A stretch of DNA of 64,000 nt. It comes from Vulcanimicrobiota bacterium. GTDB lineage: Bacteria; Vulcanimicrobiota; Vulcanimicrobiia; Vulcanimicrobiales; Vulcanimicrobiaceae. Position 1 is the stretch's first letter, and every line of letters begins with the position of its first letter. Both the position numbers and the translations under genes were made by a program. Shown here piece by piece: positions 1-64,000 of the stretch. The stretch is taken from positions 1 through 64,000 of the forward strand of contig JAFAJV010000078.1 in NCBI GenBank assembly GCA_019235995.1, read 5' to 3'. The notes under the pieces are model-generated. The model was not told the origin of the DNA and did not search any database. It was given only the letters and a program-made list of their open reading frames with translations.

Positions 1-2858
1 CGATGATCTCCGATCGCGAGAACGTGATCAACTTGCACATGGGCATCCCCAAGCACAACGGTCTGCGGGACGACGTCCAGGTGTTATGGAGCGGCTCGGC
101 GTTAGCCAACTACTTCTACGATAGCCCGACCGATATCGGTCCGGGCAACAGCCAGTACGTCTGGGCGCTCTACAACACGGTTGCGTATCCCCCGATCTGC
201 GGTCCCGAGACGATCGCTCCGGGCCTGACGGTCAACGGCTGCAACTCGCCGACCGGTCCGGCCGGACAGATCGCCGCGACGCTGCACACCTCGCCGTTCT
301 TCGGCGGTCCGTATCCGTGCGCTCCGCCGACCGCCCTGACCGGCTGCGGCCCGACCTACACCCCGTACGCCGACAATGTCTCGTACAACACGCCGTTCGG
401 TGCGCCGATCGCGACGAGCATGACGAACATTAAGGCGCCGGGGATCTACTACGCGCCGGGCACGCCGGCACACCCGTACCTCGGGGCGATCCCGCTGACC
501 GACAACTCGGCCAACGTCAATCGCAACGACACGGGCGTTACCAAGATCCAGTACACCTACGCGCTGAGCCAGGCGGCCTATATACGGCTCTACGGCTACA
601 CCTTCTACTCCGACTGGCTGCAGACCGACCCGATCTTCGGCGGCGCGCCGCTGCTCGTGCCCTCGGCGATCTCGTCGGAGTACGACCTGATCACGCACAC
701 CTCGGGTGGCGCGATTGACTTCCAGGACCAGATCAACGACCAGAACCTGCTCTCGCTCGACGGCAACTACACGACGGCGGGCGTGATCCGGTTCAACAAC
801 TACTCGGGCTACCTGGGCTGCCGCAACACGTGCATCGGCGGCTCGCCGATCGGCTACATGTCCAAGACCGGCAACGGCTACACGTGCTACGACCCGACCA
901 CCGGCAAGCCGCAGCTCTGCCTCAACAGCGCGTACTTCGACGTCGCGTCGGGTACGACGGTCGCCCCGACCTGGACGGCCTCGGCACAGAGCGGTCCGAC
1001 CGGCTTCGGTCCGGCGGGATCGCCCGCGGCCCGGGCCGGCGCGACCTGGGACAGCCTCTGGGCCGGCAACGCGACCGGTCCGCTGAACACGGTGCGTCCG
1101 CGCTTTACCAACGCGGCGCTGCAAGATCAGTGGCGCCCCAGCGACAAGTTCCTGTTCAACGCCTCGATCCGGTACGACAACTACACGTACGTCCTGCCGG
1201 ACTCGGCCAACGCAGCGAACATCTTCTACGCCAATCAGACGGCCAATTTCACCTGCGTGCTGGCCGCGACCAACCAGGTGATGGTGCAACCACTGCCTCC
1301 GGGCGGCGTTCCGCCGGCCAACGCGCAGTACGTCGTGGGCGACTGTAACAAGGCCGCGACGGTGCTCTTCCCGACGGGCCCGCACACCGGCTGGGTGCAT
1401 CCCAACGGCACGGTGCAGGACGGCGTTACGGCGCCCAACTTCAGCTCCAGCTCGCCCGGCTCGTACAGCCTGGACTACTGGCAGCCGCGGTTCTCGGCGA
1501 CCTTCACGGCCTCGCCCGACACCGTGTTCCGCGCTTCGGCCGGCCGCTACACGCAGCCGCCGATCTCGGCCTCGGTGCAGTACTTGAGCTCGACCGGCGA
1601 CAACCGCTCGCTGTGGAACAACATGATGAACCTCGGGTTCTACTCACCGTTCCACCCGATTCCGGGCATCTCGTCGGCGCAGTACGACCTCTCGTGGGAG
1701 CAGCATCTGCACGGTACGGACATGAGCTTCAAGCTCACGCCCTACTACACGTGGGTCGCAGGCTGGCAACAGCAGACGTTCATCGGCGCGGGCTTCGTGA
1801 CGCAAGTGCCGGTGGGCGTGAACCGCAACTACGGCCTGGAGTTCCAGTTCAACAAGGGTGACTTCACCCGCAACGGGCTCTCCGGCCAGCTAGGCTTCAG
1901 CTACACCAACTCCAAGGTCCAGTTCACCAACTACGGTCTGAGCAACGGCGGCCTCGTGCCCAACACGATCACCGCGCTCAACCAGGTCATCGCGCAGTGG
2001 AACGCGTTGACCAAGGCGGGCGGCGGCAGCCCCTGCTACCAGGGATTGACCGGCGTATCGTGCTCTAAGCCCAACGGCTCCAAGCAAGACACGATCCTCA
2101 ATCCCTACTACAACATGTCGCCGCAGGCGACGCTGGATCCCAACGGCTGGTACAACCCGTACACGACGGCCATCGCGCCGAACCTCTACGGGTTCCTCCA
2201 GAGCTACATCTCGCCATACGTGGCCTCGCTGCTGCTGAACTATCGCCACGACAAGCTGGCGATCACGCCCAGCTTCGCGTTCGCCACCGGCGGCTTCTAC
2301 GGAACCCCGATGGACGTGACCGGCGTCGACCCGCGTGCCTGCACGCTCAACTCGGCGGCCACGGGCATCACCAAGCTCTCGCCCAAGACCAATCCGTTGC
2401 AGTGTAACTACCTGACGACGGTGGCGGCGGGCCTGGGCCAGTTCGGCTACCTCTACATCCCCAACCCGCAGACCGGAACGTTTGCGTTCGACAACTACCA
2501 GAATCCCAGCTCGATCGTGGGTAACCTCCAGTTGACCTACGACGTGAGCCCGCGGATCAAACTGACGGTTGTCGGCGCGAACCTCTTCCACGCGTGCTTC
2601 GGCGGATCGTCGACCCCATGGTCGTCGTACTACTCGCCCAGCAACGTGGTCTGCGGCTACACGCCGGCGGGTGGCCCGCTCAACAGCACGCTCTACCCCG
2701 GCAACTTCTACAACGGCACGAGCATCAACGACTTCAAGGCCAATGGTGCGCGCACGCCCTGGATAGAAAGCTACACGCCGAACAACGGCAACACCGGCGC
2801 GATCGGCGGCGGCGTGCCTCCGATCAACGTCTACTTCAACGCCGCGGTGAAGATCTAG
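1..2858 (+). CDS. TonB-dependent receptor, C-terminal part (5' end outside window)
   Basis: The frame is open from the left edge for about 951 codons, so the 5' end is missing; signal peptide, TonB box and most of the plug cannot be seen. What remains has the composition of an outer-membrane beta-barrel: alternating aromatic and polar residues, many Asn/Tyr/Gly/Ser, strand pairs such as WQPRFSATFTASPDTVFRAS and FMEQ-free long loops, and a final amphipathic strand ending VYFNAAVKI. Several Cys residues sit in the extracellular-loop-like parts. Such receptors import siderophores, cobalamin or glycans using TonB energy; the substrate is not deducible. The gene is followed by a stem-loop. Family call is by architecture and composition, and is fairly secure; the ligand is unknown. 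Confidence 0.8.
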   Translation, partial: MISDRENVINLHMGIPKHNGLRDDVQVLWSGSALANYFYDSPTDIGPGNSQYVWALYNTVAYPPICGPETIAPGLTVNGCNSPTGPAGQIAATLHTSPFFGGPYPCAPPTALTGCGPTYTPYADNVSYNTPFGAPIATSMTNIKAPGIYYAPGTPAHPYLGAIPLTDNSANVNRNDTGVTKIQYTYALSQAAYIRLYGYTFYSDWLQTDPIFGGAPLLVPSAISSEYDLITHTSGGAIDFQDQINDQNLLSLDGNYTTAGVIRFNNYSGYLGCRNTCIGGSPIGYMSKTGNGYTCYDPTTGKPQLCLNSAYFDVASGTTVAPTWTASAQSGPTGFGPAGSPAARAGATWDSLWAGNATGPLNTVRPRFTNAALQDQWRPSDKFLFNASIRYDNYTYVLPDSANAANIFYANQTANFTCVLAATNQVMVQPLPPGGVPPANAQYVVGDCNKAATVLFPTGPHTGWVHPNGTVQDGVTAPNFSSSSPGSYSLDYWQPRFSATFTASPDTVFRASAGRYTQPPISASVQYLSSTGDNRSLWNNMMNLGFYSPFHPIPGISSAQYDLSWEQHLHGTDMSFKLTPYYTWVAGWQQQTFIGAGFVTQVPVGVNRNYGLEFQFNKGDFTRNGLSGQLGFSYTNSKVQFTNYGLSNGGLVPNTITALNQVIAQWNALTKAGGGSPCYQGLTGVSCSKPNGSKQDTILNPYYNMSPQATLDPNGWYNPYTTAIAPNLYGFLQSYISPYVASLLLNYRHDKLAITPSFAFATGGFYGTPMDVTGVDPRACTLNSAATGITKLSPKTNPLQCNYLTTVAAGLGQFGYLYIPNPQTGTFAFDNYQNPSSIVGNLQLTYDVSPRIKLTVVGANLFHACFGGSSTPWSSYYSPSNVVCGYTPAGGPLNSTLYPGNFYNGTSINDFKANGARTPWIESYTPNNGNTGAIGGGVPPINVYFNAAVKI

Positions 2859-2894
2859 AGCATCACCTCGCGCTGACGTAGCAACGTCGAACGA

Positions 2895-2920
2895 AGCGGG
2901 ATCCCTTGCGGGGTCCCGCT
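2895..2920 (+). terminator. Stem-loop terminator after the TonB-dependent receptor
   Basis: An 11-bp stem (AGCGGGATCCC paired with GGGGTCCCGCT, one G-T pair) with a TTGC loop lies 37 bases after the receptor stop. It is followed by TCCGCTTTAT, only modestly T-rich, so it may be a weak intrinsic terminator. Confidence 0.55.
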
Positions 2921-2970
2921 TCCGCTTTATCGGTGCAGGCCCGGCGCCTGCGCCATCGAAAATTCACGCG

Positions 2971-3810
2971 ATGCAGAGATCGCTTCTGCTGTCGGCATGC
3001 GTCCTAACGTGCGCCGGCTTCCTTCCGCTTCCGGCGCTTTCCGACGGAACCGGAGCGAGCGCCGCGAGCACGCCGCCCCCGCAGATCTATCACGTGGTCA
3101 CGACCGCGCTGTGCGCGCGCCTGCACGAGCGCGTGCGTCCGGCGGTCGCGATGATCCTCCAAAACGACCAGTCGATCGCGAAGAGTCCGCCGCTCTTCAA
3201 GAAGTATCAACGCGGCGCGCTGACGGCGATCGGCCCCGCCTATCCCAACGGAAACGGTGCCCCGGCGACGAGCGACTCGGTCTACAATCACTCGCCGGAG
3301 ACGGACATGGCGCTGCAGCAGATGTCCTACCTCGTGATTCCGGTCGCGCGCAACATCATCGCGGCCCAGACGATCCTGGACGACGAGAAGCTCCTCGCGC
3401 CGACCGGGAGTCCGGCCGACGACGCGAAGCTCGCGCAGATCAAGGCGCAGCTGCTGGAGACCATCGCCTTCCAGAACGCCTCGCTGGACCTGATCAACGG
3501 GTTCGTTGCGACGCAACAGATGGGCGAGCTGCAGCACTACGGCGAGGAGCTGCTCAGCGGGATCCAGGGAAGGGATACGACGCTGCAGCTGCAGCAGGCG
3601 AAGCCGAACCAATGGCAGGATCCGAACACGCCGGGACTCCCGCCGAACCCCTACGCGTTCGACCCCGCGACCGTCCCGGGGCTCGCGGTCGGCTACAATC
3701 CCCTGCAGCGCATCATGGACGGCATGACCTGGCTGCAGGTCGAGGAGCAAAAGCGCGAAGGCACGGCGGGCGCCACGATCTCGGCCGCCCTAGCCGAGTG
3801 CGGCAAGTAA
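2971..3810 (+). CDS. Secreted protein of unknown function
   Basis: A 279-residue protein with a clear Sec signal peptide: MQRSLLLSACVLTCAGFLPLPALS, with a basic start, a hydrophobic core and a likely cleavage after the ALS/SDG region. The mature part is rich in Ala, Gln and Pro, looks mostly helical, and has an acidic-to-neutral periplasmic composition; a Pro-rich stretch (DPNTPGLPPNPYAFDP) lies near residues 210-230. It has two mature Cys, near residue 47 (TTALCARLH) and at the C-terminus (LAECGK), which could form a disulphide. No family is recognised. It is followed 35 bases later by another secreted protein, so the two may be cotranscribed. Function is not inferred. Confidence 0.65.
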   Translation: MQRSLLLSACVLTCAGFLPLPALSDGTGASAASTPPPQIYHVVTTALCARLHERVRPAVAMILQNDQSIAKSPPLFKKYQRGALTAIGPAYPNGNGAPATSDSVYNHSPETDMALQQMSYLVIPVARNIIAAQTILDDEKLLAPTGSPADDAKLAQIKAQLLETIAFQNASLDLINGFVATQQMGELQHYGEELLSGIQGRDTTLQLQQAKPNQWQDPNTPGLPPNPYAFDPATVPGLAVGYNPLQRIMDGMTWLQVEEQKREGTAGATISAALAECGK

Positions 3811-3845
3811 ACAACTGAATACGTCTAGTTGAGGTGAAACGAACT

Positions 3846-4607
3846 ATGTTGAGAATAGCATCGATGGTTGCGGCGACGGGAATGATGCTCTCCGTCTTGG
3901 CACCGATCGGCGCGAGCGCGGACACGACGATGGGCACGCTGGTCTATCACTTCACGTACAGCTCGAATCAAAACACCAGCGCGAAAGATTCGGCCAATCC
4001 CGCGGAAGACTACGCCAACAGCGAGACGGGAGGCTTATCGGGCGGCCACGGAACGGCCACCTACGAGGGTAGTCTGACCGACAAGGGTACGATGACCGTC
4101 GACGTCGTCCGCCAGCAGCCCGACGGCGCGCTCGTGGTCATGATCAGCGAGCAGGGCGAAAACGTCCGGCGGGCGCCGCCTGCGGAGTGCGTCGTGTACG
4201 GCAACACCAACGTGATCTGCGACCCGAATAAGACGGTCTATACAGAGGAGTACACGCTGCTGCGCTTCCTCGGCGGCAACTTCGTCGATCCGGCGAGCCT
4301 CGACGCGAAGCGCCACTGGCAGATCGTGCAAGACACGCCCAGCCTCAACGTCAAGGCCGATTACACGATCAACAGCAACGACAACGGCATCATGCAGATC
4401 GGCGAGACGCGCAGCCTGCGCGATCCCAAGGGCGGGAGCCTGACGACCGACATCCAGGCGAAAGTCGGCTACGACTTCAAGCGTGCGGTTCCGATCTCGG
4501 TCGACGAATACGTGCAGCAACGCCACGATAACGGCGTGGTCGGCACGTCGCTGACGATCTACCAGACGACGCTGAATCTCGTCTCCGACTCGATGGCCAA
4601 GACATAG
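3846..4607 (+). CDS. Secreted protein of unknown function
   Basis: The start at ATG 3846 is chosen over the in-frame GTG at 3834 because the sequence GAGGTG (3831-3836) is then a Shine-Dalgarno site 9 bases upstream; using GTG would bury the site in the coding region. The protein has 253 residues and a signal peptide (MLRIASMVAATGMMLSVLAPIGASA, cut after ASA). The mature chain is beta-rich and contains two Cys (AECVVYGNTNVICD) spaced as for a disulphide. No catalytic motif or known family is recognised. It probably acts in the periplasm or outside the cell. It sits in the same orientation as the preceding secreted protein. Confidence 0.65.
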   Translation: MLRIASMVAATGMMLSVLAPIGASADTTMGTLVYHFTYSSNQNTSAKDSANPAEDYANSETGGLSGGHGTATYEGSLTDKGTMTVDVVRQQPDGALVVMISEQGENVRRAPPAECVVYGNTNVICDPNKTVYTEEYTLLRFLGGNFVDPASLDAKRHWQIVQDTPSLNVKADYTINSNDNGIMQIGETRSLRDPKGGSLTTDIQAKVGYDFKRAVPISVDEYVQQRHDNGVVGTSLTIYQTTLNLVSDSMAKT

Positions 4608-4816
4608 CGCAGTTCGGTTACCGGTGCGAAGATTGCGAGACCGCGATCTTCCCGGTGACGACCCGCAGCGAGCTCGAGTGGCTCAAAGGTCGCGTTCACG
4701 TGGTTCGCGAGGTCGCGCGCCACTCGACCGACGGCCTCGATACGTGGATGATGGACGGATTGGCCTTTCTTGACGAGCACGGCGGCCACGCCGTCGTGCT
4801 CGTTTCGCGCAAATAA
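4604..4816 (+). CDS. Small zinc-ribbon-like protein, start uncertain
   Basis: A 70-codon reading frame overlaps the end of the preceding gene by 4 bases and reads (ATA)AQFGYRCEDCETAIFPV... to ...HAVVLVSRK. A CxxC knuckle near residues 8-11 and well-behaved protein composition suggest it is real. There is no in-frame ATG, GTG or TTG before the CxxC; the only usual start is GTG 4655, which would delete the CxxC and leave 53 residues. The ATA at 4604 is a hypothetical start. A single CxxC would need a partner or dimer to bind metal. Function unknown. It converges on the LysM gene and its stop lies within that gene's terminator. Confidence 0.45.
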   Translation: MAQFGYRCEDCETAIFPVTTRSELEWLKGRVHVVREVARHSTDGLDTWMMDGLAFLDEHGGHAVVLVSRK

Positions 4817-4837
4817 AAAAAGGCCCAATCCGGGCCT
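4811..4837 (-). terminator. Rho-independent terminator of the LysM gene
   Basis: Read on the minus strand, a 6-bp GC stem (AGGCCC / GGGCCT, loop GGATT) is followed directly by a run of seven T residues and TATTT. This is a classic intrinsic terminator lying 14 bases after the LysM gene stop. Confidence 0.85.
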
Positions 4838-4850
4838 CAGGATGAGAGGG

Positions 4851-5132
4851 TTATTCGGGGACTCTGAGGTGTTGGCCGGGTTGCAGGGTTCCGCCGTGCA
4901 GATGGTTGGCGTCGCTGATCCGGTCGACGACTTCTTGGACGTCGGCGTTCGGGCCGGCGTGGGCCGCCGCGATGGACCAGAGCGTGTCGCCGGGCCGGAC
5001 GGTCACCGTGGCATACCGCTGAGCGGTCGCGGCATAGAGCCGGACGCTCGAGAGCGTCGGCAGCGCGACCATCAGACCTAACGCCGCGAGCGCGATCGCC
5101 GGCATGAGTGTGAACCGTTTGCGCCTACCCAC
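4851..5132 (-). CDS. LysM-domain protein, YneA-like, divergent from lexA
   Basis: A 93-residue protein: basic N-terminus, one membrane segment (about residues 11-35) that anchors or directs it to the envelope, then a C-terminal LysM domain (about residues 42-92: VTVRPGDTLWSIAAAHAG ... LQPGQHLRV) that binds peptidoglycan. The size, the TM-plus-LysM layout and divergence from lexA match the Bacillus YneA arrangement, in which a short LysM protein halts division during the SOS response. Two LexA boxes lie in the shared upstream region, one only 23 bases before this start codon. SOS-controlled division inhibition is inferred from this synteny, not shown. An intrinsic terminator follows. Confidence 0.8.
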   Translation of the reverse strand: MGRRKRFTLMPAIALAALGLMVALPTLSSVRLYAATAQRYATVTVRPGDTLWSIAAAHAGPNADVQEVVDRISDANHLHGGTLQPGQHLRVPE

Positions 5133-5154
5133 TCTTCACTCCTATATCTTGTGC

Positions 5155-5168
5155 CAAACGCTTGTTCG
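5155..5168. promoter_or_regulatory. LexA (SOS) box 1
   Basis: CAAACGCTTGTTCG, whose reverse complement is CGAAC-AAGC-GTTTG, fits the Gram-positive LexA operator CGAAC-N4-GTTYG. It lies 23 bases upstream of the LysM gene start and would block its promoter. Confidence 0.8.
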
Positions 5169-5215
5169 TCCACTACATTTTACCATGCGGACTCGCCGTG
5201 GTGTCAAGAGGATTT

Positions 5216-5229
5216 CGAACGTATGTTTG
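5216..5229. promoter_or_regulatory. LexA (SOS) box 2
   Basis: CGAAC-GTAT-GTTTG matches the Gram-positive LexA operator. It lies 81 bases before the lexA ATG and 48 bases from box 1, so each divergent gene has its own operator and lexA is probably autorepressed. Confidence 0.85.
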
Positions 5230-5309
5230 CCTTTTGGAGTCCTTTCATGGTAGGCTTATACGCGCCACGGGTGCCAGACGGCTGGCATTCTTGGTACGCG
5301 GGAGAAGCA

Positions 5310-5930
5310 ATGTCCAAAGAGACGATCGGCAAGCCGGCGACCGAGCGGCAGCGCCGGATCCTGGAAATCATCGGGGACTTTACCGCCGAGCACGGTTACC
5401 CGCCGTCGGTGCGGGAGATCGGCGAGCGTGTGGGCCTCTCGTCCTCCTCGACCATTCACGCCCACCTCAAGGCGCTCGAGCGCCGCGGCCTGATATCGCG
5501 TGACCCGACCAAGCCCCGGGCGCTGCGTTCGTCGAGCGCGCCGCCGGCGCACAACGCGCTGGTCGTCCCGATACTAGGGCGCGTCGCGGCCGGGGTGCCG
5601 ATCACCGCGCAGGAGGACGTGGAGGGCGAGTTTCTGCTTCCCGCCGGCTACGTGCCGCGGGCCTCGGACGCGTTCATGCTGCGCGTGCAAGGCGACTCGA
5701 TGGTCGAAGCGGCCATCCTGCACGGCGACTTGATCTTGGTGCGGCCCCAGCGCACGGCCGAGAACGGCGAGATCGTCGTCGCGATGCTGGACGGCGAGGC
5801 CACCGTCAAGCGGTTCTACCGCGAGACCGGGCGCATCCGGCTGCAGCCGGAGAATCGGGCGATGGCGCCAATTTACGCGAGCGATGTCGAGATCGTCGGT
5901 CGCGTCGAAGCCGTCGTCCGCCGCCTCTAG
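5310..5930 (+). CDS. lexA: LexA repressor
   Basis: SOS repressor with RecA-stimulated self-cleavage, 206 residues, the usual size. The N-terminal winged helix (about 1-70, with PSVREIGERVGLSS recognition region) precedes a hinge and the S24 peptidase domain. The Ala94-Gly95 scissile bond (GRVAAG), nucleophile Ser130 (GDSMVE) and general base Lys167 (ATVKRF) are all present. The start is ATG 5310, preceded by GGGAGAAG; the frame stays open upstream to 5151, but that region holds the operators and is not coding. Two LexA boxes upstream imply autoregulation and control of the divergent LysM gene. The end overlaps the next gene. Confidence 0.97.
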   Translation: MSKETIGKPATERQRRILEIIGDFTAEHGYPPSVREIGERVGLSSSSTIHAHLKALERRGLISRDPTKPRALRSSSAPPAHNALVVPILGRVAAGVPITAQEDVEGEFLLPAGYVPRASDAFMLRVQGDSMVEAAILHGDLILVRPQRTAENGEIVVAMLDGEATVKRFYRETGRIRLQPENRAMAPIYASDVEIVGRVEAVVRRL

Positions 5931-7104
5931 GCTTTTCCTCTCGTTCGAGCGCCGCGCCGTCCCGCTGATGCGGCGGGCCGGCGAGCTGGCGTTCGTCGCG
6001 GCGGTGCGCGATGCGCTGCCGTGGAGCTTCATCGCGCTGGCGGCGGCGTTTCTCGTGATCTTCGGCATGCAGCTCGCGGCGCGCGCGCCGGCAACGCCGT
6101 CGCTGGGTCTCCGCCTCGCGTCTGCGCTGCTCCCGTCCTTCGGCGTCATGGCCGCCGCACTCGCGGTGCTGCTGGCGGTACGCCTGGCGCGCACCAGCGG
6201 GTACGGCGTCGCCCCCTTGGTCGTGGCGAGCGTCGTCTCGTTTACGCTCGCGCTGCCACGGCCGTTCGGACCCCATACGATCGCGTACCTGCGTCTGGTC
6301 GGCGCGTCGGGCCTCTTCGTCGCGATCTTGTCGTGCGGGGTCGCGGCGGCCTGGATCGCATTGCTGCGCCGCCGCTTGAGCCCGTCATTGGCCGACTGGG
6401 CCGGCGCGCTGCTCGGCATAGCGACGTTTGCGTCGCTGGCTGCGCTGCACTTTTCGCTCCCGGGTGCAATCGCGTCCGCGATGCATCCGATCGCTCGGCT
6501 CGGTGACACCTACGTCGCGCTGATCGCGATCGTGCTGATCGAGACGCTGCTGTGGACGGCGGGCGTTCACGGGCCCGCCATGCTCGCCGCCATCGTTACG
6601 CCCGTCTACCTCACGATGCAGATGCAGAACACGCACGCGTTTACGGTCCATGAACCGCTGCCGTATATCGTCGTCGTGTCGCTCTTTCTGTTCGTCTTTC
6701 CGGGCGGAGCCGGTGCGACGCTGCCGCTGGCCGGACTGCTCGCGGTCTCCGCCGTTCCCCGGTTGCGGCGCGTCGGCCGCGCCACGTTCATCCCGTCGCT
6801 GTTCAATCTGAACGAGCCGCTGCTCTTCGCCGCGCCGGTCGTCTTCAATCCCCACCTCGTCGTGCCGTTTGTCGGTGCGCCGATCGTGCTGGCGACGGTC
6901 ACGTATGCGGCGGTCGCCACGGGGCTCGTCTCGCGCGCGGCGTTTTATATTCCGTCGTCTGTCCCGACCTTCGTATCAACATATTTGGCGACGCAGGATC
7001 TCCGCGCGCTCGCGCTCGCGGCCCTCAACATCGTTCTTGCGACGATCATCTACTATCCGTTCGTGCGCGCCTACGAGCGCCACGTGTTGCGGGATAGCAC
7101 GTGA
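5884..7104 (+). CDS. PTS system EIIC-like sugar permease (lactose/cellobiose type)
   Basis: About 406 residues and roughly ten hydrophobic segments. Two signatures of the lactose/diacetylchitobiose EIIC family are visible: a GVHG segment following a Trp (LLWTAGVHGPAML) and the substrate-site motif NEPLLFAAPVVFNP, whose Glu contacts the sugar. EIIC forms the membrane channel that releases phosphorylated sugar with EIIA and EIIB; neither is in the window, so it may be an orphan or a non-PTS transporter. The start is either 5884 (inside lexA) or ATG 5968, which gives a more typical N-terminus; neither has a strong ribosome site. The stop overlaps the next gene (GTGA), implying coupling. Confidence 0.72.
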   Translation: MSRSSVASKPSSAASRLFLSFERRAVPLMRRAGELAFVAAVRDALPWSFIALAAAFLVIFGMQLAARAPATPSLGLRLASALLPSFGVMAAALAVLLAVRLARTSGYGVAPLVVASVVSFTLALPRPFGPHTIAYLRLVGASGLFVAILSCGVAAAWIALLRRRLSPSLADWAGALLGIATFASLAALHFSLPGAIASAMHPIARLGDTYVALIAIVLIETLLWTAGVHGPAMLAAIVTPVYLTMQMQNTHAFTVHEPLPYIVVVSLFLFVFPGGAGATLPLAGLLAVSAVPRLRRVGRATFIPSLFNLNEPLLFAAPVVFNPHLVVPFVGAPIVLATVTYAAVATGLVSRAAFYIPSSVPTFVSTYLATQDLRALALAALNIVLATIIYYPFVRAYERHVLRDST

Positions 7105-8363
7105 TCGCCGAGCTCTGCGAGCGGTTTGGGATCGCGGGACGCGTCCGCGCGGCCGCGCTCGACGCGTACGCGCAGACTGCGGCGATCGCATATCCCGCGC
7201 AAGAGCGCGTCCAGGCCGCCGTGCTCCAGGCGTTTCTAGACGAAGGGATGGCCGAGAGCGACCTGACGGGTGGTCTCGGCTACGGCTACGACGATGCCGC
7301 CCGCGAGCGCTACGAGTCGCTGCTGGCGCGGGTGCTGGGAGCGGAGCGCGCGATCGCCCGACTTTCGATCGTGAGCGGCACGCATGCAATCGTGGCGGCG
7401 CTGGCGGCCTGCGTGCCGCCCGGTCGGACGCTTCTCGCAATTTCCGGCGCGCCGTACGATACGCTGCGCAACGCGATCTGCGAGGCGCCGCACGCGTTGG
7501 TTCGGCAAGGCGTCGAGTACCGCGAGATCGCGCTCGCGCACGACGGCGGCATCGACTTGCCCGCGGTCAGCGAGGCACTTGCGGGCAGCGGCGTCGCCGC
7601 CGTGTTCGTCCAGCGCTCCCGGGGTTACGCACCCCGCCGCTCGCTGAGCGTCGCGGAGTGCGAGCGCGCGTACGCGACGGTACGGCGCGCCGCTCCCGAC
7701 GTCTGCGTGCTCGTCGACAACTGCTACGGCGAGCTCGTCGAGGAGCGCGAGCCGGCTCGCGCGGGAGCGGACCTCGTCATGGGCTCCCTGATCAAAAACC
7801 TCGGAGGATCGCTCGCGCCCGCGGGCGCGTACGTCGCGGGCCGCGCCGAGCTCGTCGAGCGCGTCGCGGCCCGCCTCTACGCGCCGGGGCTCGGCGCCGC
7901 GCTCGGGCCGTCGCTCGGCCTCGGGCGCGCGCTCGCGCATGGGCTCTTCCTCGCGCCGCTGATCGTCGCGCAGTGCCTGCGCGGCTTGGACTTCTTCGCC
8001 GCGCTCTTCGAGCGACTCGGCTTCACCGTCGATCCCGTCGCGGGCCAGACGCGGACGGACATCGTGCAGGCCATCCGGCTGGGCGAGCCGGAGCTGCTTC
8101 GCAGGTTCGCGGCGGGGCTCCAAGCGGCGCTGCCGGTCAATGCGCGTTTCCGTCCCGAGGCCGGCGCGGTGCCCGGCTACGCCCAGCCGGTCATCATGTC
8201 GTCGGGCGCGTTCGTCAGCGGCTCGACCCTCGAGCTATCGTGCGACGCGCCGATGAGGGCGCCGTTCGAAGTGTACGTGCAGGGCGGCGTCAGCGCCGCG
8301 CACGCCTACGTCGGCGCGCTCTTCGCGGCTCGCGCGCTGCTGTCCGAGCCGAGGAACCCGTAG
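7101..8363 (+). CDS. PLP-dependent methionine gamma-lyase-like protein (aluminium-resistance family)
   Basis: A 420-residue fold-type I PLP enzyme of the YnbB/aluminium-resistance family (Pfam Alum_res). Visible features are a glycine-rich cofactor region (SGTHAIVAAL, about 92-101), the cofactor Asp in VLVDNCYGE (about Asp206) and the Schiff-base Lys in MGSLIKNLGG (Lys232). Members resemble cystathionine/methionine gamma-lyases but their true substrate is not settled. GTG start overlaps the EIIC stop by 4 bases. The last 58 bases overlap the 3' end of a minus-strand gene. In many bacteria the gene lies beside hfq, glnR or lexA-type genes; here it is two genes after lexA. Confidence 0.85.
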   Translation: MIAELCERFGIAGRVRAAALDAYAQTAAIAYPAQERVQAAVLQAFLDEGMAESDLTGGLGYGYDDAARERYESLLARVLGAERAIARLSIVSGTHAIVAALAACVPPGRTLLAISGAPYDTLRNAICEAPHALVRQGVEYREIALAHDGGIDLPAVSEALAGSGVAAVFVQRSRGYAPRRSLSVAECERAYATVRRAAPDVCVLVDNCYGELVEEREPARAGADLVMGSLIKNLGGSLAPAGAYVAGRAELVERVAARLYAPGLGAALGPSLGLGRALAHGLFLAPLIVAQCLRGLDFFAALFERLGFTVDPVAGQTRTDIVQAIRLGEPELLRRFAAGLQAALPVNARFRPEAGAVPGYAQPVIMSSGAFVSGSTLELSCDAPMRAPFEVYVQGGVSAAHAYVGALFAARALLSEPRNP

Positions 8364-8545
8364 AAATAGTAGCGGCAGCCGTCATCGGTCGTGACGACGA
8401 CGCGGGTGTCCTCGATGACGGCTTCGGCGACGCGGCGGCCGGCGAGGCCGCACAGCACGTCTCGGGCCTGGAGAAACTCCGCGGTGCGCAGCCCTTCCGG
8501 CTCGGCCTCGAGAAGGTCGATCAGCTCGTCGATTCGGTCGTTCAT
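8306..8545 (-). CDS. Small conserved-looking hypothetical protein
   Basis: A 79-residue acidic protein beginning MNDRIDELIDLLEAEPEGL and ending YFYGFLGSDSSARAAKSAPT. ATG 8545 is chosen over an in-frame ATG at 8563 because GAGAGTGGG precedes it. The N-terminal half is predicted helical and the central part (AVIEDTRVVVTTDDGCRYYFYGF) looks like beta strands. No family is recognised. Its 3' end overlaps the end of the PLP enzyme gene tail to tail by 58 bases, which is unusual and raises the chance of antisense effects or that the true stop of one product is functionally dispensable. Confidence 0.55.
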   Translation of the reverse strand: MNDRIDELIDLLEAEPEGLRTAEFLQARDVLCGLAGRRVAEAVIEDTRVVVTTDDGCRYYFYGFLGSDSSARAAKSAPT

Positions 8546-8638
8546 GCCCACTCTCTTAGTCATCGGAAGGTTGGCGGTGCGTTCTTAGCCCCGGGACGCC
8601 AGGAGGCGGCTGGAGCGCCTAGAGAAGGGCTGGCGGCC

Positions 8639-8932
8639 ATGTACCTGCTCGAAGTGCTGAGCGGCCCACTCGACGGCAAGACGTGGGTGTTCGAGCGCGA
8701 GATCACGATCGGACGCGACGACGCCTTGGCGGAGGCATGCCTTGCCTTGGACCGCTACGTCTCGCGCCGGCACGCCCGCCTGGCGATTGAGGCGGACGCG
8801 ATTCGGCTGGAGGATCTGCGCAGCCGCAACGGGACGCGTCTGGGCGGGCAGATCGTCGTCGGCGACGTTCCGCTGCCGGTGGGCGTCCCGTTCGTGGTCG
8901 GCCGCACCGTGCTCCGGGTAACCCGTACGTAA
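8639..8932 (+). CDS. FHA-domain protein
   Basis: A 97-residue protein that is almost entirely one forkhead-associated domain, which binds phosphothreonine peptides. The key conserved residues are visible: Gly25-Arg26 (ITIGRD), Ser42 and His45 (SRRHARL), and Asn64 with the following Gly-Thr (RSRNGTRL). No kinase or other catalytic domain is attached, and no Ser/Thr kinase gene lies in the window, so its partner is unknown. It sits 9 bases upstream of panC and may be cotranscribed with it. The frame remains open far upstream, but that part is a shadow of other genes; ATG 8639 gives the domain a natural N-terminus. Confidence 0.88.
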   Translation: MYLLEVLSGPLDGKTWVFEREITIGRDDALAEACLALDRYVSRRHARLAIEADAIRLEDLRSRNGTRLGGQIVVGDVPLPVGVPFVVGRTVLRVTRT

Positions 8933-8941
8933 GAACGTCGC

Positions 8942-9766
8942 ATGCAAACGGCCCGGACCGTCGCGCAGGCGCGCGCGCTCTTTGGCGCGTCGCCGCGCCC
9001 GCTTGGATTCGTCCCGACCATGGGCGCGCTCCACGCCGGTCATCTCGAGCTGGTCAGGCGAGCGCGCCAAACGTGCGCGGCCGTGGCCGTTTCGATCTTC
9101 GTCAACCCGCTGCAGTTCGGCCCGAACGAAGATCTCGCCGCGTATCCGCGTGACGAGTCCGGCGATCGGCGCAAGCTCGCGGACGCGGGAGTGGACACGC
9201 TCTTCGTGCCCGACGCCGCAGAAATGTACCATCCCGATTTCACGAGCTACGTCGACATCGGACCGCTCGGCGAGATCCTAGAAGGGGCCGTGCGCCCGCA
9301 CCACTTTCGCGGCGTGGCGACCGTGATGGCGAAGCTGCTCAACATCGTGCGACCGGACGCGCTCTTTCTCGGGCAGAAGGACGCGCAGCAGGCGGCGATC
9401 CTGCGCAAGATGATCTTTGATCTGAACGTTCCGGTAGAGCTCGAGACCGTTCCCACCGTGCGCGAGCGCGACGGCCTCGCGATGTCGAGCCGCAACGGAT
9501 ACCTCGACGCGCAGCGCCGAGCGCAGGCGCCGACGTTGTATCGCGCTCTGCTCGCGACACGCGACGCACTTTCGGGCGGCGCTTCCAAGCCCGACGCGAT
9601 CGCTGCGGGCGCGGCGGTGCTGAGCCCAGCGGCGCGGCTCGACTATCTCGAGGTCGTTGATGCCACGACGTTCGCCCCGCTCGAGCCGCCGCGATCTCCC
9701 GCGCTGATCGTCGGCGCGGCGCGCTTCGGCTCGACGCGGCTCATCGACAACGTGGCATGGGAATGA
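8942..9766 (+). CDS. panC: Pantothenate synthetase
   Basis: Condenses pantoate and beta-alanine using ATP to make pantothenate (vitamin B5) in the cytoplasm. At 274 residues it has normal length. The HIGH-type nucleotide motif PTMGALHAGH (about 25-34), the IFVNPLQFGPNEDL segment, FLGQKDAQQ and the KMSKS-like MSSRNGYL region are all present. The gene is followed with a 10-base overlap by coaBC and then coaX, so three steps of CoA formation are encoded in one transcript; panB and panD are not here. Confidence 0.96.
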   Translation: MQTARTVAQARALFGASPRPLGFVPTMGALHAGHLELVRRARQTCAAVAVSIFVNPLQFGPNEDLAAYPRDESGDRRKLADAGVDTLFVPDAAEMYHPDFTSYVDIGPLGEILEGAVRPHHFRGVATVMAKLLNIVRPDALFLGQKDAQQAAILRKMIFDLNVPVELETVPTVRERDGLAMSSRNGYLDAQRRAQAPTLYRALLATRDALSGGASKPDAIAAGAAVLSPAARLDYLEVVDATTFAPLEPPRSPALIVGAARFGSTRLIDNVAWE

Positions 9767-10950
9767 ACGGCGCGCGCATCTTCCTCGGCGTCAGCGGCGG
9801 AATCGCCGCGTATAAGGCGGCGGCCCTCACGAGCACGCTCGTGCAACGCGGCGCGCTCGTTGACGTCGTGATGACATCCGAGGCGGAGCGTTTCGTCACG
9901 CCGCTCACCTTCGCGTCGCTCACGGCGCGGCCGGTCTACACGTCGCTCTGGGACACGCCCGAACGCATCCCGCACATCCGGCTCATCCGCGAGGCGGACG
10001 TCGCTCTCGTCTTGCCCGCGACCGCCAACCTCATCGCGAAGCTCGCGGCCGGAATTGCTGACGACCTCTTGACCGCGGCGCTGCTGGCGGCGCGCATCCC
10101 GCGCATCCTGGCGCCGGCGATGAACGAAACGATGTACGAGGACGCCGCGACGAAGGCGAATCTCGCGACGCTGCGCGCCCGCGGTTACGAAACCGTCGAT
10201 CCTGAGCGCGGCTTCCTGGCCGAACGCGAGTTCGGCGTCGGCCGGCTCGCCGGTGAGGAGCGCATCCTCCAGGCGCTCGAACGCACGCTCGCGCGGCGCC
10301 GAGCGTTGCGCGGGAAGCGCGTCGCGATCACGGCCGGTCCGACACGCGAGGCGTTCGATCCCGTCCGCTTCTTGAGCAACGCATCGAGCGGTGCGACGGG
10401 AATCGAGCTCGCGCGCGAGGCGGCGTTGCGCGGCGCGAGCGTGACGCTGATGCTCGGCCCGACTCTGCTCGAGCCGCCGGCCGGCGTGGACGTGGTGCGC
10501 GTCACGACGGCGAGCGAGCTCTACGACGCCGCGCTGGAACACGCGGCCGGCGCCGATCTGACGATCGCCACCGCGGCGGTTTCCGACTGGCGCCCCGCGG
10601 AGCGCTCCGACTCGAAGGTGAAGAAGTCGGGCGAGGCTCTCACCGTTGCGCTCGCGCCGAATCCCGACGTGCTCGCGGAGCTCGGACGGCGCAAGGGCTC
10701 GGGATTCTTGGTCGGTTTCGCCGCAGAGACCGACCATCACGAGAAGCGCGCGCGAGAGAAGCTGCGCGCGAAGCACCTCGACGCAATCGCGGTGAACGAC
10801 GTCGCCGGCGAACGCGGCTTCGGCCCCGGCCACAACGCGCTGGTGCTGCTGTGGGGCGACGAGGGGCGGCGCGAGCTGGGGGTTGCGGACAAGACGACTC
10901 TGGCCGCGCGGTTGCTCGACGCGGTCGAGGAGCTCATGCGATGCTCCTGA
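9757..10950 (+). CDS. coaBC: Phosphopantothenoylcysteine decarboxylase / phosphopantothenate-cysteine ligase
   Basis: Bifunctional Dfp enzyme, 397 residues. The CoaC flavoprotein half (about 1-180) has GVSGGIAAYKA, the active-site His in HIRLIREAD and the PAMNETMY substrate motif. The CoaB half (about 185-397) has ITAGPTREAFDPVR and SNASSGATG nucleotide/substrate regions. The stretch equivalent to the E. coli ACGD active-site flap reads FLAEREFGVGRL, so the Cys known in that enzyme is not seen; several lineages are known to vary here. Start is ATG 9757 or 9763, overlapping panC. The stop overlaps coaX by 10 bases. Confidence 0.95.
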   Translation: MGMNGARIFLGVSGGIAAYKAAALTSTLVQRGALVDVVMTSEAERFVTPLTFASLTARPVYTSLWDTPERIPHIRLIREADVALVLPATANLIAKLAAGIADDLLTAALLAARIPRILAPAMNETMYEDAATKANLATLRARGYETVDPERGFLAEREFGVGRLAGEERILQALERTLARRRALRGKRVAITAGPTREAFDPVRFLSNASSGATGIELAREAALRGASVTLMLGPTLLEPPAGVDVVRVTTASELYDAALEHAAGADLTIATAAVSDWRPAERSDSKVKKSGEALTVALAPNPDVLAELGRRKGSGFLVGFAAETDHHEKRAREKLRAKHLDAIAVNDVAGERGFGPGHNALVLLWGDEGRRELGVADKTTLAARLLDAVEELMRCS

Positions 10951-11729
10951 CGATCGATGTCGGCAATACCGAGACGAAGCTCGGCTGTTTCTCGGGCGCC
11001 GAGCTGAAGCACACGTGGCGCGTGACGACGGAATTGCGTCGCACGCCGGACGAGTACGGCGTGTTCTTCACGCAGCTCTTCGCGACCAGCGGCGTCGACC
11101 GCGGCGCGATCGACGCCGTCGCCGTCGCGAGCGTGGTGCCGAAGCTCGATCCGGTGCTCGAATCTGCGTGCCGGCGATTCTTCGACACCATGCCGCTGTT
11201 CTTGAAACCGGAGACGCAGAGCTTGATCCCGATCGTGACGGAGAACCCGTCGGAGGTCGGCGCCGATCTCGTCGCCGCCGCGATCGGAGCGCGAAGCGGC
11301 TTCGGTGCGCCCCTCATCGTCGTTAGCTACGGGACCGCCACGGCGTTCATCGCCATCTCACCGGCCGGCGAGTATCTCGGCGTCGCGATCGCACCCGGCG
11401 TCACGGTCTCGATCGACGCCTTGATCGGGCGCACCGCCAAGCTGCCGCAGATCGCCCTCGAGGCGCCGGGGAGCGCGATCGGCCGCAACACCATTGAGGC
11501 GCTGCAGAGCGGCGTCGTCTACGGCTTCGCCGGGCAGACCGAAGCGATCGTCGCGCGGATTCGCCGCGAGATGGGCGGCTCCGCGCGCGTCGTGGCGACC
11601 GGCGGCCTCGCCGAGATCGTCGCCAAGCAGACGCCCATCGTAGATGCGATCGACCCGCACCTGAGCCTGACGGGCTTGCGCCTGTTCTACGGTTCCGAGG
11701 CGCGCGGCGGCGACCCGTTTAAGAGATAA
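10941..11729 (+). CDS. coaX: Type III pantothenate kinase
   Basis: Phosphorylates pantothenate, the first committed step of CoA synthesis, with no feedback inhibition by CoA known for this type. 262 residues from ATG 10941, which overlaps coaBC. ASKHA-fold motifs are visible: DVGNTETKLG at the N-terminus (phosphate loop), GADLVAAAIGA (GADR in most homologues), the SYGTATAF strand and GVTVSIDALIGRTAKLP. Upstream in-frame codons belong to coaBC. It completes a panC-coaBC-coaX set. Three bases separate it from dusB. Confidence 0.95.
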   Translation: MLLTIDVGNTETKLGCFSGAELKHTWRVTTELRRTPDEYGVFFTQLFATSGVDRGAIDAVAVASVVPKLDPVLESACRRFFDTMPLFLKPETQSLIPIVTENPSEVGADLVAAAIGARSGFGAPLIVVSYGTATAFIAISPAGEYLGVAIAPGVTVSIDALIGRTAKLPQIALEAPGSAIGRNTIEALQSGVVYGFAGQTEAIVARIRREMGGSARVVATGGLAEIVAKQTPIVDAIDPHLSLTGLRLFYGSEARGGDPFKR

Positions 11730-11732
11730 CGC

Positions 11733-12734
11733 ATGCTATCCGCGCCGTTGCGCATTGGCTCGATGGACATCTGGCCGCCGCTGATTTTGGCGCCGATGTC
11801 CGGCGTGACGAACCGAACCATGCGTGCGCTCTACCGCCCCTTCGGGCTTGGGCTCACCGTGACCGAGTTCGTCTCTTCCAACGCGCTTGCGTACGGCAGC
11901 CGGCGGACGATGGAGATGATCGATCAGCACGGGCTCGAGAAGCCGGTCGCGACGCAGCTTTGGGGCGACGACCCGGCGACGATGGCATCCGCCGCGCGGC
12001 TCGTGCGCGAGTGCGGCGCAGACATCGTGGACATCAACTTCGGCTGTCCTGCGCCGAAGGTCACGAAGACCAACGGCGGGTCGGCATGCCTGCGCGATCC
12101 GGACCGCTGCGAGTCAATCATGCGAGCGGTCGTCGCGGCCGTGGACTGCCCCGTGACGATGAAGATGCGCCTGGGCTGGAGCGATGACGCTCTCGTTTAC
12201 GTCGACGTCGCGCGGCGAGCACAGGACGCCGGCGTGCAGGCCGTGACGCTGCACGCGCGCACGGCGAAACAGTTCTATAAAGGCGACGCCGATTGGGAAC
12301 ACATCGCTCGGCTGAAGGCGGCGGTCGATATCCCGGTGATCGGCAACGGCGACCTCGACGATCCCCACGTCGCGATGCGGCGAATGCGCGACAGCGGCGT
12401 CGACGCCGTCATGCTGGGCCGCGCCACGCTCGGCAACCCGTGGCTGATCTCACAGATCCGCGATCTGATGGAAGGGCGCGAGCCGCAGCCGCTGCCGGCC
12501 GCGCCGGACCGTCTGCGCTTCGCGCTCGTGCACTATCGCAGGATGGTGGAGGAGCTGGGCGAGCCGCGAGCGGTGCCGCAGATGCGCAAGCACGTCGCGC
12601 TGTATCTCAAGGGCATCCCGGGCGCGGCGTCGCTGCGCGAGCGTATCATGCGCCTCGATTTTGCCGCCGAAGCGATCGCAACGATCGAAGAAACCATCGA
12701 TCGGCTCGAGCAGGCACCGGCTGTCGCGGCATGA
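11733..12734 (+). CDS. dusB: tRNA-dihydrouridine synthase
   Basis: FMN enzyme that reduces uridine in the D-loop of tRNA. 333 residues. The TIM-barrel begins at LILAPMSGVTNR, followed by TQLWGDDP, the catalytic Cys105 in NFGCPAPKVTKTNGGSA, substrate-proton region VTLHARTAKQFYKGDADW and the FMN-phosphate motif VIGNGDLDDP ... VMLGRATLGNPWL. The C-terminal helical domain is complete. Gene context (pantothenate genes upstream, aminotransferase overlapping by ATGA) suggests a single long operon. Assignment to the DusB subgroup is from overall length and the motif spelling, and is less certain than the Dus assignment. Confidence 0.93.
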   Translation: MLSAPLRIGSMDIWPPLILAPMSGVTNRTMRALYRPFGLGLTVTEFVSSNALAYGSRRTMEMIDQHGLEKPVATQLWGDDPATMASAARLVRECGADIVDINFGCPAPKVTKTNGGSACLRDPDRCESIMRAVVAAVDCPVTMKMRLGWSDDALVYVDVARRAQDAGVQAVTLHARTAKQFYKGDADWEHIARLKAAVDIPVIGNGDLDDPHVAMRRMRDSGVDAVMLGRATLGNPWLISQIRDLMEGREPQPLPAAPDRLRFALVHYRRMVEELGEPRAVPQMRKHVALYLKGIPGAASLRERIMRLDFAAEAIATIEETIDRLEQAPAVAA

Positions 12735-14020
12735 TCGAGCAGGGTCGCGAGTTGTATGGCGCCGCTTCTCCGCAGGCGCTGGCCGCGGAGACCTACGAGA
12801 ATTACAAGCGGTACGTGAATCCGCCGCTCGCGCGCGTAATGAAGCTGTCGGGCTCGCCGGTCGAGGTACGCGCGCACGGCTGCACGATCTGGGATCACAC
12901 GGGCAAGGCGTACTTGGATTTCGCTGGAGGCTACGGAGTCTTCACGCTCGGTTACACGCATCCGAGGGTCGTCGCTGCGGTGCGCGCGCAGCTGGAGCTG
13001 ATCGCCCTCTCCGGCAAGACGATGTTCAACGTGCTGCTCGGCCGCGCCGCGCGCCGCCTCGCCGAGCTTGCTCCCGGCGACCTGCAGATCTCGTTTTGGT
13101 GCAACAGCGGAACCGAGGCGATCGAGGGCGCGATCAAGCTCGCGCGGGCCGCAACCGGCCGCGCGAAGATCGTCAGCACGCGCGACGCGTATCACGGCAA
13201 GACGCTCGGCGCGCTTTCGGTCAGCGGACGCGAGAGCTTTCAGTCGCCGTTTCGTCCGTTGCTGGCCGACTCGGTTTGCGTACCATACGGCGACGCCGCG
13301 GTGCTGGAACCAGCGCTACGCGATGCGGCCGCGTTCGTCGTCGAGCCCGTTCAGGGCGAGGGCGGCGTGAACGTGCCGCCCGTGGGGTATTTGAAGGCGG
13401 TGCGTGAGGCGTGCGACACGGCGGGCGCGCTGTTCGTCGCAGACGAGGTGCAGACGGGGCTCGGACGCTGCGGTTATCGCTTCGGGTGCGACCGCGACGG
13501 CGTGGTTCCGGACGTGATGACGCTCGCCAAGGGACTTTCGGGCGGCGTGGTCCCGGTCGGCGCGTTCATCGCGAAGGCCGGCGTGTGGGAGCGCGCGTTC
13601 GGCGATGCGCCGCTCGTCCATACCTCGACGTTCGGTGGCGCGGAGATCGCGTGCGCGGCGGCCCTGGCGGCGATGGACGTGTTGGAGGAGGACGCGCTGG
13701 CGCGGCGGGCCCGCGAGCGCGGCGAGCAGCTGTTGCGCGGCGCGCAAGCGATCGCCGGCGAGTTTCCCGCCGTCGTGCGCGAGGCGCGCGGCCTCGGATT
13801 GCTGGTCGGCGTCGAGCTGACGCACGAAGGCTACGGCGGGTACGTCATCCCCGAGATGCTCAAGGCGGGCGTGACGGCCGCGTGGACGCTCAATCAGCAG
13901 CGCGTCATTCGCCTCGAGCCGCCCCTGGTCGTGACCGAGTCCGAGATCGACTGCGCGCTGGCCGCGCTACGCGCAGGCATCGCGGCGGCGTACGAGAAGC
14001 TCGGCGACCTTTCCGCGTAG
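12731..14020 (+). CDS. Class III PLP aminotransferase
   Basis: 429 residues from ATG 12731, which overlaps the dusB stop. Fold-type I class III signatures: CNSGTEAIEGAIKLARA (phosphate binding, about 124-140), cofactor Asp238 in LFVADEVQTGLGR, Schiff-base Lys267 in TLAKGLSGGVVPVGAF, and STFGGAEIACAAA near 335. The N-terminus YENYKRYVNPPLARVMKLSG resembles the putrescine/ornithine aminotransferase branch (PatA-like) rather than ArgD. Likely substrates are omega-amines, amino acids or aldehydes, not defined here. It opens a run of five tightly spaced genes that includes an SRPBCC protein and an acyl-ACP-reductase-like protein, so the aldehyde of that enzyme is one conceivable amino acceptor. 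Confidence 0.85.
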   Translation: MIEQGRELYGAASPQALAAETYENYKRYVNPPLARVMKLSGSPVEVRAHGCTIWDHTGKAYLDFAGGYGVFTLGYTHPRVVAAVRAQLELIALSGKTMFNVLLGRAARRLAELAPGDLQISFWCNSGTEAIEGAIKLARAATGRAKIVSTRDAYHGKTLGALSVSGRESFQSPFRPLLADSVCVPYGDAAVLEPALRDAAAFVVEPVQGEGGVNVPPVGYLKAVREACDTAGALFVADEVQTGLGRCGYRFGCDRDGVVPDVMTLAKGLSGGVVPVGAFIAKAGVWERAFGDAPLVHTSTFGGAEIACAAALAAMDVLEEDALARRARERGEQLLRGAQAIAGEFPAVVREARGLGLLVGVELTHEGYGGYVIPEMLKAGVTAAWTLNQQRVIRLEPPLVVTESEIDCALAALRAGIAAAYEKLGDLSA

Positions 14021-14023
14021 CCG

Positions 14024-14461
14024 ATGCCCTATGTCGAGAGCAGGATCGTGATCGACGCCCCCGCGCGAGCCGTCTATGAGCTGGCCAAGGATCAAGAGCG
14101 ATTTCCGGAGTTCATGCCGGACGTCGAAACGGTGACGATCCTCGAACGCCGCGCCGACGGCGCGATCTCGCGCTGGAAGACGCTCGTCGAGGAGGCACCC
14201 ATCGAGTGGACCGAAGAGGATCGCTTCGACGACGCCGCGCTGCGGATTGAGTACCGGCTGCTCGAGGGCGATCTCGACAAATTCGAGGGGGCCTGGAGCT
14301 TCGAGCATCGGGACGGCGCCACGCATGTCGTACTCGGCGTCGACTACGACTTCGGCGTTCCGACGCTCGCCGAGCTGATCGGGCCAACCTTGCAAAAAAA
14401 AGTGCGCGAGAACAGCGAGATGATGCTGGCCGCGCTCAAACGTCAAGCGGAGCAACAATGA
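14024..14461 (+). CDS. SRPBCC (polyketide cyclase/START-like) protein
   Basis: A 145-residue protein covering one complete SRPBCC domain: start strand YVESRIVIDAPARAVYELAKDQERFPEFMPDV, a beta-sheet with WTEEDRFDD, and a long C-terminal helix (TLQKKVRENSEMMLAALKRQ). The family binds hydrophobic ligands in a deep cavity; members include CoQ10-binding COQ10 and aromatase/cyclases. Ligand here is unknown. It lies 3 bases after the aminotransferase and overlaps the methyltransferase by 4 bases, so it is probably a lipid or aromatic-ligand carrier or cyclase for this operon. Confidence 0.85.
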   Translation: MPYVESRIVIDAPARAVYELAKDQERFPEFMPDVETVTILERRADGAISRWKTLVEEAPIEWTEEDRFDDAALRIEYRLLEGDLDKFEGAWSFEHRDGATHVVLGVDYDFGVPTLAELIGPTLQKKVRENSEMMLAALKRQAEQQ

Positions 14462-15552
14462 AATACGAGCGGTTCCTCAACTCGCCGACGTTCAAGCGAT
14501 TCGTCCGGCGAAGGCTCTTCGATCGCGAGTCGGTGTTCAGCCGCATGCTGCTCGCGTGGTTCTCGGCGCGGTCGATGGGGCGCCGCCTCCCGGCCACCCC
14601 CGAAGGCATGCGCGACTCCGAGCTGTTCAAGCAGTGGTGGTACTACAGCTTCGAGCTGGCGCCCGGAGTGATGACCAGCTCGTCGTTTCCGGCGGACTTT
14701 CCGCTGCTGCCGAGGATGCTGCTGCGCAACGCCGAGCTCGCGGGGTGCGACTGCCTCGACATCGGCAGCGTCGAGGGGCTCATGCCGATCCTGATGTGCC
14801 GCCAGGGCGCGCGCGACGTGTTCGCGACGAACCCGCACCTGTACAACTACGAGAAGATGCAAGCCGTTCGCAAGCTCTTCGGCGTAAACTTCAAATTTCG
14901 TCAGATCGGCTCGCTCTACGACGTCAGCCGCAAGCTAGGCAACAAGAGCTTCGATCTGATTAACCTCTCGGGCGTGCTGTACCACGTCTGGTCTCCGATG
15001 CACGTCATCGCCGGCCTACGCCCGCTGCTGAAGAAGAACGGCCTGATGATCCTCTCGACCAACGTCGTGAAACGCAACGACTTCTCGATGGAGTTCAACG
15101 ACCGCGGCAAGCTCCAGCGCGAGGCGACGACGTACTGGTATCCGTCGATTCCGCTGTACGATTATCTGCTTCGCTACTTCGAGCTCCTGCCGATCGACTG
15201 TCTTTACCATCCGTACGCGCGCGACGACTCGACGCGCTTCACCTCCGAGTTCGAGTCGGGGTATCTCTCGGTCGTGTGCCGCGCGACCGACGACCCGTCG
15301 TTCGACTCGGACGACGGGTGGGCTCCGGAATCGATCACGGACTCCTACGAGAGCATTCTGCTCTGGGACCGGGCGAAGCAGGCGGCGCAGCCGGTTTCGA
15401 CGATCGGCTACCGGCACGCGCCAGACCCGCAGCTGCTCCACGCCAACGGACGTTCGCTCGATCTGTGGAAGGCCGTCGACGCGCTGCCTCCGGTCGGCGC
15501 CGCGAGCCAACCGCAAGACACGCACGCGCTGCTGCTGGCGGATCGAGCGTAA
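14458..15552 (+). CDS. SAM-dependent methyltransferase, class I
   Basis: 364 residues. Motif I is CLDIGSVEGLMPI (about 99-111), followed by an acidic loop and the motif-IV-like FDLINLSGVLYHVWSPM with a typical post-motif LRPLLKKNGLMILST. The N-terminal ~90 residues are helical and the region after 250 is an extra C-terminal extension rich in charged and small residues. The layout is similar to methyltransferases of the CmoB/DUF1698 type, but their carboxymethyl-uridine function cannot be assumed. ATG overlaps the SRPBCC stop (ATGA). Substrate unknown; the position in the operon suggests it acts on the same small molecule as its neighbours. Confidence 0.78.
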   Translation: MKYERFLNSPTFKRFVRRRLFDRESVFSRMLLAWFSARSMGRRLPATPEGMRDSELFKQWWYYSFELAPGVMTSSSFPADFPLLPRMLLRNAELAGCDCLDIGSVEGLMPILMCRQGARDVFATNPHLYNYEKMQAVRKLFGVNFKFRQIGSLYDVSRKLGNKSFDLINLSGVLYHVWSPMHVIAGLRPLLKKNGLMILSTNVVKRNDFSMEFNDRGKLQREATTYWYPSIPLYDYLLRYFELLPIDCLYHPYARDDSTRFTSEFESGYLSVVCRATDDPSFDSDDGWAPESITDSYESILLWDRAKQAAQPVSTIGYRHAPDPQLLHANGRSLDLWKAVDALPPVGAASQPQDTHALLLADRA

Positions 15553-15556
15553 CTAG

Positions 15557-16684
15557 GTGAATAAATTCTGTTTCGTGATTCATCCGCTGTCGTTCGACGA
15601 CATCGCCCGTTACGAGCCCGGCGCCAAGGGCAAGGGCGAGCCGATCCTGCGCAAGATCATGGAATGGATGCCGCCCTACGCCGCGGTGCACGTCACGGGC
15701 GTGCGCACGCCCGAAGGCCGCGAGACCGAGGGCTGGTTCGTCGCGGCCCCGCTGTTGCCGCAGCAGCTGATGGATTTTCCGCGCGAGGAGGTCTACCGGC
15801 GCGTGCTCGGCGCGATCGAGATCGGCGCGCAGCTCGGCGCGCAGGTCGCTGGCCTCGGCGCGTTCACCGGCGTCGTTGGTGACGCGGGGATCACGATCAA
15901 CGAGCGCTCGCCGATCCCGGTGACGACCGGCAACTCATTGACGATCGCCGCCGGCGTGCAGAGCCTCTTTCGCGGCGCGTCGGAGATGGGGATCGATCCG
16001 GCGTCGTCAACCGCAGCCGTCATCGGTGCGACCGGCTCGATCGGCGCCGCGTGCGTGCAGCTCATCGCGGCGAAGGTCAAGCGCGTAGTGCTCGTCGCGC
16101 GCAACGAGACGCGCCTGCGCAAGTTCCACGAGACCGTCGCGCCGGCGCTGCCGTGCGCGAGCGAGTACACGACGGACCTTTCGGCGGCCGTGCGCACCGC
16201 GCAGCTTATCCTAACGGCGACGAGCTCGACACAGGACGTCATCGAACCCGAAGCTCTGCAGACCGGCGTGGTGGTGTGCGAGCTCTCGTTGCCGCACGAC
16301 GTGAGCCGGCGCGTGGCAGAGCAGCGCCCCGACGTCCTCGTCGTCGAGGGCGGCAACATGCTCGTCCCCGGCACGCCGCGTTTCGAGCGGGTGCGCGAAC
16401 CCGGAACGGAGTTCGACCTGAACCTACCGCCCCACACTGCGCTCGCGTGCATGAGCGAGACGATGGTCCTCGCGCTGGAGGGTCGCCTGGAGCCGTACAC
16501 GCTCGGCCGCGGCATCAGCCTCGAACGCGTCGTCGAGATCTCGGAGATGGCAGATCGTTGCGGCTTCGAGCTCGCGAACATGCGCGCGTTCGATGCGGCG
16601 ATCACGCCGGAAACGCTCGCCGCTACGCGTGCGGCCGCCACCCTTCGACGGGCTCAGGATGACACGGTCAAGGTGACTCCATGA
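15557..16684 (+). CDS. Acyl-ACP reductase-like NAD(P)H oxidoreductase
   Basis: 375 residues from a GTG start. The layout follows cyanobacterial long-chain acyl-ACP reductase (AAR): an N-terminal alpha/beta region with GLGAFTGVVGDAG (about 99-111), TTGNSLTIAAGVQS, a Rossmann motif AVIGATGSIGAACVQL (154-169) and a C-terminal segment TALACMSETMVLALEGR in which Cys298 aligns with the acyl-thioester Cys of AAR. Homologues may also be annotated as shikimate/quinate dehydrogenases. If active it would reduce an acyl thioester to an aldehyde. No aldehyde-deformylating oxygenase is nearby. A short dispersed repeat supplies part of the last 15 codons. It overlaps the next gene by 4 bases. Confidence 0.72.
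   Translation: MNKFCFVIHPLSFDDIARYEPGAKGKGEPILRKIMEWMPPYAAVHVTGVRTPEGRETEGWFVAAPLLPQQLMDFPREEVYRRVLGAIEIGAQLGAQVAGLGAFTGVVGDAGITINERSPIPVTTGNSLTIAAGVQSLFRGASEMGIDPASSTAAVIGATGSIGAACVQLIAAKVKRVVLVARNETRLRKFHETVAPALPCASEYTTDLSAAVRTAQLILTATSSTQDVIEPEALQTGVVVCELSLPHDVSRRVAEQRPDVLVVEGGNMLVPGTPRFERVREPGTEFDLNLPPHTALACMSETMVLALEGRLEPYTLGRGISLERVVEISEMADRCGFELANMRAFDAAITPETLAATRAAATLRRAQDDTVKVTP
16641..16658. repeat. Short dispersed repeat (CCCTTCGAC-n-GCTCAGG type)
   Basis: CCCTTCGACGGGCTCAGG followed by ATGACA sits in frame at the very end of the acyl-ACP-reductase-like gene (encodes TLRRAQDD). It shares its core with at least two near-identical copies inside the helicase gene at 41921 and 42300. 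Elements of this sequence are widely dispersed in many bacterial genomes. Confidence 0.7.
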
Positions 16685-17586
16685 AGCGAGTCGTTTCGGT
16701 GTCGCTGGGCTCGAGCCGCCGCGACCATCGCGCGCGGATCCGCCTGTTGGGCGAAGAGTTCGACATCGCGCGGGTGGGGATGGACGGCAAGCTCGACGCG
16801 GCCATTGCGAAAGTGCACGAGCTCGACGGCGAGGTCGACGCGATCGGACTGGGCGGCATCGACGTCTACCTCTACGCGGGTCGCCATCGCTACGCGCTGC
16901 GCGACGGCCTGCGGCTGCTCGAGGCGGCTAACGTGACGCCAATCGTCGACGGAAGCGGCCTGAAGAACACGCTGGAACGCGAGGCCGTACGCTTCATGCA
17001 GGACGAGCTCGGCATCAGCCTGCGCGGCAAGCGCGTGCTGATGGTCAGCGCGCTGGATCGCTTCGGGATGGCGCAGGCGCTCGTCGACGCGGGAGCCGAC
17101 GTCCTGTTCGGCGACTTCATCTTCGCCCTGGACAAAGACATGCCGGTGCGCGACCTCCACGAGTTCGAGAAGATGGCGGAGAAGTATCTGCCCGACGCGT
17201 GTAAGTTGCCGTTCCAATTCTTCTATCCCACGGGAAAGAAGCAAGAAAAGCCGCCGGAGCCGAAATATCCCCAGTACTACGACGACGCCGAGATCATCGC
17301 CGGCGACTTCCATTTCATGCGCCAATTCATGCCCGAGCGGCTTGACGACAAGATCGTCTTGACGAACACGGTCACGGACGACGACGTCGAGGAGCTCGCC
17401 GCGCGCGGCATACGGATGCTGATCACTACGACGCCGGATATCGGCGGCCGGTCGTTCGGGACGAACGTTCTCGAGGCCGCGCTGCTGGCGCTGCTCGGAA
17501 AGCAATGGAGCGAGGTCGTGCCGTCGGATTACGAACGCGTGCTGCACGAGCTTGCGCTGAAACCCCGCGTCGTTAAGACGGATTAG
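16681..17586 (+). CDS. Conserved protein of the 'quinate 5-dehydrogenase' label, function unknown
   Basis: 301 residues, ATG overlapping the preceding stop (ATGA). The start MKRVVSVSLGSSRRDHRARI and the segments DAIGLGGIDVYLYAGRHRYALRD and PIVDGSGLKNTLEREAV are distinctive and, from memory, belong to a family often labelled quinate 5-dehydrogenase in genome annotation. No GxGxxG nucleotide-binding motif is visible, so the label is doubtful. A charged linker with Pro and Lys (TGKKQEKPPEPKYPQYYDD) lies near residue 190. It is the last gene of the five-gene run and always directly follows the AAR-like reductase here, so a shared pathway is likely. Confidence 0.65.
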   Translation: MKRVVSVSLGSSRRDHRARIRLLGEEFDIARVGMDGKLDAAIAKVHELDGEVDAIGLGGIDVYLYAGRHRYALRDGLRLLEAANVTPIVDGSGLKNTLEREAVRFMQDELGISLRGKRVLMVSALDRFGMAQALVDAGADVLFGDFIFALDKDMPVRDLHEFEKMAEKYLPDACKLPFQFFYPTGKKQEKPPEPKYPQYYDDAEIIAGDFHFMRQFMPERLDDKIVLTNTVTDDDVEELAARGIRMLITTTPDIGGRSFGTNVLEAALLALLGKQWSEVVPSDYERVLHELALKPRVVKTD

Positions 17587-17693
17587 GGCCTGGGTATGCT
17601 CCCCCGGCCGGCCCGTCGGTCGCGCAGGAGGCCTTGAAGCGGCCCCCTAGAACAAACGGCGCCAGCGTTGGAGAATACGCCGGCACGTGCTGT

Positions 17694-17711
17694 GGGTTCG
17701 CCCTCGAACCC
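17694..17711 (+). other. Leader hairpin before greA
   Basis: The 141-base gap before greA is GC-rich and holds no gene that can be supported. A perfect 7-bp hairpin (GGGTTCG-CCCT-CGAACCC) sits 16 bases before the greA TTG, just upstream of the GAGGA ribosome site. It lacks a T-run, so it is not a terminator; it could shape translation initiation. Confidence 0.4.
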
Positions 17712-17727
17712 CGATGAGGATCTGTAG

Positions 17728-18237
17728 TTGAACGACAAGGAGATCGTCCTGACCGCGGAAGGTCTATCGAAGCTGGAGCGGGAGCTCGACGAGCTCAAGA
17801 GCGTCCATCGCAAAGAGGTGAACGACCGCATCCGTCAGGCGAAAGAGTACGGCGACCTGAGCGAAAACGCCGAGTACGAAGACGCCAAGCAGGAGCAGGC
17901 GTTCATCGAAGGGCGTATTCTGAAGCTCGAGGCGATGATTCGCAACGCCCGCATCATCGATGAGTCCGAGTATGCCGCGGACGAGGTGCATCTGGGCGCG
18001 GTCGTCAAGGTCAAGGATCTCAAGAACAACGAGTCCTACGAATTTTCAATCGTCGGGTCGGCCGAGGCCGACCCGCCGAATCGGCGCATCTCCAACGAGT
18101 CGCCGCTAGGCAGCGCGCTGATGGGCCACAAGAAGGGCGTTACCGTCGACGTCGCCACGCCGCGCGGCCTCGTCAAATACAAGATCGAGTCGATCAAGAG
18201 CAGCGCACCGAAGAAGGCCGCAAAGAAAGCTTCGTAA
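17728..18237 (+). CDS. greA: Transcription elongation factor GreA
   Basis: 169 residues from TTG 17728, with GAGGA 9 bases upstream. The N-terminal coiled coil (about 1-75) contains LTAEGLSKLERELDELKSVHRKEV and the acidic tip GDLSENAEYEDAK, whose Asp/Glu residues promote RNA cleavage by RNA polymerase during arrest. The C-terminal FKBP-like domain has VGSAEADP ... ISNESPLGSALMGHKKG. A Lys/Ala-rich tail (SAPKKAAKKAS) extends slightly beyond the usual end. It is followed three bases later by lysS, a common pairing. Confidence 0.97.
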   Translation: MNDKEIVLTAEGLSKLERELDELKSVHRKEVNDRIRQAKEYGDLSENAEYEDAKQEQAFIEGRILKLEAMIRNARIIDESEYAADEVHLGAVVKVKDLKNNESYEFSIVGSAEADPPNRRISNESPLGSALMGHKKGVTVDVATPRGLVKYKIESIKSSAPKKAAKKAS

Positions 18238-18240
18238 CAC

Positions 18241-19737
18241 TTGGAAGAATTCGGCAAGACCGAAGCAGCACTCGTGGCGGCCAGACGTGAGAATCTGGCC
18301 GCTTTGCGTTCTCGGGGGAAGGATCCGTTCGCGCAGCGGCGCGCCGAGGTGACGGCGACCGCCGGCGAGCTGTTGGAGCGCTACGGCTTTCTTGCAGCTA
18401 CGCAGGACGCGGCCGCCGAGCAATGGAGCCTCGCGGGCCGGATCCTCTCGAAGCGCACGATGGGGAAGACGATCTTCGCCGACCTCGGGGACCGCACGAG
18501 CCGGCTGCAGCTCTACGTGCGCAAGCAGGACGTCGGCGAAGACGGCTTCGCCGACTGGAACGACCTCGACCGCGGGGATCTCGTCGCCGTGCGCGGCTAC
18601 ATGTTTCGCACCAAGCTGGGCGAGCTGACGCTGCACGTCACGGCGTTTCGCGCGATCGGCAAGGCCCTGCGGCCGCTGCCCGACAAGTGGCACGGGCTCC
18701 AGGACGTCGAGAAGCGCTATCGGCAGCGTTACGTCGACTTGATCGTCAATCCGGACGTCCGCGACACGCTGGTGATGCGCAGTCGCTTGATCGCCGAGAT
18801 GCGCCGCTTCATCGACGGAGCGGGCTTCTACGAGGTGGAGACGCCCACGCTATTGCACCTCGCGGGGGGAGCCGCGGCGCGACCGTTCGTGACGCACTGC
18901 AACGCCCTCGATAAGGCGATGCAGCTGCGCATCGCGACGGAGCTCAATCTCAAGCGGCTGATCGTCGCCGGGCTCGAACGCGTATACGAGATCGGCCGAA
19001 TCTTCCGCAACGAGGGCATCGACACGACGCACAACCCCGAGTTCACCATGCTCGAGCTCTATGCGGCGTATTGGGACGTCTCCGATATGATGGAGTTCAA
19101 CGAGGCGCTGATCGCGCATCTCGTTTCGGTCGCGACCGACGGCGGCACCGATCTGCCGCACGGCGACGGCGCCATCTCCTTCCAGCGGCCCTTCGCGCGC
19201 ATCGAGTATCTCGACGCGATGGCGCAATGCAGCGGCGGACGATACACGCGCGAGCGGCTGCTCGACTCCGTCGCAGCGCAGCAGATCCTGGGCGAGCTCG
19301 GCCTGCCGGCCTCGCCGACGCACGGCCACGCGCTCGACAAGATCTTCGAGCGCGTCGTCGAGCCGAGTCTGATCGTTCCGACGTTCGTCAGCGGCTATCC
19401 GGTCGTGATCTCGCCGCTCGCGAAGCGCCGCGCGGACGACCCGGAGATCGCGGACCGCTACGAGCTGTTCTGCGCCACCATGGAGATCTCCAACGCGTTC
19501 ACCGAGCTCAACGATCCCGACGACCAGCGCGCGCGTTTCGACGCGCAAGTGAGCGAGCGTCTCGCGGGAAACGAAGAGATTCCCGAGCCGGATTGGGACT
19601 ACGTTCGCGCGCTCGAATACGGCATGCCGCCGACCGCGGGCATCGGCGTCGGCGTCGACCGGCTGATCATGCTGCTGACCAACGCGCGCTCCATTCGCGA
19701 CGTGCTGCTCTTCCCGCTGCAGCGTCAGCACGGATGA
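18241..19737 (+). CDS. lysS: Lysyl-tRNA synthetase, class II
   Basis: 498 residues from TTG 18241. Domains: N-terminal helical part, OB-fold anticodon-binding domain (about 60-160), and class II catalytic domain. Motif 1 region ([26 protein letters not shown]), motif 2 ([20 protein letters not shown]) and motif 3 ([14 protein letters not shown]) are complete. Charges tRNA-Lys. It lies directly after greA and overlaps the acid phosphatase gene (ATGA). Spelling of the conserved [10 protein letters not shown] segment differs mildly from the common PF.THHN form. Confidence 0.96.
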
Positions 19738-20423
19738 CGGCGCGACGGATCGTACTCCTCGCGCTGCTGCTCGCGGCCACCGCGCTCGCGCCGCTGTCGC
19801 CGCAGACGGCGACCGGCTACTACTATCTCGACCCGCGCCGGGTCGATCTCGCGATCCTGTTGCCGCCGCCGCCCGAGGCCGGCTCGCCCGAGGCGCGCGC
19901 GGACATGGCCGCGGTGAACGCCGCGGTCTCGGCGCGCAGTCCTGCGCAGCTGCTGCAGGCACGCGAGGCATCGCAGCGCAACGTCTTTTTCTTCGCGCAG
20001 TCGGTGGGGCCGAGCTTCACGCCGGAGCGTCTGCCCTTGACCGCGGCGTTCTTCGCGCGCATCGGCGGCGACGTGCAGCGCCTCGTCCTCTCCGCGAAGG
20101 AATACTGGGAGCGGCCGCGTCCCGGCGGCGCGCCGACGAAACACGGCTCGTATCCGAGCGGTCACGCCGCATTCGCCTCGTCGACCGCGATCCTCTTGGC
20201 GCAGCTGCTGCCGGAGAAGCGCTACGCGATCTTCTCGCAGGCGCGAATCTTCGCGGCGGATCGGGTCATGCTGGGAGTCCACTATCCGACCGACGTCGCT
20301 TCGGGATGGACGGCCGGCACGCTCGCCGCTTATGTGATGATGAACGACGCCGCGTTTCGGCGAGACTTCGCGCGCGTCGAGAACGAGCTGCGCGGCGCGC
20401 ATCTGACCGCGGCGGCACGGTAG
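19734..20423 (+). CDS. Class A-type acid phosphatase (PAP2 family), exported
   Basis: 229 residues from ATG 19734 overlapping the lysS stop. A signal peptide ([23 protein letters not shown]) directs it to the periplasm. The three-part PAP2 signature is intact: KEYWERPRP (Lys122 ... Arg-Pro), GSYPSGHA (about 138-145; His144) and the third motif RVMLGVHYPTDV (Arg177, His183, Asp187). The GSYPSGH spelling and the soluble single-domain form match class A non-specific acid phosphatases (PhoN-like) rather than membrane lipid phosphatases. It would release phosphate from organic phosphates in the periplasm. The truA gene begins within a few bases of its stop. Confidence 0.88.
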   Translation: MTARRIVLLALLLAATALAPLSPQTATGYYYLDPRRVDLAILLPPPPEAGSPEARADMAAVNAAVSARSPAQLLQAREASQRNVFFFAQSVGPSFTPERLPLTAAFFARIGGDVQRLVLSAKEYWERPRPGGAPTKHGSYPSGHAAFASSTAILLAQLLPEKRYAIFSQARIFAADRVMLGVHYPTDVASGWTAGTLAAYVMMNDAAFRRDFARVENELRGAHLTAAAR

Positions 20424-20426
20424 CTC

Positions 20427-21233
20427 ATTAACCTGCGCCTCACCGTCGAGTACGACGGCACGGAGTTTTCTGGGTTCCAGTGGCAGCCGGGGCTGCGCAC
20501 CGTCGCCGGCACGCTCGAGGGCGCGCTCGGGACGCTCTTCGAAGAACCGATCAAGATAACGGGCGCAGGGCGTACCGACGCGGGCGTGCACGCGAGCGGT
20601 CAGGTCGTGTCGTTTGCGGCTCGCCGCGGGGTTCCGCTGGAGCGCTTGGCCGTCGCCCTGAACGCGCTGCTCCCGCGCGACTGCGCGGTGCGCGACGCCG
20701 CGGAGGTCGGAGAGGATTTTTCCGCGCGTTTTTCCGCGCTCGAGCGCACCTACGTCTACGCCGTCTCGAACCAGCGCGAACGCAGCGCGGTGCTCGGGCG
20801 CTACGCGTATCACGTGGCGCGCCCGCTCGACCTCGAGGCGATGCGGGCGGCGGCCGCGTGCCTCGTCGGCGAGCACGACTTCCAGGCTTTCGTCGCGGGC
20901 TCCGCGGGCGTCTCGATCCGCAGCATAACGCGGCTCGCGATCGAGCCGCGCGGGCGGCTGCTGCGCATCGAGGTCGCCGCCGCCGCCTTCCTGCGCCACA
21001 TGGTGCGTGCGGTGGTTGGCGCGGTGCTGGAGTGCGGCAGCGGCCGCCGCAGCGTGCGAGAGCTTGCCGAGGGACTGCAGACCAACCGGCCGGTCGGCGC
21101 CCCGACCGCGCCCGCGCGCGGCCTCTTTTTGGCCGGCGTGCGGTACGACGGGTACGACTCCTTCGCGGAGCCGGCGCCCTTCGGGCCGGGGGCCGGCCGC
21201 CACGCCTTGACGGGGCTCGCGCCTTTCCCGTAG
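20427..21233 (+). CDS. truA: tRNA pseudouridine synthase A, non-canonical start
   Basis: Isomerises uridine 38-40 in tRNA anticodon arms. Starting at ATT 20427 gives 268 residues, the normal length, beginning (I)NLRLTVEYDGTEFSGFQ, the standard TruA N-terminus. Catalytic Asp51 lies in GAGRTDAGVHASGQ; FSARFSALERTYVY, HDFQAF and FLRHMVRAVVGA follow as expected. No in-frame ATG, GTG or TTG exists before GTG 20586, which would delete the catalytic Asp, so a start at ATT 20427 or CTG 20433 is likely. The frame is the same as that of the preceding phosphatase, separated by its TAG, so reinitiation just after that stop is plausible. Confidence 0.93.
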   Translation: MNLRLTVEYDGTEFSGFQWQPGLRTVAGTLEGALGTLFEEPIKITGAGRTDAGVHASGQVVSFAARRGVPLERLAVALNALLPRDCAVRDAAEVGEDFSARFSALERTYVYAVSNQRERSAVLGRYAYHVARPLDLEAMRAAAACLVGEHDFQAFVAGSAGVSIRSITRLAIEPRGRLLRIEVAAAAFLRHMVRAVVGAVLECGSGRRSVRELAEGLQTNRPVGAPTAPARGLFLAGVRYDGYDSFAEPAPFGPGAGRHALTGLAPFP

Positions 21234-21245
21234 GATACGTGGGTT

Positions 21246-21680
21246 GTGCGCACCTATCAGCAGACGACGGCTCAAACCGCCCACGGCTGGTACATCGTGG
21301 ATGCGGCGGGCCAGCGTCTTGGCACGCTCGCGGTCCGAATTGCGCGCGCGCTCTCGGGCAAGCACAAGCCGACCTGGACGCCCCACATTGACGACGGCGA
21401 TCACGTCGTGGTCGTCAACGCCGAGAAGGTCGAGCTCGGCGGACAAAAGTGGAAACAGAAGCTCTACTATCGCCACAGCAACTATCCGGGCGGCCTGAAG
21501 GTGCAGACGGCGCGCGAGCTGGCGGACAAGCATCCGGAGCGAGTGATCGAGAAGGCCGTGCGCGGCATGCTCCCCACCAACCGCATGCGCGACGCGCAGC
21601 TGCGCCGCTTGAGCGTCTACGCCGGCGCGGAGCACCCGCACGGCGCACAGAACCCGGCGCCGCTCCCCGGATCGAACTAG
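21246..21680 (+). CDS. rplM: 50S ribosomal protein L13
   Basis: 144 residues from GTG 21246, preceded by AGGATA. L13 landmarks: WYIVDAAGQRLGTLAVRIARAL near the start, the GDHVVVVNAEKV strand, KLYYRHSNYPGGLK, and AVRGMLPTNRMRDAQLRRLSVYAGAEHPH at the C-terminus. Binds 23S rRNA early in 50S assembly. The rplM-rpsI pair is the conserved bacterial arrangement; truA upstream is also a common neighbour. Only 12 bases separate it from truA, so no room exists for the separate L13 leader known in some lineages. Confidence 0.97.
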   Translation: MRTYQQTTAQTAHGWYIVDAAGQRLGTLAVRIARALSGKHKPTWTPHIDDGDHVVVVNAEKVELGGQKWKQKLYYRHSNYPGGLKVQTARELADKHPERVIEKAVRGMLPTNRMRDAQLRRLSVYAGAEHPHGAQNPAPLPGSN

Positions 21681-21690
21681 GAACGTTCAG

Positions 21691-22089
21691 TTGGACCACG
21701 TCAGCGACCTCATCCAATCCACCGGCCGCCGTAAGCGGGCGGTCGCGCGCGTCAAGCTCACGCTCGGCCAGGGCGTGATCACCGTCAACGGCAAGGCGCT
21801 CGACGAATATTTTTCGCGGCCGCAGCTGCTGCAGATCGTGCGCCAGCCGCTGGAAGCGACGCACAGCGGTTCGCGCTTTGACGTCACGATCAAAGCCGAG
21901 GGCGGCGGCGTTACCGGCCAGGCCGGAGCGATCCGTCACGGCATCGCTCGCGCACTGCTCGCCATCGACGAGTCGCTGAAAGAGCCGCTGCGCCGCAACG
22001 GCTTCCTCACGCGCGATCCGCGCGAAAAAGAGTCGAAGAAGTACGGCCGCAAGCGCGCCCGCAAGCGCTTCCAATACAGCAAACGCTAA
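21691..22089 (+). CDS. rpsI: 30S ribosomal protein S9
   Basis: 132 residues from TTG 21691 with AGGAACG upstream. Has the S9 pattern: TGRRKRAVARVKLTLGQG, VNGKALDEYFSRPQL, GGGVTGQAGAIRHGIARALL, and a basic C-terminus KESKKYGRKRARKRFQYSKR, whose final Lys-Arg reaches the P-site tRNA. Ten bases after rplM. The last codons appear to overlap the start of the following membrane protein gene. Confidence 0.97.
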   Translation: MDHVSDLIQSTGRRKRAVARVKLTLGQGVITVNGKALDEYFSRPQLLQIVRQPLEATHSGSRFDVTIKAEGGGVTGQAGAIRHGIARALLAIDESLKEPLRRNGFLTRDPREKESKKYGRKRARKRFQYSKR

Positions 22090-23138
22090 AGACCGCCGCC
22101 AAGGTCATCGCGATCGCGCTCGGCGCGCTCGCACTGCTGCTTCAACCAAGTCCCGGCTGGATCGAGCGCGCCTACGTCAACGGCGCCTATCCGAGTTGGG
22201 AGCACTTTGCCTTTGAGCTCACTCATCCGCTGCCGTGGTCCCTCGGCGACCCGGCGGCGCTGCTCGGCGTTGCCGCGATCGTGGTGCTGATCGTCCGCTT
22301 CGTTCGCACGCCGTCGCGGTTGCGCGCCTCGAAAGTCGTCGCTCTGCTCCTGAGCTGCGCGGCCGTCGTGGGGATATACGCAATCTGGTTCGAGCTGAGC
22401 TGGGGGTGGAACTACGCCCGGGCTCCGCTCGAGACGCGCGTGCAGTTTTATCCTTCGCGCGTGACGCCGGCGGCCGCGGCGCTCTTGCGCGGCCGCGCGA
22501 TGGCGCGGATGAACGCGCTCGCGGCGGCGGCCCACGCGAACGCAGCGCGGCCGCTCGACGTGGACGCGCTGCGCGCGCAGTGGCTTCCCGCCGTGCAGCG
22601 CGCCGGCGACGACTGGACGCCGCGCGTCGGGCCGCCGAAGCCGACGGTGGCCGACCCCTTCATGGTCGCTACCGGAACGAGCGGCTTCATCAATCCGCTG
22701 ACGCTCAACGTCGCGATGGCATCGGACCTGCTCTGGTTCGAGCGGCCGTTCGATCTCGCGCACGAGTGGAGTCATGACGCCGCCTACGCGCGCGAGGACG
22801 AAGCCAACTACCTCGCGATCGTCACGACGCTGCGCTCACCCGACCCGGCCGTGCAATACTCCGGGTGGTTCGAGCTCTTCTTGTATCTCCCGCAGAAGCG
22901 GCACTACGCGCACCGCGAGTTCGTACCGCTCGTGTGGGACGACTTCGCGGCCCTGCGCCGGCGCAACGCGCGGCACATCAACGCCCTGCTGGCGCACTGG
23001 TCGTGGCGCACGTACAACGCCTATCTCAAGAGCAACCGCGTTGCGTCGGGCGTCGCCAACTACGACGAGGTCACGCGGCTGATGCTCGGCGTGCCGTTCG
23101 ACGCGCAAGGGCTGCCGATCGCGCGCCAACGCCCATAA
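22074..23138 (+). CDS. DUF3810-like membrane protein with a zinc-protease-like HExxH motif, start uncertain
   Basis: About 354 residues if begun at ATA 22074, giving an N-terminus QQTLKTAAKVIAIALGALALLL that forms the first membrane helix; a second hydrophobic segment (LLGVAAIVVLIVR) and a third (VVALLLSCAAVVGIYAIWF) follow before a long soluble part. The first usual start codon is GTG 22281, which would cut off the first helix and the conserved-looking PSPGWIERAYVNGAYPSWEHF. The soluble part has FDLAHEWSHDAAYAREDEANYLAI, matching the DUF3810 pattern HE..H ... REDEAN. Such residues suggest metal binding; activity is unproved. The 3' end is followed by a strong stem-loop. Confidence 0.72.
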   Translation: MQQTLKTAAKVIAIALGALALLLQPSPGWIERAYVNGAYPSWEHFAFELTHPLPWSLGDPAALLGVAAIVVLIVRFVRTPSRLRASKVVALLLSCAAVVGIYAIWFELSWGWNYARAPLETRVQFYPSRVTPAAAALLRGRAMARMNALAAAAHANAARPLDVDALRAQWLPAVQRAGDDWTPRVGPPKPTVADPFMVATGTSGFINPLTLNVAMASDLLWFERPFDLAHEWSHDAAYAREDEANYLAIVTTLRSPDPAVQYSGWFELFLYLPQKRHYAHREFVPLVWDDFAALRRRNARHINALLAHWSWRTYNAYLKSNRVASGVANYDEVTRLMLGVPFDAQGLPIARQRP

Positions 23139-23143
23139 AAGGA

Positions 23144-23169
23144 GCAGGGACCCGAGAACGGGTCCCTGC
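23144..23169 (-). terminator. Strong stem-loop between convergent genes, likely bidirectional terminator
   Basis: A perfect 10-bp stem (GCAGGGACCC / GGGTCCCTGC) with a 6-base loop lies between two converging genes. On the minus strand it is followed by TCCTTTTAT, supporting termination of the WxxGxW gene; on the plus strand the tail is GGGTTGTG, weaker. Confidence 0.75.
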
Positions 23170-23185
23170 GGGTTGTGAACGGAGC

Positions 23186-24328
23186 TTAAATCCGTGGCGG
23201 TTTGTTCTTACCCTGGCCGCCGCCACCGCCACCGGCCGGAGGCTTACCGCCTCCATTCGGATGGCCTTGGCCGCCGCCCGGCGGGCGCTGCCCGCCGCCT
23301 GGGGGCCGCTGTCCGCCTTGATGCATCCCGCCTTGCATGCCGCCGCTGGGCTGGCGATGCGTGGGCTGCGACTGCATCGTGTTCGACGGCTGCTTGTGAT
23401 GCGCCGAGTTCATCGTGTTGTTCGCCGGCGGCTGCTTATGCGTCGTCGTCGGCGCCTTGTTGGTGGTCATGGCCGGCGCTTCCTTATGCGTCGTGGCCGG
23501 CGCCTTATTCGTCGTCGTCGGCACCTTGTTGTTCGCGTTCATCGTGCCTTTGTTGGCTGAAGAACCCTTCATGCTCGCCTGTGCGGCTTGCTTGTCGGAT
23601 GCCGTCACCGGCGCGTACTTGGGCAACTGCTTCGGATCGGTGAACGGCTTCTGCGACGCGGTCACGGGCGGCTTGCCCTTGTTGACGTTCGCGTAGAGGT
23701 TGCGGTCCTGTGCGGCGACGCGTGCCTGGTCCTTTTGAGCGGTCGTCGGCACGCGGCCGTCGCGACGCGCCTCGATCTGCGCCGACGTCGGCCTAGCGGT
23801 AATCCCGCCGTGGCCGCCGTTGTAGCTCACGCGATTGCCGTTGTAGTTGTTGACGACGGTCCTGTTGTAGGTGTTGTGGATGACCGTCCGGTTGACGTTC
23901 ACGACGGCCGTGTTGTAGTTGAAGTTGCTTCCGGCCCACGTGCCGCCGACGAAGCCGGTGCCGAAGTAGCCGAAGCCGTAGTTAACGCCGCCGTAGAAGC
24001 CCACCGTGGGGCCCCAGTAGCCGGCGTTCCAGCCGTAGGCGCCGCCCGAATAGCCCCAGTAGCCCGGGGTCCAGTAGAGACCCACGGACGGCGGAGCCAC
24101 CCAGGTCCCAGGCACCCAGTAATATCCGGCCTGGCCCCAGGCCCAATAGCCGGGGGTCCATTGATAATTCGGATAGGGCGCCGGAGGCATGGAGTAGACC
24201 GGCAGCGGCGGTGGCGGCGAGCCGATCGTGAAGCCCACGCCGACGGTAAACTGTGCCGGCGAGGGCAGCGGTATTGCGGTAATGAGTATTGCCGCGATGA
24301 TTGCGGGGAGCGATCTGATTATTCGCAC
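23186..24328 (-). CDS. Secreted YxWxPGxW-repeat, low-complexity protein
   Basis: 380 residues from a GTG at 24328. The sequence AAAGGAGGAA, a near-perfect Shine-Dalgarno site, lies 5 bases upstream (24331-24340) and decides this start over the in-frame ATG 24352. A signal peptide (IIRSLPAIIAAILITAIPLPSPAQ) is followed by several aromatic repeats of the form Y.W.PGYW / W.PGTW (about residues 60-130), a Asn/Tyr/Gly-rich part, and a Thr/Lys/Pro then Gly/Pro/Gln-rich tail. Proteins with WxxGxW repeats are exported and often surface-associated; mechanism unknown. A TATAAT box lies just upstream. Confidence 0.75.
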   Translation of the reverse strand: MRIIRSLPAIIAAILITAIPLPSPAQFTVGVGFTIGSPPPPLPVYSMPPAPYPNYQWTPGYWAWGQAGYYWVPGTWVAPPSVGLYWTPGYWGYSGGAYGWNAGYWGPTVGFYGGVNYGFGYFGTGFVGGTWAGSNFNYNTAVVNVNRTVIHNTYNRTVVNNYNGNRVSYNGGHGGITARPTSAQIEARRDGRVPTTAQKDQARVAAQDRNLYANVNKGKPPVTASQKPFTDPKQLPKYAPVTASDKQAAQASMKGSSANKGTMNANNKVPTTTNKAPATTHKEAPAMTTNKAPTTTHKQPPANNTMNSAHHKQPSNTMQSQPTHRQPSGGMQGGMHQGGQRPPGGGQRPPGGGQGHPNGGGKPPAGGGGGGQGKNKPPRI

Positions 24329-24350
24329 GTTTCCTCCTTTTCCGGAGACC

Positions 24351-24356
24351 ATTATA
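24351..24356 (-). promoter_or_regulatory. Putative -10 box for the WxxGxW-repeat gene
   Basis: On the minus strand the sequence reads CTAGGC-TATAAT-GG, a perfect -10 hexamer ending 22 bases before the GTG start. No good -35 is visible at 16-18 bases. The rest of the 24357-24526 gap holds no gene. Confidence 0.45.
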
Positions 24357-24526
24357 GCCTAGTGCCCACTCCTCTTTACCCCGCGGACCGGGCGTCGAGG
24401 GCGGTTTCAACCCTATTCTTACCCCTTAATTAGGGCGTTCCAACTCAATCTTCATCCGGCTCTCACGTCACATCCCGGCAAATCTGGGTATGCCCGCCGG
24501 TCAAACCGCATCGCTACGATGGGCGC

Positions 24527-24745
24527 ATGTTTGACGTAGGAGACAGCCTTCGCGACGCCATAGCAGCCGCCCACAGCCGACTGCGCGATGCGCAGATCGC
24601 GATCGCCTCGGCGAACTCCGGCGCGGTGCCGGGACGCGCCGCCGACGCCGCCATGGCGGAGACGGCGCAGGCAGCGATTTTCACCGAGGCACTGCTCGGC
24701 GCGGAGCGCGCGCGCTTCGAAGAGATCAAGGCGGTGGCGAAGTGA
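24527..24745 (+). CDS. Short flagellar rod-like protein, probable minimal FlgB
   Basis: 72 residues, all predicted helical: FDVGDSLRDAIAAAHSRLRDAQIAIASANSG at the N-terminus and a C-terminal helix IFTEALLGAERARFEEIKAV. The two helices flanking a short loop (GAVPGRAAD) match the ends of FlgB, the proximal rod protein, with the central domain missing; usual FlgB is about 110-140 residues. The call rests mainly on position directly before flgC and fliE and on the helix pattern. Its stop overlaps the flgC start. If right, it is one of the smallest rod proteins and would be exported by the type III apparatus encoded downstream. Confidence 0.5.
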   Translation: MFDVGDSLRDAIAAAHSRLRDAQIAIASANSGAVPGRAADAAMAETAQAAIFTEALLGAERARFEEIKAVAK

Positions 24746-25074
24746 CGATCGACCTGCTGGACGCCGCCGCGAGCGGCATGGACGCGCAGCGAGCCGCGCT
24801 GGACGTCGCTGCGCGCAACGTCGCCGCCGCTGAGGCGGCCGGCCCGAACGCCGATTACGCCCGCATGATCCCCGACTTCCGCGTGCTCGACGCGGACGAT
24901 GGCGACGCGCGCGTGCAGTTTACGGGGACGCACACGGAGCGCGGCACCAACGTCGACATTCTCACGGAGATGATCGCCGTGATGAATGCTTCGCGCGCAT
25001 ACGAGTCGGACGCCTCGATCTTCGACGTCGGTAAGACTCTCGCCGAGAAGACGATCGAGCTGGAACGGCTGTGA
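24742..25074 (+). CDS. flgC: Flagellar basal-body rod protein FlgC
   Basis: 110 residues from GTG 24742, shorter than the usual 130-150. The N-terminal helix LDAAASGMDAQRAALDVAARNVAAAEAAGPN keeps the rod-protein D0 pattern (SG...Q...L...A.N.AN), and the C-terminus NVDILTEMIAVMNASRAYESDASIFDVGKTLAEK is the standard rod/hook terminal helix (V...EM..M...RAYE.N). The central part is trimmed. It forms the proximal rod with FlgB, FlgF and FlgG in the periplasm. GTGA overlaps with both neighbours imply coupled translation. Confidence 0.85.
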   Translation: MTIDLLDAAASGMDAQRAALDVAARNVAAAEAAGPNADYARMIPDFRVLDADDGDARVQFTGTHTERGTNVDILTEMIAVMNASRAYESDASIFDVGKTLAEKTIELERL

Positions 25075-25334
25075 AGGTCGAGCCGATCTCGCCGGATCTT
25101 CCGGCTGCGCGGAACGCCGATAACGATGGAGCGAATTTCGCTCGAGCGCTGGATTCGGTCGATGCCGCGCTCGCCGGGGCGACGCGAGCCGAAGACGCGT
25201 TCGCCCATGGATCCGGCACACTCGAAAGTGCGGTCTACGAACGCGCCCGGGCCGACGTTGCGCTCACGGTCGCGACCGCGACGGCGCAGCGCCTCACGCA
25301 GGCGATCGCGTCCATCCTCAACATGCAAGTGTAG
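25071..25334 (+). CDS. fliE: Flagellar hook-basal body protein FliE
   Basis: 87 residues from GTG 25071. FliE joins the MS ring to the rod and gates rod export. The pattern is FARALDSVDAALAGATRAEDAFAHGSG, then ESAVYERARADVALTVATATAQRLTQAIASILNMQV, ending in the MQV that typifies FliE. The central region is shorter than the usual 100-110 residues. It lies between flgC and fliF, the conserved order. Confidence 0.85.
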   Translation: MKVEPISPDLPAARNADNDGANFARALDSVDAALAGATRAEDAFAHGSGTLESAVYERARADVALTVATATAQRLTQAIASILNMQV

Positions 25335-25340
25335 TGGTGC

Positions 25341-26813
25341 ATGATCGCGCTCGCGCAGCTGCTGAGCCGATGGAGCGCGCTGTCCAGGGCGGCGCGGCTC
25401 CTGGCGGGGGCCGTCGCGATCGCCGTGCTGGCTCTCGCGGTGAGCGCCGTCCTCCTCGGCCATCCCTCGCGGTGCGCGCTCTTCGTGCAGCCGCTGCATC
25501 CCGAACAGCTCACCGAAGTGGAAGAACGGTTGGCGGCCTGGAACGTTCCCTTCACCCCAGCCGCAGACAACGTCATCATCGATGCGCGGCGTCGCAACGA
25601 CGTCTTGCTGCGGCTCTCGCTCGCGGGCGTGCCGCACGAGCACCTCTTCAGTACCGGTGAGGCGATGGCCAACATCGGCGTTCTGACGCCTCAGTCCGTC
25701 GTCGACGCGCAGACGCGCGCCGGACTGTCGGGGGACATCGAGGCTGGGCTCCGCGGCATCGACGGCGTGGACGACGCGCGGGTCATCGTCGCGCCCGCCA
25801 AGCCGCCGGAGTTTGCCGACGGTACCGCGGAGGATGCGAGCGCGAGTGTGCGCCTGAGGCTGCGCGGAGACGCGCAACTGACGCACGAAGCGGTGGCCGG
25901 CATCCGCGCCTTCGTGGCGGCGAGCGTCCCCGAGCTTCGAGCTTCACGCGTCACGATTCTCGACGACCGGGGCGTGGCGCTCACGGACGATGCTCGAGCC
26001 GGCGATGACGCGGCCGATCTGCAGCACTCGCTGCAGTCGGCGCTCGACGGCGTCTACGGCGAAGGCGCCGCCATCGTGCGCGTTCGCACGGAATTCGACG
26101 GCACGCAATACGCGGAGCGCGACGTGCGCCGTTTGCCGGTGGGAGCACAGGCGATCCAGGCGCTGCGGCGCAGCGAAAGCTTCGACGGCAACGGGAAGCA
26201 CTATCGTCACGTCGAGCAGGGCGAGGATCGCGGAAGCGACACGCACGAGCTCGTATCGCGCGTGCCGTCCGGCGCGATCAAACGCGTCTCGACCGCCGTA
26301 TTCGTGGACGAAACGCGCGCGCTCGATCTCGCGAAAGTCCGCGAGCTCGCGGCCGCGGCGGTAGGCTTCAACGGGCGGCGCGGCGACACACTCGCGGTAG
26401 AGGCCGTGGATTTCCGTCGCCCCGCCGTCGCTCACAAGGACGCGTGGTGGCTGCTGTATGGAGCGATCGTGCCGCTCGCGCCGGGGGTCATCCTGACCAT
26501 CGGGCTCGTCGCCTGCACGCGCATTGCGCTGCCGGCGCTCACCTCGCTGATACGCGAGCTCGCGGAGCGCGCCGCCGTCGGCCGCGCGTCGAAGGCCGCA
26601 GCCGGCTTTGCCCCGGGACGCGTGCGCACGATGCTCGAGCGCGAGCCGCCGCACGCGGCCGCCGCCATCATCAGCGCGCTGCCCGCGGCGACGGCCACCG
26701 CGGTCCTCGAGCTGTATCCCCCGCACGAGCGCGAGGCGATCGTCAGTCGCATGCAGCGCCGTCACTCGCCGCTACTGGATAACGCTCACGAGCTGCTGCG
26801 CGACCGTGCCTGA
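25341..26813 (+). CDS. fliF: MS-ring protein FliF with a C-terminal FliG-middle-like domain
   Basis: 490 residues. Residues about 20-40 form the first membrane helix; the ring-building periplasmic domain follows with FVQPLHPEQLTEVEERLAAWNVPF and RAGLSGDIEAGLRGIDGVDDARVIVAP, typical of FliF/YscJ. A second helix pair near 370-400 (LLYGAIVPLAPGVILTIGLV) leads to the cytoplasm. The last ~62 residues (RTMLEREPPHAAAAIISALP ... HEREAIVSRMQRRHSP) do not look like the normal FliF tail but like the middle domain of FliG (its EHPQ region and ALIL..L pattern). No separate fliG follows: fliH begins inside this gene's end. A rotor lacking FliG-C torque helices is implied. Confidence 0.85.
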   Translation: MIALAQLLSRWSALSRAARLLAGAVAIAVLALAVSAVLLGHPSRCALFVQPLHPEQLTEVEERLAAWNVPFTPAADNVIIDARRRNDVLLRLSLAGVPHEHLFSTGEAMANIGVLTPQSVVDAQTRAGLSGDIEAGLRGIDGVDDARVIVAPAKPPEFADGTAEDASASVRLRLRGDAQLTHEAVAGIRAFVAASVPELRASRVTILDDRGVALTDDARAGDDAADLQHSLQSALDGVYGEGAAIVRVRTEFDGTQYAERDVRRLPVGAQAIQALRRSESFDGNGKHYRHVEQGEDRGSDTHELVSRVPSGAIKRVSTAVFVDETRALDLAKVRELAAAAVGFNGRRGDTLAVEAVDFRRPAVAHKDAWWLLYGAIVPLAPGVILTIGLVACTRIALPALTSLIRELAERAAVGRASKAAAGFAPGRVRTMLEREPPHAAAAIISALPAATATAVLELYPPHEREAIVSRMQRRHSPLLDNAHELLRDRA

Positions 26814-27267
26814 CGAGTTTGTTCCTCTCGAGCGGTTCCTGCGCCCCGCGCCGCCGCAGCCGGCGCTCCTGGTCATCGAGCCGCCGTCGACGCCGCCCGT
26901 CGTATCCGACCTCGAGGAAACGATCCGGACGGCGCGCCGCTTTCGGGCGGCGCTGGCCGACGCGCTCGACATCGCGGTCGCGCGCCTCCTGCCAAAGCTC
27001 GCGCACGACGTTCTCGCGCGGGAGTTGCGGCTCGCGCCGGCGGACGTCGCGGCGATCGCCGCCGCTGCGCTGGAACGGTTCGCCGGCGAAAAGACGCTCG
27101 CGCTTCGTGCCCATCCCGCCGATGTCGACGCGCTTGCCAGCGTGCGAATCGCAGTCGTGTCCGACACGACCCTGCGTCCCGGTGACGTGGTGCTCGAGCT
27201 GCACAGCGGCACGATCGATCTGCGCATGGCATCGCGCCTCGACTGGATCTTGAGCGCGTGCGTGTGA
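26806..27267 (+). CDS. fliH: Flagellar assembly protein FliH-like
   Basis: 153 residues from GTG 26806, overlapping the fliF stop by 8 bases. The C-terminal half fits the FliH/SctL stator of the export ATPase: helices LADALDIAVARLLPKLAHDVLARELRL, then RAHPADVDALASVRIAVVSDTTLRPGDVVLELHSGTIDLRMASRLDWIL, which is the conserved V..D..L..G...E...G.ID.....L..I pattern. The long N-terminal coiled coil that usually binds the C ring is almost absent (normal FliH about 230 residues). It regulates FliI at the base of the export gate. Position before fliI supports the call. Confidence 0.75.
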   Translation: MPDEFVPLERFLRPAPPQPALLVIEPPSTPPVVSDLEETIRTARRFRAALADALDIAVARLLPKLAHDVLARELRLAPADVAAIAAAALERFAGEKTLALRAHPADVDALASVRIAVVSDTTLRPGDVVLELHSGTIDLRMASRLDWILSACV

Positions 27268-28310
27268 TGCTGCCGAAGACCCTCGACCTCGGCATGTGTG
27301 CGCTCGGACGCGCGATCGATGCGCGGGGAACGCCGCTGGACGGCGGCCCCGCGTTGGATGGACGCCGCATCGCGCTAGAGCCGTGCGCGCCGCTTCCGTC
27401 CGAACGCGCGCCGATCGTCGAACCGCTGTGGACCGGCGTTCGCGTCGTGGATGGACTGTTGACGATCGGGCGCGGTGCCCGCGTCGGAGTCTTCGGCGCG
27501 GCGGGGAGCGGCAAGAGCGTCTTTGTCGAGACTGTCGTGAGCGGCTGCGCCGCGGACGCGGTGGTCGTCGGGCTCGTCGGGGAACGCGGTCGCGAAGCTC
27601 AGCGCTGGATAGCGCTCGGAGATCATCGTAGGACCATCGTCTGCGCGACCAGCGACCGCCCGGCGGGTGAGCGCATCGCGGCATGCCGGGTCGCCGTCGC
27701 ACACGCTCGCGCCCTTCGGGAGCGAGGGCTCGATGTCGTCCTCGTCGTCGACAGTCTCGCGCGCGTCGCGGCCGCTCTTCGCGAGATGCGCGTGGCTGCC
27801 GGCGAGAGTACCGGTCGAGGCGGTTACCCGCCGAGCGTATTTGCGGAATTGGCACGGTTGTTGGAGGTCGCGGGACAGCTGCACGCAGGTTCTATAACGC
27901 TGTTCGCCACGGTGCTCGCCGACGGCGACGAGCGCGATCCAGTGAGCGAGGCCGCGCGGTCGCTGCTGGATGGGCACGTCGCGCTCTCGACGGCGCTCGC
28001 CGAATCCGGAAGGTTTCCCGCGGTCGACGTGCTGCGCAGCACGAGCCGCACGATGGACGCGGTGGCTGCAGAAGATCATGCGCGCGCCGCGGCGCGCGTG
28101 CGACGCGCGATCGCGCGGCTCGCTCGCGTCGAAGATGCACGAAGTCTTGGCATAGAACCGGCCGATCGCGGGACGCGTGCCGCGATCGCGGCGGAGCCGC
28201 GACTCGAAGAGTTCCTCCGTCAATCGGACGAGATCAGTTCGCCGCAAGCGACGCGATCGAGGCTCTTGGCAATCGCGCAAGAGCTCGTGGACGGCGATGA
28301 AGATCGCTGA
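27258..28310 (+). CDS. fliI: Flagellum-specific ATPase FliI, lacking most of the N-terminal domain
   Basis: 350 residues versus about 440 for typical FliI. It begins at GTG 27258 (or ATG 27267) directly in the hinge [13 protein letters not shown], so the N-terminal beta-barrel that aids hexamer formation is missing. Walker A is [10 protein letters not shown] (80-87), Walker [12 protein letters not shown], and the [38 protein letters not shown] and [20 protein letters not shown] segments are the export-ATPase signatures. It hydrolyses ATP to drive substrate unfolding for type III export. The C-terminus carries the helical domain that contacts chaperone-substrate. Overlaps both neighbours. Confidence 0.9.
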
Positions 28311-28827
28311 GGAGCTCGCCGCAATCGAGCGGAGAATCGAGGCGATTGCCGGCGTCGCGGGGGAGTCCGGCGATTTCGCAACGGCGCTCGGGGCAGCGTC
28401 GCGGAGAAAGGATGCTCATGCGGCCGATGCTGCTTCGCGCGCATCGATCGAGCGCATGATCGGCGCGAACGCCGCGGAGTTTGGCGTCGATCCCGCTCTT
28501 ATCGAAGCCGTCGTGCAGAACGAGTCCGGATTCAGCGCGAGCGCTACATCGGCTGCCGGCGCGCGCGGGCTCATGCAGCTGATGCCCGGCACCGCGCGAA
28601 GCCTCGGCGTCACGAATTCATACGATCCCGCGCAGAACGTGCGCGGCGGCACGCGCTACCTGCGCGGCTTAATCGATCGATTCCACGAGGTGGAGCTCGC
28701 AGTCGCCGCGTACAACGCGGGTCCCGGCGCGGTCGCGAGATTCCGAGGAGTGCCACCCTATGCGGAGACACAAAACTACGTGCGCGACGTCTTGACGCGC
28801 TATCGCGCTCTGCGTTCGCACGGATAA
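28297..28827 (+). CDS. Lytic transglycosylase (SLT domain) in the flagellar cluster
   Basis: 176 residues from ATG 28297, overlapping fliI by 14 bases. A helical N-terminus is followed by an SLT domain (about 55-176): catalytic Glu76 in [39 protein letters not shown] and [12 protein letters not shown]. It cleaves peptidoglycan glycan strands to open space for a rod. No signal peptide is visible, so it may be exported through the type III gate itself, as FlgJ-type and injectisome muramidases can be, or reach the wall otherwise. fliJ, which usually follows fliI, is missing. Confidence 0.88.
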
Positions 28828-28839
28828 TTCTCAACTCGG

Positions 28840-28867
28840 TAAAGTCGCGACCAACGGCGGCTCATAC
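28840..28867 (+). promoter_or_regulatory. Weak sigma-28-like promoter candidate
   Basis: TAAAGTCG, 12 bases, then GCTCATAC in the only gap of the cluster's first half. It matches 11 of 16 positions of the FliA consensus TAAAGTTT-N11-GCCGATAA, with one extra spacer base. It could be chance. Confidence 0.22.
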
Positions 28868-28887
28868 GTCGCTGCCAATATCGAGCC

Positions 28888-29442
28888 ATGATGACGCAGC
28901 AACTCGAAGTGAGCATTCTGGCAGCTCCTCTCGCGGCGATCGATCGCCGCGTGCTGTCGCAGGCGTGGTACGCCGCGTTGAGACTCGGCCGCCGGCCGCC
29001 GCCGATCGCCGCACCGAACGCGAGACAGGATGGATTCTCGCACGCACCGGTCCGCGCCCATCGGCCACAGCGGCGCCTCGCCACCCAGCCCGCTCGAGGA
29101 TCGCGCGTTTGGAGTTCGCACGCAACGAGGGAACCGCGCATCGGTGAAAGCGCGCAACGCGCGTCAAGCGTAGCTCGCGCTGTGCGTCCTCAGCTCGCCG
29201 GCGCAATTGAAAAGGCGTTCGGCGATGCCGAGCTTAGGCGCGCGACGTTCACGGTCGGCCGCGGCCGCGCGCGGATTGTGGTCGTCATGCAGACTCGAGG
29301 AAACCGTACGACGCTGATCGCGCTGTGCCGTCCTCATTTGCAGGCGGCGGTCGCGCGGGCTTTGGCGCAGGCACGTGTCGCGCTCGAGGCGCGCGGGACC
29401 GGGGTCGAGCGGCGTGAGCACGGGCGGCGCACGTGTTCTTGA
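28888..29442 (+). CDS. Unknown protein of the flagellar cluster, possible FliK-like
   Basis: 184 residues from ATG 28888. The first ~100 are Arg/Pro/Ala-rich and look disordered; the last ~75 (AIEKAFGDAELRRATFTVGRGRARIVVVMQTRGNRTTLIAL ... AVARALAQARVALEARGTGV) look like a small beta-alpha fold. A disordered, Pro-rich part followed by such a domain, and the place between the basal-body genes and a FlgG-like gene, recall the hook-length protein FliK, though no sequence motif proves it. It starts 60 bases after the lytic transglycosylase gene. It should be treated as unknown. Confidence 0.45.
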   Translation: MMTQQLEVSILAAPLAAIDRRVLSQAWYAALRLGRRPPPIAAPNARQDGFSHAPVRAHRPQRRLATQPARGSRVWSSHATREPRIGESAQRASSVARAVRPQLAGAIEKAFGDAELRRATFTVGRGRARIVVVMQTRGNRTTLIALCRPHLQAAVARALAQARVALEARGTGVERREHGRRTCS

Positions 29443-30152
29443 ACGCCGCAATGAGCGCGGCTCTCGATAGAATCGCGGAGCGCGCCGCCGACGTGCGGCG
29501 AGCGTTCACGCCGGGGGCGGTCCCCGAACACGACGACGTTCTGACACCGGCCGCCGTCACGGACTTCACGCTGGACCCACTCGCGGTCAGCGCCCCGGAG
29601 AACGCGTATTTCATCACAAGCGACGATCGAACCGGAACCGCGTATACGCGCGATGGCTGCTTCGCGCTGCACGACGGCGAGCTGGTGGACGGCGCGGGGA
29701 GCTCCGTGCGCGGCATGCGCGCCGCCGGCGACGCGCCCTCGGCGTTGCGCGTGGATTCGGTAGACAATGCCCTCGGGCGGGTCCGCGACGTGCGCGTCGA
29801 GCGCGACGGCAGTCTGGTTTATCGTCGCGAGACGCTCGACCCGCGTAGTGGGGCGCGCGAATCGCAGACCGTCGTCGTCGGACGCGTCGCGCTGGCGCGC
29901 TTCCCCAGCGGAACGAGGCTTCGTGGAGACAGCGATCGTTCGCGGGCCCCTCGGGGCGTTGCGCCTCAGGTCGGCCTGCCCGGCGACGGTCACTTCGCGC
30001 AGCTCGTTCCGATGCGGCGCGATCGCAGCCGCATCGACATCGATGAAAGTCTCATTCGTCTCAAGGATGCGTACCTGACGTTTGATGCGCTCCAAGCCGC
30101 GGAGGCCGCCAAGTCGCACCTTGGAAAGACCGCGACGGATCTCGTCAAATGA
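29433..30152 (+). CDS. FlgG/FlgF-like flagellar rod or hook protein
   Basis: 239 residues from GTG 29433 (ATG 29451 is an alternative). The central segment ENAYFITSDDRTGTAYTRDGCFALHDGELVDGAGSSVRGM corresponds to the hallmark of FlgE/F/G family proteins (GFF.v....g..YTR.G.F..d..G.LV...G..v.G). The N-terminal D0 helix is unusual (no clear ANN motif) and the C-terminal helix SLIRLKDAYLTFDALQAAEAAK replaces the usual V.EM..MI..QRAYE.N. It may be a distal rod or a short hook-like element. The stop overlaps fliM (ATGA). Confidence 0.7.
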   Translation: MFLNAAMSAALDRIAERAADVRRAFTPGAVPEHDDVLTPAAVTDFTLDPLAVSAPENAYFITSDDRTGTAYTRDGCFALHDGELVDGAGSSVRGMRAAGDAPSALRVDSVDNALGRVRDVRVERDGSLVYRRETLDPRSGARESQTVVVGRVALARFPSGTRLRGDSDRSRAPRGVAPQVGLPGDGHFAQLVPMRRDRSRIDIDESLIRLKDAYLTFDALQAAEAAKSHLGKTATDLVK

Positions 30153-30949
30153 GGTCGCTCGGCTTTGCGCCGCCACAGAAAAACTGCGCGCTCGCAGGAA
30201 GGCGCATTCGAGAGGCTCGGTTCGAAAGCCGCTCCTCACTGCCGGCCAGCGCCGCGTGCGTCGTCGCCAACGGCGTACGAGAGACGCTGGCCGCGCTGCT
30301 CGGCGCGCCGGTCACTCTTCGCTTGTGCGAGCCGGTCATCCCCGATCCGCGCGCGTGGCGAGCGATCGCGCGCGACGCTCTCCTGTACCGCGTCCGGGGA
30401 AGCATCGCCGATGCTGCCATCGTGCTCCGCGCATCCGACGCGATTGCATTCGCCGGGGCGGCCTTCGGTGAGCCCGCGGTTCTCGCGCAACGGCCGCTCT
30501 CTCCGATCGAGACCGACGTCGTGGGCCGTGCGGCCGATGCGATCGCCGCCAATTTAACCGCAGTCTGCGGCACCCGCGAGGGCCATTCTGCCGAGCGCGT
30601 CGCCGCGATCGACGGATTCGTCTCGTTCTTCGAGATGTTCGTCGAGAGCCCGGCCAAGGCGAGGATCGGCATCGCGCTCTCGCGCGAGCCTGCGCCGGAG
30701 CCGCGCGGCGGTCTCGAGGTCGCCCACCTGGAGGAGGTGCGCGTGCCGGTCGTCGCGACGATCGATCTGGGCGATGCGCGGGGCATTGACGTCGCAAGGC
30801 TCGCGGTCGGTGCCATTCTCGCGATCCGCACGGACGCTCTGCATCGCTGCACGCTCGCGGCGGCTGGAAGGCGGGTCGCCAACGGCGCATGCGGTGTCCG
30901 CAACGACCGCTTTGTGATCGCCGCGAAGTCGCCGCGCGAGATCGCGTGA
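30149..30949 (+). CDS. fliM: FliM-like C-ring protein
   Basis: 266 residues. The middle CheC-like part shows IAFAGAAFGEPAVLAQRPLSPIETDVVGRAADAIAANL (the FliM FG...r.lt.iE..i pattern), and the C-terminal SpoA domain runs LEEVRVPVVATIDLGDARGIDVARLAVGAILAIR. The N-terminal EIDALL-type peptide that binds CheY-P in motile bacteria is absent; the protein begins MRSLGFAPPQKNCALAGRRI. So this C-ring could not be switched by canonical CheY. FliN follows immediately. Shorter than usual FliM (about 330). Confidence 0.72.
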   Translation: MRSLGFAPPQKNCALAGRRIREARFESRSSLPASAACVVANGVRETLAALLGAPVTLRLCEPVIPDPRAWRAIARDALLYRVRGSIADAAIVLRASDAIAFAGAAFGEPAVLAQRPLSPIETDVVGRAADAIAANLTAVCGTREGHSAERVAAIDGFVSFFEMFVESPAKARIGIALSREPAPEPRGGLEVAHLEEVRVPVVATIDLGDARGIDVARLAVGAILAIRTDALHRCTLAAAGRRVANGACGVRNDRFVIAAKSPREIA

Positions 30950-31210
30950 ATGGATGCGAAGAAGCCGCCGGATGCCGCGACCGTCGGCGTCCTCATGCAC
31001 ATCCCACTGCGTCTGACGGTTGAGCTGGGTAGCTGCACGATGTCGGTCGCCGAGATTCTACGGCTCGGTGCCGGATCGATCGTCGAACTCGATCGTGCCG
31101 CGAATCATCCGGTCAATCTGCTCGTCAACAATAGGCCGATCGCGCGGGGCGAGATCGTTGCGATCGAAGAGAACTTCGGTTTGCGCATAACCGAGCTGCT
31201 CGCGCTCTGA
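30950..31210 (+). CDS. fliN: Flagellar switch/C-ring protein FliN
   Basis: 86 residues, a bare SpoA domain: MHIPLRLTVELGSCTMSVAEILRLGAGSIVELDRAANHPVNLLVNNRPIARGEIVAIEENFGLRITELL. This is the standard FliN/SctQ-C pattern with the conserved V.VELG.t.l...ei..l..Gsiv.Ld. It forms the lower C-ring and docks FliH-FliI. The stop overlaps fliP by one base; fliO is missing between them. Confidence 0.9.
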   Translation: MDAKKPPDAATVGVLMHIPLRLTVELGSCTMSVAEILRLGAGSIVELDRAANHPVNLLVNNRPIARGEIVAIEENFGLRITELLAL

Positions 31211-31869
31211 TGTCGCTCGACGCGATCGTCGGAACGGCCGGGCGCCATGCGGGGTTGCCGCTCCAGCTCCTCATCAGCCTCACGATCCTTTCGCTGATAC
31301 CCTTCGTGCTCGTGATGTGCACGTCGTTCGTGCGAATCGTGGTCGTGCTCTCGCTGGTGCGATCCGCGATCGGCGCGTCGGCATTGCCGCCCAACGCCGT
31401 CCTCACGGGGTTAGCGCTCGTCCTGACGCTCGCCGTCATGGCCCCGACTGCACAGCGCATCGCACGCGAAGCGGTCGTGCCCTATTCGAACGGGACGATC
31501 TCCGCTTCGCGCGCGATCGATCGAGCGTTAGGCCCGCTGCAAGTTTTCATGCTGCGCCAGGTGCGCGGCGCCGACGTGGCGCTCTTCGAGCGGATCGCGC
31601 GCCGGCGGCCGGAGCCGGAGCGCAGCGCGCCGCTAACGGTCCTCGTTCCGGCGTTCGTCGTCGGCGAACTGCGTAACGGCTTTGCGATCGGCTTCGCGCT
31701 CTATCTGCCCTTCGTCGCCATCGATCTCGCTGTTGCCGCGATGCTGATGGGGCTCGGTATGATGATGCTGAGCCCGCCGGTCATCTCGTTACCGGTGAAG
31801 CTGCTCTTGTTCGTCATGGTCGATGGGTGGGCGCTGCTCTGCGGAGGCGTTGCGGCGAGCTTTCGATAA
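31210..31869 (+). CDS. fliP: Flagellar export gate protein FliP
   Basis: 219 residues with four membrane helices. Conserved features: LLISLTILSLIPFVLVMCTSFVRIVVVLSLVRSAIG, the PPNAVLTGLALVLTLAVMAP segment, then FVVGELRNGFAIGFALYLPFVAIDLAVAAMLMGLGMMMLSPPVISLPVKLLLF, all standard for FliP. Five copies form the core of the export gate with FliQ and FliR. A cleavable signal peptide seen in some FliP proteins is not evident. metF is inserted before fliQ. Confidence 0.95.
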   Translation: MSLDAIVGTAGRHAGLPLQLLISLTILSLIPFVLVMCTSFVRIVVVLSLVRSAIGASALPPNAVLTGLALVLTLAVMAPTAQRIAREAVVPYSNGTISASRAIDRALGPLQVFMLRQVRGADVALFERIARRRPEPERSAPLTVLVPAFVVGELRNGFAIGFALYLPFVAIDLAVAAMLMGLGMMMLSPPVISLPVKLLLFVMVDGWALLCGGVAASFR

Positions 31870-31879
31870 AGCCACCTCC

Positions 31880-32779
31880 ATGCGCATCAGCGAAGCGCTA
31901 GCGACGCAGCGGCCCTTTTTCTCGTTCGAATTCTTTCCGCCCAAGGACGACGCCGGCTCTCGCCAGCTCTTCGACGCGATCGCGGCCCTCCAGCCGCTGC
32001 GACCGTCGTTCGTGTCGATCACCTACGGCGCCGGCGGCTCGACTCGGGCCCGCACGGTCGCGCTCGCAAAGCAAATTCAGCAGGAGATCGGCCTCACCGT
32101 GGTCGCGCACGTAACCTGTGTCGGGGCCGATCGCTCGCAGCTGCGCTCGCTGTTCGACGACCTCGCGCGCGCCGGTGTCGAGAACGTTTTGGCCTTGCGC
32201 GGCGATCCGCCGGCCGGTTCGAGCTTCGAACCGCCTCCCGGGGGCTTCGCGCACGCGAGCGATCTGATCGCGATGCTGAAGCGGAATTACGGTTTTTGCA
32301 TCGGAGCGGCGTGCTATCCCGAAAAGCATCCGGAGGCGCCGACGCTCGAGGACGACCTCCTCAAGCTGAAGTTGAAGGCGGACGCCGGCGCGGACTTCCT
32401 GGTGTCGCAGCTGTTCTTCGACAATGCCCACTTTTTCGAATTCGAACGCCGCGCTCGCGCCGCCGGTATCGACCTTCCCATGCTTCCTGGACTGATGCCG
32501 ATCACGAACTTCGGTCAGATTCGACGGTTCGTCGCGATGTGCGGCGCCAGCATCCCGCCCAAGCTGAGCGTCGAGATGGAGGCGCGCAAGGGCGACGACA
32601 AAGCTGTCGAGGACCTTGGCGTTGCATACGCCTCGATGCAAGCTCTGGAGCTCCTGCTGGGCGGCGCTGCGGGCATACATTTTTATACGCTGAACCGGTC
32701 GCCGGCGACGCGCGCGATCGTCTCCTCTCTGCTCGCCGCCAGCGCTTGGCGACCGGCGTTCTCCATAACAACGCGGTAA
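31880..32779 (+). CDS. metF: Methylenetetrahydrofolate reductase
   Basis: 299 residues from ATG 31880. Reduces 5,10-methylene-THF to 5-methyl-THF for methionine synthesis, with FAD and NADH. Signatures: FFSFEFFPPKDD (catalytic Glu), FVSITYGAGGSTR, VVAHVTCVGADRSQLRS, NVLALRGDPPAG, GAACYPEKHPEAP, FLVSQLFFDNAHFFEFERR and GIHFYTLNRS. This is a metabolic gene sitting between fliP and fliQ, with 10 bases to fliP and 35 to fliQ. It probably marks an old insertion; its expression with the apparatus is unexplained. Confidence 0.95.
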   Translation: MRISEALATQRPFFSFEFFPPKDDAGSRQLFDAIAALQPLRPSFVSITYGAGGSTRARTVALAKQIQQEIGLTVVAHVTCVGADRSQLRSLFDDLARAGVENVLALRGDPPAGSSFEPPPGGFAHASDLIAMLKRNYGFCIGAACYPEKHPEAPTLEDDLLKLKLKADAGADFLVSQLFFDNAHFFEFERRARAAGIDLPMLPGLMPITNFGQIRRFVAMCGASIPPKLSVEMEARKGDDKAVEDLGVAYASMQALELLLGGAAGIHFYTLNRSPATRAIVSSLLAASAWRPAFSITTR

Positions 32780-32814
32780 AGCGGCAGTAACGGCGTCGCT
32801 CTACCGTTGAGCGA

Positions 32815-33084
32815 GTGGATGCGCTCGACGGCCTCATGCATGACGCCCTCACGACGACGGCGCTGATCGCCCTGCCGATGCTCGCGGCGGCGGCGCTCGT
32901 CGGAACGGCGATCGCCGTCGTGCAGGCAGCGACGCAAGTACAAGAGCAGACGCTGACGCTCTTACCGAAAATTATCGCCGTTGGTTTGACCGTCGCGCTC
33001 TTCGGCTCGAGCGCGATGCATTTGCTCGTTGGGCTCTTCGATCGTGCGCTCGGCAGCATTGCGGCGCTCATCGCCGCTCGCTAG
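32815..33084 (+). CDS. fliQ: Flagellar export gate protein FliQ
   Basis: 89 residues, two membrane helices: LTTTALIALPMLAAAALVGTAIAVVQAATQVQEQTLTLLPKIIAVGLTVALFGSSAMHLLVGLFD. The QAATQVQEQTL..LPK pattern is invariant for FliQ/SctS. GTG start at 32815. Its TAG stop shares a base with the fliR GTG start. Forms the export gate with FliP5 and FliR. Confidence 0.93.
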   Translation: MDALDGLMHDALTTTALIALPMLAAAALVGTAIAVVQAATQVQEQTLTLLPKIIAVGLTVALFGSSAMHLLVGLFDRALGSIAALIAAR

Positions 33085-33752
33085 TGACCCAGTTGCTCGT
33101 GATGGCGCGCTGCGCGGGATTCGTTTCTCGCGCGCCCGGGTTCTCGCATCCGAGCGTGCCGGCGCCGGTGCGCGGAGGTTTCGCGCTGCTTCTCGCGATG
33201 GCCGTCGCGCCCGCCGTGCCCGTCGCAGGGCCGACCGGCGACGCTGCGTTGCTCCTCGCGCTCGTCGTCGAATTCCTGATCGGCGGCGCTATCGGAATGG
33301 CGGCGTCGCTGCTCTACGACGGCGCGTACGCCGGCGGTCGCGTTGTGGACGATTACGTCGGGGTGCGGGCGATCGCCCCGAGCCTGCAGCTCGTCGCGCC
33401 GAGCGGATTCGGCCGGGTCTGGTCGCTGGCGTTTACCGGCGGATTCTTCCTGACCGGAGCGTATCGGCTGACGCTGCTCGGTTTTACGCAGAGCTTCACG
33501 CGCATGCCGCCGGGCAGCGAGCCGCACCTGTCGGCATGGGGCGGCTTTGTCGCGGATTTCGTGACGGCGTTCGTGACCGTCGCTGTGCAGGTTGCCGCGC
33601 CCGCGGTGGGTCTCGCGTTCGTCGTGCAGATCGGACTCGGTGCGCTCTCGCGCGTCGTCCCGCGCTTCGGGAGCTTCACGCTAGCCTTTCCGCTCGCGTT
33701 CGCGGCGGCGCTCGTGATGACGGCGATCGGCTTGCCCGAAGCCGTGCGATGA
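33084..33752 (+). CDS. fliR: Flagellar export gate protein FliR
   Basis: 222 residues from GTG 33084 with about six hydrophobic stretches. Recognisable from MARCAGFVSRAPGFSHPSVPAPVRGGFALLLAM, IGGAIGMAASLLYDGAYAGGRVVDDYVG and VVQIGLGALSRVVPRFGSFTLAFPLAFAAALVM. A little shorter than average (about 255). A single FliR caps the FliP ring. The stop overlaps the flhB ATG. Confidence 0.9.
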   Translation: MTQLLVMARCAGFVSRAPGFSHPSVPAPVRGGFALLLAMAVAPAVPVAGPTGDAALLLALVVEFLIGGAIGMAASLLYDGAYAGGRVVDDYVGVRAIAPSLQLVAPSGFGRVWSLAFTGGFFLTGAYRLTLLGFTQSFTRMPPGSEPHLSAWGGFVADFVTAFVTVAVQVAAPAVGLAFVVQIGLGALSRVVPRFGSFTLAFPLAFAAALVMTAIGLPEAVR

Positions 33753-34762
33753 GCGAGGCTTCCGAGAAACCGTTTGAAGCGACGCCGCGCCGCATCGCTA
33801 AGGCAAAACGCGAGGGAAACGTCGCGCGGTCGAGCGAGTTCGCTGCGAGCCTCTCGTTCGCGGCGGCGGCGGCGACCGCCGCGGCCGCCGCACCCATGTT
33901 CGGCGCCGTCGCTCGCCGTTGCCTTGCGGCCGCTGCGACGAGCGGGCACGCCGCGCCGCACGTCGCTCTCGTGCTCGCCGTCGCACTGCTCGTCGTTGGC
34001 GGCGCAGGACTCGCCGGCGCGTCGGCCGGTCTCGTGCAAACGGGCGGGGTCACGTTCGCGGGGGCGGCGCCGAAGCTCGAACGGCTCAACCCCGTCGAGG
34101 GCGTTCGGCGCATGTGCTCGCGCGAGACGCTCGCGCACTCGTTGCGGTCCGGACTCGCATTCCTTTGCGCCTTGGTCACGATGGTGCCGCTGATCGGAAC
34201 CTGCGGCGCCGCGCTGCTGGGCGCCGGCAGCTGGCGCGGCGCCGCAGCAGGCGCGTGGAAAGGAGCGGAGAGCGTGGCCGCAGCGGCGGCCGCAATCGGA
34301 CTGGGCTTCTCGATCGCGGAGTACGGCACGGCGCGGAGCGCATGGCTGCGACGACTGCGCATGAGTTTCGAGGAACGCAAGCGCGAGAGCAAAGACGAAG
34401 AGGGCGATGCCGTCGTGCGTGGTCGCCGGCGGGCGTTGCATCGATCGCTGCTCCGAGGCGGCCTGCGGCGCGTGAGAGACGCCGCCTTCGTCGTGGTCAA
34501 TCCCGAGCACGTCGCCGTCGCGCTGGAATATCGTCCGCCTGCCGTGCCGGTGCCGAAGGTGTTGGTGCGCGCCATCAACGAGCTCGCATTGCAGGTACGC
34601 TTCGCGGCGCGACGGTACGGCGTGCCGATCGTCGAGAACACCGGGCTGGCGCACGCGCTGTACCGCGATGGCCGCTCCGGTCAACCGATACCCCACGCGC
34701 ACTACGTCGCCGTCGCGGAAGTTGTTGCGGCGCTGTTGCGGGCGGAGGAGCTTCGGTCATGA
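33749..34762 (+). CDS. flhB: Flagellar export switch protein FlhB with NPEH in place of NPTH
   Basis: 337 residues from ATG 33749. The N-terminal part begins EKPFEATPRRIAKAKREGNVARSSEF, standard for FlhB/SctU, and has four hydrophobic segments. The cytoplasmic tail includes FVVVNPEHVAVALEY, in which Asn251-Pro252-Glu253-His254 stands at the autocleavage site normally NPTH; cleavage between Asn and Pro switches export specificity. The Thr-to-Glu change could slow or alter self-cleavage, or may be tolerated. The linker and conserved VPVPKVLVRAINELAL, RRYGVPIVENTGLAHALYRD follow. Overlaps flhA. Confidence 0.92.
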   Translation: MSEASEKPFEATPRRIAKAKREGNVARSSEFAASLSFAAAAATAAAAAPMFGAVARRCLAAAATSGHAAPHVALVLAVALLVVGGAGLAGASAGLVQTGGVTFAGAAPKLERLNPVEGVRRMCSRETLAHSLRSGLAFLCALVTMVPLIGTCGAALLGAGSWRGAAAGAWKGAESVAAAAAAIGLGFSIAEYGTARSAWLRRLRMSFEERKRESKDEEGDAVVRGRRRALHRSLLRGGLRRVRDAAFVVVNPEHVAVALEYRPPAVPVPKVLVRAINELALQVRFAARRYGVPIVENTGLAHALYRDGRSGQPIPHAHYVAVAEVVAALLRAEELRS

Positions 34763-36813
34763 TGCCTCGGAAGGCGGCGGTCTACGCATTCGCCGGCGTG
34801 CTGCTTGCAGTCGTCGCAATCCTCATCGTGCCACTTCCGCCGTGGCTGCTCGACCTTTTACTCGGCATCAACATCTTCGGATCCGCGATCGTGCTGCTGC
34901 TCTCCGTCACAGTCGAGGATCCGCTCGAGTTCTCGGCGTTCGCACCGGCGCTGCTGATCGCGACGCTCTTTCGGCTCTCGCTCGACGTTTCCGCGACGCG
35001 CTTGATCCTCACGTCCGGTGCGACGGCGGGCGCGGTCGGCGCCATCATCCCGGCGTTCGGCGCGTTCGTCGTGCACGGGAACCTCGTCGTCGGCCTGATC
35101 GTGTTTTCGATCCTGGTGACGATCCAGTTCGTCGTCATCGCGAGCGGCTCGCAGCGCGTCGCCGAGGTCGCCGCGCGCTTCACGCTCGATGCAATGCCGG
35201 GGAAGCAGATGGCCATTGACGCCGACGTACATGCCGGTGCTCTGGATTCCGAAGGAGCGCGGCGCAAGCGCGAGGTCGTGCAGCGCGAAGCCGACTTTTA
35301 CGGCGCGATGGACGGCGCAGGAAAATTCGTCAAGGGTGACGCGATCGCGGCGCTGATCATCGTGGCGCTCAACCTCACCGGCGGCGTGATCGTCGGAATC
35401 GCCTATCACGGGCTGTCGCCGCTGGATGCGCTCAACACGTTCGCGCTGCTGTCGATCGGGAACGCGCTGGTTACCACGCTGCCGGCATTCTTGATTTCCA
35501 CGGCGATGGGCATGATGGTCACGCGCGTCGCGTCCGACGGCGCGCTCGGCGCCGATCTCGCGGCACAGCTCTTCTCGCGACCCGAGGTGCTGCGCAGCGC
35601 GGGCAGCCTGCTGCTGGTGCTCGCGCTGGTCCCAGCTTTGCCGCGGCCCCTGTTTGCGGTGCTCGGCACGAGCGCGTTCGCGATGGCCGCCGCCGCGCAA
35701 CGCAGACGTGCGCGGCGTGAGGCTGAGGCTGCCGATGCGCGGGAGCGCATAAAGCGAAATGCGATGCGTCGTCCCGAGCTCGCACTGGGTTTGGTCGGCG
35801 TGGATCCAATCGCCGTCGAGATCGGAGCGGACCTGGCGCCGTTGCTGGCGCCGCCGCTCTCGGATGCATTGCTGGACCGGATCGGCGAAGTTCGTCGAGC
35901 GCTCGCCGCCGACATCGGCGTCGTGCTTCCGGGCGTGCGGCTGCGCGATGATTTGAGCCGCGATCCCCGCACGTACGGAGTCCGCGTGCGCGATCGTCTC
36001 GTGGGCATGGGCCGGCTCGAGCTCGAGCGGTTGCTCGCGGTCGCGGACGAATCGGTTCTTGCGCGGTACGGGTCGCGGGTCGAGCCCGAACCGGTGTACG
36101 GATTACCGGCGGCGTGGATCGCGCCGGGTGCGCGCGAGGCCGCCATGGATGCGGGGGCGCTTGTATTCGATTCGATATCGGTAATAGGGTCGCATCTCGC
36201 GGAGATCGCGCGCACGCACGCCGCGGAGCTCGTCGGGCGGCAGGAGCTGCAGACGCTGCTCGAGCACCTGCGCGCCACGGTGCCGGCCGTGGTGAAGGAG
36301 ATCGGCGGCGAGGCGCTGCCCTTCGGAGCGTTGCACCGCGCGTTCGTGCTGCTGCTGCGCGAGGCGGCGTGGCCGCGCGACCCGATCGCCGTGATCGAGG
36401 CGATGCTGGAGGCGGCCACGCAGGATCCCCGCGAGCTTGCGGAGGCCGCGCGGCGAGCGATCGTGCCCGACCTGCTGCGCCGGCGCGGCGTCGTTGCGCT
36501 CGAGCCCGTGATCCTCGATCCCGCGTTCGAGAGGAGGCTCGCCGACAGTTGGTGCCGCTACGGCTCCGACGCTTGTGAGCCGGAGACCGCTCTCGCGGTG
36601 CGAGCGCGGATCGAGGCCTACGCCACGCGGACGCCTCGCGACCGCGCGGCGGTAGTCTGCACCGCCGCGCTGAGGCCAATGCTCGCCGATTTCCTCCTGC
36701 GCTGCGGCCTGCGAATCGGCGTTTACGCGTACGGTGAGCTACCGGACGACGTAATCCTCGCCCCGGCCGAGGTCATCGAAGAGAACGAACCGAGCGCACT
36801 CGTCGGCGCGTGA
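34759..36813 (+). CDS. flhA: Flagellar export gate protein FlhA
   Basis: 684 residues from ATG 34759, overlapping flhB. The N-terminal membrane half (about eight helices) begins FAGVLLAVVAILIVPLPPWLLDLLLGINIFGSAIVLLLSV and includes the FHIPEP-region equivalent FLRLSLDVSATRLIL and the DAMPGKQMAIDADVHAGALDSEGARRKREVVQREADFYGAMDGAGKFVKGD segment that forms the ion-channel loop. The C-terminal cytoplasmic domain forms the nonameric ring that receives chaperones. It is the largest gate component and closes the flagellar cluster; a cupin gene converges 3 bases after its stop. Confidence 0.95.
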   Translation: MMPRKAAVYAFAGVLLAVVAILIVPLPPWLLDLLLGINIFGSAIVLLLSVTVEDPLEFSAFAPALLIATLFRLSLDVSATRLILTSGATAGAVGAIIPAFGAFVVHGNLVVGLIVFSILVTIQFVVIASGSQRVAEVAARFTLDAMPGKQMAIDADVHAGALDSEGARRKREVVQREADFYGAMDGAGKFVKGDAIAALIIVALNLTGGVIVGIAYHGLSPLDALNTFALLSIGNALVTTLPAFLISTAMGMMVTRVASDGALGADLAAQLFSRPEVLRSAGSLLLVLALVPALPRPLFAVLGTSAFAMAAAAQRRRARREAEAADARERIKRNAMRRPELALGLVGVDPIAVEIGADLAPLLAPPLSDALLDRIGEVRRALAADIGVVLPGVRLRDDLSRDPRTYGVRVRDRLVGMGRLELERLLAVADESVLARYGSRVEPEPVYGLPAAWIAPGAREAAMDAGALVFDSISVIGSHLAEIARTHAAELVGRQELQTLLEHLRATVPAVVKEIGGEALPFGALHRAFVLLLREAAWPRDPIAVIEAMLEAATQDPRELAEAARRAIVPDLLRRRGVVALEPVILDPAFERRLADSWCRYGSDACEPETALAVRARIEAYATRTPRDRAAVVCTAALRPMLADFLLRCGLRIGVYAYGELPDDVILAPAEVIEENEPSALVGA

Positions 36814-36816
36814 TCG

Positions 36817-37266
36817 CTACATCGCGCCCTTCTTGATCGGGATGTTGTTGAGCGGGCCCTGTCCGCCGACTTGCTCGATCGTCACGCCCTGCGTTACCGA
36901 CCAGTGATGGACGCCGGCGGGAACCATGACGAACGACCCGGTCGGCAGCAGCTTCGCCTTCGATTTGTCGACGGTGTCGCCGGTGCCGAAGAGCAGCGCG
37001 CCTTGGATCACGGTGATGTATTCGTCGTGCGCGTGGTAGTGCGGCGTGTTGACGTAGCCGTCGGGCTCCTTCACGCGCATGATGGCGTTGCCCGACTTCG
37101 CGGGATCGCCGACCATCACCGCGTTCCAGGTGCCCTTCCCTGGGCCGGTCTGCGCGACCCAGTGCAGCGAACTCGGCGTGAACATGGCGAGCGACGCGCT
37201 CATCGCGGCCATCGCTCCGCCGGCGGTCACGACTGCTCCAAACAGAATCAACGGGAGGAATTTCAC
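36817..37266 (-). CDS. Exported cupin-domain protein
   Basis: 149 residues from a GTG at 37266, chosen over the ATG 37320 because AAAGGAG lies 6 bases before it. A signal peptide (KFLPLILFGAVVTAGGAMAAM) leads to a single small cupin. Metal-binding residues appear in HYHAHDEYITVIQGALLFG (His, His and Glu) with the second motif GSFVMVPAGVHHWSVTQG (His). Cupins with this layout bind a metal and a small ligand; the activity is unknown. Its periplasmic location is inferred. It converges on flhA and has no obvious partner. Confidence 0.8.
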   Translation of the reverse strand: MKFLPLILFGAVVTAGGAMAAMSASLAMFTPSSLHWVAQTGPGKGTWNAVMVGDPAKSGNAIMRVKEPDGYVNTPHYHAHDEYITVIQGALLFGTGDTVDKSKAKLLPTGSFVMVPAGVHHWSVTQGVTIEQVGGQGPLNNIPIKKGAM

Positions 37267-37381
37267 AGCGCGCTCCTTTCCTAAAGCGGCAACCAGGTAA
37301 TCTCGGGTATGCGGCCCCACGCGCGTCGAGGCCTTCCATTTTCTCTAGGTCATCGAAGAAACGAAACCGAAGCGCGCGGCC

Positions 37382-39232
37382 ATGCATCTGACGCCGCTCG
37401 ACTGGGTGATCGTCGTCGCCTCGTTGGGCGTGAGCTTCGTGCCGGCGATCGTCCTGGCGCGGCGCGCCGGGCGCAACATCACCGAGTTCTTCGCGGCGGG
37501 CCGGCAGGCACCGTGGTGGCTGATCGGCATCTCGCTCGTCGCGACCACGTTCTCCACCGACACGCCCAACCTCGTGACCAACCTGGTGCGCGACGGCGGC
37601 GTCGCCGAGAACTGGGTCTGGTGGTCGTTCCTGCTCACGGGAATGGCCACGGTCTTTTTCTTCGCGCGCCTGTGGCGGCGCTCGGGCGTGCTCACCGACC
37701 TCGAGTTCTACGAGCTGCGCTACGCGGGGCGCGCGGCGTCGTTTGTGCGCGGCTTCCGCGCGATCTACCTCGGCCTGTTCTTCAACTGCTGGATCATCGC
37801 CACCGTCAACCTCGCGCTCGTGAAGATCGCCGGCATCCTGTTCGGCTGGCCGCGCGCGGAGACGCTCGCGATCTGCGTCGCGGTGCCGATCGTCTTCGCC
37901 GCGACGGCCGGGCTGTGGGGCGTCATGGTCACCGACATGATCCAGTTCTGCATCACGATGACCTCGGCGTTCGCCGCGGCCTACTTCGCGATCCACGCGC
38001 CCGGCGTCGGCGGCCTGCACGGTCTCGTGACGCAGGTCGCGCGCACCCATCCGGTCACGCTCTCGATCCTGCCGAACTTCGCCGACCCGAAGACCGCGCT
38101 CGCCATCTTCGTGATTCCTCTCACAGTCTTGTGGTGGTCGGTGTGGTATCCGGGCGCCGAACCGGGCGGCGGCAGCTACGTGGCGCAGCGGATGCTGGCG
38201 GCGCGCACCGAATCCGACGCGCTCTTCGGCACCTTCGCGTTCCAGGTGATGCACTACGCGCTGCGGCCCTGGCCCTGGATCGTCGTCGCGCTCGCATCCA
38301 CCATCGTCTATCCCTCGCTGCACGACATCCAGTTGCGCTTTCCGAACGTCGCCGCCAGCCTGATCGGCAACGACATCGCGTATCCCGCGATGCTCGTCTT
38401 CCTGCCGGCGGGCTTCGCGGGCTTCATGGTCGCCGGCATCTTCGCGGCCTACCGCTCGACGATCGAGACGCACCTCAACTGGGGCACGTCGTACCTCGTG
38501 CACGACTTCTACCAGCGCTTCATCCGCCCGGGCTCGAGCCAGCGCGAGCTCGTGTTCGCCGGACGCCTCGTGACCGTGCTGCTGATGGGGGTCGGCGTCG
38601 CGCTCACGCTGGCGCTCGACAACGCGAAAAACGCCTTCAACCTGCTGCTCTCGATCGGCGCGGGCACGGGTCTGATCTACCTGCTGCGCTGGTTCTGGTG
38701 GCGCATCAACGCCTGGAGCGAGGTGAGCGCGATGGGCGCCTCGTTCGTCGTCTCGCTCGCGTTCCTCGCCGCGGCCAAGCTCGGCCACGCCGTCGACAGC
38801 GTCGACACGTTGCTGATCACGATCGCGGTCACGACGATCGTGTGGCTCGCGGTCACGTTCCTCACGCCGCCGGTGGACGCCGGCGTCCTGGCGGCGTTCT
38901 ATCGGCTGGTTCGTCCGGCCGGGCCCGGCTGGGCGCGGGTCCGCCGGCGCAGCGGTCTGCCGGCCTCGCCGGACTCGCTCTCACTGGCGCTGCTGGGCTG
39001 GGTGCTCGGCCTGGCCTCGGTGTACGGCGCGCTGTTCGCGGCGGGCGCGTTCATCTACGGGCGCCCCGACGAGGGGGCGCTCTGGAGCGCGATTGCGGTG
39101 GTCGCGATCGCGGGCCTGCTCGCGATCGGCCGCCGCCTCTGGAAACCCGTCGCCGACGGCAGGCCCGGCGCCGCCGGAAGGCTAAGCTCCACCGGCTCCA
39201 ATGAACTGGAAGAACCTGAAGGCGCCGTTTAA
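37382..39232 (+). CDS. Sodium:solute symporter family permease
   Basis: 616 residues with about 13 membrane segments. Family hallmarks: FFAAGRQAPWWLIGISLVATTFSTDTPNLVTNLVRDGG (TM1-TM2 of the SSS fold), WWSVWYPGAEPGGGSYVAQRMLAARTE and LPAGFAGFMVAGIFAAYRSTIETHLNWGTSYLVHDFYQRF. The second part from about 520 is an extra hydrophobic extension. Substrate could be a sugar, amino acid or carboxylate; residues for Na+ (in TM1, TM8) are not assignable. The 3' end overlaps secD by 32 bases. Confidence 0.85.
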   Translation: MHLTPLDWVIVVASLGVSFVPAIVLARRAGRNITEFFAAGRQAPWWLIGISLVATTFSTDTPNLVTNLVRDGGVAENWVWWSFLLTGMATVFFFARLWRRSGVLTDLEFYELRYAGRAASFVRGFRAIYLGLFFNCWIIATVNLALVKIAGILFGWPRAETLAICVAVPIVFAATAGLWGVMVTDMIQFCITMTSAFAAAYFAIHAPGVGGLHGLVTQVARTHPVTLSILPNFADPKTALAIFVIPLTVLWWSVWYPGAEPGGGSYVAQRMLAARTESDALFGTFAFQVMHYALRPWPWIVVALASTIVYPSLHDIQLRFPNVAASLIGNDIAYPAMLVFLPAGFAGFMVAGIFAAYRSTIETHLNWGTSYLVHDFYQRFIRPGSSQRELVFAGRLVTVLLMGVGVALTLALDNAKNAFNLLLSIGAGTGLIYLLRWFWWRINAWSEVSAMGASFVVSLAFLAAAKLGHAVDSVDTLLITIAVTTIVWLAVTFLTPPVDAGVLAAFYRLVRPAGPGWARVRRRSGLPASPDSLSLALLGWVLGLASVYGALFAAGAFIYGRPDEGALWSAIAVVAIAGLLAIGRRLWKPVADGRPGAAGRLSSTGSNELEEPEGAV

Positions 39233-40568
39233 GGCGCTCGTCATCATCGCGATTTGCGCGGTCTCGCTCTGGCAGGCGCTGCCGGTGCAGAAGAAGATTC
39301 ACCTCGGACTCGACCTGCAGGGCGGCGCGCGCCTCCTGCTCCAACTCTATCCGACCGCCGAGGTCCCGCAGATCACGACGCAGGTTCAGGCGCAGACGCG
39401 CGAGGTGATCGATCGCCGCATCAACGGCCTCGGCGTCGCCGAGCCGTCGATCAGCAACATCGGCAGCGATCGCATCCTCGTCGAGCTTCCCAACGTGAAG
39501 AATCCGGACCAGGCCGAGCAGGTGCTCAAGCAGGTCGCCGTGCTCGAATACAAGATCGTCCCAATGGACGTGATGCAGAAGGCCGACGCCGCCAACTCGC
39601 TGCTGCAGCAGCCGAACCTCAACGCGAAGACGAAGGCCGACGCGGAGCTGTACGTCTCGAAGACGGCCTACGAGAAGAGCGGCGACGTCGTGTACTCGGG
39701 CAAGGATCTCAAGGCCGCGCAGGCCAGCTACGACCAGGCGGGCCGCCCCGACATCACGTTCCAGACGAAGAACCCGGCCAAGTTCGGCAAGCTGACGTCG
39801 GCGAATCTGCAGAAGCCGCTCGGCATCTTCCTCGATCACCGCTATCTCTCGGCGCCCATCATTCAGAGCCCGATCTACGACAGCGGCGAGATCACGGGCA
39901 ACTTCACTCAAGACGAGACGATCACGCTAGCTAACGAGCTCAATGCCGGCGCGCTGCCCGTCAGCGTGAAGATCATCGAGAAGGAGACGATCGGCCCGAC
40001 GCTCGGCAAGATCGACCTCGTGCAATCGATGCGCGCGGCCGCGCTCGGCCTTGGCCTCGTGCTCCTGTTCATGATCTTCGTCTATCGCCTGCCGGGCTTG
40101 CTCGCCGACGTCGCGCTCGCGATCTACGTGTTGATCATGCTCGCGATCCTCGCGGTCTCGCAGGCCAACCTGACGCTCCCCGGCATCGCCGGCTTCGTTC
40201 TTTCGATCGGCATGGCCGTGGACGCAAACGTGCTGATCTTCGAGCGCATCAAGGAGGAGCTCTGGAACGGCAAGACGATGCGCGCCGCGGTGCGCGTCGG
40301 CTTCCAGCGCGCGTTCTCGGCCGTCTTCGACAGCCACTTCACGACGATCGTGGGCGCCGGCGTGCTGTACATGCTCGGCACCGGCACGGTTAAAGGCTTC
40401 GCGTTCACGCTCTTCTGGGGCACCGTCGTCTCGCTGTTCACGGCCGTCTTCATCACGCGCTTCTTCGTCGACGTGCTGGTGGACAACGAGATCCTCACGA
40501 CGCCGGAGCTCTACGGCGTAAAGCGCAGCGAGCTCGGCATTTTCGCGAAGGCGGGGGCGAGCGCCTAA
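39201..40568 (+). CDS. secD: Protein translocase subunit SecD
   Basis: 455 residues. Begins MNWKNLKAPFKALVIIAICAVSLWQ, a first membrane helix, then a periplasmic domain with LGLDLQGGARLLLQLYP and VIDRRINGLGVAEPSI, and the TM domain with NAGALPVSVKIIEKETIGPTLGKIDLVQS and GIAGFVLSIGMAVDANVLIFERIKEEL, all SecD hallmarks. With SecF it uses proton motive force to pull proteins out of SecYEG. Periplasmic region is compact. secF follows three bases later. A true D1/D4 DxxxxD-type motif is seen in SIGMAVDANVLI (Asp). Confidence 0.96.
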   Translation: MNWKNLKAPFKALVIIAICAVSLWQALPVQKKIHLGLDLQGGARLLLQLYPTAEVPQITTQVQAQTREVIDRRINGLGVAEPSISNIGSDRILVELPNVKNPDQAEQVLKQVAVLEYKIVPMDVMQKADAANSLLQQPNLNAKTKADAELYVSKTAYEKSGDVVYSGKDLKAAQASYDQAGRPDITFQTKNPAKFGKLTSANLQKPLGIFLDHRYLSAPIIQSPIYDSGEITGNFTQDETITLANELNAGALPVSVKIIEKETIGPTLGKIDLVQSMRAAALGLGLVLLFMIFVYRLPGLLADVALAIYVLIMLAILAVSQANLTLPGIAGFVLSIGMAVDANVLIFERIKEELWNGKTMRAAVRVGFQRAFSAVFDSHFTTIVGAGVLYMLGTGTVKGFAFTLFWGTVVSLFTAVFITRFFVDVLVDNEILTTPELYGVKRSELGIFAKAGASA

Positions 40569-40571
40569 GCG

Positions 40572-41867
40572 ATGTTATTCCGCCGGCTCAACTGGAACAT
40601 CGTCGGCTGGTACCGGACCGTCTCGACGATCTCGTACCTCATCATCGCGCTGGGCGTCGGCTCGATGATCTACCACGGCTTCGCCGGCGGCAACGGCTTC
40701 CAGCCCTCGCACATGCTGCGCCTCGGCCTCTCGTTCACCGGCGGCACCGACATCGCGGTGAAGTACACGCAGCCCACGACCGCCGACAAGGTCAAGACGG
40801 CGCTGGCGAGCCTCGGCCTCACGGAAGAGTCGGTCACGACCGCCGGCACCGACGGCACGCAGTTCGTCATCCAGACGCAGACCTCGTTCGCCAACGATTC
40901 CGCGCCGCTCTGGAACGCCTTGGGCACGGTCGCCCCGGTGGACCGCGCCGCTTCGCAGATCACGGCCGTCGGCCCGTCGCTCGGGCGCGAGTACCTCACG
41001 AAGGCGCTGTGGGCGCTCGTGATCGCGCTCGGCATCCAGTTCCTCTACATCGCCTTCCGGTTCGGCTGGAACTACATCTTCGGGTTGGTAACGGTCATCG
41101 CGCTCGTGCGCGACGCGTTGATGATGATCGGCATCTACGCGCTGGCCGACAAGCGCGCCGACGACGCGTTCCTCGCGGCCGTGCTGACCGTCATCGGCTA
41201 CTCCGTCATGGATACGATCGTCATCCTCGACCGGATCCGTGAGAACACGAAGCTCATGGCCGGCGCGCCCTACGCGACGATCGTCAACGAATCCATCAAG
41301 CAGACGATGACGCGCTCGTTCAACACGCTCGCGACCGTCGTGATCACGCTGGTCGCGCTGCTCGCACTCGGCGGCGCCAGCTTGAAGAACTTCGCCTTCG
41401 CGCTGCTCGTCGGCATCTGCTCAGGCGGCTACCACTCGATCTTCTTCTCGGCTCCCCTCGTGCTCGTTTTCCGCAAGCGTCAGCTCGAGGCTGCCGCGAA
41501 GCGCCGCCGCGCGGGCCTGGCTGCGGACCGAACGGTGACGGCGCGGGCGCGCTCCGAATCGACGGCGCTGCAGAGCCGCGCCGGTGTGGCGCGCGAAGAC
41601 ATCGTCGCCGCGCGCCGGGAGCGCCGCGCAAAGGCCAAGGCCGCGCGCAGCGTGGCACCGGCCGCGCCGCAGCGCTATCGCAAGAAGCGCGACGCGGGCG
41701 CGGTCGCCATCGAGGAGCCGTACGCCGGCGAGGAGGAGACGGCGCTCGATCCACTCGACGCGCAGAACGCCGGACTGCACGACGCCGCCTTGGAGCAAGG
41801 CCACGAGGAAATCGCGCTCAACCTCGAAGCGTTCCCGTCCGCAACTTCCGAGCAAGCCAAGGACTAG
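40572..41867 (+). CDS. secF: Protein translocase subunit SecF with long C-terminal tail
   Basis: 431 residues; typical SecF is about 300-320. The core (1 to about 300) has WYRTVSTISYLIIALGVGSMI, LSFTGGTDIAVKY, IYALADKRADDAFLAAVLTVIGYSVMDTIVILDRIREN and SIKQTMTRSFNTLATVVITLVAL, the SecF signatures. From about residue 305 a strongly basic region (RKRQLEAAAKRRR ... RRERRAKAKAARS) changes to an acidic tail (EEPYAGEEETALDPLDAQ). This cytoplasmic tail is not part of the canonical fold; it may contact ribosomes or membranes, but that is speculation. It ends close to the helicase gene. Confidence 0.95.
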   Translation: MLFRRLNWNIVGWYRTVSTISYLIIALGVGSMIYHGFAGGNGFQPSHMLRLGLSFTGGTDIAVKYTQPTTADKVKTALASLGLTEESVTTAGTDGTQFVIQTQTSFANDSAPLWNALGTVAPVDRAASQITAVGPSLGREYLTKALWALVIALGIQFLYIAFRFGWNYIFGLVTVIALVRDALMMIGIYALADKRADDAFLAAVLTVIGYSVMDTIVILDRIRENTKLMAGAPYATIVNESIKQTMTRSFNTLATVVITLVALLALGGASLKNFAFALLVGICSGGYHSIFFSAPLVLVFRKRQLEAAAKRRRAGLAADRTVTARARSESTALQSRAGVAREDIVAARRERRAKAKAARSVAPAAPQRYRKKRDAGAVAIEEPYAGEEETALDPLDAQNAGLHDAALEQGHEEIALNLEAFPSATSEQAKD

Positions 41868-41920
41868 GGCGCTCCCCGCGCCGACGCCGTCGGAGCTCGC
41901 CTTCGAGGCGGCCCTTCACG

Positions 41921-41939
41921 CCCTTCGACAAGCTCAGGG
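41921..41939. repeat. Dispersed repeat copy in helicase gene (1)
   Basis: CCCTTCGACAAGCTCAGGG, in the intergenic/5' part of the helicase gene. It shares its core with 16641 and 42300. The reverse complement CCCTGAGCTTGTCGAAGGG shows partial palindromy. Confidence 0.75.
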
Positions 41940-41955
41940 CCAGCTCGCCTCCGAG

Positions 41956-43872
41956 ATACGCGATGGTGCGGATGAGTTCGTCGAGCGCGTCTTCGCGCAG
42001 AGCGACGGCTACCTGCACGATCCCTATGCGACGATCGGCGACGCACCGCGTTTTCACACGAAGATCGCGGGCGTCTCGTTCGAAGGGCGCCAAGACGTGA
42101 TCGCGGGGCTCCGCGCCGGCGCCGAGCTCGAGCTGCGCCGCGAGCCGCGCAACCCGCACGACCCAAACGCGATCGCCGTTGCGTACGGCAACCTGCAGCT
42201 CGGGTTCTTCAACCGAAGGATTGCGGCGCATCTCGCCCCGCTCATCGACGCGGGCGCGCGCTACCGCGCGCACATCGCATCGCTCACCGGAGGTGCGGAC
42301 CCTTCGACAGGCTCAGGGCAGGCTAAGCACCGCGGTGTGAACATCTTCGTCGAGCGGGAATCCGCGGGCCCTTCGACTCCGCTTCGGCATGCTCAGCGTC
42401 GCTCGGGACGGGCTCCGTTGCATCGAGAGTCGCAGGTTGCCGAGAGCGTTCGCGCGGCGCTGCTCGGCTCCGCGCGTCCCCACGCCGCGCAGCTCGCGGT
42501 GCTCGAGCGGCTGGACGCGGGGAAGAACACGCTCGCCCTGCTCGGAACGGGTCGCGGCAAGTCGTTCTGCTTCCAGTTCGCCGCGGCGCTGCGCGCCCTT
42601 GGACGATCTCAGGACGGTGACGGTAAGACGCTCGTCGTCTACCCGCTGCGCGCGCTGGCCAACGATCAATACGAGGCGCTGCGCCGCACGCTCGATCCGC
42701 TGGGGCTGCGGTGCTTTCGCGCGAACGGATCCATCGACAACGAGGAGCGCGAGGATCTCTTTCGCGCGCTGCGCGAGGGCGCGTGGGACGTCGTGCTTGC
42801 GACGCCGGAATTCCTCGAGTTTCACCGCGACGCGCTGCGGGGCGGCGGCACGCCGTCGTTCGTCGTCGTCGACGAGGCACACCACCTCCACGAGTCGCGT
42901 CATCGCCCCGCCTACGCTCGCCTCGCCGCGACGATCGCCTCGTTCGGCGCCGTGCAGATCCTCGCGCTGACGGCGACCGCCCGTGACGACGCGTTCCGCC
43001 GCATCGTTGACGACCTCAAGATCGACGCGTGGGTCATCGACCCGACCGTGCGCGAGAACCTCGCCGTCGTGGATGCGCGAAACACGAAGGACAAGATCGG
43101 CTACCTGACCGAGCTCTTTGGCGCGGACGGTGGGCACTCGAAGGGAATCCTGTATTGCAACTCGCGGCCGGAGGTCGCGAAGGTCGCGCAACGTCTGCGC
43201 GCGACGCTGGGCAATCGCGTCGTGTTCTATCACGGACGGATGCCGAACTCAGATCGGCTCCAGGTAGAACGGCTCTTTCGCGAGGGGCAGTTGCGGGTCG
43301 TCGTCGCCACGTCGGCCTTCGGCGAGGGCATCGACCTGCCCGACGTGCGCAACGTCGTGCTCTACCACCTCAACTTCGACTTCGGCGAGTTCAATCAGCA
43401 GGCCGGGCGAGCCGGGCGCGACGGCGCGCCCGCGCGGATTCACCTGCTCTACGGCGAGCAGGACCGTGCGTTGAACGACTATCTCATCGACATCGACGCG
43501 CCGCCGCTGGCGCGGCTCCGCGAGATCTACCGGGGCTTGAGACGACAGACTTTGGTGCGAGGTGATAACGCGCAGCTCGCGAGCATCTTAGACCTCGAGC
43601 GCGTCGCCGACCGGACGATCGGCGCGGCGCTGCGCATCTTCGCGGATTCTCAGCTGATCGAGGTCGGCGAAGACGATGAGGGGCGATTCGTGCGCTTCTT
43701 ACCGGTGACCGGTAAGGTGCAGATGGAGCGCAACGAGCGGTATGCCGAAGGAGAGGCGACTCGGGAGGCATTCGCGCAGTTCTCCGACCTCGCGCTGAAC
43801 GCACCGGCGACGACGCTGGAGCGCATCATCAACCGGCCGATCTATCCCTCCCGAGTCGAACTCCTGCGGTAG
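41956..43872 (+). CDS. HIRAN-domain RecQ-like DEAH helicase, start uncertain
   Basis: About 638 residues if begun at ATA 41956. An N-terminal HIRAN domain (IAGVSFEGRQDVIAGLRAGAELELRREPRNPHDPNAIAV) binds damaged or 3' single-strand DNA ends. The helicase core has Walker A TGRGKSFCFQF, DEAH in FVVVDEAHH, LALTATA, and the C-terminal ATSAFGEGIDLPDVRNVV and NQQAGRAGRDG of SF2 RecQ-like type. No ATG, GTG or TTG lies between secF and the HIRAN domain; GTG 42097 would delete part of the HIRAN domain, and GTG 41584 would overlap secF by 284 bases. At least four dispersed repeats lie in frame within the N-terminal half. Likely DNA repair or recombination. Confidence 0.8.
   Translation: MRDGADEFVERVFAQSDGYLHDPYATIGDAPRFHTKIAGVSFEGRQDVIAGLRAGAELELRREPRNPHDPNAIAVAYGNLQLGFFNRRIAAHLAPLIDAGARYRAHIASLTGGADPSTGSGQAKHRGVNIFVERESAGPSTPLRHAQRRSGRAPLHRESQVAESVRAALLGSARPHAAQLAVLERLDAGKNTLALLGTGRGKSFCFQFAAALRALGRSQDGDGKTLVVYPLRALANDQYEALRRTLDPLGLRCFRANGSIDNEEREDLFRALREGAWDVVLATPEFLEFHRDALRGGGTPSFVVVDEAHHLHESRHRPAYARLAATIASFGAVQILALTATARDDAFRRIVDDLKIDAWVIDPTVRENLAVVDARNTKDKIGYLTELFGADGGHSKGILYCNSRPEVAKVAQRLRATLGNRVVFYHGRMPNSDRLQVERLFREGQLRVVVATSAFGEGIDLPDVRNVVLYHLNFDFGEFNQQAGRAGRDGAPARIHLLYGEQDRALNDYLIDIDAPPLARLREIYRGLRRQTLVRGDNAQLASILDLERVADRTIGAALRIFADSQLIEVGEDDEGRFVRFLPVTGKVQMERNERYAEGEATREAFAQFSDLALNAPATTLERIINRPIYPSRVELLR
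42300..42318. repeat. Dispersed repeat copy in helicase gene (2)
   Basis: CCCTTCGACAGGCTCAGGG in frame, giving DPSTGSGQA in the protein between the HIRAN and helicase domains. One base differs from the copy at 41921. Confidence 0.75.
42369..42398. repeat. Dispersed repeat copy in helicase gene (3), variant
   Basis: CCCTTCGACTCCGCTTCGG then CATGCTCAGCG, a longer-spaced variant of the same element, in frame and giving GPSTPLRHAQR. It lies only 50 bases from copy 2. Confidence 0.55.
42596..42614. repeat. Dispersed repeat copy in helicase gene (4), degenerate
   Basis: CCCTTGGACGATCTCAGGA, a degenerate copy between Walker A and the next helicase motif, encoding LGRSQDGDG. It suggests an older insertion in this gene. 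Confidence 0.45.
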
Positions 43873-45249
43873 CTACTCCGTATCCACCGGCAGATTCGAT
43901 CGCGGCATCGTCAGGAAGTAACTCGCCGGATACTTCGCGCGGATCCTCTTGAACTTGCGCGCGGGCTGCGAGAAGTTGAAGCTGTCGTCGAGGCTGTTGG
44001 CGCGCGTGTCGGTGTACCCTTGCCACGAGGAGGATCCCGATAATGCGCCCAGCGACGGGAGGTTGAAGGCCTCTTCGATGAACTTCAGGATGCTTCCGAA
44101 CTCATACGTCGTCTTCGATACGTAGTTCGTCTTGGCGTACGGCGAGATGATCAGGCACGGCACGCGGATGCCCAGGCCGCGGAAGTCCAGCTTGGGCGGC
44201 CGCGCGTTGTCGTAGAATCCGCCCCAGTCATCCCACAGCAGGACGATTGCGGTCGAGTTCCACTGCGGTCCGGATCCGACGGCGTTCACGATCGAGGAGA
44301 CCCACGAGGGTCCCTTGTCGCTATGGGAGCCGGGATGATCGGAATCGTCGTGGTTCGGCGTCACCCAGCTCACCTGCGCGAGGTTGCCGTTCTGCGCGTC
44401 GGTGAGGACTTGCGTCTCGGGTTGGACCATGTCTTTCTGCCAGTCGGGCCCGCGGCGCACGTACTTGATCGCCTCGAACGGCGACCAGATGCCGGCGTGC
44501 TTGATCACGTCGACGTAGTACTTCCAGCTGATGCCGTTCTGGTCGAGATCCTGCGCGATCGTGTTGAACTGCGTGAAGCACGGATAGGGTCCGGCGAAGT
44601 AGAGCTCCTTGCGTTTCGTGTCGATCACGTCGGTCATCGTGCCGCGCGGAGAGTCGCAGCTGTTGTAGGCCCCGTCCGAGAAGTCGGCCAGCGCCCAGAG
44701 CGGATTCTGTTGGACGTTGTCGGTGCCGGCGACGAGCGTGATGTGGGCGGTCCAACTCGGCCCGAACTCCGTCGGGAACATGTGGTCCGCGAGCACGTAC
44801 TGACCGGCCATGTCCCAGTACGGCTGCACCTGCGAACGCTCGATGTAGGCATACGCGGCATCACTGCCCTTCATGCCCCATTTCGTGAAGCCGTCCATCT
44901 TGCCGTTGTCCCAATCGATGATCGAGGCCGGGTAGAGGTGCTCCAAATTGGGCTCGACCTCGAACGTGTCCTGATGCAGCGTGATCTTCACTCGCTTGCC
45001 GGCCTTCTTGCCCCACCCCACCGTGGGGGCGTCGGCCCCCGGATAGCCGGCGAAGAAATTATCGAAGCTGCGATTCTCCTGGACGATGATGACGACGTGC
45101 TGGATATAGTTGCTTGCGACGCTGCGTTCGATCGGCGAGATCCCCGGCGCAATCGCCTGAGGGAGCGCACTCGACGACGAACCGGAAGCGCATCCCGCAC
45201 AAAGGGCAACGGCCAGCGCGGAAAGGGCGGCGAGAGATTTGGCGGCCAT
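43873..45249 (-). CDS. Secreted lipoprotein-like phosphoesterase (phospholipase C/acid phosphatase family)
   Basis: 458 residues from ATG 45249 with CGAGGAACAC upstream. The signal peptide ends in ALCAGC, a lipobox-like Cys near residue 20, suggesting a lipoprotein. The PF04185 phosphoesterase family signature VVIIVQENRSFDNFFAGYP (metal/nucleophile region) and the metal motif LLWDDWGGFYDN are present, with PHDDSDHPG and a C-terminal Tyr/Asn-rich tail. Such enzymes hydrolyse phosphocholine or other phosphoesters outside the cell. A paralogue lies on the same strand at 57992. Its stop abuts the helicase stop in TAGCTA. Confidence 0.85.
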   Translation of the reverse strand: MAAKSLAALSALAVALCAGCASGSSSSALPQAIAPGISPIERSVASNYIQHVVIIVQENRSFDNFFAGYPGADAPTVGWGKKAGKRVKITLHQDTFEVEPNLEHLYPASIIDWDNGKMDGFTKWGMKGSDAAYAYIERSQVQPYWDMAGQYVLADHMFPTEFGPSWTAHITLVAGTDNVQQNPLWALADFSDGAYNSCDSPRGTMTDVIDTKRKELYFAGPYPCFTQFNTIAQDLDQNGISWKYYVDVIKHAGIWSPFEAIKYVRRGPDWQKDMVQPETQVLTDAQNGNLAQVSWVTPNHDDSDHPGSHSDKGPSWVSSIVNAVGSGPQWNSTAIVLLWDDWGGFYDNARPPKLDFRGLGIRVPCLIISPYAKTNYVSKTTYEFGSILKFIEEAFNLPSLGALSGSSSWQGYTDTRANSLDDSFNFSQPARKFKRIRAKYPASYFLTMPRSNLPVDTE

Positions 45250-45337
45250 GTGTTCCTCGTTTGAAGTAGGTCTGGGCTGTCCGGTGCTGTTCCGCGCGGC
45301 ATGTACCCTTCCTTCGGCCTCTGCGGGGCGGTCCGCC

Positions 45338-46573
45338 TCAAGTGGTGACGCGGGTCATCGCGTCCTCATCGACCGCTTGATAAAAGGAGTTATCCGTCTC
45401 GGTGACGCCCGCCGACGCCCATGGGTCGATCTGGCGGCGTGAGGTCGGAAGGTGTACGGTCGGGCCGACCGCGTCGGAGTAGTCGGAACCGCCAAACGCC
45501 TTAAAGTCGTCGGACTCGCGATGCGACAGTACGAGCGAGCGCACCGCCTCAGCGGCCGCGCGCGCGTCGGCGCGGACTTTATCGCTCATCCGCGCATCGC
45601 TCGCCAACTTCTCGTAGAACGCGATGGCGGGCCGATCGGCGCGCCATGGCATGTCGCTCGTCGCTTCGGGGAAGCGCGCCATGCCGTCGATCGCGCGCGC
45701 GTCGTTATGTACGGCGCGGCGGACGCCGGACGCGCGTGCCTCGGCGGCGACGTCGTCGTTGAGCTGCTTAACGCTCCGCTCGGCGCGAGCGATCTTTTCC
45801 GGATCGAGGTCGAGCACGTCGAAGGCCGCGGCGGGGCCGAAGTCGAGCTCGCCGGCGTCGTACTTCGTGCGCATGACGTCGTTGACGATCGCCTTCGCCA
45901 TGGCGTCGGGCGCGTGCGCATGCGAAGCGATCGCATGCGCCACGCCGCTAGGCACTCCGGGGGCGAGCATCGTCTCGGGGCTCGCCGCGAGATATTTCAC
46001 GCCGGCATGCGAGAGCGCGTCCGCGAACCCCATCGTGTCCATCAGGCATTGATTCGCTACGACTCCGTCGACGCCGCGGCCGGCATCCTCGGGGTGCTCA
46101 TGCGCGTGCAGCGTGACTCCGTCGGAGATCGCCTTGGCGATGTCCGGCATGCTCATGACGCGACCGTCGCGCGTCTCGAGCCCGCCGCCGTCGCCCCCGC
46201 CATGATCGACGAGATCGAGCCAGGTCGTCTGCGCGCCGCTGGCCTGCGCGTTGCCGAGCGTGTGGGCGACGAAGCGGGCCAGATTCGCCTCGCTGCTCAT
46301 CTCGTGCGCGCGCACGAGGTGGACGCGCGACACGTCGCCGTCGGCGATGGTGTACTGCTCGGTGTGCAGCGCGCCGGAGACGACGGCGTCGCCGTCGGCC
46401 CGCAGCCGCGTGGTGTCCTCGACGGTGAACTCGATCCGCGAATCGGTCCGGCTCGTGCGCAAGGCCTGCGAGAGCGTGGACTCCTGGATCGCGTCGAGGT
46501 TGTTGTCGCCGTCGCGATAAATTCCGAATTCGAGCGAGCGGCGCACGGGCGCCGCGGTGACGTTCTGCAGCAT
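45338..46573 (-). CDS. Clostripain-like (C11) cysteine peptidase, no signal peptide
   Basis: 411 residues from ATG 46573. Clostripain-family features: the N-terminal IYRDGDNNLDAIQE strand, the catalytic His in WLDLVDHGGGDGGGLE (about residue 122) and the catalytic Cys in VANQCLMDTMGFADAL (about residue 173). Clan CD enzymes cleave after basic residues. No signal peptide is seen, so secretion is unproved; it may be cytosolic or released by another route. The Shine-Dalgarno site GGGAGG is paired in a hairpin, see separate entry. Downstream is the phosphoesterase. Confidence 0.82.
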   Translation of the reverse strand: MLQNVTAAPVRRSLEFGIYRDGDNNLDAIQESTLSQALRTSRTDSRIEFTVEDTTRLRADGDAVVSGALHTEQYTIADGDVSRVHLVRAHEMSSEANLARFVAHTLGNAQASGAQTTWLDLVDHGGGDGGGLETRDGRVMSMPDIAKAISDGVTLHAHEHPEDAGRGVDGVVANQCLMDTMGFADALSHAGVKYLAASPETMLAPGVPSGVAHAIASHAHAPDAMAKAIVNDVMRTKYDAGELDFGPAAAFDVLDLDPEKIARAERSVKQLNDDVAAEARASGVRRAVHNDARAIDGMARFPEATSDMPWRADRPAIAFYEKLASDARMSDKVRADARAAAEAVRSLVLSHRESDDFKAFGGSDYSDAVGPTVHLPTSRRQIDPWASAGVTETDNSFYQAVDEDAMTRVTT

Positions 46574-46578
46574 GAGGC

Positions 46579-46603
46579 CCTCCCGAGGTGGTGAGTCGGG
46601 AGG
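46579..46603 (-). promoter_or_regulatory. Hairpin masking the ribosome-binding site of the C11 peptidase
   Basis: On the minus strand, CCTCCCGA pairs with TCGGGAGG (8 bp, 9-base loop). The 3' arm contains the Shine-Dalgarno GGGAGG, 5 bases from ATG 46573. Ribosome access would need melting, so this may be a thermometer- or ligand-type switch. Confidence 0.5.
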
Positions 46604-46834
46604 CTTACTGCGACGATGGACCCGGTTGACTAGACGGCCGGGCGGCGCGCCCGTCCAACCCGGCCACGCCGGCGAGAAGGCAGCCGAGCCGGTCCTTGGC
46701 CGAGCTGGCTACGAAACGCATATCGGCGCAACCGGCCGCCGTACTATTCTGAAGGCCTTGGCGAAAATGCGTTGCGCCACACAGAGAACAGCCGTTCGGA
46801 ATGTGGCCGTGCTTTTAGGGGAAACTACCGGCTC

Positions 46835-48514
46835 GTGACGCGCGATCACGACGTCTTGGTGCTGGGCGCCGGCTTGGCCGGCATGCGCGCCGCGCTCGAG
46901 GCCGCGCGCGGCGGCGCCGACGTCGCCATCGTCACCAAGGTGCACCCCATCCGCAGCCACTCGAGCGCGGCGCAGGGCGGCATCAACGCCGCGATCTCCG
47001 AGGAAGACAGCTGGGAGTCGCACGCGTTCGACACCGTCAAGGGCAGCGATTATCTCGCGGATCAAGACGCGGTCGAAATCATGGCCCAGGAGGCGCCCTC
47101 GGACATCATCGAGTTCGAGCACATGGGCGTCATCTTCTATCGCGGCCCCGACGGCAAGCTCGGGAAGCGCGCGTTCGGCGGCGCATCGCTCGCGCGCACG
47201 TACTTCGTCGGCGACATCACTGGACAGGCTCTGCTCGTCACGCTCTACGACCAGATTCTCAAGGCGGGCGTCAAGGTCTACGAGGAGTGGTTCGCCACCG
47301 AGCTTTTCATGGAAGGCGGCGCATGCCGCGGCATGGTGGCGCTGGAGATGATCACGGGAGAGCTGCACCTGCTGCGCTCGAAGGCGGTCATCGTCGCGAG
47401 CGGCGGTCTCGGGCGTCTCTACGAGCCGAGCACCAACGCGCTGATCTGCACGGGCGATGGCTACTCCCTGGCATATCGCGCCGGCGCGCCGCTGATGGAC
47501 ATGGAGATGGTTCAATACCATCCGACGACGCTGGCCGGGAGCGGCTTCTTGATGACGGAAGCGGCCCGCGGCGAGGGCGCGTACCTGCTCAACTCCGAGG
47601 GCGAGCGCTTCATGAAGCGCTACGCGCCCAACAAAATGGAGCTGGCCGCGCGCGACGTCACGTCGCGCGCCGAGGCGACCGAGATTGCCGAGGGCCGCGG
47701 GATCGACGGCAACGTATTACTCGACCTGCGCCACCTCGGCCCCGACGTCATATTGAAGAAACTTCCGCAGATTCACGAGATGGCGCTCGACTATCTCGGC
47801 ATCGACATGATCAAGGACCCCGTCCCGGTGCGTCCCGGGATGCACTATCAAATGGGCGGCATCAAGACCGACGTCGACGGAGCGACGAGCGTGCCCGGTC
47901 TCTACGCGGCCGGCGAGGTCGCGTGCGTCAGCGTCCACGGCGGGAACCGCCTCGGCGCCAACTCGCTGCTCGACACGATCGTCTTTGGGCGCCGCTCCGG
48001 CAAGGCATCGGCGGAATACGTCAAGCGCACGGCGGCGAGCACGGGCGGCGAAGACCTGTTGGCTTCGGAGCAGGCGCGCCTGCAGGAGCTGCTCCAGCGC
48101 CCGTACACGGGTGACACACCGGCCGGGCTGCGACTCGAGCTCGCCGTCATGATGGACAAGAAGGTCGGGTTGTATCGAAATGAGGCCGGCCTGCGCGAGG
48201 CGCTCGCGGCGATCGAGGGATACAAGCAGCGCTACGCGCGAATCGCCGTCGGCGACAAGGGAAGAGTCTTCAATCAGGCGCTGGAGTTCGTGCTCGAGCT
48301 CGGCTACCTGCTGGACTGCGGCGAAGCGATCATACGCGCCGCGCTGGAGCGCAAGGAGAGCCGCGGAGCGCACACGCACACCGAGCATCCGGATCGCAAC
48401 GACGCGGAGTGGCTGAAGCACGTCGTGCTGACCCATCGCGGCGGCCGCGAGCCGGAGGTCTCGCACGTCCCCGTCACCATCACACGCTGGAAGCCCGAGG
48501 TGCGCACGTACTGA
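46835..48514 (+). CDS. sdhA: Succinate dehydrogenase/fumarate reductase flavoprotein subunit
   Basis: 559 residues from GTG 46835, with AGGGGAAA upstream. FAD site VLGAGLAGMRAALEAARGGADVAIVTK, the covalent-FAD His region RSHSSAAQGG, substrate residues HPTTLAGSGFLMTEAARGEGA and HGGNRLGANSLLDTIVFGRR are all intact. The product converts succinate and fumarate. A TGATG overlap links it to sdhB. The third gene encodes a CCG-motif subunit rather than cytochrome b anchors, which places the complex in the non-classical (type E) group. Confidence 0.96.
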   Translation: MTRDHDVLVLGAGLAGMRAALEAARGGADVAIVTKVHPIRSHSSAAQGGINAAISEEDSWESHAFDTVKGSDYLADQDAVEIMAQEAPSDIIEFEHMGVIFYRGPDGKLGKRAFGGASLARTYFVGDITGQALLVTLYDQILKAGVKVYEEWFATELFMEGGACRGMVALEMITGELHLLRSKAVIVASGGLGRLYEPSTNALICTGDGYSLAYRAGAPLMDMEMVQYHPTTLAGSGFLMTEAARGEGAYLLNSEGERFMKRYAPNKMELAARDVTSRAEATEIAEGRGIDGNVLLDLRHLGPDVILKKLPQIHEMALDYLGIDMIKDPVPVRPGMHYQMGGIKTDVDGATSVPGLYAAGEVACVSVHGGNRLGANSLLDTIVFGRRSGKASAEYVKRTAASTGGEDLLASEQARLQELLQRPYTGDTPAGLRLELAVMMDKKVGLYRNEAGLREALAAIEGYKQRYARIAVGDKGRVFNQALEFVLELGYLLDCGEAIIRAALERKESRGAHTHTEHPDRNDAEWLKHVVLTHRGGREPEVSHVPVTITRWKPEVRTY

Positions 48515-49524
48515 TGCAGTTCACGATCGAAGTCGGGCGATACAACCCCGAGGGCCGCTACGCGGACAACGCGATCCCGGGCGAGCCGTTTCCGGCACCG
48601 TGGAACCGTTCGCCGGTTCGGCGCTACCAGACGTACACCGTCGACCTTCCCGAGCACGCGGTCGTGCTGGATGCGTTGATCGAGATCCGCGAATACCAGG
48701 ACCAGTCGCTGGCGGTGCGCTGCGCCTGCCGCAGCGCGATCTGCGGCTCGTGCGCGATGTGGATCAACGGCCACGCGAACCTGGCCTGCAAGAGCAAGCT
48801 GCAAGCGTTCACCAAGGACGGCAAGACGCGCGTCGAGTCGCCGCCGTCCATGCCGGTCATCCGTGACCTCGTCTGCGACATGGCGCCGTTTTGGGAGAAA
48901 CACCTCGCGGTGAAGCCCTGGCTGCAGAACAAACAGCCGATCCCGCCGCCCGACGAGGAATACCGCGTGCCGAACGCAGCGATGGAAGAGCTCATTCAGG
49001 AGGTGAGCTGCATCAGCTGTGGCGCGTGTCTGATGGACTGCGAGTCCTTTGCCGTCAACTCGGAGTTCCTCGGCCCGCAGGCGCTCGCACAGGCGTATCG
49101 CTACACGGGCGATCCGCGCGACGCGGAGACGAAGGAGCGGCTGGGCCAATACAGCGAGTCCGGGGGCATCTGGGACTGCACGCACTGCTACGAGTGCGTC
49201 GCGCAGTGTCCCAAGGGCGTTGCGCCGCTCGATCAGATTCTGAAGCTGCGCAAGCTCGCGGTGGACGCCGGCTTCACCAACAATGCCGGCACCCGCCACG
49301 CCGACGCGTTCGCGGAGTCGGTACGGGACAGCGGACGCCTCAACGAGCTCACGCTGATGCCGAAGTCGATCGGCTACTTCAACGTCATCGAGCAGCTCAA
49401 GGTGCTCCCGAGCGCGTTCAACATGCTGCGTGCCGGCAAGCTCCCGCCGCTCATCCATCATAAGATTCCAGGACTCAAACGCATCAAGGCGATTTTCGAA
49501 CGTGTCGGAGGACGGTTCAAGTGA
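48514..49524 (+). CDS. sdhB: Succinate dehydrogenase/fumarate reductase iron-sulphur subunit, long form
   Basis: 336 residues, about 90 more than classical SdhB. 2Fe-2S ligands lie in CACRSAICGSCAMWINGHANLAC; the second cluster in CISCGACLMDC; the third in CTHCYECVAQCPKG, which has the extra Cys (C-x2-C-x2-C-x3-C) known to replace the [3Fe-4S] centre by [4Fe-4S] in type E enzymes. The C-terminal extension (about 250-336) is unlike E. coli SdhB. Electron transfer from SdhA flavin to the CCG subunit. Overlaps sdhA and the next gene. Confidence 0.95.
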   Translation: MQFTIEVGRYNPEGRYADNAIPGEPFPAPWNRSPVRRYQTYTVDLPEHAVVLDALIEIREYQDQSLAVRCACRSAICGSCAMWINGHANLACKSKLQAFTKDGKTRVESPPSMPVIRDLVCDMAPFWEKHLAVKPWLQNKQPIPPPDEEYRVPNAAMEELIQEVSCISCGACLMDCESFAVNSEFLGPQALAQAYRYTGDPRDAETKERLGQYSESGGIWDCTHCYECVAQCPKGVAPLDQILKLRKLAVDAGFTNNAGTRHADAFAESVRDSGRLNELTLMPKSIGYFNVIEQLKVLPSAFNMLRAGKLPPLIHHKIPGLKRIKAIFERVGGRFK

Positions 49525-50405
49525 AGGTTGCGTTCTATCCCGGCTGCGTGTCGAAGGGCGCCTGTCCGGAGCTCTATGTGTCGGCTACGGCCATCGCCGA
49601 ACCGCTCGGCCTGGAGCTCCACGAGCTCACGCAGGCGCCGTGCACCGGGGCCGGCGTGCTCAGCGAGCAGAACCCCGAGCTCGCCGACGCGCTCAACGGC
49701 CTGACGCTCGCCATGGCGGAGGCGCAGGACGCCGACCTCATGACGATTTGCAGCACGTGTCAGGGCGTGCTCTCCAATCACAACTATCACCTGCAGCAAG
49801 ATCCAGGCCGCATGGATCGCGCCAACGCGACGATCGCCGACCAGGGCTTCCGCTACGGCGGCACGACCAAGGTCAAGCATCTGCTCTGGATGCTCTTCGA
49901 AGACATCGGGATCGATCGCGTCGCCGCTCGCATCAAGCGCAAGCTCACCGGGCTGAAGATCGCGCCGTTCTACGGCTGCTACATCTTGCGGCCCGTCGAG
50001 TCGCTCGGGCTACGCGAGCGCCCCGAGCGTAAGACGTATCTCGAGCGGCTCATCGCGCTGCTCGGGGCCGAGCCCGTCGAGTATCGCGGCTCAACGAAGT
50101 GCTGCGGCTTCCCGATGCTGACGTTCAATCGCGACAAGGCGCTCGCGATGGGCGGCAACCACATCATCGAGGCGAAGGAGAAGGGCGCCGACCTTCTCGT
50201 GACGCCCTGTCCGCTCTGCCATCTGAATCTCGATGGGCAGCAGCCGGACGCTGCGAGAGTGCTCAAGCAAGAGATCGACGTACCGATCTTCCACCTGCCG
50301 CAACTCTTGGGACTCGCGTTCGGTCTCGAGCCCGAGCAGCTGCGTCTCAACCACCACGTCGTGTCGACGAAAGGCGCGCTGGAAAAAATCGAGCTGAAAG
50401 TCTAG
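49521..50405 (+). CDS. CCG-domain subunit of a type E succinate dehydrogenase/fumarate reductase (SdhE/HdrB-like)
   Basis: 294 residues. Two cysteine-rich CCG domains: the second is complete (Cys153, Cys194-Cys195, Cys230, Cys233 in STKCCGFPML and TPCPLCH). In the first, Cys9, Cys41, Cys77 and Cys80 are present but the CC pair reads CTG (APCTGAGVL), lacking one Cys. The family includes heterodisulphide reductase HdrB and SdhE of archaeal/epsilonproteobacterial SQR/MFR. No hydrophobic anchor subunit (SdhC/D) follows: the next gene is on the opposite strand. Membrane attachment through amphipathic parts is assumed in this group. Confidence 0.9.
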   Translation: MKVAFYPGCVSKGACPELYVSATAIAEPLGLELHELTQAPCTGAGVLSEQNPELADALNGLTLAMAEAQDADLMTICSTCQGVLSNHNYHLQQDPGRMDRANATIADQGFRYGGTTKVKHLLWMLFEDIGIDRVAARIKRKLTGLKIAPFYGCYILRPVESLGLRERPERKTYLERLIALLGAEPVEYRGSTKCCGFPMLTFNRDKALAMGGNHIIEAKEKGADLLVTPCPLCHLNLDGQQPDAARVLKQEIDVPIFHLPQLLGLAFGLEPEQLRLNHHVVSTKGALEKIELKV

Positions 50406-51184
50406 CTCGAAGACCCAGGGCAGTCGCGCAAGAGGGTGAGCCCCTCCGCCGTGCTATGCGCCATGACGTATTGCACGAGCGGCGGCTCACCCGTCGCCTT
50501 TCCGGGCGGCGGCTGCTGGAAACGCGTCGGGAAGTTCGGATCGCGCAGGTTCGCATCGGACCACGGGTTCGCGGCTTCGCTGGGATAGTACCAAGGATAG
50601 TCCAGGATCATCGACTGCGTCGTGCCGTCGGCGAAACGCACCGACATGCGGATGTCGACCCAAAATCCGTGCGTGCGTGAATCGTACTGCGAGCCGTGCG
50701 GATCCGAAAAGGTCACGAAGCCGCACGGGCGGGTATCATTTGGCGCTGCGCCGCCGCCGTCGGCTGCGCCCGCGCTACCGTTTGTACCGGTACCGGCCGA
50801 CGCGACGACCGCGTGTCCGTTGCCGCTTTCGGTCGCGTCCCATACGGGGCGACCCTGCGAGGGCGTTGGCACGACGCTGCGACGCGGTTCGGGACGGTGC
50901 GCCGAAGATTGCGCGACCTGCGGCGGAGCGGCCGCGGCGCGGCGTGGCGCCGGCGCCGCGGCGGGACGAACCGGCTCGGCGGTGCGTACCGGCCGGGGCG
51001 TCGGAGTCGCTATGAGGCGTGCGACGCGCAGGATCTGCGCGCGCGTGACGATTTCGTTGCTGGGTGCGGGCCGCCAGAGGTCGCGTGGGACGAGTCCGGC
51101 CGCCGCCTCGTGCAGCGCGAGGGAGATCGCGGCGGCGAGAAGCAGCCGATTTCTCGGCGAGCTCAGGTCGGCCTTCATTCGCAC
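50402..51184 (-). CDS. Proline-rich envelope protein, function unknown
   Basis: 260 residues. N-terminal membrane segment (RLLLAAAISLALHEAAAGLV, about 12-31), then a long Pro/Ala/Arg-rich linker (about 50-130), a layout like TonB or other bridge proteins. The C-terminal globular part (RPCGFVTFSDPHGSQYDSRTHGFWVDIRMSVRFADGTTQSM ... LRDCPGSSS) has two Cys that could pair and an aromatic DYPWYYPSEAANPW region, but the TonB C-terminal signature is not seen. It could be a TonB-like energy transducer for the receptor family, but this is weak. Stops overlap tail to tail with the CCG subunit gene (CTAG). Confidence 0.55.
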   Translation of the reverse strand: MRMKADLSSPRNRLLLAAAISLALHEAAAGLVPRDLWRPAPSNEIVTRAQILRVARLIATPTPRPVRTAEPVRPAAAPAPRRAAAAPPQVAQSSAHRPEPRRSVVPTPSQGRPVWDATESGNGHAVVASAGTGTNGSAGAADGGGAAPNDTRPCGFVTFSDPHGSQYDSRTHGFWVDIRMSVRFADGTTQSMILDYPWYYPSEAANPWSDANLRDPNFPTRFQQPPPGKATGEPPLVQYVMAHSTAEGLTLLRDCPGSSS

Positions 51185-51198
51185 TTTCAGAAGAGGAA

Positions 51199-51230
51199 CG
51201 CCGAGCCGTTCCCCCAGGAGTGGCTCGGCG
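51199..51230 (-). terminator. Probable terminator of the small secreted-protein gene
   Basis: A 9-bp stem (CGCCGAGCC / GGCTCGGCG) with a 14-base loop between two minus-strand genes; on the minus strand it is followed by TTCCTCTTC. It lies 19 bases after the stop of the gene ending at 51249. Confidence 0.5.
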
Positions 51231-51248
51231 CTCTCGTTGTTGCGTTAC

Positions 51249-51554
51249 CTACGGACTGGTGTTGTACGTCTGCACGTACCATTGCCTGAACTGATCGTAG
51301 GTCGGGTAATAGCCGTACTTGTGATAGAACCAGTCGCGGTAGGCATCTTGCCGGCGCGCCACCTCTTGCTCTTCCGCTCGCTTCTCGCGGACCTTGTGGT
51401 TGTAATTGACGATGAGCGGAACGGAGGCAGCGGCTGCGGCGGTGACGACGATGATCGTCGTGGTGCTGCCCGCGCCGTTTGCGAGCGCGGGTGCCGCCGT
51501 GCCCGCGGCGAGCGCCGCCGTGATGGCGGCGGCCAGGGCATACGGTTTCTTCAT
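51249..51554 (-). CDS. Small secreted protein, unknown function
   Basis: 101 residues from ATG 51554, chosen because AAAGG lies 6 bases before it; an in-frame ATG at 51560 is too close to that site. Signal peptide KKPYALAAAITAALAAGTAAPALA, then a hydrophobic segment (TTTIIVVTAAAAASVPLIV) that may anchor it in the membrane, and a basic, Tyr-rich C-terminus (YRDWFYHKYGYYPTYDQFRQWYVQTYN). The final part resembles short Tyr-rich tails of unknown secreted proteins. Function unknown. Confidence 0.6.
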   Translation of the reverse strand: MKKPYALAAAITAALAAGTAAPALANGAGSTTTIIVVTAAAAASVPLIVNYNHKVREKRAEEQEVARRQDAYRDWFYHKYGYYPTYDQFRQWYVQTYNTSP

Positions 51555-51601
51555 GTCCATCCTTTCTGCAGGCCCTTCGATCCCCCGACTGTAACCGGTT
51601 C

Positions 51602-52117
51602 GTGGTGGAGATCGAAACCCTGATTCGAGCGATCCCGGATTTTCCGATTCCCGGGATCCTTTTCCGTGACATTACCCCGTTGTTGAAAGATAAGCAAGGC
51701 TTTCGGCGCGCCATCGACCTCTTCGTGGAGCGTTTCATCGGCCGTGGAATCGACTACGTCGTCGGCATCGAGGCGCGCGGCTACATCCTCGGAGCGCCGA
51801 TTGCGTACGCCATCGGAGCCGGTTTCATCCCGATCCGTAAGCCGGGGAAATTGCCGCACGACAAGCTCAGCGAGGAGTACGCGCTCGAATACGGCACCAA
51901 CGCGCTGGAGATCCACGCCGACGCCATCGGCACGGGCGACCACGTGCTGGTAGTCGACGATCTGCTCGCGACGGGCGGCACCGCCGCTGCGACCGGGAGG
52001 CTCCTGGAGCGGCTCGGCGCCTCCGTCGACGCGTTTGCCTTCTTGGTCGAGCTGAGCGCGCTGCGTGGCCGCGAAAAGCTTGCCGGTCACGACATCGTCA
52101 CGTTTCTTTCCTACTAA
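51602..52117 (+). CDS. apt: Adenine phosphoribosyltransferase
   Basis: 171 residues from GTG 51602. Salvages adenine with PRPP to AMP. FPIPGILFRDITPLLKD, the hood/base region VVGIEARGYILGAPIAYAIGAGFIPIRKPGKLPHDKLSEEYALEYG, and the PRPP motif HVLVVDDLLATGGTA are diagnostic. Normal length. Often next to rel, and here rel follows two genes later. It probably shares a promoter region with the divergent minus-strand secreted-protein gene; no clear promoter was found. Confidence 0.96.
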   Translation: MVEIETLIRAIPDFPIPGILFRDITPLLKDKQGFRRAIDLFVERFIGRGIDYVVGIEARGYILGAPIAYAIGAGFIPIRKPGKLPHDKLSEEYALEYGTNALEIHADAIGTGDHVLVVDDLLATGGTAAATGRLLERLGASVDAFAFLVELSALRGREKLAGHDIVTFLSY

Positions 52118-52124
52118 TCGCAGG

Positions 52125-52598
52125 ATGAGGTCCGTTCTCTTCGCCGCCGGAATCGCGGCCTTCGCCTTGACGTCGGCGGTGCCGGGTTTCGCGCGTCCCC
52201 GCGCGACGCCCACGCCGTCGCCGTCGCCCACGCCCATCGCGGACCCGGCGATCACCAAGCTCGCGCGTCAGCAGTTCGTGCAGTGGCAGGCCGGCTCGAT
52301 CAACAAGAGCCTTTACGCGCAGCAGGTGCTCGACAAGCTCACGGACGCGAAGATCGCCGACACCTCGACGGCGCTCGGCCAGCTCGGAGCCCTGATGGAC
52401 GTCGTCTTCTTGGGCCCCTGGATCGCACCCGACTTCCCGCCCGGCGCGCGCGGCTACGCCTATCAGATGCGGTGCTCGTCGGGGAACATCTACCTCTGGC
52501 TCGCGCTCGACGCGCAGGGCAAGATCGCCACGATCCTCTTCAAGAATCGGCTCGACGTCGAAACCGTGACCCCCGCCCCGAGCCCGTCGCCGCCGTAG
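52125..52598 (+). CDS. Secreted protein of unknown function between apt and rel
   Basis: 157 residues from ATG 52125, 7 bases after the apt stop. Signal peptide RSVLFAAGIAAFALTSAVPGFA, a Pro/Thr/Ser repeat (PRATPTPSPSPTPIAD), then a mixed alpha-beta part with LARQQFVQWQAGSINKSLYAQQVLDKLTD and a C-terminal Pro-Ser tail (TPAPSPSPP). The single Cys near residue 115 (YQMRCSSGN) is notable. No family is recognised. Position between apt and rel suggests cotranscription, though a TATAAT lies just before rel. Confidence 0.6.
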   Translation: MRSVLFAAGIAAFALTSAVPGFARPRATPTPSPSPTPIADPAITKLARQQFVQWQAGSINKSLYAQQVLDKLTDAKIADTSTALGQLGALMDVVFLGPWIAPDFPPGARGYAYQMRCSSGNIYLWLALDAQGKIATILFKNRLDVETVTPAPSPSPP

Positions 52599-52640
52599 AC
52601 TCCCGCACGGCTTCGGGGCGCGTCCACCGGCCCCGTGGGT

Positions 52641-52646
52641 TATAAT
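52641..52646 (+). promoter_or_regulatory. Putative -10 box just before rel
   Basis: TATAAT with no clear -35 lies 12 bases before the rel ATG. If used, the transcript would start about 6 bases upstream of the ATG, nearly leaderless. It could also be chance in an AT-rich spot. Confidence 0.35.
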
Positions 52647-52658
52647 AGCGGGATACTC

Positions 52659-54821
52659 ATGACCATCACCGAGCTGATCGAGCGAGTCCGCCGCTACGAC
52701 ACCTCCGCCGACACGGGGGCGCTGTTGCGTGGCTACGAGCTGGCCGTCGCCGCGCATGAGGGTCAGCGCCGGGCGTCAGGCGAGTCCTTCATCGAGCACC
52801 CGCTGGCCGTCGCCGGGATCCTGGCCGACCTCGAGATGGATCATCAGACGATCGCTGCGGCGCTGCTCCACGACGTCGTCGAGGATACCTCCATCACGAG
52901 CGAACAGGTAACGGCGCAGTTCGGCGACGAGATCTCGCGCCTGGTCGACGGTGTGACCAAGCTGACGCGGATTCCGTATCAGTCAAAGGAAGACGCGCAG
53001 GTCGAGAACCTGCGCAAGATGTTCCTGGCGATGGCCAAGGATATTCGCGTCATCATCATCAAGCTGGCGGACCGCCTGCATAACATGCGCACGCTGGCGA
53101 GCCTGCCGCCCGCGAAGCAGCAGGCGATCGCGCGCGAGACCCTCGACATCTACGCGCCGATCGCGCATCGGCTCGGCATCTGGAAGATCAAGTGGGAGAT
53201 CGAGGACGAGTGCCTGCGCTACCTGGATGCGGCGGGCTATCACGACATCGTCGAGCGCGTCGCCAAGACGCGGCGCGAGCGCGAGGCCGACGTCGAGAAT
53301 GCGATAGCGAGGCTTCGCGACGAGTTCAAGGCGCTTAAGGTCAACGCCGAGATCCAGGGCCGACCGAAGCACTTCTACTCGATCTATTCGAAGATCAGCA
53401 AGGGGCGCGAGTTTTCGACGATCTATGACCTGACCGCTATTCGCATCATCGTCGACACCGTTAAGGACTGCTACGCCGCGCTGGGGGCGGTGCACGCCAT
53501 GTGGACCCCGCTGCCGGGCCGCTTCAAAGACTACATCGCGATGCCCAAGCCCAACATGTATCAGTCTCTCCACACGACGGTCGTCGGGCCCAGCGGCGAT
53601 CCGCTCGAGATCCAGATCCGCACGTGGGACATGCATCGGACCGGCGAGTACGGCATCGCGGCGCACTGGCGCTACAAGGAAGGCGGCAAGGCCGACCAGT
53701 TCGAGAACAAGCTCTCGTGGCTGCGCGCGCTGCTGGAATGGCAGAAGGACATGCGCGACTCGCGGGTGTTCATGGAAAACCTGAAGCTCGACCTGTTCGA
53801 CTCGCAGGTGTTCGTCTTCTCGCCGCGCGGCGACGTCTACTCGATCCCGGCCGGCGGCACGCCGCTGGACTTCGCCTACCAGGTGCACACGGACGTCGGC
53901 AATCACTGCGTCGGCGCGAAGATCAACGGACGGATCGTTCCACTCGACTACGCAATGCAGAACGGCGACATCTGCGAGATCCTCGTCAATAAGTCGAGCG
54001 GGCGGCCGTCGCTCGACTGGCTCTCGATCGTCAAGACCTCGAGCGCCAAGCACAAGATCAAGCAGTGGTTCCGCAAGGAGCGTCGCGAGGAGAACGTGCT
54101 GGCGGGGCAGGAGGCGCTCGAGCAGGAGCTCGCGCGCGCGGGGCTGCGCACCGACGTCGCGCGCGGCGAGCTGCTCGGCCGGATCGCGTCGCGACTGAAC
54201 TACGCCACTCCGACGGACCTCTATGCCGCGATCGGCTTCGGTGACGCGTCCGCGCAAGCCGTCGCGAACCGCGTGCGGGACGAGCTCAAGCACGACAACG
54301 TCGTGGACCTCACGAAGATCGGGCGCAGGCCGGCTCCGCGAAAGGGCGTGCGCCGCTCGAGCGGCGTGCGCATCGCCGGAGTGGACGACGTGCTCGTGCG
54401 GCTCTCGAAGTGCTGCTCGCCGGTGCCGGGAGATCCGATCATCGGCTACGTGACGATCGGCCGCGGCGTCAGCGTCCATCGAGCGGATTGTCCCAACGTC
54501 GCGTACATGAACGCCACGCCCGAGCGGATCCTGCAGGCGCAGTGGGTCGACGACGCGGGTCTGACGCACTGCGTCGACATCGAGGTCGAGGCCGAGGACC
54601 GCGCGCAGCTGCTCCAAGACATCATGGCGGTCTTCTCCGAGCTCAAGACGCAGGTGAGCTCGGTCAACGCCCGCGTGCGCAAGGACGGCGTCGCGGTGTC
54701 CAGCCTCACGATCCAGATCCGTGACCTCGACCATCTTCATAAGCTGCTGACCAAGCTCGAGGCGCTCCGGGACGTACGCCGAGTCTATCGCGTTACCAAA
54801 CGGGAACGCACCGCCCTCTGA
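52659..54821 (+). CDS. rel: Bifunctional (p)ppGpp synthetase/hydrolase (RelA/SpoT homologue)
   Basis: 720 residues from ATG 52659 with GCGGGA upstream. Domains in order: HD hydrolase (about 20-190; ALLHDVVEDT and IKLADRLHNMRTL), synthetase (about 230-340; GRPKHFYSIYSKI and YQSLHTTVVGP), TGS (about 380-445; VFVFSPRGDVYSIPAGGTPLDFAYQVH), a Cys-containing zinc-finger-like stretch (SKCCSPVPGD) and a C-terminal ACT domain. Both catalytic domains appear intact, so the protein probably makes and breaks ppGpp in the stringent response. The next gene overlaps its stop. Confidence 0.96.
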   Translation: MTITELIERVRRYDTSADTGALLRGYELAVAAHEGQRRASGESFIEHPLAVAGILADLEMDHQTIAAALLHDVVEDTSITSEQVTAQFGDEISRLVDGVTKLTRIPYQSKEDAQVENLRKMFLAMAKDIRVIIIKLADRLHNMRTLASLPPAKQQAIARETLDIYAPIAHRLGIWKIKWEIEDECLRYLDAAGYHDIVERVAKTRREREADVENAIARLRDEFKALKVNAEIQGRPKHFYSIYSKISKGREFSTIYDLTAIRIIVDTVKDCYAALGAVHAMWTPLPGRFKDYIAMPKPNMYQSLHTTVVGPSGDPLEIQIRTWDMHRTGEYGIAAHWRYKEGGKADQFENKLSWLRALLEWQKDMRDSRVFMENLKLDLFDSQVFVFSPRGDVYSIPAGGTPLDFAYQVHTDVGNHCVGAKINGRIVPLDYAMQNGDICEILVNKSSGRPSLDWLSIVKTSSAKHKIKQWFRKERREENVLAGQEALEQELARAGLRTDVARGELLGRIASRLNYATPTDLYAAIGFGDASAQAVANRVRDELKHDNVVDLTKIGRRPAPRKGVRRSSGVRIAGVDDVLVRLSKCCSPVPGDPIIGYVTIGRGVSVHRADCPNVAYMNATPERILQAQWVDDAGLTHCVDIEVEAEDRAQLLQDIMAVFSELKTQVSSVNARVRKDGVAVSSLTIQIRDLDHLHKLLTKLEALRDVRRVYRVTKRERTAL

Positions 54822-55555
54822 TCCTGCTCCCCGGAATCGCGGCATTCGTGGCCGGCGCGATGAACAGCGTCGCCGGCGGCGGAAGCTTCCTGTCGTTTCC
54901 GTCGCTGGTGTTCGCCGGCGTAGCACCGATCTCGGCCAATGCGACGAACAACGCGGCGATGTGGGTCGGCACGATCGGCAGCGCGCGCGGTTATCGAGAG
55001 GAGGTCGCGGCGCATCGCGGGCTCCTGTTCCCGGTGATCGCGGTCAGCGTCGCCGGCTCGCTGATCGGCGCGTGCCTGCTGTTGGTCACGCCGCAAGCCG
55101 TGTTCGAACGTCTCATTCCGTGGCTATTGCTGTTCGCGACGATCGTGTTCGCGCTGAGCCCGCGTCTTACGCGCGGCGCGCCCCGCTCCCCCCGGCACGC
55201 GCCGTGGCAGATCGCCGTGCAGTTCTGCGTCGCGATCTATGGCGGCTATTTCGGGGCCGGCATGGGGATACTGATGCTGGCTGTGCTCGCGTTTTCGGGG
55301 CTGCCCAGCTTCAACGCACAGAACGCGATCAAGAACGTGCTCGCCGTCGCAATCAACGGCGTCGCGTTGATTCCGTTCGTCGTAGCGCGCATCGTGGATT
55401 GGCGTTTCGCGCTGCCGATGGCGGTGATCGCGCTCGCGGGCGGCTATCTCGGCGCTCGCTTCTTTCGGCGCGTTCCGCAGCCGTTTGCTCGGGGCGTCGT
55501 CGTCGTCATCGGTATCGTGATGACTATAGTTTTCTTTGCCAGGACTTTCGTATGA
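54818..55555 (+). CDS. TauE/SafE-family membrane permease, start uncertain
   Basis: 245 residues if begun at CTG 54818 (overlapping the rel stop), giving ILLPGIAAFVAGAMNSVAGGGSF as the first membrane helix, the conserved TauE N-terminus. The first usual start is GTG 54848, which trims that helix. About eight hydrophobic segments; conserved repeats VAGGGSFLSFPSLVFAGVAPISANATNNAAM and YGGYFGAGMGILMLAVLAFSGLPSFNAQNAIKNVLA. Members export or import sulphite, sulphoacetate and similar anions; the substrate here is unknown. Confidence 0.8.
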   Translation: MILLPGIAAFVAGAMNSVAGGGSFLSFPSLVFAGVAPISANATNNAAMWVGTIGSARGYREEVAAHRGLLFPVIAVSVAGSLIGACLLLVTPQAVFERLIPWLLLFATIVFALSPRLTRGAPRSPRHAPWQIAVQFCVAIYGGYFGAGMGILMLAVLAFSGLPSFNAQNAIKNVLAVAINGVALIPFVVARIVDWRFALPMAVIALAGGYLGARFFRRVPQPFARGVVVVIGIVMTIVFFARTFV

Positions 55556-55582
55556 AAGGTGACGGCGGTCGCTCGCTCTAGC

Positions 55583-55617
55583 AGGGCGGTCAAAAAGGCG
55601 ATTCGAAGGGCCGCCCT
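55583..55617 (+). terminator. Weak stem-loop after the TauE gene
   Basis: AGGGCGG pairs with CCGCCCT (7 bp, up to 9 with wobble) around a 21-base loop, followed by TTTC only. It lies between the permease and the lipoprotein pair and may be a weak terminator. Confidence 0.35.
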
Positions 55618-55643
55618 TTCACTGCGCTACAGCGAGGTTTAGA

Positions 55644-56813
55644 ATGTTTTTTCAAAAGTACCCGACGTTGATCGCCGTCGGAGCGATTCTGGCGGCGTCG
55701 GCGTGCGGCGGCAGCGGCGCCGTTCCGTCGAGCGTTGGGGCGAATAGCACGTTGTCGGCGCCCTCGTCCGCCGGGGGCAGCCATGTCGTGCCGTCCGACA
55801 GCACGTCGATTCTCAACAAGTTGACGAAAGACGTCGTCATCGGTTCCACCGTCGATCCGGGCAACGGCGACATGGGTCCGCGCGCCCTGTCGCTGGTGCC
55901 GCTTACCTTCGGCGTTCTGACCAAGGGCGAGCTGCTGGTCTGCAACTTCGAAGACTCTTCGGGAACCGCAGGCAACGGCACGACCGTCGAGATCTTGAAG
56001 CCGACAACGGGCGCGAAACCGACGACGTTCGTGCAGAGCAGCCAGATCCAGGGCTGCAACGGCGACGCAATCAGCTCGGGTGACGCCGTGTTCGGCGCCG
56101 GCATGAGCAGCGGCGTCGTCGAGAAGTATAGCGAAAAAGCAAAGCCGATCAAGACCTACGGCTCGCCGATCGCGGAGCCCTTGGACGACGGCGATGCGGA
56201 CTGCAGCCTGCCCTACGCGCCCGAAAAGGTCTACGTCGGCGACGCCAAGACGGGCTCGGTCGTCAACTTCGCCGCCGGCCTGTATGGCCAGAAAAACCCC
56301 GTGGCCGTCATCACCGGCTTCGCGGTCAGCGGCTCCGGCTGGAACGCTCTGGGTCCGGTGGGAATGCAGTACAACGCGGCGCTCATCAATCACGGACACA
56401 AGTGCAACGATACGCTCTATATCGCCGACGGAGTCGACAACACGCTCGTGGCGGTTTCGAAGGTGAGCAACCTGCTCACGACGGGCGAGATCAAGGTGCT
56501 TCCGGGCGGGAAGAAGTTCAAGTGCAAGCAGAAGCGGTTCTCGTGCGCCTCGGTCGTCTATAGCGGATCGCCGCTCAACGCGCCGGTAGCGCTCGCGATC
56601 CTGCCCAACGGAAACCTCGTCGCGGCGAACGGAGCGGGCGGCAACACGCTGGTCGAGATCTCCGCCGCGGGCGCGGTGCTCGCGACCAAGACGCTCAACA
56701 CCGATTCGAGTCAGGAAGTCTACGGATTGCTCGCGACCGGAAAGACCGACTCGAACACGGCGTTGTTCTACACCGACACCAAAGACAACAGCGTCCATGA
56801 ACTGGAGCAATAG
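55644..56813 (+). CDS. Lipoprotein of beta-propeller type, copy 1
   Basis: 389 residues from ATG 55644, with GAGG upstream. Signal peptide LIAVGAILAASAC with lipobox ASAC and a likely lipidated Cys21. The rest is Gly/Val-rich with repeated blades such as TFGVLTKGELLVCNFEDSS, KVYVGDAKTGSVVNFAAGLYG, DTLYIADGVDNTLVAV and PVALAILPNGNLVAANGAGG, typical of beta-propellers like NHL/SMP-30-type surface proteins. Several Cys (CNF, GCNG, DADCS, KCND, KCKQKRFSCAS) are conserved in the second copy, implying disulphides. Function unknown. The next gene is a paralogue overlapping its stop by 17 bases. Confidence 0.75.
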   Translation: MFFQKYPTLIAVGAILAASACGGSGAVPSSVGANSTLSAPSSAGGSHVVPSDSTSILNKLTKDVVIGSTVDPGNGDMGPRALSLVPLTFGVLTKGELLVCNFEDSSGTAGNGTTVEILKPTTGAKPTTFVQSSQIQGCNGDAISSGDAVFGAGMSSGVVEKYSEKAKPIKTYGSPIAEPLDDGDADCSLPYAPEKVYVGDAKTGSVVNFAAGLYGQKNPVAVITGFAVSGSGWNALGPVGMQYNAALINHGHKCNDTLYIADGVDNTLVAVSKVSNLLTTGEIKVLPGGKKFKCKQKRFSCASVVYSGSPLNAPVALAILPNGNLVAANGAGGNTLVEISAAGAVLATKTLNTDSSQEVYGLLATGKTDSNTALFYTDTKDNSVHELEQ

Positions 56814-57963
56814 GCTCCTGGTCGTCGCCGGTGCGCTGCTCGCCACCTCGGCCTGCGGCGGCACCGGCGACGTCCCATCGAGCGCCGGCGCGAACGGCGC
56901 TCTGTCGCAAGTTGCCTTTGCCGACGGAGCGTCCGTTGCGCCGGACGACACGACGTCGATTCTCAAGAAGTTGAAGAAGGACGTCGTGATCGGTTCGACG
57001 GTCGATTCCAAGAACCACGATAAGGGCTCGCGCGCCCTATCGCAGGCGCGCCTGTCCTTCGGCGTGCTCAAGAAGGGGCAGCTCCTGGTCTGCAACTTTG
57101 CCGACTCCGCCGGCGCGGCCGGAAAGGGCACGACGATCGAAGTGCTCGATCCTAAACCGGGCTCGAAGCCGGCGAGGTTCGTCCAGAGCAGCCTGGTCGA
57201 GGGTTGCGACGGCGACGCGGTCAGCTCGGGCAACGACGTCTTCGCCGGCGGTCTCGCGAGCAAGATCGTCGAGAAATACAGCGACAAGGCGAAACCCGTC
57301 AAGAAGTACGCACGGCCGATCGAGGAGCCGCTCGTGACGGCCGACGCGGACTGCAGCCTGCCTTATGCGCCGGAGTCCATCTACGTGGGCGACGCCAAGA
57401 CCGGTTCGATCGTGAAGTTCGCGGCCGGCCTCTACGGCAATAAGAATCCCGTCGCGGTGATCACCGGCTTCGCGGTCGGCGGATCCGGTTGGGGCGCCCT
57501 CGGCCCGGGCGGAATCGCGTACAACGCGACCCTCATCCACCACGGAAACAAGTGCAACGACACGCTCTATATCACCGACGGCGTCGACGACACGCTGGTA
57601 GCGGTCACGAACGCGAGCAACCTGCTGACGACGGGCACGATCGAGGTGCTGCCCGGCGGTAAGAAGTTCAAGTGCAAGGAGAAGAGGTTCTCGTGCGCGT
57701 CGCTCCTGTATGGCGGCTCGCCCCTGCGCGCGCCGGTAGCGCTGGCTCTGCTTCCGAACGGCAACCTGATCGTCGCGAACGGAAAAGGCGGTAACACGCT
57801 GGTGGAGATCAGCGCCGCGGGCAAGGTGCTAGCGACCAAAGAGCTCAACGAGGATAAGACGCAGGAGGTCTTCGGATTGCTCGCCACGGGAACGAGCGAC
57901 TCCGACACGGCGCTGTTCTATACCGACAACGAAGACAACACGGTCCACGAGCTCGAGCAGTAG
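56797..57963 (+). CDS. Lipoprotein of beta-propeller type, copy 2 (tandem duplicate)
   Basis: 388 residues from ATG 56797, which lies inside the end of copy 1 (17-base overlap). Lipobox ATSAC after LLVVAGALL. Shares with copy 1 the order of blades (LSFGVLKKGQLLVCNFADSA, YVGDAKTGSIVKFAAGLYG, NDTLYITDGVDDTLVAV, PVALALLPNGNLIVANGKGG) and the Cys positions. The pair is a tandem duplication that has diverged. No enzyme motif is visible. The gene converges on a phosphoesterase gene 28 bases after its stop. Confidence 0.75.
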   Translation: MNWSNRLLVVAGALLATSACGGTGDVPSSAGANGALSQVAFADGASVAPDDTTSILKKLKKDVVIGSTVDSKNHDKGSRALSQARLSFGVLKKGQLLVCNFADSAGAAGKGTTIEVLDPKPGSKPARFVQSSLVEGCDGDAVSSGNDVFAGGLASKIVEKYSDKAKPVKKYARPIEEPLVTADADCSLPYAPESIYVGDAKTGSIVKFAAGLYGNKNPVAVITGFAVGGSGWGALGPGGIAYNATLIHHGNKCNDTLYITDGVDDTLVAVTNASNLLTTGTIEVLPGGKKFKCKEKRFSCASLLYGGSPLRAPVALALLPNGNLIVANGKGGNTLVEISAAGKVLATKELNEDKTQEVFGLLATGTSDSDTALFYTDNEDNTVHELEQ

Positions 57964-57991
57964 CTCGCCGCGCTGACTGCGCGCGCCGCCG

Positions 57992-59422
57992 TTATTCGGT
58001 GTCGACCGGTTCGTTCGACGGCGGCTCGTGCAGGAAACGCGACCTCGGATACTTCACCTGGATCGGGACGAAGGCACGCGGCGTCTGCGTGAAGTCGAAG
58101 CTGTCGTCCAGCGAGGCCGCGCGCGCATCGGTGTAGCCCTTGTCCGCCGGTCCGATGTACGGGAGGTTGAACGTCTCCTCGATGAAGCGGAGGATGCTGC
58201 CGAACTCGTACTGCGTGTGGGAGACGTAGCCGGGATGACTCGGGGACGTTTCGCGCGAGTACGGTGAGATGATCAGGCACGGGACGCGTATGCCGAGTCC
58301 TCGATAATCCAGCTGCGGCGGCGGGGCGTTGTCGTACCAGCCGCCCCAATCGTCCCAGAGCAGAATGATCGCCGAAGTGTCCCAATACGGGCTCTCGCCG
58401 ATCGCGTTCACGACGTTGGCGACCCAGGAGGGGCCGAGATCGCTGTGGTCGCCCGGGTGGTCCGAGTCGGGCTTGCTGGGAGTGACCCAGCTCACCGAGG
58501 CCAAATTATTGCTGCCGGCATCCGTGAGCACCGTGGTCTCGGGTGAGATGATGTTGCGATGCCAGTCACGCCCGTAGCGGACGTGTCTTATCGCCTCGAA
58601 CGGCGACCAGAGCCCCGCGCCGATGTGCTGGGTCACGTAGTACTTCCACGACACGCCGGCATTGTCCATCACCGGCGCAAGCGTGGTGAACTGGTTGAAG
58701 CACGGGAACGGACCCTGGCTGTGGTGTTCCCTTCGAGTCTTCGTGATGTACGAGCTGGTGGTGCCCGGCGGCGAATCGCAGTCGCCCGGCGGGGCGCTCG
58801 GGTAGTCGACCTCGGCGTGGGACGGCTTGTTGCTGATGTTGTCGTTGCCGGCGACGAGCATCAGGTGCGCGGTGAAGCTGCCGCCGAACTCAGTCGGAAA
58901 CATCTCGTCGGCGAGCACGTACGTGTTGGCGAGGTCTAAGTACGGCTGGATCAGAGTGGGCTGCACGTACGCGTATGCGTCGTCGGCGCTGGTGTGGCCG
59001 AATCTCCAAAACCCATCCATGTTGCCGTTGTTCCAGCTCGCGATCGACGAGCGCCAATCGTGGCGCAGATCCGGCCCAACGAACGTGATCGGGTGGAGCG
59101 GCACCTGTTGATCGCCGGCCGGGCAGCCGGATCCCGAGCCCGGGCGCGGTCGCGCCGGCCGCGCGCCGCTTCTCGCGCCGCCTATACAGCCGAACGTCGG
59201 AGCGTTGGCGTTGGGGAACCCGGCGAAGAAATTCTCGAAGCTGCGATTCTCTTGCACGATCACGATGACGTGCGAGATGTATTGGCTGACGGGATGGCCG
59301 GCGGACGGGCGGGCGGCGGAGGCGGCCCGCTGCGGTGCGACGTCGGAGAGCGCGCCGTTCGTGCCGCATCCTGCGGCGGCAAACGCCAGCGACGCGACGA
59401 CCACCAAGCGTTTAGCAACCAT
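57992..59422 (-). CDS. Secreted lipoprotein-like phosphoesterase, paralogue 2
   Basis: 476 residues from ATG 59422, chosen because CGAGGAG lies 6 bases before it; an upstream in-frame TTG 59440 would bury the site. Lipobox-like AAAGC near residue 18. PF04185 signatures VIVIVQENRSFENFFAGFP and ILLWDDWGGWYDN, plus TPSKPDSDHPGDHSDLG. It shares most of its length with the gene at 43873 and ends in the same way (PVDTE), so the two are paralogues, but an Arg/Pro/Gly-rich insertion (ARSGARPARPRPGSGSG) near 85 is unique to it. Phosphoester hydrolysis outside the cell is inferred. Confidence 0.85.
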   Translation of the reverse strand: MVAKRLVVVASLAFAAAGCGTNGALSDVAPQRAASAARPSAGHPVSQYISHVIVIVQENRSFENFFAGFPNANAPTFGCIGGARSGARPARPRPGSGSGCPAGDQQVPLHPITFVGPDLRHDWRSSIASWNNGNMDGFWRFGHTSADDAYAYVQPTLIQPYLDLANTYVLADEMFPTEFGGSFTAHLMLVAGNDNISNKPSHAEVDYPSAPPGDCDSPPGTTSSYITKTRREHHSQGPFPCFNQFTTLAPVMDNAGVSWKYYVTQHIGAGLWSPFEAIRHVRYGRDWHRNIISPETTVLTDAGSNNLASVSWVTPSKPDSDHPGDHSDLGPSWVANVVNAIGESPYWDTSAIILLWDDWGGWYDNAPPPQLDYRGLGIRVPCLIISPYSRETSPSHPGYVSHTQYEFGSILRFIEETFNLPYIGPADKGYTDARAASLDDSFDFTQTPRAFVPIQVKYPRSRFLHEPPSNEPVDTE

Positions 59423-59511
59423 GGTTTCTCCTCGTAGCAACCGTTCCGCCGATACGGCAGGACGCGCTCTTCAAAGCGTTTTCTGCAGAGTCCTTGAGGC
59501 CATGCGCAGGG

Positions 59512-59578
59512 CCGGATGCACCGCCTGGCTGCCGAGCGGCAGGTCTCGCGCGAGCCCACAGGCTGGGGCATCCGCCGG
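59512..59578 (+). ncRNA. S6:S18-type ribosomal protein leader before rpsF
   Basis: CCGG-ATGC (59512-59519) pairs with GCAT-CCGG (59568-59571 and 59575-59578), leaving a bulged CCG (59572-59574) on the 3' side, which is the hallmark of the S6:S18 autoregulatory RNA. Inside are a CTGCC-GAGC-GGCAG hairpin and a GCCTG/CAGGC pairing. It ends 17 bases before the rpsF ATG. S6 with S18 would bind it to repress translation. Confidence 0.6.
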
Positions 59579-59595
59579 CGCGAACAAGGCGGCCG

Positions 59596-59946
59596 ATGAA
59601 TGACTACGAGGTAACCTATATTCTGCGGCCGTCGCTGGAAGAGGCCGAAGTCGAGGAGCGGGCCAACGCGATCGGCGAGATCGTCAAGGGCCAGGGCGGT
59701 GAAGTCTCCGCGATCGAGCGGCTGGGCAAGAAGCGGCTCGCGTACGAGATCAAAGACGTCCGCGAGGGCAACTACGTCGTGATGCAGTTCAAAAGCGAGC
59801 CCGGCGTCTCCAAGGAATTGGAACGGCAGTTGAAACTGCACGACGACGTGTTGCGCGCGCTCGTCGTGCGCTTGGACGCCAAGATGCGGACGCACATGGC
59901 GGCGCTGGCGGCCGCCGCGCCCCCCACGCCTGCCCCATCCGCGTAA
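59596..59946 (+). CDS. rpsF: 30S ribosomal protein S6
   Basis: 116 residues from ATG 59596. NDYEVTYILRPSLEEAEVEERANAIGEIV, GKKRLAYEIKDVREGNYVVMQFKSEPGVSKELERQLKLHDDVLRALVVRLD are diagnostic of S6. An Ala/Pro-rich tail (AALAAAAPPTPAPSA) follows the fold. It binds S18 and the 16S central domain. ssb follows, as in most bacteria, but rpsR (S18) does not: the gene after ssb lies on the opposite strand. The upstream leader suggests autoregulation. Confidence 0.96.
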   Translation: MNDYEVTYILRPSLEEAEVEERANAIGEIVKGQGGEVSAIERLGKKRLAYEIKDVREGNYVVMQFKSEPGVSKELERQLKLHDDVLRALVVRLDAKMRTHMAALAAAAPPTPAPSA

Positions 59947-60043
59947 AGGACGGCCGTTCGGCAACATCTGTGCCATACAGGTGACACTCGCCGGGCGTAA
60001 TCTCGTATCGAGCTGGAGTTAAATCGGCGAAAGAGAGTGGAGT

Positions 60044-60514
60044 ATGTCAGCCTCGTTCAATAAGGTGATCTTGGTCGGAAATCTCACCCGCGACCCCGAG
60101 ATTCGCTATGTCAACTCGGGCTCCGCGGTCACGAAGTTTCGGATCGCCGTCAACCCGAACAAGCGCGACGCGAAGCCGGAGGACACGATGTACGTGGACG
60201 TCGTGGCCTGGGAGCGGCTGGCCGAGACCTGCAACACGTATCTCAAGAAGGGCAGCCCAGTGCTCGTCGAGGGTCGCCTCTCGATCCGCTCTTACGACGA
60301 CACCAAGCTGAAGGACGAGAGCGGACAGCCGATTCGGCGCACCGCGACCGAGGTCGTGATCTCCGGAATGCAGATGCTTTCGTCGCGCCGCGACGACGCG
60401 GAAGCGGGTGATCGCGGTTTCAACGGCGGCGGACGCAGCCACGCCCCGGCTCAGGCGCCGGCCGGCGGCTCCGATGCTCTCGGCGACGAGCTCGAAGACG
60501 AGATCCCGTTCTGA
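60044..60514 (+). CDS. ssb: Single-stranded DNA-binding protein
   Basis: 156 residues from ATG 60044, with GTGGAG just upstream. OB fold (about 1-110): FNKVILVGNLTRDPEIRYVNSGSAVTKFRIAVN, DVVAWERLAETCNTYLKKGSPVLVEGRLSIRSY and the EVVISGMQML strand. The tail is Gly/Ala/Pro-rich and ends in the acidic DELEDEIPF, the site that recruits repair and replication partners. Usually sits between rpsF and rpsR; rpsR is absent here. Confidence 0.97.
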   Translation: MSASFNKVILVGNLTRDPEIRYVNSGSAVTKFRIAVNPNKRDAKPEDTMYVDVVAWERLAETCNTYLKKGSPVLVEGRLSIRSYDDTKLKDESGQPIRRTATEVVISGMQMLSSRRDDAEAGDRGFNGGGRSHAPAQAPAGGSDALGDELEDEIPF

Positions 60515-60524
60515 TCTAAAAAGC

Positions 60525-60872
60525 TTACGACTTCGGGTACTGACGAAGCCCGATGGGCGTTCCATCTGGATCCTTGACGATCGCGACCAATAGCCCGTTG
60601 GCGACGTCGGTGACGTCCTTTACCTTCTCCGCTCCGGCTGCTAGGAGGGTCGCCAGCGCACCGTTGATATCGCTGACGTCCACGTATGCGAGCGCACCCG
60701 ATATCCCGGGTTGTGCCGCGGCGGGGACGAGGCCGATCTCTACGTCGCCGGTTTTGAAGCCGACATAGTATCCGCTCTCGGCGTAAGGCTCGGTACCGAG
60801 CCAGGCCGTGAAGAGTTTCGTTGCCCTCGGCACGTCCGAGGCCGGGTAGACGATGAGACAAACCGCGTTCAC
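60525..60872 (-). CDS. VOC-superfamily (glyoxalase/bleomycin-resistance-like) protein
   Basis: 115 residues from ATG 60872. One beta-alpha-beta-beta-beta pair set of the VOC fold: VCLIVYPASDVPRATKLFTAWLG at the start, YVGFKTGDVEIGLVP, then AYVDVSDINGALATLLAAGAEKVKDV and VAIVKDPDGTPIGLRQYP at the end. Classic metal ligands of glyoxalase I are not evident, so it may be a binding protein or a non-metal enzyme. It sits in the place where rpsR normally follows ssb. Ligand unknown. Confidence 0.82.
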   Translation of the reverse strand: MNAVCLIVYPASDVPRATKLFTAWLGTEPYAESGYYVGFKTGDVEIGLVPAAAQPGISGALAYVDVSDINGALATLLAAGAEKVKDVTDVANGLLVAIVKDPDGTPIGLRQYPKS

Positions 60873-60955
60873 TGTGCGCTCCTATCTTAAAAAGGCTTGC
60901 CAGTCTGACGGAGTACGGCGAGCAAATGTGACTCGTTCGCCGAAAGAAAAGATTC

Positions 60956-61615
60956 ATGCTTCCGACGCCCGATCCCAAGCGCCGTCCGCTCGCCACACGC
61001 GAGCGCGGCTGGGCGAAGGCGTTCGCACGCGGGCTCAACTCCGCCGGAATCTCGCCGGATGTGGTTTCGATAATGAGCCTCGTCTTTGCCGTAGGGGCCG
61101 CCGCCGCGTTGTGGGCGAGCGGGCGGAGCGGCGGGGCCGCACGCGCTCTCGAGTTGCTCGCGGCGGCCGCGCTGATCCAGCTGCGCCTGCTCTGCAACAT
61201 GCTCGACGGCATGGTCGCCGTCGAAGGCGGCCACGCGACGCCGCACGGCGAGCTCTTCAACGACATGCCCGACCGCTTTGCCGACCTCGCGATACTGGTC
61301 GGCGCCGGCTACTCGTTGACCGCATTCGCCTGGGGCAGCACGCTCGGATGGATCGCCGGCGTGCTCGCCGTCCTCACCGCCTACGCGCGCGTGCTCGGCG
61401 CATCAATGGGTGCGCGTCACTACTTCATCGGTCCGATGGCCAAGCCACAGCGCATGGCCGTGCTGACGGTCGCGTGCGTGCTCTCCGCCTTCGAGCCGGT
61501 GGTCGGCTGGCGCGGACAGATCGTGGCGCTCGCGCTGGCGATCGTCGCGGTCGGCTCGCTGGTGACGCTGATCCGGCGCACGCTCTGCATCGTCGCCGAG
61601 GTCGACGCACGTTGA
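60956..61615 (+). CDS. CDP-alcohol phosphatidyltransferase family protein with a variant motif
   Basis: 219 residues and about five hydrophobic segments. The family motif D-x2-DG-x2-AR-x8-G-x3-D-x3-D reads CNMLDGMVAVEGGHATPHGELFNDMPDRFAD, that is Asn replaces the first Asp, VA replaces AR and Asn-Asp occupies the third region, while the DG and a final Asp remain. It could still bind CDP-alcohol, or may use another head group or be a paralogue with changed chemistry. It is in an operon with plsC and cdsA, and the overlap TTGA links it to plsC, supporting a role in phospholipid head-group synthesis. Confidence 0.78.
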   Translation: MLPTPDPKRRPLATRERGWAKAFARGLNSAGISPDVVSIMSLVFAVGAAAALWASGRSGGAARALELLAAAALIQLRLLCNMLDGMVAVEGGHATPHGELFNDMPDRFADLAILVGAGYSLTAFAWGSTLGWIAGVLAVLTAYARVLGASMGARHYFIGPMAKPQRMAVLTVACVLSAFEPVVGWRGQIVALALAIVAVGSLVTLIRRTLCIVAEVDAR

Positions 61616-62238
61616 CCCTGCGACGGTTCGCCGGCGTGATCGCGGCGGGCGCACGGCTGATCAGCGGCGTGCAGGTGAGCTGGCGCGGCGGCCGGCCTCC
61701 CGCGCGCCAGAGCGTCTTTTTCGCCAATCACACGAGCCATCTCGACTTCGTCGTGCTGTGGTCGTCGCTGCCGCGAGCGATGCGAAGACGGACGCGCCCC
61801 GTCGCCGCGCAGGATTACTGGCATCACGGGCTGCGCCGCACGCTCGCGGTGGACGTGTTCAACGCGATTCTCGTGCCGCGCGGGCACGGGCAGGCGAGCC
61901 GCGAAGCGAGCGCGCGCGACACGATCGACCGCATCGTCAACGACATGGGCGATCGATACTCGCTGATCATCTTTCCCGAGGGAACTCGCGGAACCGGAGA
62001 GGCCGTGGGGCCGTTCAAGAGCGGGCTCTACTATCTCTGCCTGCGAAAGCCGGAGCTCGCGTTGATTCCGGCCTACATCGAAAACCTAAACCGAATCCTG
62101 CCGAAGGGAGAGTTCCTGCCCGTGCCGTTCATCAGCCGCGTCACGTTCGGCCCGTCGTCGTTCATCGAATCGTCGGAGTCAAAGGAGCACTTTCTCGCGC
62201 GCATGCGCGACGCGCTCTGCGCGCTGCAGCCGCGATGA
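61612..62238 (+). CDS. plsC: 1-acyl-glycerol-3-phosphate acyltransferase family protein
   Basis: 208 residues from TTG 61612, overlapping the previous stop. The family's two motifs are NHTSHLDF (catalytic NHxxxxD) and IIFPEGTRGTGEAVGPFKSGLYYL (FPEGTR). Both are complete; a hydrophobic N-terminus (RFAGVIAAGARLISGVQV) suggests membrane association. Adds a second acyl chain to lysophosphatidate or a related acceptor. Frame is open upstream but belongs to the preceding gene. Followed by cdsA with a 4-base overlap. Confidence 0.88.
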   Translation: MTLRRFAGVIAAGARLISGVQVSWRGGRPPARQSVFFANHTSHLDFVVLWSSLPRAMRRRTRPVAAQDYWHHGLRRTLAVDVFNAILVPRGHGQASREASARDTIDRIVNDMGDRYSLIIFPEGTRGTGEAVGPFKSGLYYLCLRKPELALIPAYIENLNRILPKGEFLPVPFISRVTFGPSSFIESSESKEHFLARMRDALCALQPR

Positions 62239-63191
62239 CGCTTGCCGGGCACCGGATCGACCCGCAGCTGGCCGACGCGTTCGGCGGCGTCCTCGCCGTG
62301 CTGGCGCTCGCGACGCTCGCCGGCCTTGCGCTCAAACTCGTCGTTCGCACGGAATCCGCGCGCGCCACGGTGGACAACGCCAACGCGCGGATTCGGACGT
62401 GGTGGGTTCTCTGCGTCATCTTCGGACTCACGCTGGTCATCGGCCCGACCGGCTCGCTCGTGCTCTTCGGCCTCATGTCGTTCTTGGCGCTGCGCGAATA
62501 CATCACGCTCGTCGCGACGCGCCGGGCCGACCATCACACCCTCTTCTGGACGTTCTTCATCTTCACGCCGCTGCAGTACTTTCTGCTCGGCCTGCGCTGG
62601 TCCGGCTTCGTGATCGTGATCCCCGTCTACGCGTTTCTGTTCTTACCCGCGGTCATGGCGCTGGCGGGCGACACGCGGTCGTTCCTCGAGCGCGCCGCCA
62701 AAATTCAATGGGGCCTGATGATCTGCGTATACTGCCTCAGCTACGCGCCGGCGCTCTACATGCTCGACATCCCCGGCTACGGACCGGACGCGAAGCTGCT
62801 GCTCTACCTCGTGATCGTCGATCAGGCGAGCGATGTTTTGCAGTACGTGTGGGGCAAGCTCCTGGGACGGCACAAGATCGCGCCCACCGTCAGCCCGAAC
62901 AAGACGTGGGAGGGTTTTGTCGGCGGCATCGTGAGCGCGACGGCGATCGGCACGGCGCTATGGTGGATGACGCCGTTCACCCCGCTCGTGTCCGCGGCGG
63001 TCTCGCTGCTCATCACGCTGCTCGGGTTCGCGGGAGGGCTCGTGTTCTCGGCGATCAAGCGCGATAGCGGCGTGAAGGACTACGGGACGATCGTCCAGGG
63101 ACACGGCGGCATCCTCGATCGGATGGATTCGCTGATCTTCGCCGCACCGGTGTTCTTCCACGTGGTACGGTTCTTCTACGCGTTGAAATAG
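62235..63191 (+). CDS. cdsA: Phosphatidate cytidylyltransferase
   Basis: 318 residues from ATG 62235, many membrane helices (about eight). The signature near the C-terminus is intact: SAIKRDSGVKDYGTIVQGHGGILDRMDSLIFAAP (S..KR...KD......HGG..DR.DS). It makes CDP-diacylglycerol, the branch point for phospholipids. With the preceding two genes it forms a three-gene lipid operon: CDP-alcohol transferase, acyltransferase, cytidylyltransferase, an order reported in some diderm bacteria for a non-standard CdsA. The stop lies 9 bases before the peptidase start. Confidence 0.93.
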   Translation: MTLAGHRIDPQLADAFGGVLAVLALATLAGLALKLVVRTESARATVDNANARIRTWWVLCVIFGLTLVIGPTGSLVLFGLMSFLALREYITLVATRRADHHTLFWTFFIFTPLQYFLLGLRWSGFVIVIPVYAFLFLPAVMALAGDTRSFLERAAKIQWGLMICVYCLSYAPALYMLDIPGYGPDAKLLLYLVIVDQASDVLQYVWGKLLGRHKIAPTVSPNKTWEGFVGGIVSATAIGTALWWMTPFTPLVSAAVSLLITLLGFAGGLVFSAIKRDSGVKDYGTIVQGHGGILDRMDSLIFAAPVFFHVVRFFYALK

Positions 63192-63200
63192 GGAGACGCC

Positions 63201-64000
63201 ATGACCCATAGGCAGATCATTCCGGGAAGCGAGCGTTCGCCTCTGCCGGGCTCCCAGGTTCTGGGCGACGCGGACCCGACGCAGGAGGCCACGGTCACCG
63301 TGTTCCTGCGTTCGAAGCGCGCCGGCGTGCCTGCGCCCGGCACGCTGTCGCGCGTGGAGTTCGCCGATCGGTACGGCGCCGACCCCGCCGACGTCGCATC
63401 GGTCGAGGCCTTCGCGCGGGCGCACGGGCTCGCCGTCGTCGAGAGCAGCTCCGGACGGCGCAGCGTCGTGCTGCGCGGAACCGTCGCACGGCTCAGCGCC
63501 GCGTTCGGCGTGACGCTGAAACGCTGCCAGGCCGACGGCGTGATGTACCGGGGCCGCGAGGGCGGCATCACCGTGCCGGCCGACATCGCAGGTGCCGTCG
63601 TGGCGGTGCTCGGGCTGGACGACCGTCCCCAGGCCGCCGCGCGCGTCCGCATCGCGGCGAAGCCGATCGCGTCGTTTACGCCGTCCCAGGTCGCCGAGCT
63701 CTACGACTTTCCATCCGGCGTGGACGGAACCGGCCAGTCCATCGGCATCGTCGAGCTCGGCGGCGGCTTTAGTCAAGCCGACTTCGCGTCCTATCTCTCG
63801 GGCCTTGGCATCACGGCGCAAACCGTCACCATCGTGACGATCGACGGCGCCGGCAGCGCGCCCGGCCAAGATCAGAACGCCGACGTCGAGGTCATGCTCG
63901 ACGCGGAGGTCGCCGGCTCCGTCGCTCCGGGAGCGCGCATCGCCATGTACTTCGCGCCGAACAGCGACCAGGGATTCCTCGACGCCGTGACCACGGCGAT
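63201..64000 (+). CDS. S53 (kumamolisin/sedolisin) peptidase, N-terminal part, truncated by window end
   Basis: Open from ATG 63201, with GGGAGACGCC upstream, to the window end (266 codons). The pro-kumamolisin activation domain occupies about 1-150 (TVFLRSKRAGVPAPGTLSRVEFADRYG). The peptidase domain begins ASFTPSQVAELYDFPSGVDGTGQSIGIVELGGGF, and the first catalytic pair Glu-x3-Asp (DVEVMLDAEVAGSVAPGARIAMYFAP) is visible; the Ser in SGTS would lie outside. No signal peptide is seen, so export may be atypical. Acid-active serine-carboxyl peptidase is the family function. Confidence 0.9.
   Translation, partial: MTHRQIIPGSERSPLPGSQVLGDADPTQEATVTVFLRSKRAGVPAPGTLSRVEFADRYGADPADVASVEAFARAHGLAVVESSSGRRSVVLRGTVARLSAAFGVTLKRCQADGVMYRGREGGITVPADIAGAVVAVLGLDDRPQAAARVRIAAKPIASFTPSQVAELYDFPSGVDGTGQSIGIVELGGGFSQADFASYLSGLGITAQTVTIVTIDGAGSAPGQDQNADVEVMLDAEVAGSVAPGARIAMYFAPNSDQGFLDAVTTA

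Follow-up and report, generated by a model that had tools for sequence, protein, structure and literature searches.

The window, a stretch of 64,000 nucleotides from a Vulcanimicrobiota bacterium, contains a compact run of genes on the forward strand. The genes that matter here, with their flanks, are the following.

10,941 to 11,729, + strand: coaX, type III pantothenate kinase; upstream flank, the same in other phyla (start inferred from sequence).
11,733 to 12,734, + strand: dusB, tRNA dihydrouridine synthase (NCBIfam TIGR00737, 353 bits, above cut-off).
12,731 to 14,020, + strand: AT, class III PLP aminotransferase with Schiff-base Lys267; core gene (Pfam Aminotran_3, 3.8e-93).
14,024 to 14,461, + strand: SRPBCC, COQ10/RatA-like hydrophobic-ligand-binding protein; core gene (Pfam Polyketide_cyc, 8.9e-19).
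14,458 to 15,552, + strand: methyltransferase, CmoB/Methyltransf_9-like; accessory insert (Pfam Methyltransf_9, 2e-13).
15,557 to 16,684, + strand: AAR (P0004), predicted AAR-type acyl-thioester reductase, GTG start; core gene with Cys298 and the loop G157-A-T-G160-S-I-G163.
16,681 to 17,586, + strand: Q5DH (P0005), the "quinate 5-dehydrogenase" of an earlier, sequence-only reading of this DNA; core gene with a predicted AAR fold and an altered active site.
17,728 to 18,237, + strand: greA-type transcript cleavage factor; downstream flank, the same in Bacillota and Actinomycetota loci.
18,241 to 19,737, + strand: lysS; downstream flank, the same in other phyla.

The five open reading frames from AT to Q5DH are co-directional, with junctions of +3, -4, +4 and -4 bases in gene order. 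The sequence-only reading had them overlapping or at most 4 bases apart, and the coordinates and junctions agree. The genes for dusB and AT also overlap, by 4 bases, and the co-directional genes panC, coaBC, coaX and dusB run straight into the AT gene. Thus, the cluster forms the end of a longer series of genes on one strand. dusB itself is a housekeeping flank and lies outside the pathway.

Among 98 genomes of the phylum (Vulcanimicrobiota/Eremiobacterota), AAR is present in 91 and Q5DH in 90; among the 67 near-complete ones, the counts are 66 and 65. As a rule, each genome carries one copy of each gene. Twenty loci, drawn from various families and classes of the phylum, retain the order AT-SRPBCC-AAR-Q5DH; one of them ends at a contig edge and one has no visible SRPBCC gene (19 of the 20 have it). 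AT is the first cluster gene in every Eremiobacterota locus long enough to show it, and a 4-base overlap between the AAR and Q5DH genes is frequent. Relatives at 80-85% identity bear the names Candidatus Eremiobacterota or Vulcanimicrobiota, which would put the window in this phylum.

The methyltransferase occurs in 4 of the 98 genomes, all of the window's genus, and sits inside the cluster wherever its locus was read. The conserved unit therefore consists of four genes, AT, SRPBCC, AAR and Q5DH, and the methyltransferase is a local insert. The five-gene unit described earlier has to be reduced accordingly: the proposed conservation of order holds for the four core genes, which stay together across the phylum rather than separating in relatives, and does not extend to the genus-level methyltransferase.

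For instance, a genome of the same family, assembled as a single contig of 3,508,363 bases, shows the arrangement coaX-dusB-AT-SRPBCC-AAR-Q5DH-greA-lysS, with an insert of 1.8 kb separating SRPBCC and AAR. The idea that this slot receives varying tailoring enzymes was rejected, as the other inserts examined are unrelated open reading frames, mostly on the opposite strand. By eye, these other inserts are beta-propeller-like, MFS-like and GGDEF/EAL-like.

P0004 is an AAR-type protein and not a shikimate dehydrogenase. Its structure model (pLDDT 91.6) matches cyanobacterial AAR (6jzu) with a Z score of 36.6 and an rmsd of 2.5 over 323 residues at 24% identity, and the TAD domain of carmabin with a Z score of 35. 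Beyond these two, all listed structures score below 15, the next family reaching 14.9; glutamyl-tRNA reductase scores 14 with far fewer residues aligned. Cys298 aligns with PigE Cys296 and with cyanobacterial AAR Cys294, and it is invariant in 25 of 25 AAR sequences. The same 25 sequences all keep R182 and the three glycines (G157, G160 and G163) of GATGSIG, a GxxGxxG loop for NAD(P). Both the likely acyl-thioester Cys and the Rossmann motif picked out by the sequence-only reading are thus present and invariant, and the AAR-type assignment is borne out by the fold.

In Pfam, P0004 passes the cut-off solely with a weak Rossmann match to Shikimate_DH (3.4e-08), and this weak likeness to AroE is the likely source of the dehydrogenase labels. 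NCBIfam ranks PigE first (195 bits), with AAR at 85 bits, and its AroE models, whose cut-offs are 235-295 bits, score about 17-21 bits. A shikimate dehydrogenase, the assignment on which the sequence-only reading would have given way, is excluded by the AAR fold together with AroE scores so far below their cut-offs. P0004 is predicted to be an NAD(P)H-dependent acyl-ACP/CoA reductase.

The aminotransferase carries the expected Schiff-base lysine, K267, which is invariant in 18 relatives. NCBIfam places PigE first (411 bits) and putrescine aminotransferase next (403 bits), and the scores lie below the curated putrescine aminotransferase cut-offs (TIGR03372, 349 of 659 bits; NF008570, 403 of 612 bits). 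In the PDB, AT matches the putrescine aminotransferase YgjG at 1e-99 and PigE (4ppm) at 1e-87; 4ppm is among the best sequence matches of AAR as well. The scores of AT for PigE and putrescine aminotransferase are almost equal, and neither reaches its curated cut-off, which counts against the amine-forming pathway preferred below. The SRPBCC protein, together with an SCP2-like protein found beside Q5DH in other genomes, suggests a hydrophobic substrate.

Pfam has no family for Q5DH, and NCBIfam gave no AroE match. A PDB sequence search returned chance-level matches alone, and searches of PHROGs and of plasmids returned no match. No annotated Q5DH record carrying the label "quinate 5-dehydrogenase" was found, and a literature search on this label and on AAR in Firmicutes found no paper on the cluster among the titles listed. 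Profile-profile comparison of Q5DH with AAR, AT and SRPBCC likewise gave no similarity, so the link between Q5DH and AAR rests on fold and gene pairing; the missing profile similarity counts against the partner role preferred below.

Structure modelling of this last protein had been suggested along with the sequence-only reading. The model (pLDDT 89.9) has AAR as its top structural match, with a Z score of 14.8 and an rmsd of 4.0 over 241 residues. Carmabin TAD scores 14.4; malic enzyme and glutamate dehydrogenase, the next other family, score 10.9, and AroE scores 9.8. In the models of Q5DH and AAR, the secondary-structure elements come in matching order. Judged from this order and from motif spacing rather than from superposed coordinates, AAR Cys298, at the start of helix 297-307, would correspond to Q5DH Asn262, at the start of helix 261-272. 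By the same reasoning, SALDRFG in Q5DH would take the place of GATGSIG in AAR. Q5DH has no canonical Gly-rich dinucleotide loop, in keeping with the earlier remark that a nucleotide motif is missing from this protein.

All 47 Q5DH sequences have Asn262, D126 and R127, and no column of this alignment is mainly Cys. The whole invariant set comprises R14, D49, K95, D126, R127, D209, R257 and N262. In distant copies, from genomes without AAR, the Asn is kept and the D-R pair varies in some. As modelled, Q5DH is an AAR-fold protein without the catalytic Cys and the Gly motif of AAR, and homology between the two is not supported by sequence. This description of its fold and active site is new, and the AAR-fold partner is a new element of the cluster.

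The two enzymes act together in PigE, where an AAR-like domain reduces a thioester and a class III domain transaminates the aldehyde (PMC8341465). By homology, PigE (NCBIfam NF053554, PDB 4ppm) shares with the window an AAR-type Cys reductase and a class III aminotransferase. Both of its enzymatic domains are matched, with the catalytic residues retained. However, PigE is one chain with the reductase N-terminal, whereas the window has two proteins, the AT gene first, plus SRPBCC and Q5DH. The PigE cut-off is 850 bits, far above the 195 bits of AAR and the 411 bits of AT, so neither is a member of PigE. No prodigiosin genes were seen beside the window cluster.

Other systems join the same activities. 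In a cascade with TamA, PtTamH converts a C12 acid to fatty amines via an ACP thioester, and its transaminase domain precedes its reductase domain (PMC9594044). KecF, from the koreenceine pathway, has been interpreted as carrying out the same reductase/transaminase two-step (PMC6498172). The PpKT, Thermincola and Thermaerobacter fusions also join a transaminase and a reductase, and those of thermophilic Bacillota show transaminase activity with glutamate (PMC10829540). In PtTamH, KecF, PP_2782 and the Thermincola and Thermaerobacter fusions, the transaminase is N-terminal and the reductase C-terminal, as in the AT-then-AAR order of the window. These proteins are fused, and they lie in secondary-metabolite clusters or have no assigned role, whereas the window genes are split. 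The earlier statement that no described pathway matches this gene set was too strong, since PigE, PtTamH, KecF and the PpKT, Thermincola and Thermaerobacter fusions all join the same two enzymes.

In a tree of AAR sequences, the AT-AAR fusions of Bacillota form their own clade, apart from the split and Eremiobacterota AARs, with deep forks weakly supported. PigE and cyanobacterial AAR stand on very long branches from the window clade. The separate fusion clade and the very long PigE branch show that the window cluster did not arise recently by the splitting of PigE. The length of the PigE and cyanobacterial branches also counts against the amine-forming pathway preferred below.

Cyanobacterial AAR (6jzu/6jzq) has its whole-chain fold, catalytic Cys and Gly-rich NAD(P) loop in common with P0004. 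It differs in passing its aldehyde to ADO; no ADO was seen in the window neighbourhood. Carmabin TAD (PDB 9e4u and relatives) has an AAR-type fold, like P0004 and, more remotely, Q5DH. It is a domain, at about 1928-2300, of an assembly-line chain, whereas P0004 and Q5DH are free proteins. AroE resembles P0004 in the Rossmann domain, and weakly; it has no sequence match with Q5DH, whose model is nearer to AAR.

The reading preferred here, which is given about an even chance, is that the cluster encodes an amine-forming pathway of the PigE/TamH type, split into separate proteins and joined by an AAR-fold partner whose catalytic site is altered. The predicted activities, substrate class and direction are as follows. 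In AAR, Cys298 would accept the acyl group of a CoA or ACP thioester, which the enzyme would reduce to an aldehyde with NAD(P)H. AT would turn the aldehyde into a primary amine, with glutamate or another amino acid as donor. The hydrophobic chain may be bound or presented by the SRPBCC protein, and in the window's genus alone the methyltransferase may modify the product further. Reduction of an acyl group followed by amination of the aldehyde had been proposed from the sequence, and as a prediction it is supported by the precedents of PigE and PtTamH.

Q5DH would be a diverged AAR-fold, non-reducing subunit that probably pairs with AAR. Its possible roles include docking of the acyl donor, allostery and hand-over of the aldehyde. 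Because Q5DH is tied to AAR and is predicted to share its fold without the catalytic parts, a partner subunit is the simplest reading.

Evidence for this tie comes from outside the phylum. Relatives of Q5DH occur in Bacillota, Actinomycetota and other MAGs. Q5DH is carried by 153 of 199 genomes of Bacillota, the phylum of Carboxydothermus, and by 11 of 60 sampled Actinomycetota genomes. A strong AAR match was found in 107 of the 199 Bacillota genomes (at least one of these matches being a fusion), and all 107 also carry Q5DH. In 91 of them the two genes are adjacent, Q5DH first, with a median gap of 46 bases. The co-occurrence of AAR and Q5DH in Bacillota has a Fisher p of about 1e-19, not corrected for kinship. 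All four genes are also found in Oleimmundimicrobium and in an Actinomycetes MAG, with Q5DH first.

Several Bacillota and Actinomycetota loci read coaX-dusB-(HTH protein)-Q5DH-AAR-greA-lysS; the neighbourhood is that of the window, with no AT. Since the pair mostly has no adjoining AT in these two phyla, what it originally made may have been an aldehyde or an alcohol, a point against the amine-forming pathway. Thus, AAR and Q5DH could be an ancestral two-subunit reductase making fatty aldehydes for lipid, wax or alcohol, to which AT and SRPBCC were added in Eremiobacterota, perhaps taking part of the flux. The AT-less pairs speak for such an origin, and so does the tree, in which the AARs of Eremiobacterota and the fusions group separately (with deep forks weakly supported). 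However, AT comes first in all Eremiobacterota loci long enough to show it, and the Bacillota pairs had no visible neighbour that uses aldehydes, such as ADO or an alcohol dehydrogenase. This account is judged rather unlikely.

The distribution of Q5DH bears on a second alternative. Some Bacillota genomes with Q5DH have no AAR match of note, and in others AAR is found solely as part of AT-AAR fusions about 890-1030 residues long. At least two genomes that lack Q5DH also have fusion-type AAR matches. In Desulfotomaculum-like genomes, AAR is at its usual place and Q5DH lies elsewhere, beside an SCP2-like protein and an APC-type transporter; the SCP2-like protein, outside the window's line, suggests lipid binding. 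Because Q5DH persists without a clear AAR in some Bacillota, it may have a function of its own, and an independent enzyme is therefore the main alternative to a partner subunit. Q5DH would then catalyze a different chemistry, with AAR, AT and SRPBCC supplying its substrate. Its wider retention (153 of 199 Bacillota genomes, against 107 with a strong AAR match) and its large invariant residue set favour this. However, Q5DH matches no Pfam family and none of the known active-site signatures, and in the large majority of AAR genomes its gene adjoins that of AAR, so that an independent enzyme is doubtful, if worth keeping in mind.

The pathway might also run in the catabolic direction: AT would form an aldehyde by deamination of an amine or diamine, and AAR would oxidise the aldehyde to an acyl thioester. 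Such reactions are reversible in principle, and AT is very near to the putrescine aminotransferase YgjG. Yet AAR-family enzymes of known role are reductases, and the cluster contains neither a transporter nor a regulator. It is near-universal in the phylum and lies beside CoA-synthesis genes, unlike a diamine degradation operon. Catabolism is therefore improbable. Lastly, it is very improbable that AAR acts on aminoacyl-tRNA, as the conserved lysS, dusB and greA neighbourhood and the presence of glutamyl-tRNA reductase among its structural relatives might suggest, because the protein matches acyl-ACP reductase over its whole chain (Z 36.6, compared with 14 for glutamyl-tRNA reductase) and the adjacency of lysS and greA is an old housekeeping arrangement.

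Alongside the preferred amine-forming pathway stands a broader suggestion, which is tentative. AAR and Q5DH may be the two subunits of an unrecognised and very widespread bacterial acyl-thioester reductase, one of which would have lost catalysis. Eremiobacterota would have equipped it with a transaminase of their own, yielding an amine of core chemistry, for example an amino-lipid building block. In the cultivated Eremiobacterota species Vulcanimicrobium alpinus WC8-2, which has a genome of 3.50 Mbp with 68.4% G+C, the reported polar lipids are all unidentified (PMC9758169).

The analysis suggests an identity for the protein called "quinate 5-dehydrogenase", namely a companion of AAR that has the AAR fold but a changed active site. 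Comparable reductase/transaminase pairs known so far serve secondary metabolism, in the synthesis of prodigiosin, tambjamine and koreenceine. The window genes are predicted to carry out the same chemistry, and they occur as single copies in nearly all genomes of a little-studied phylum. Their near-universal, single-copy presence beside genes for CoA synthesis and translation points to a role in basic physiology.

Genes of several further kinds lie in or beside the cluster in other genomes. Between the genes for the SRPBCC protein and the AAR-type acyl-thioester reductase (AAR), loci L031, L063, L069, L076 and L164 carry a beta-propeller-like open reading frame on the opposite strand, which shares its insertion slot with the window's methyltransferase. 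At L128, the AAR slot is occupied by a protein that, judged by eye, seems to be a highly diverged AAR lacking the AAR motifs.

L031:7250-7963, minus strand: beta-propeller-like open reading frame
L128:8940-9857: 305 aa protein

In Bacillota and Actinomycetota, a protein of about 200 aa with an N-terminal helix-turn-helix is encoded immediately upstream of AAR or of the protein that the note calls 'quinate 5-dehydrogenase' type (Q5DH).

L083, L088, L109, L110, L121, L124, L130, L131-L134: helix-turn-helix protein
G330:C21:18000-19840: Q5DH in two neighbouring copies, in a single actinomycetotal genome

The helix-turn-helix protein, which may be the pathway's regulator, also directly precedes a fusion of the class III aminotransferase with AAR (L148). 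Where AAR remains at the dusB-greA locus, the genes directly downstream of Q5DH encode an SCP2-type lipid carrier of 117 aa and a transporter of the APC type (L077, L080, L085 and others).

In the window, panC, coaBC, coaX and dusB run without gaps into the cluster (8942-12734). Thus, the CoA synthesis genes may share a transcript with the gene for the acyl-thioester reductase.
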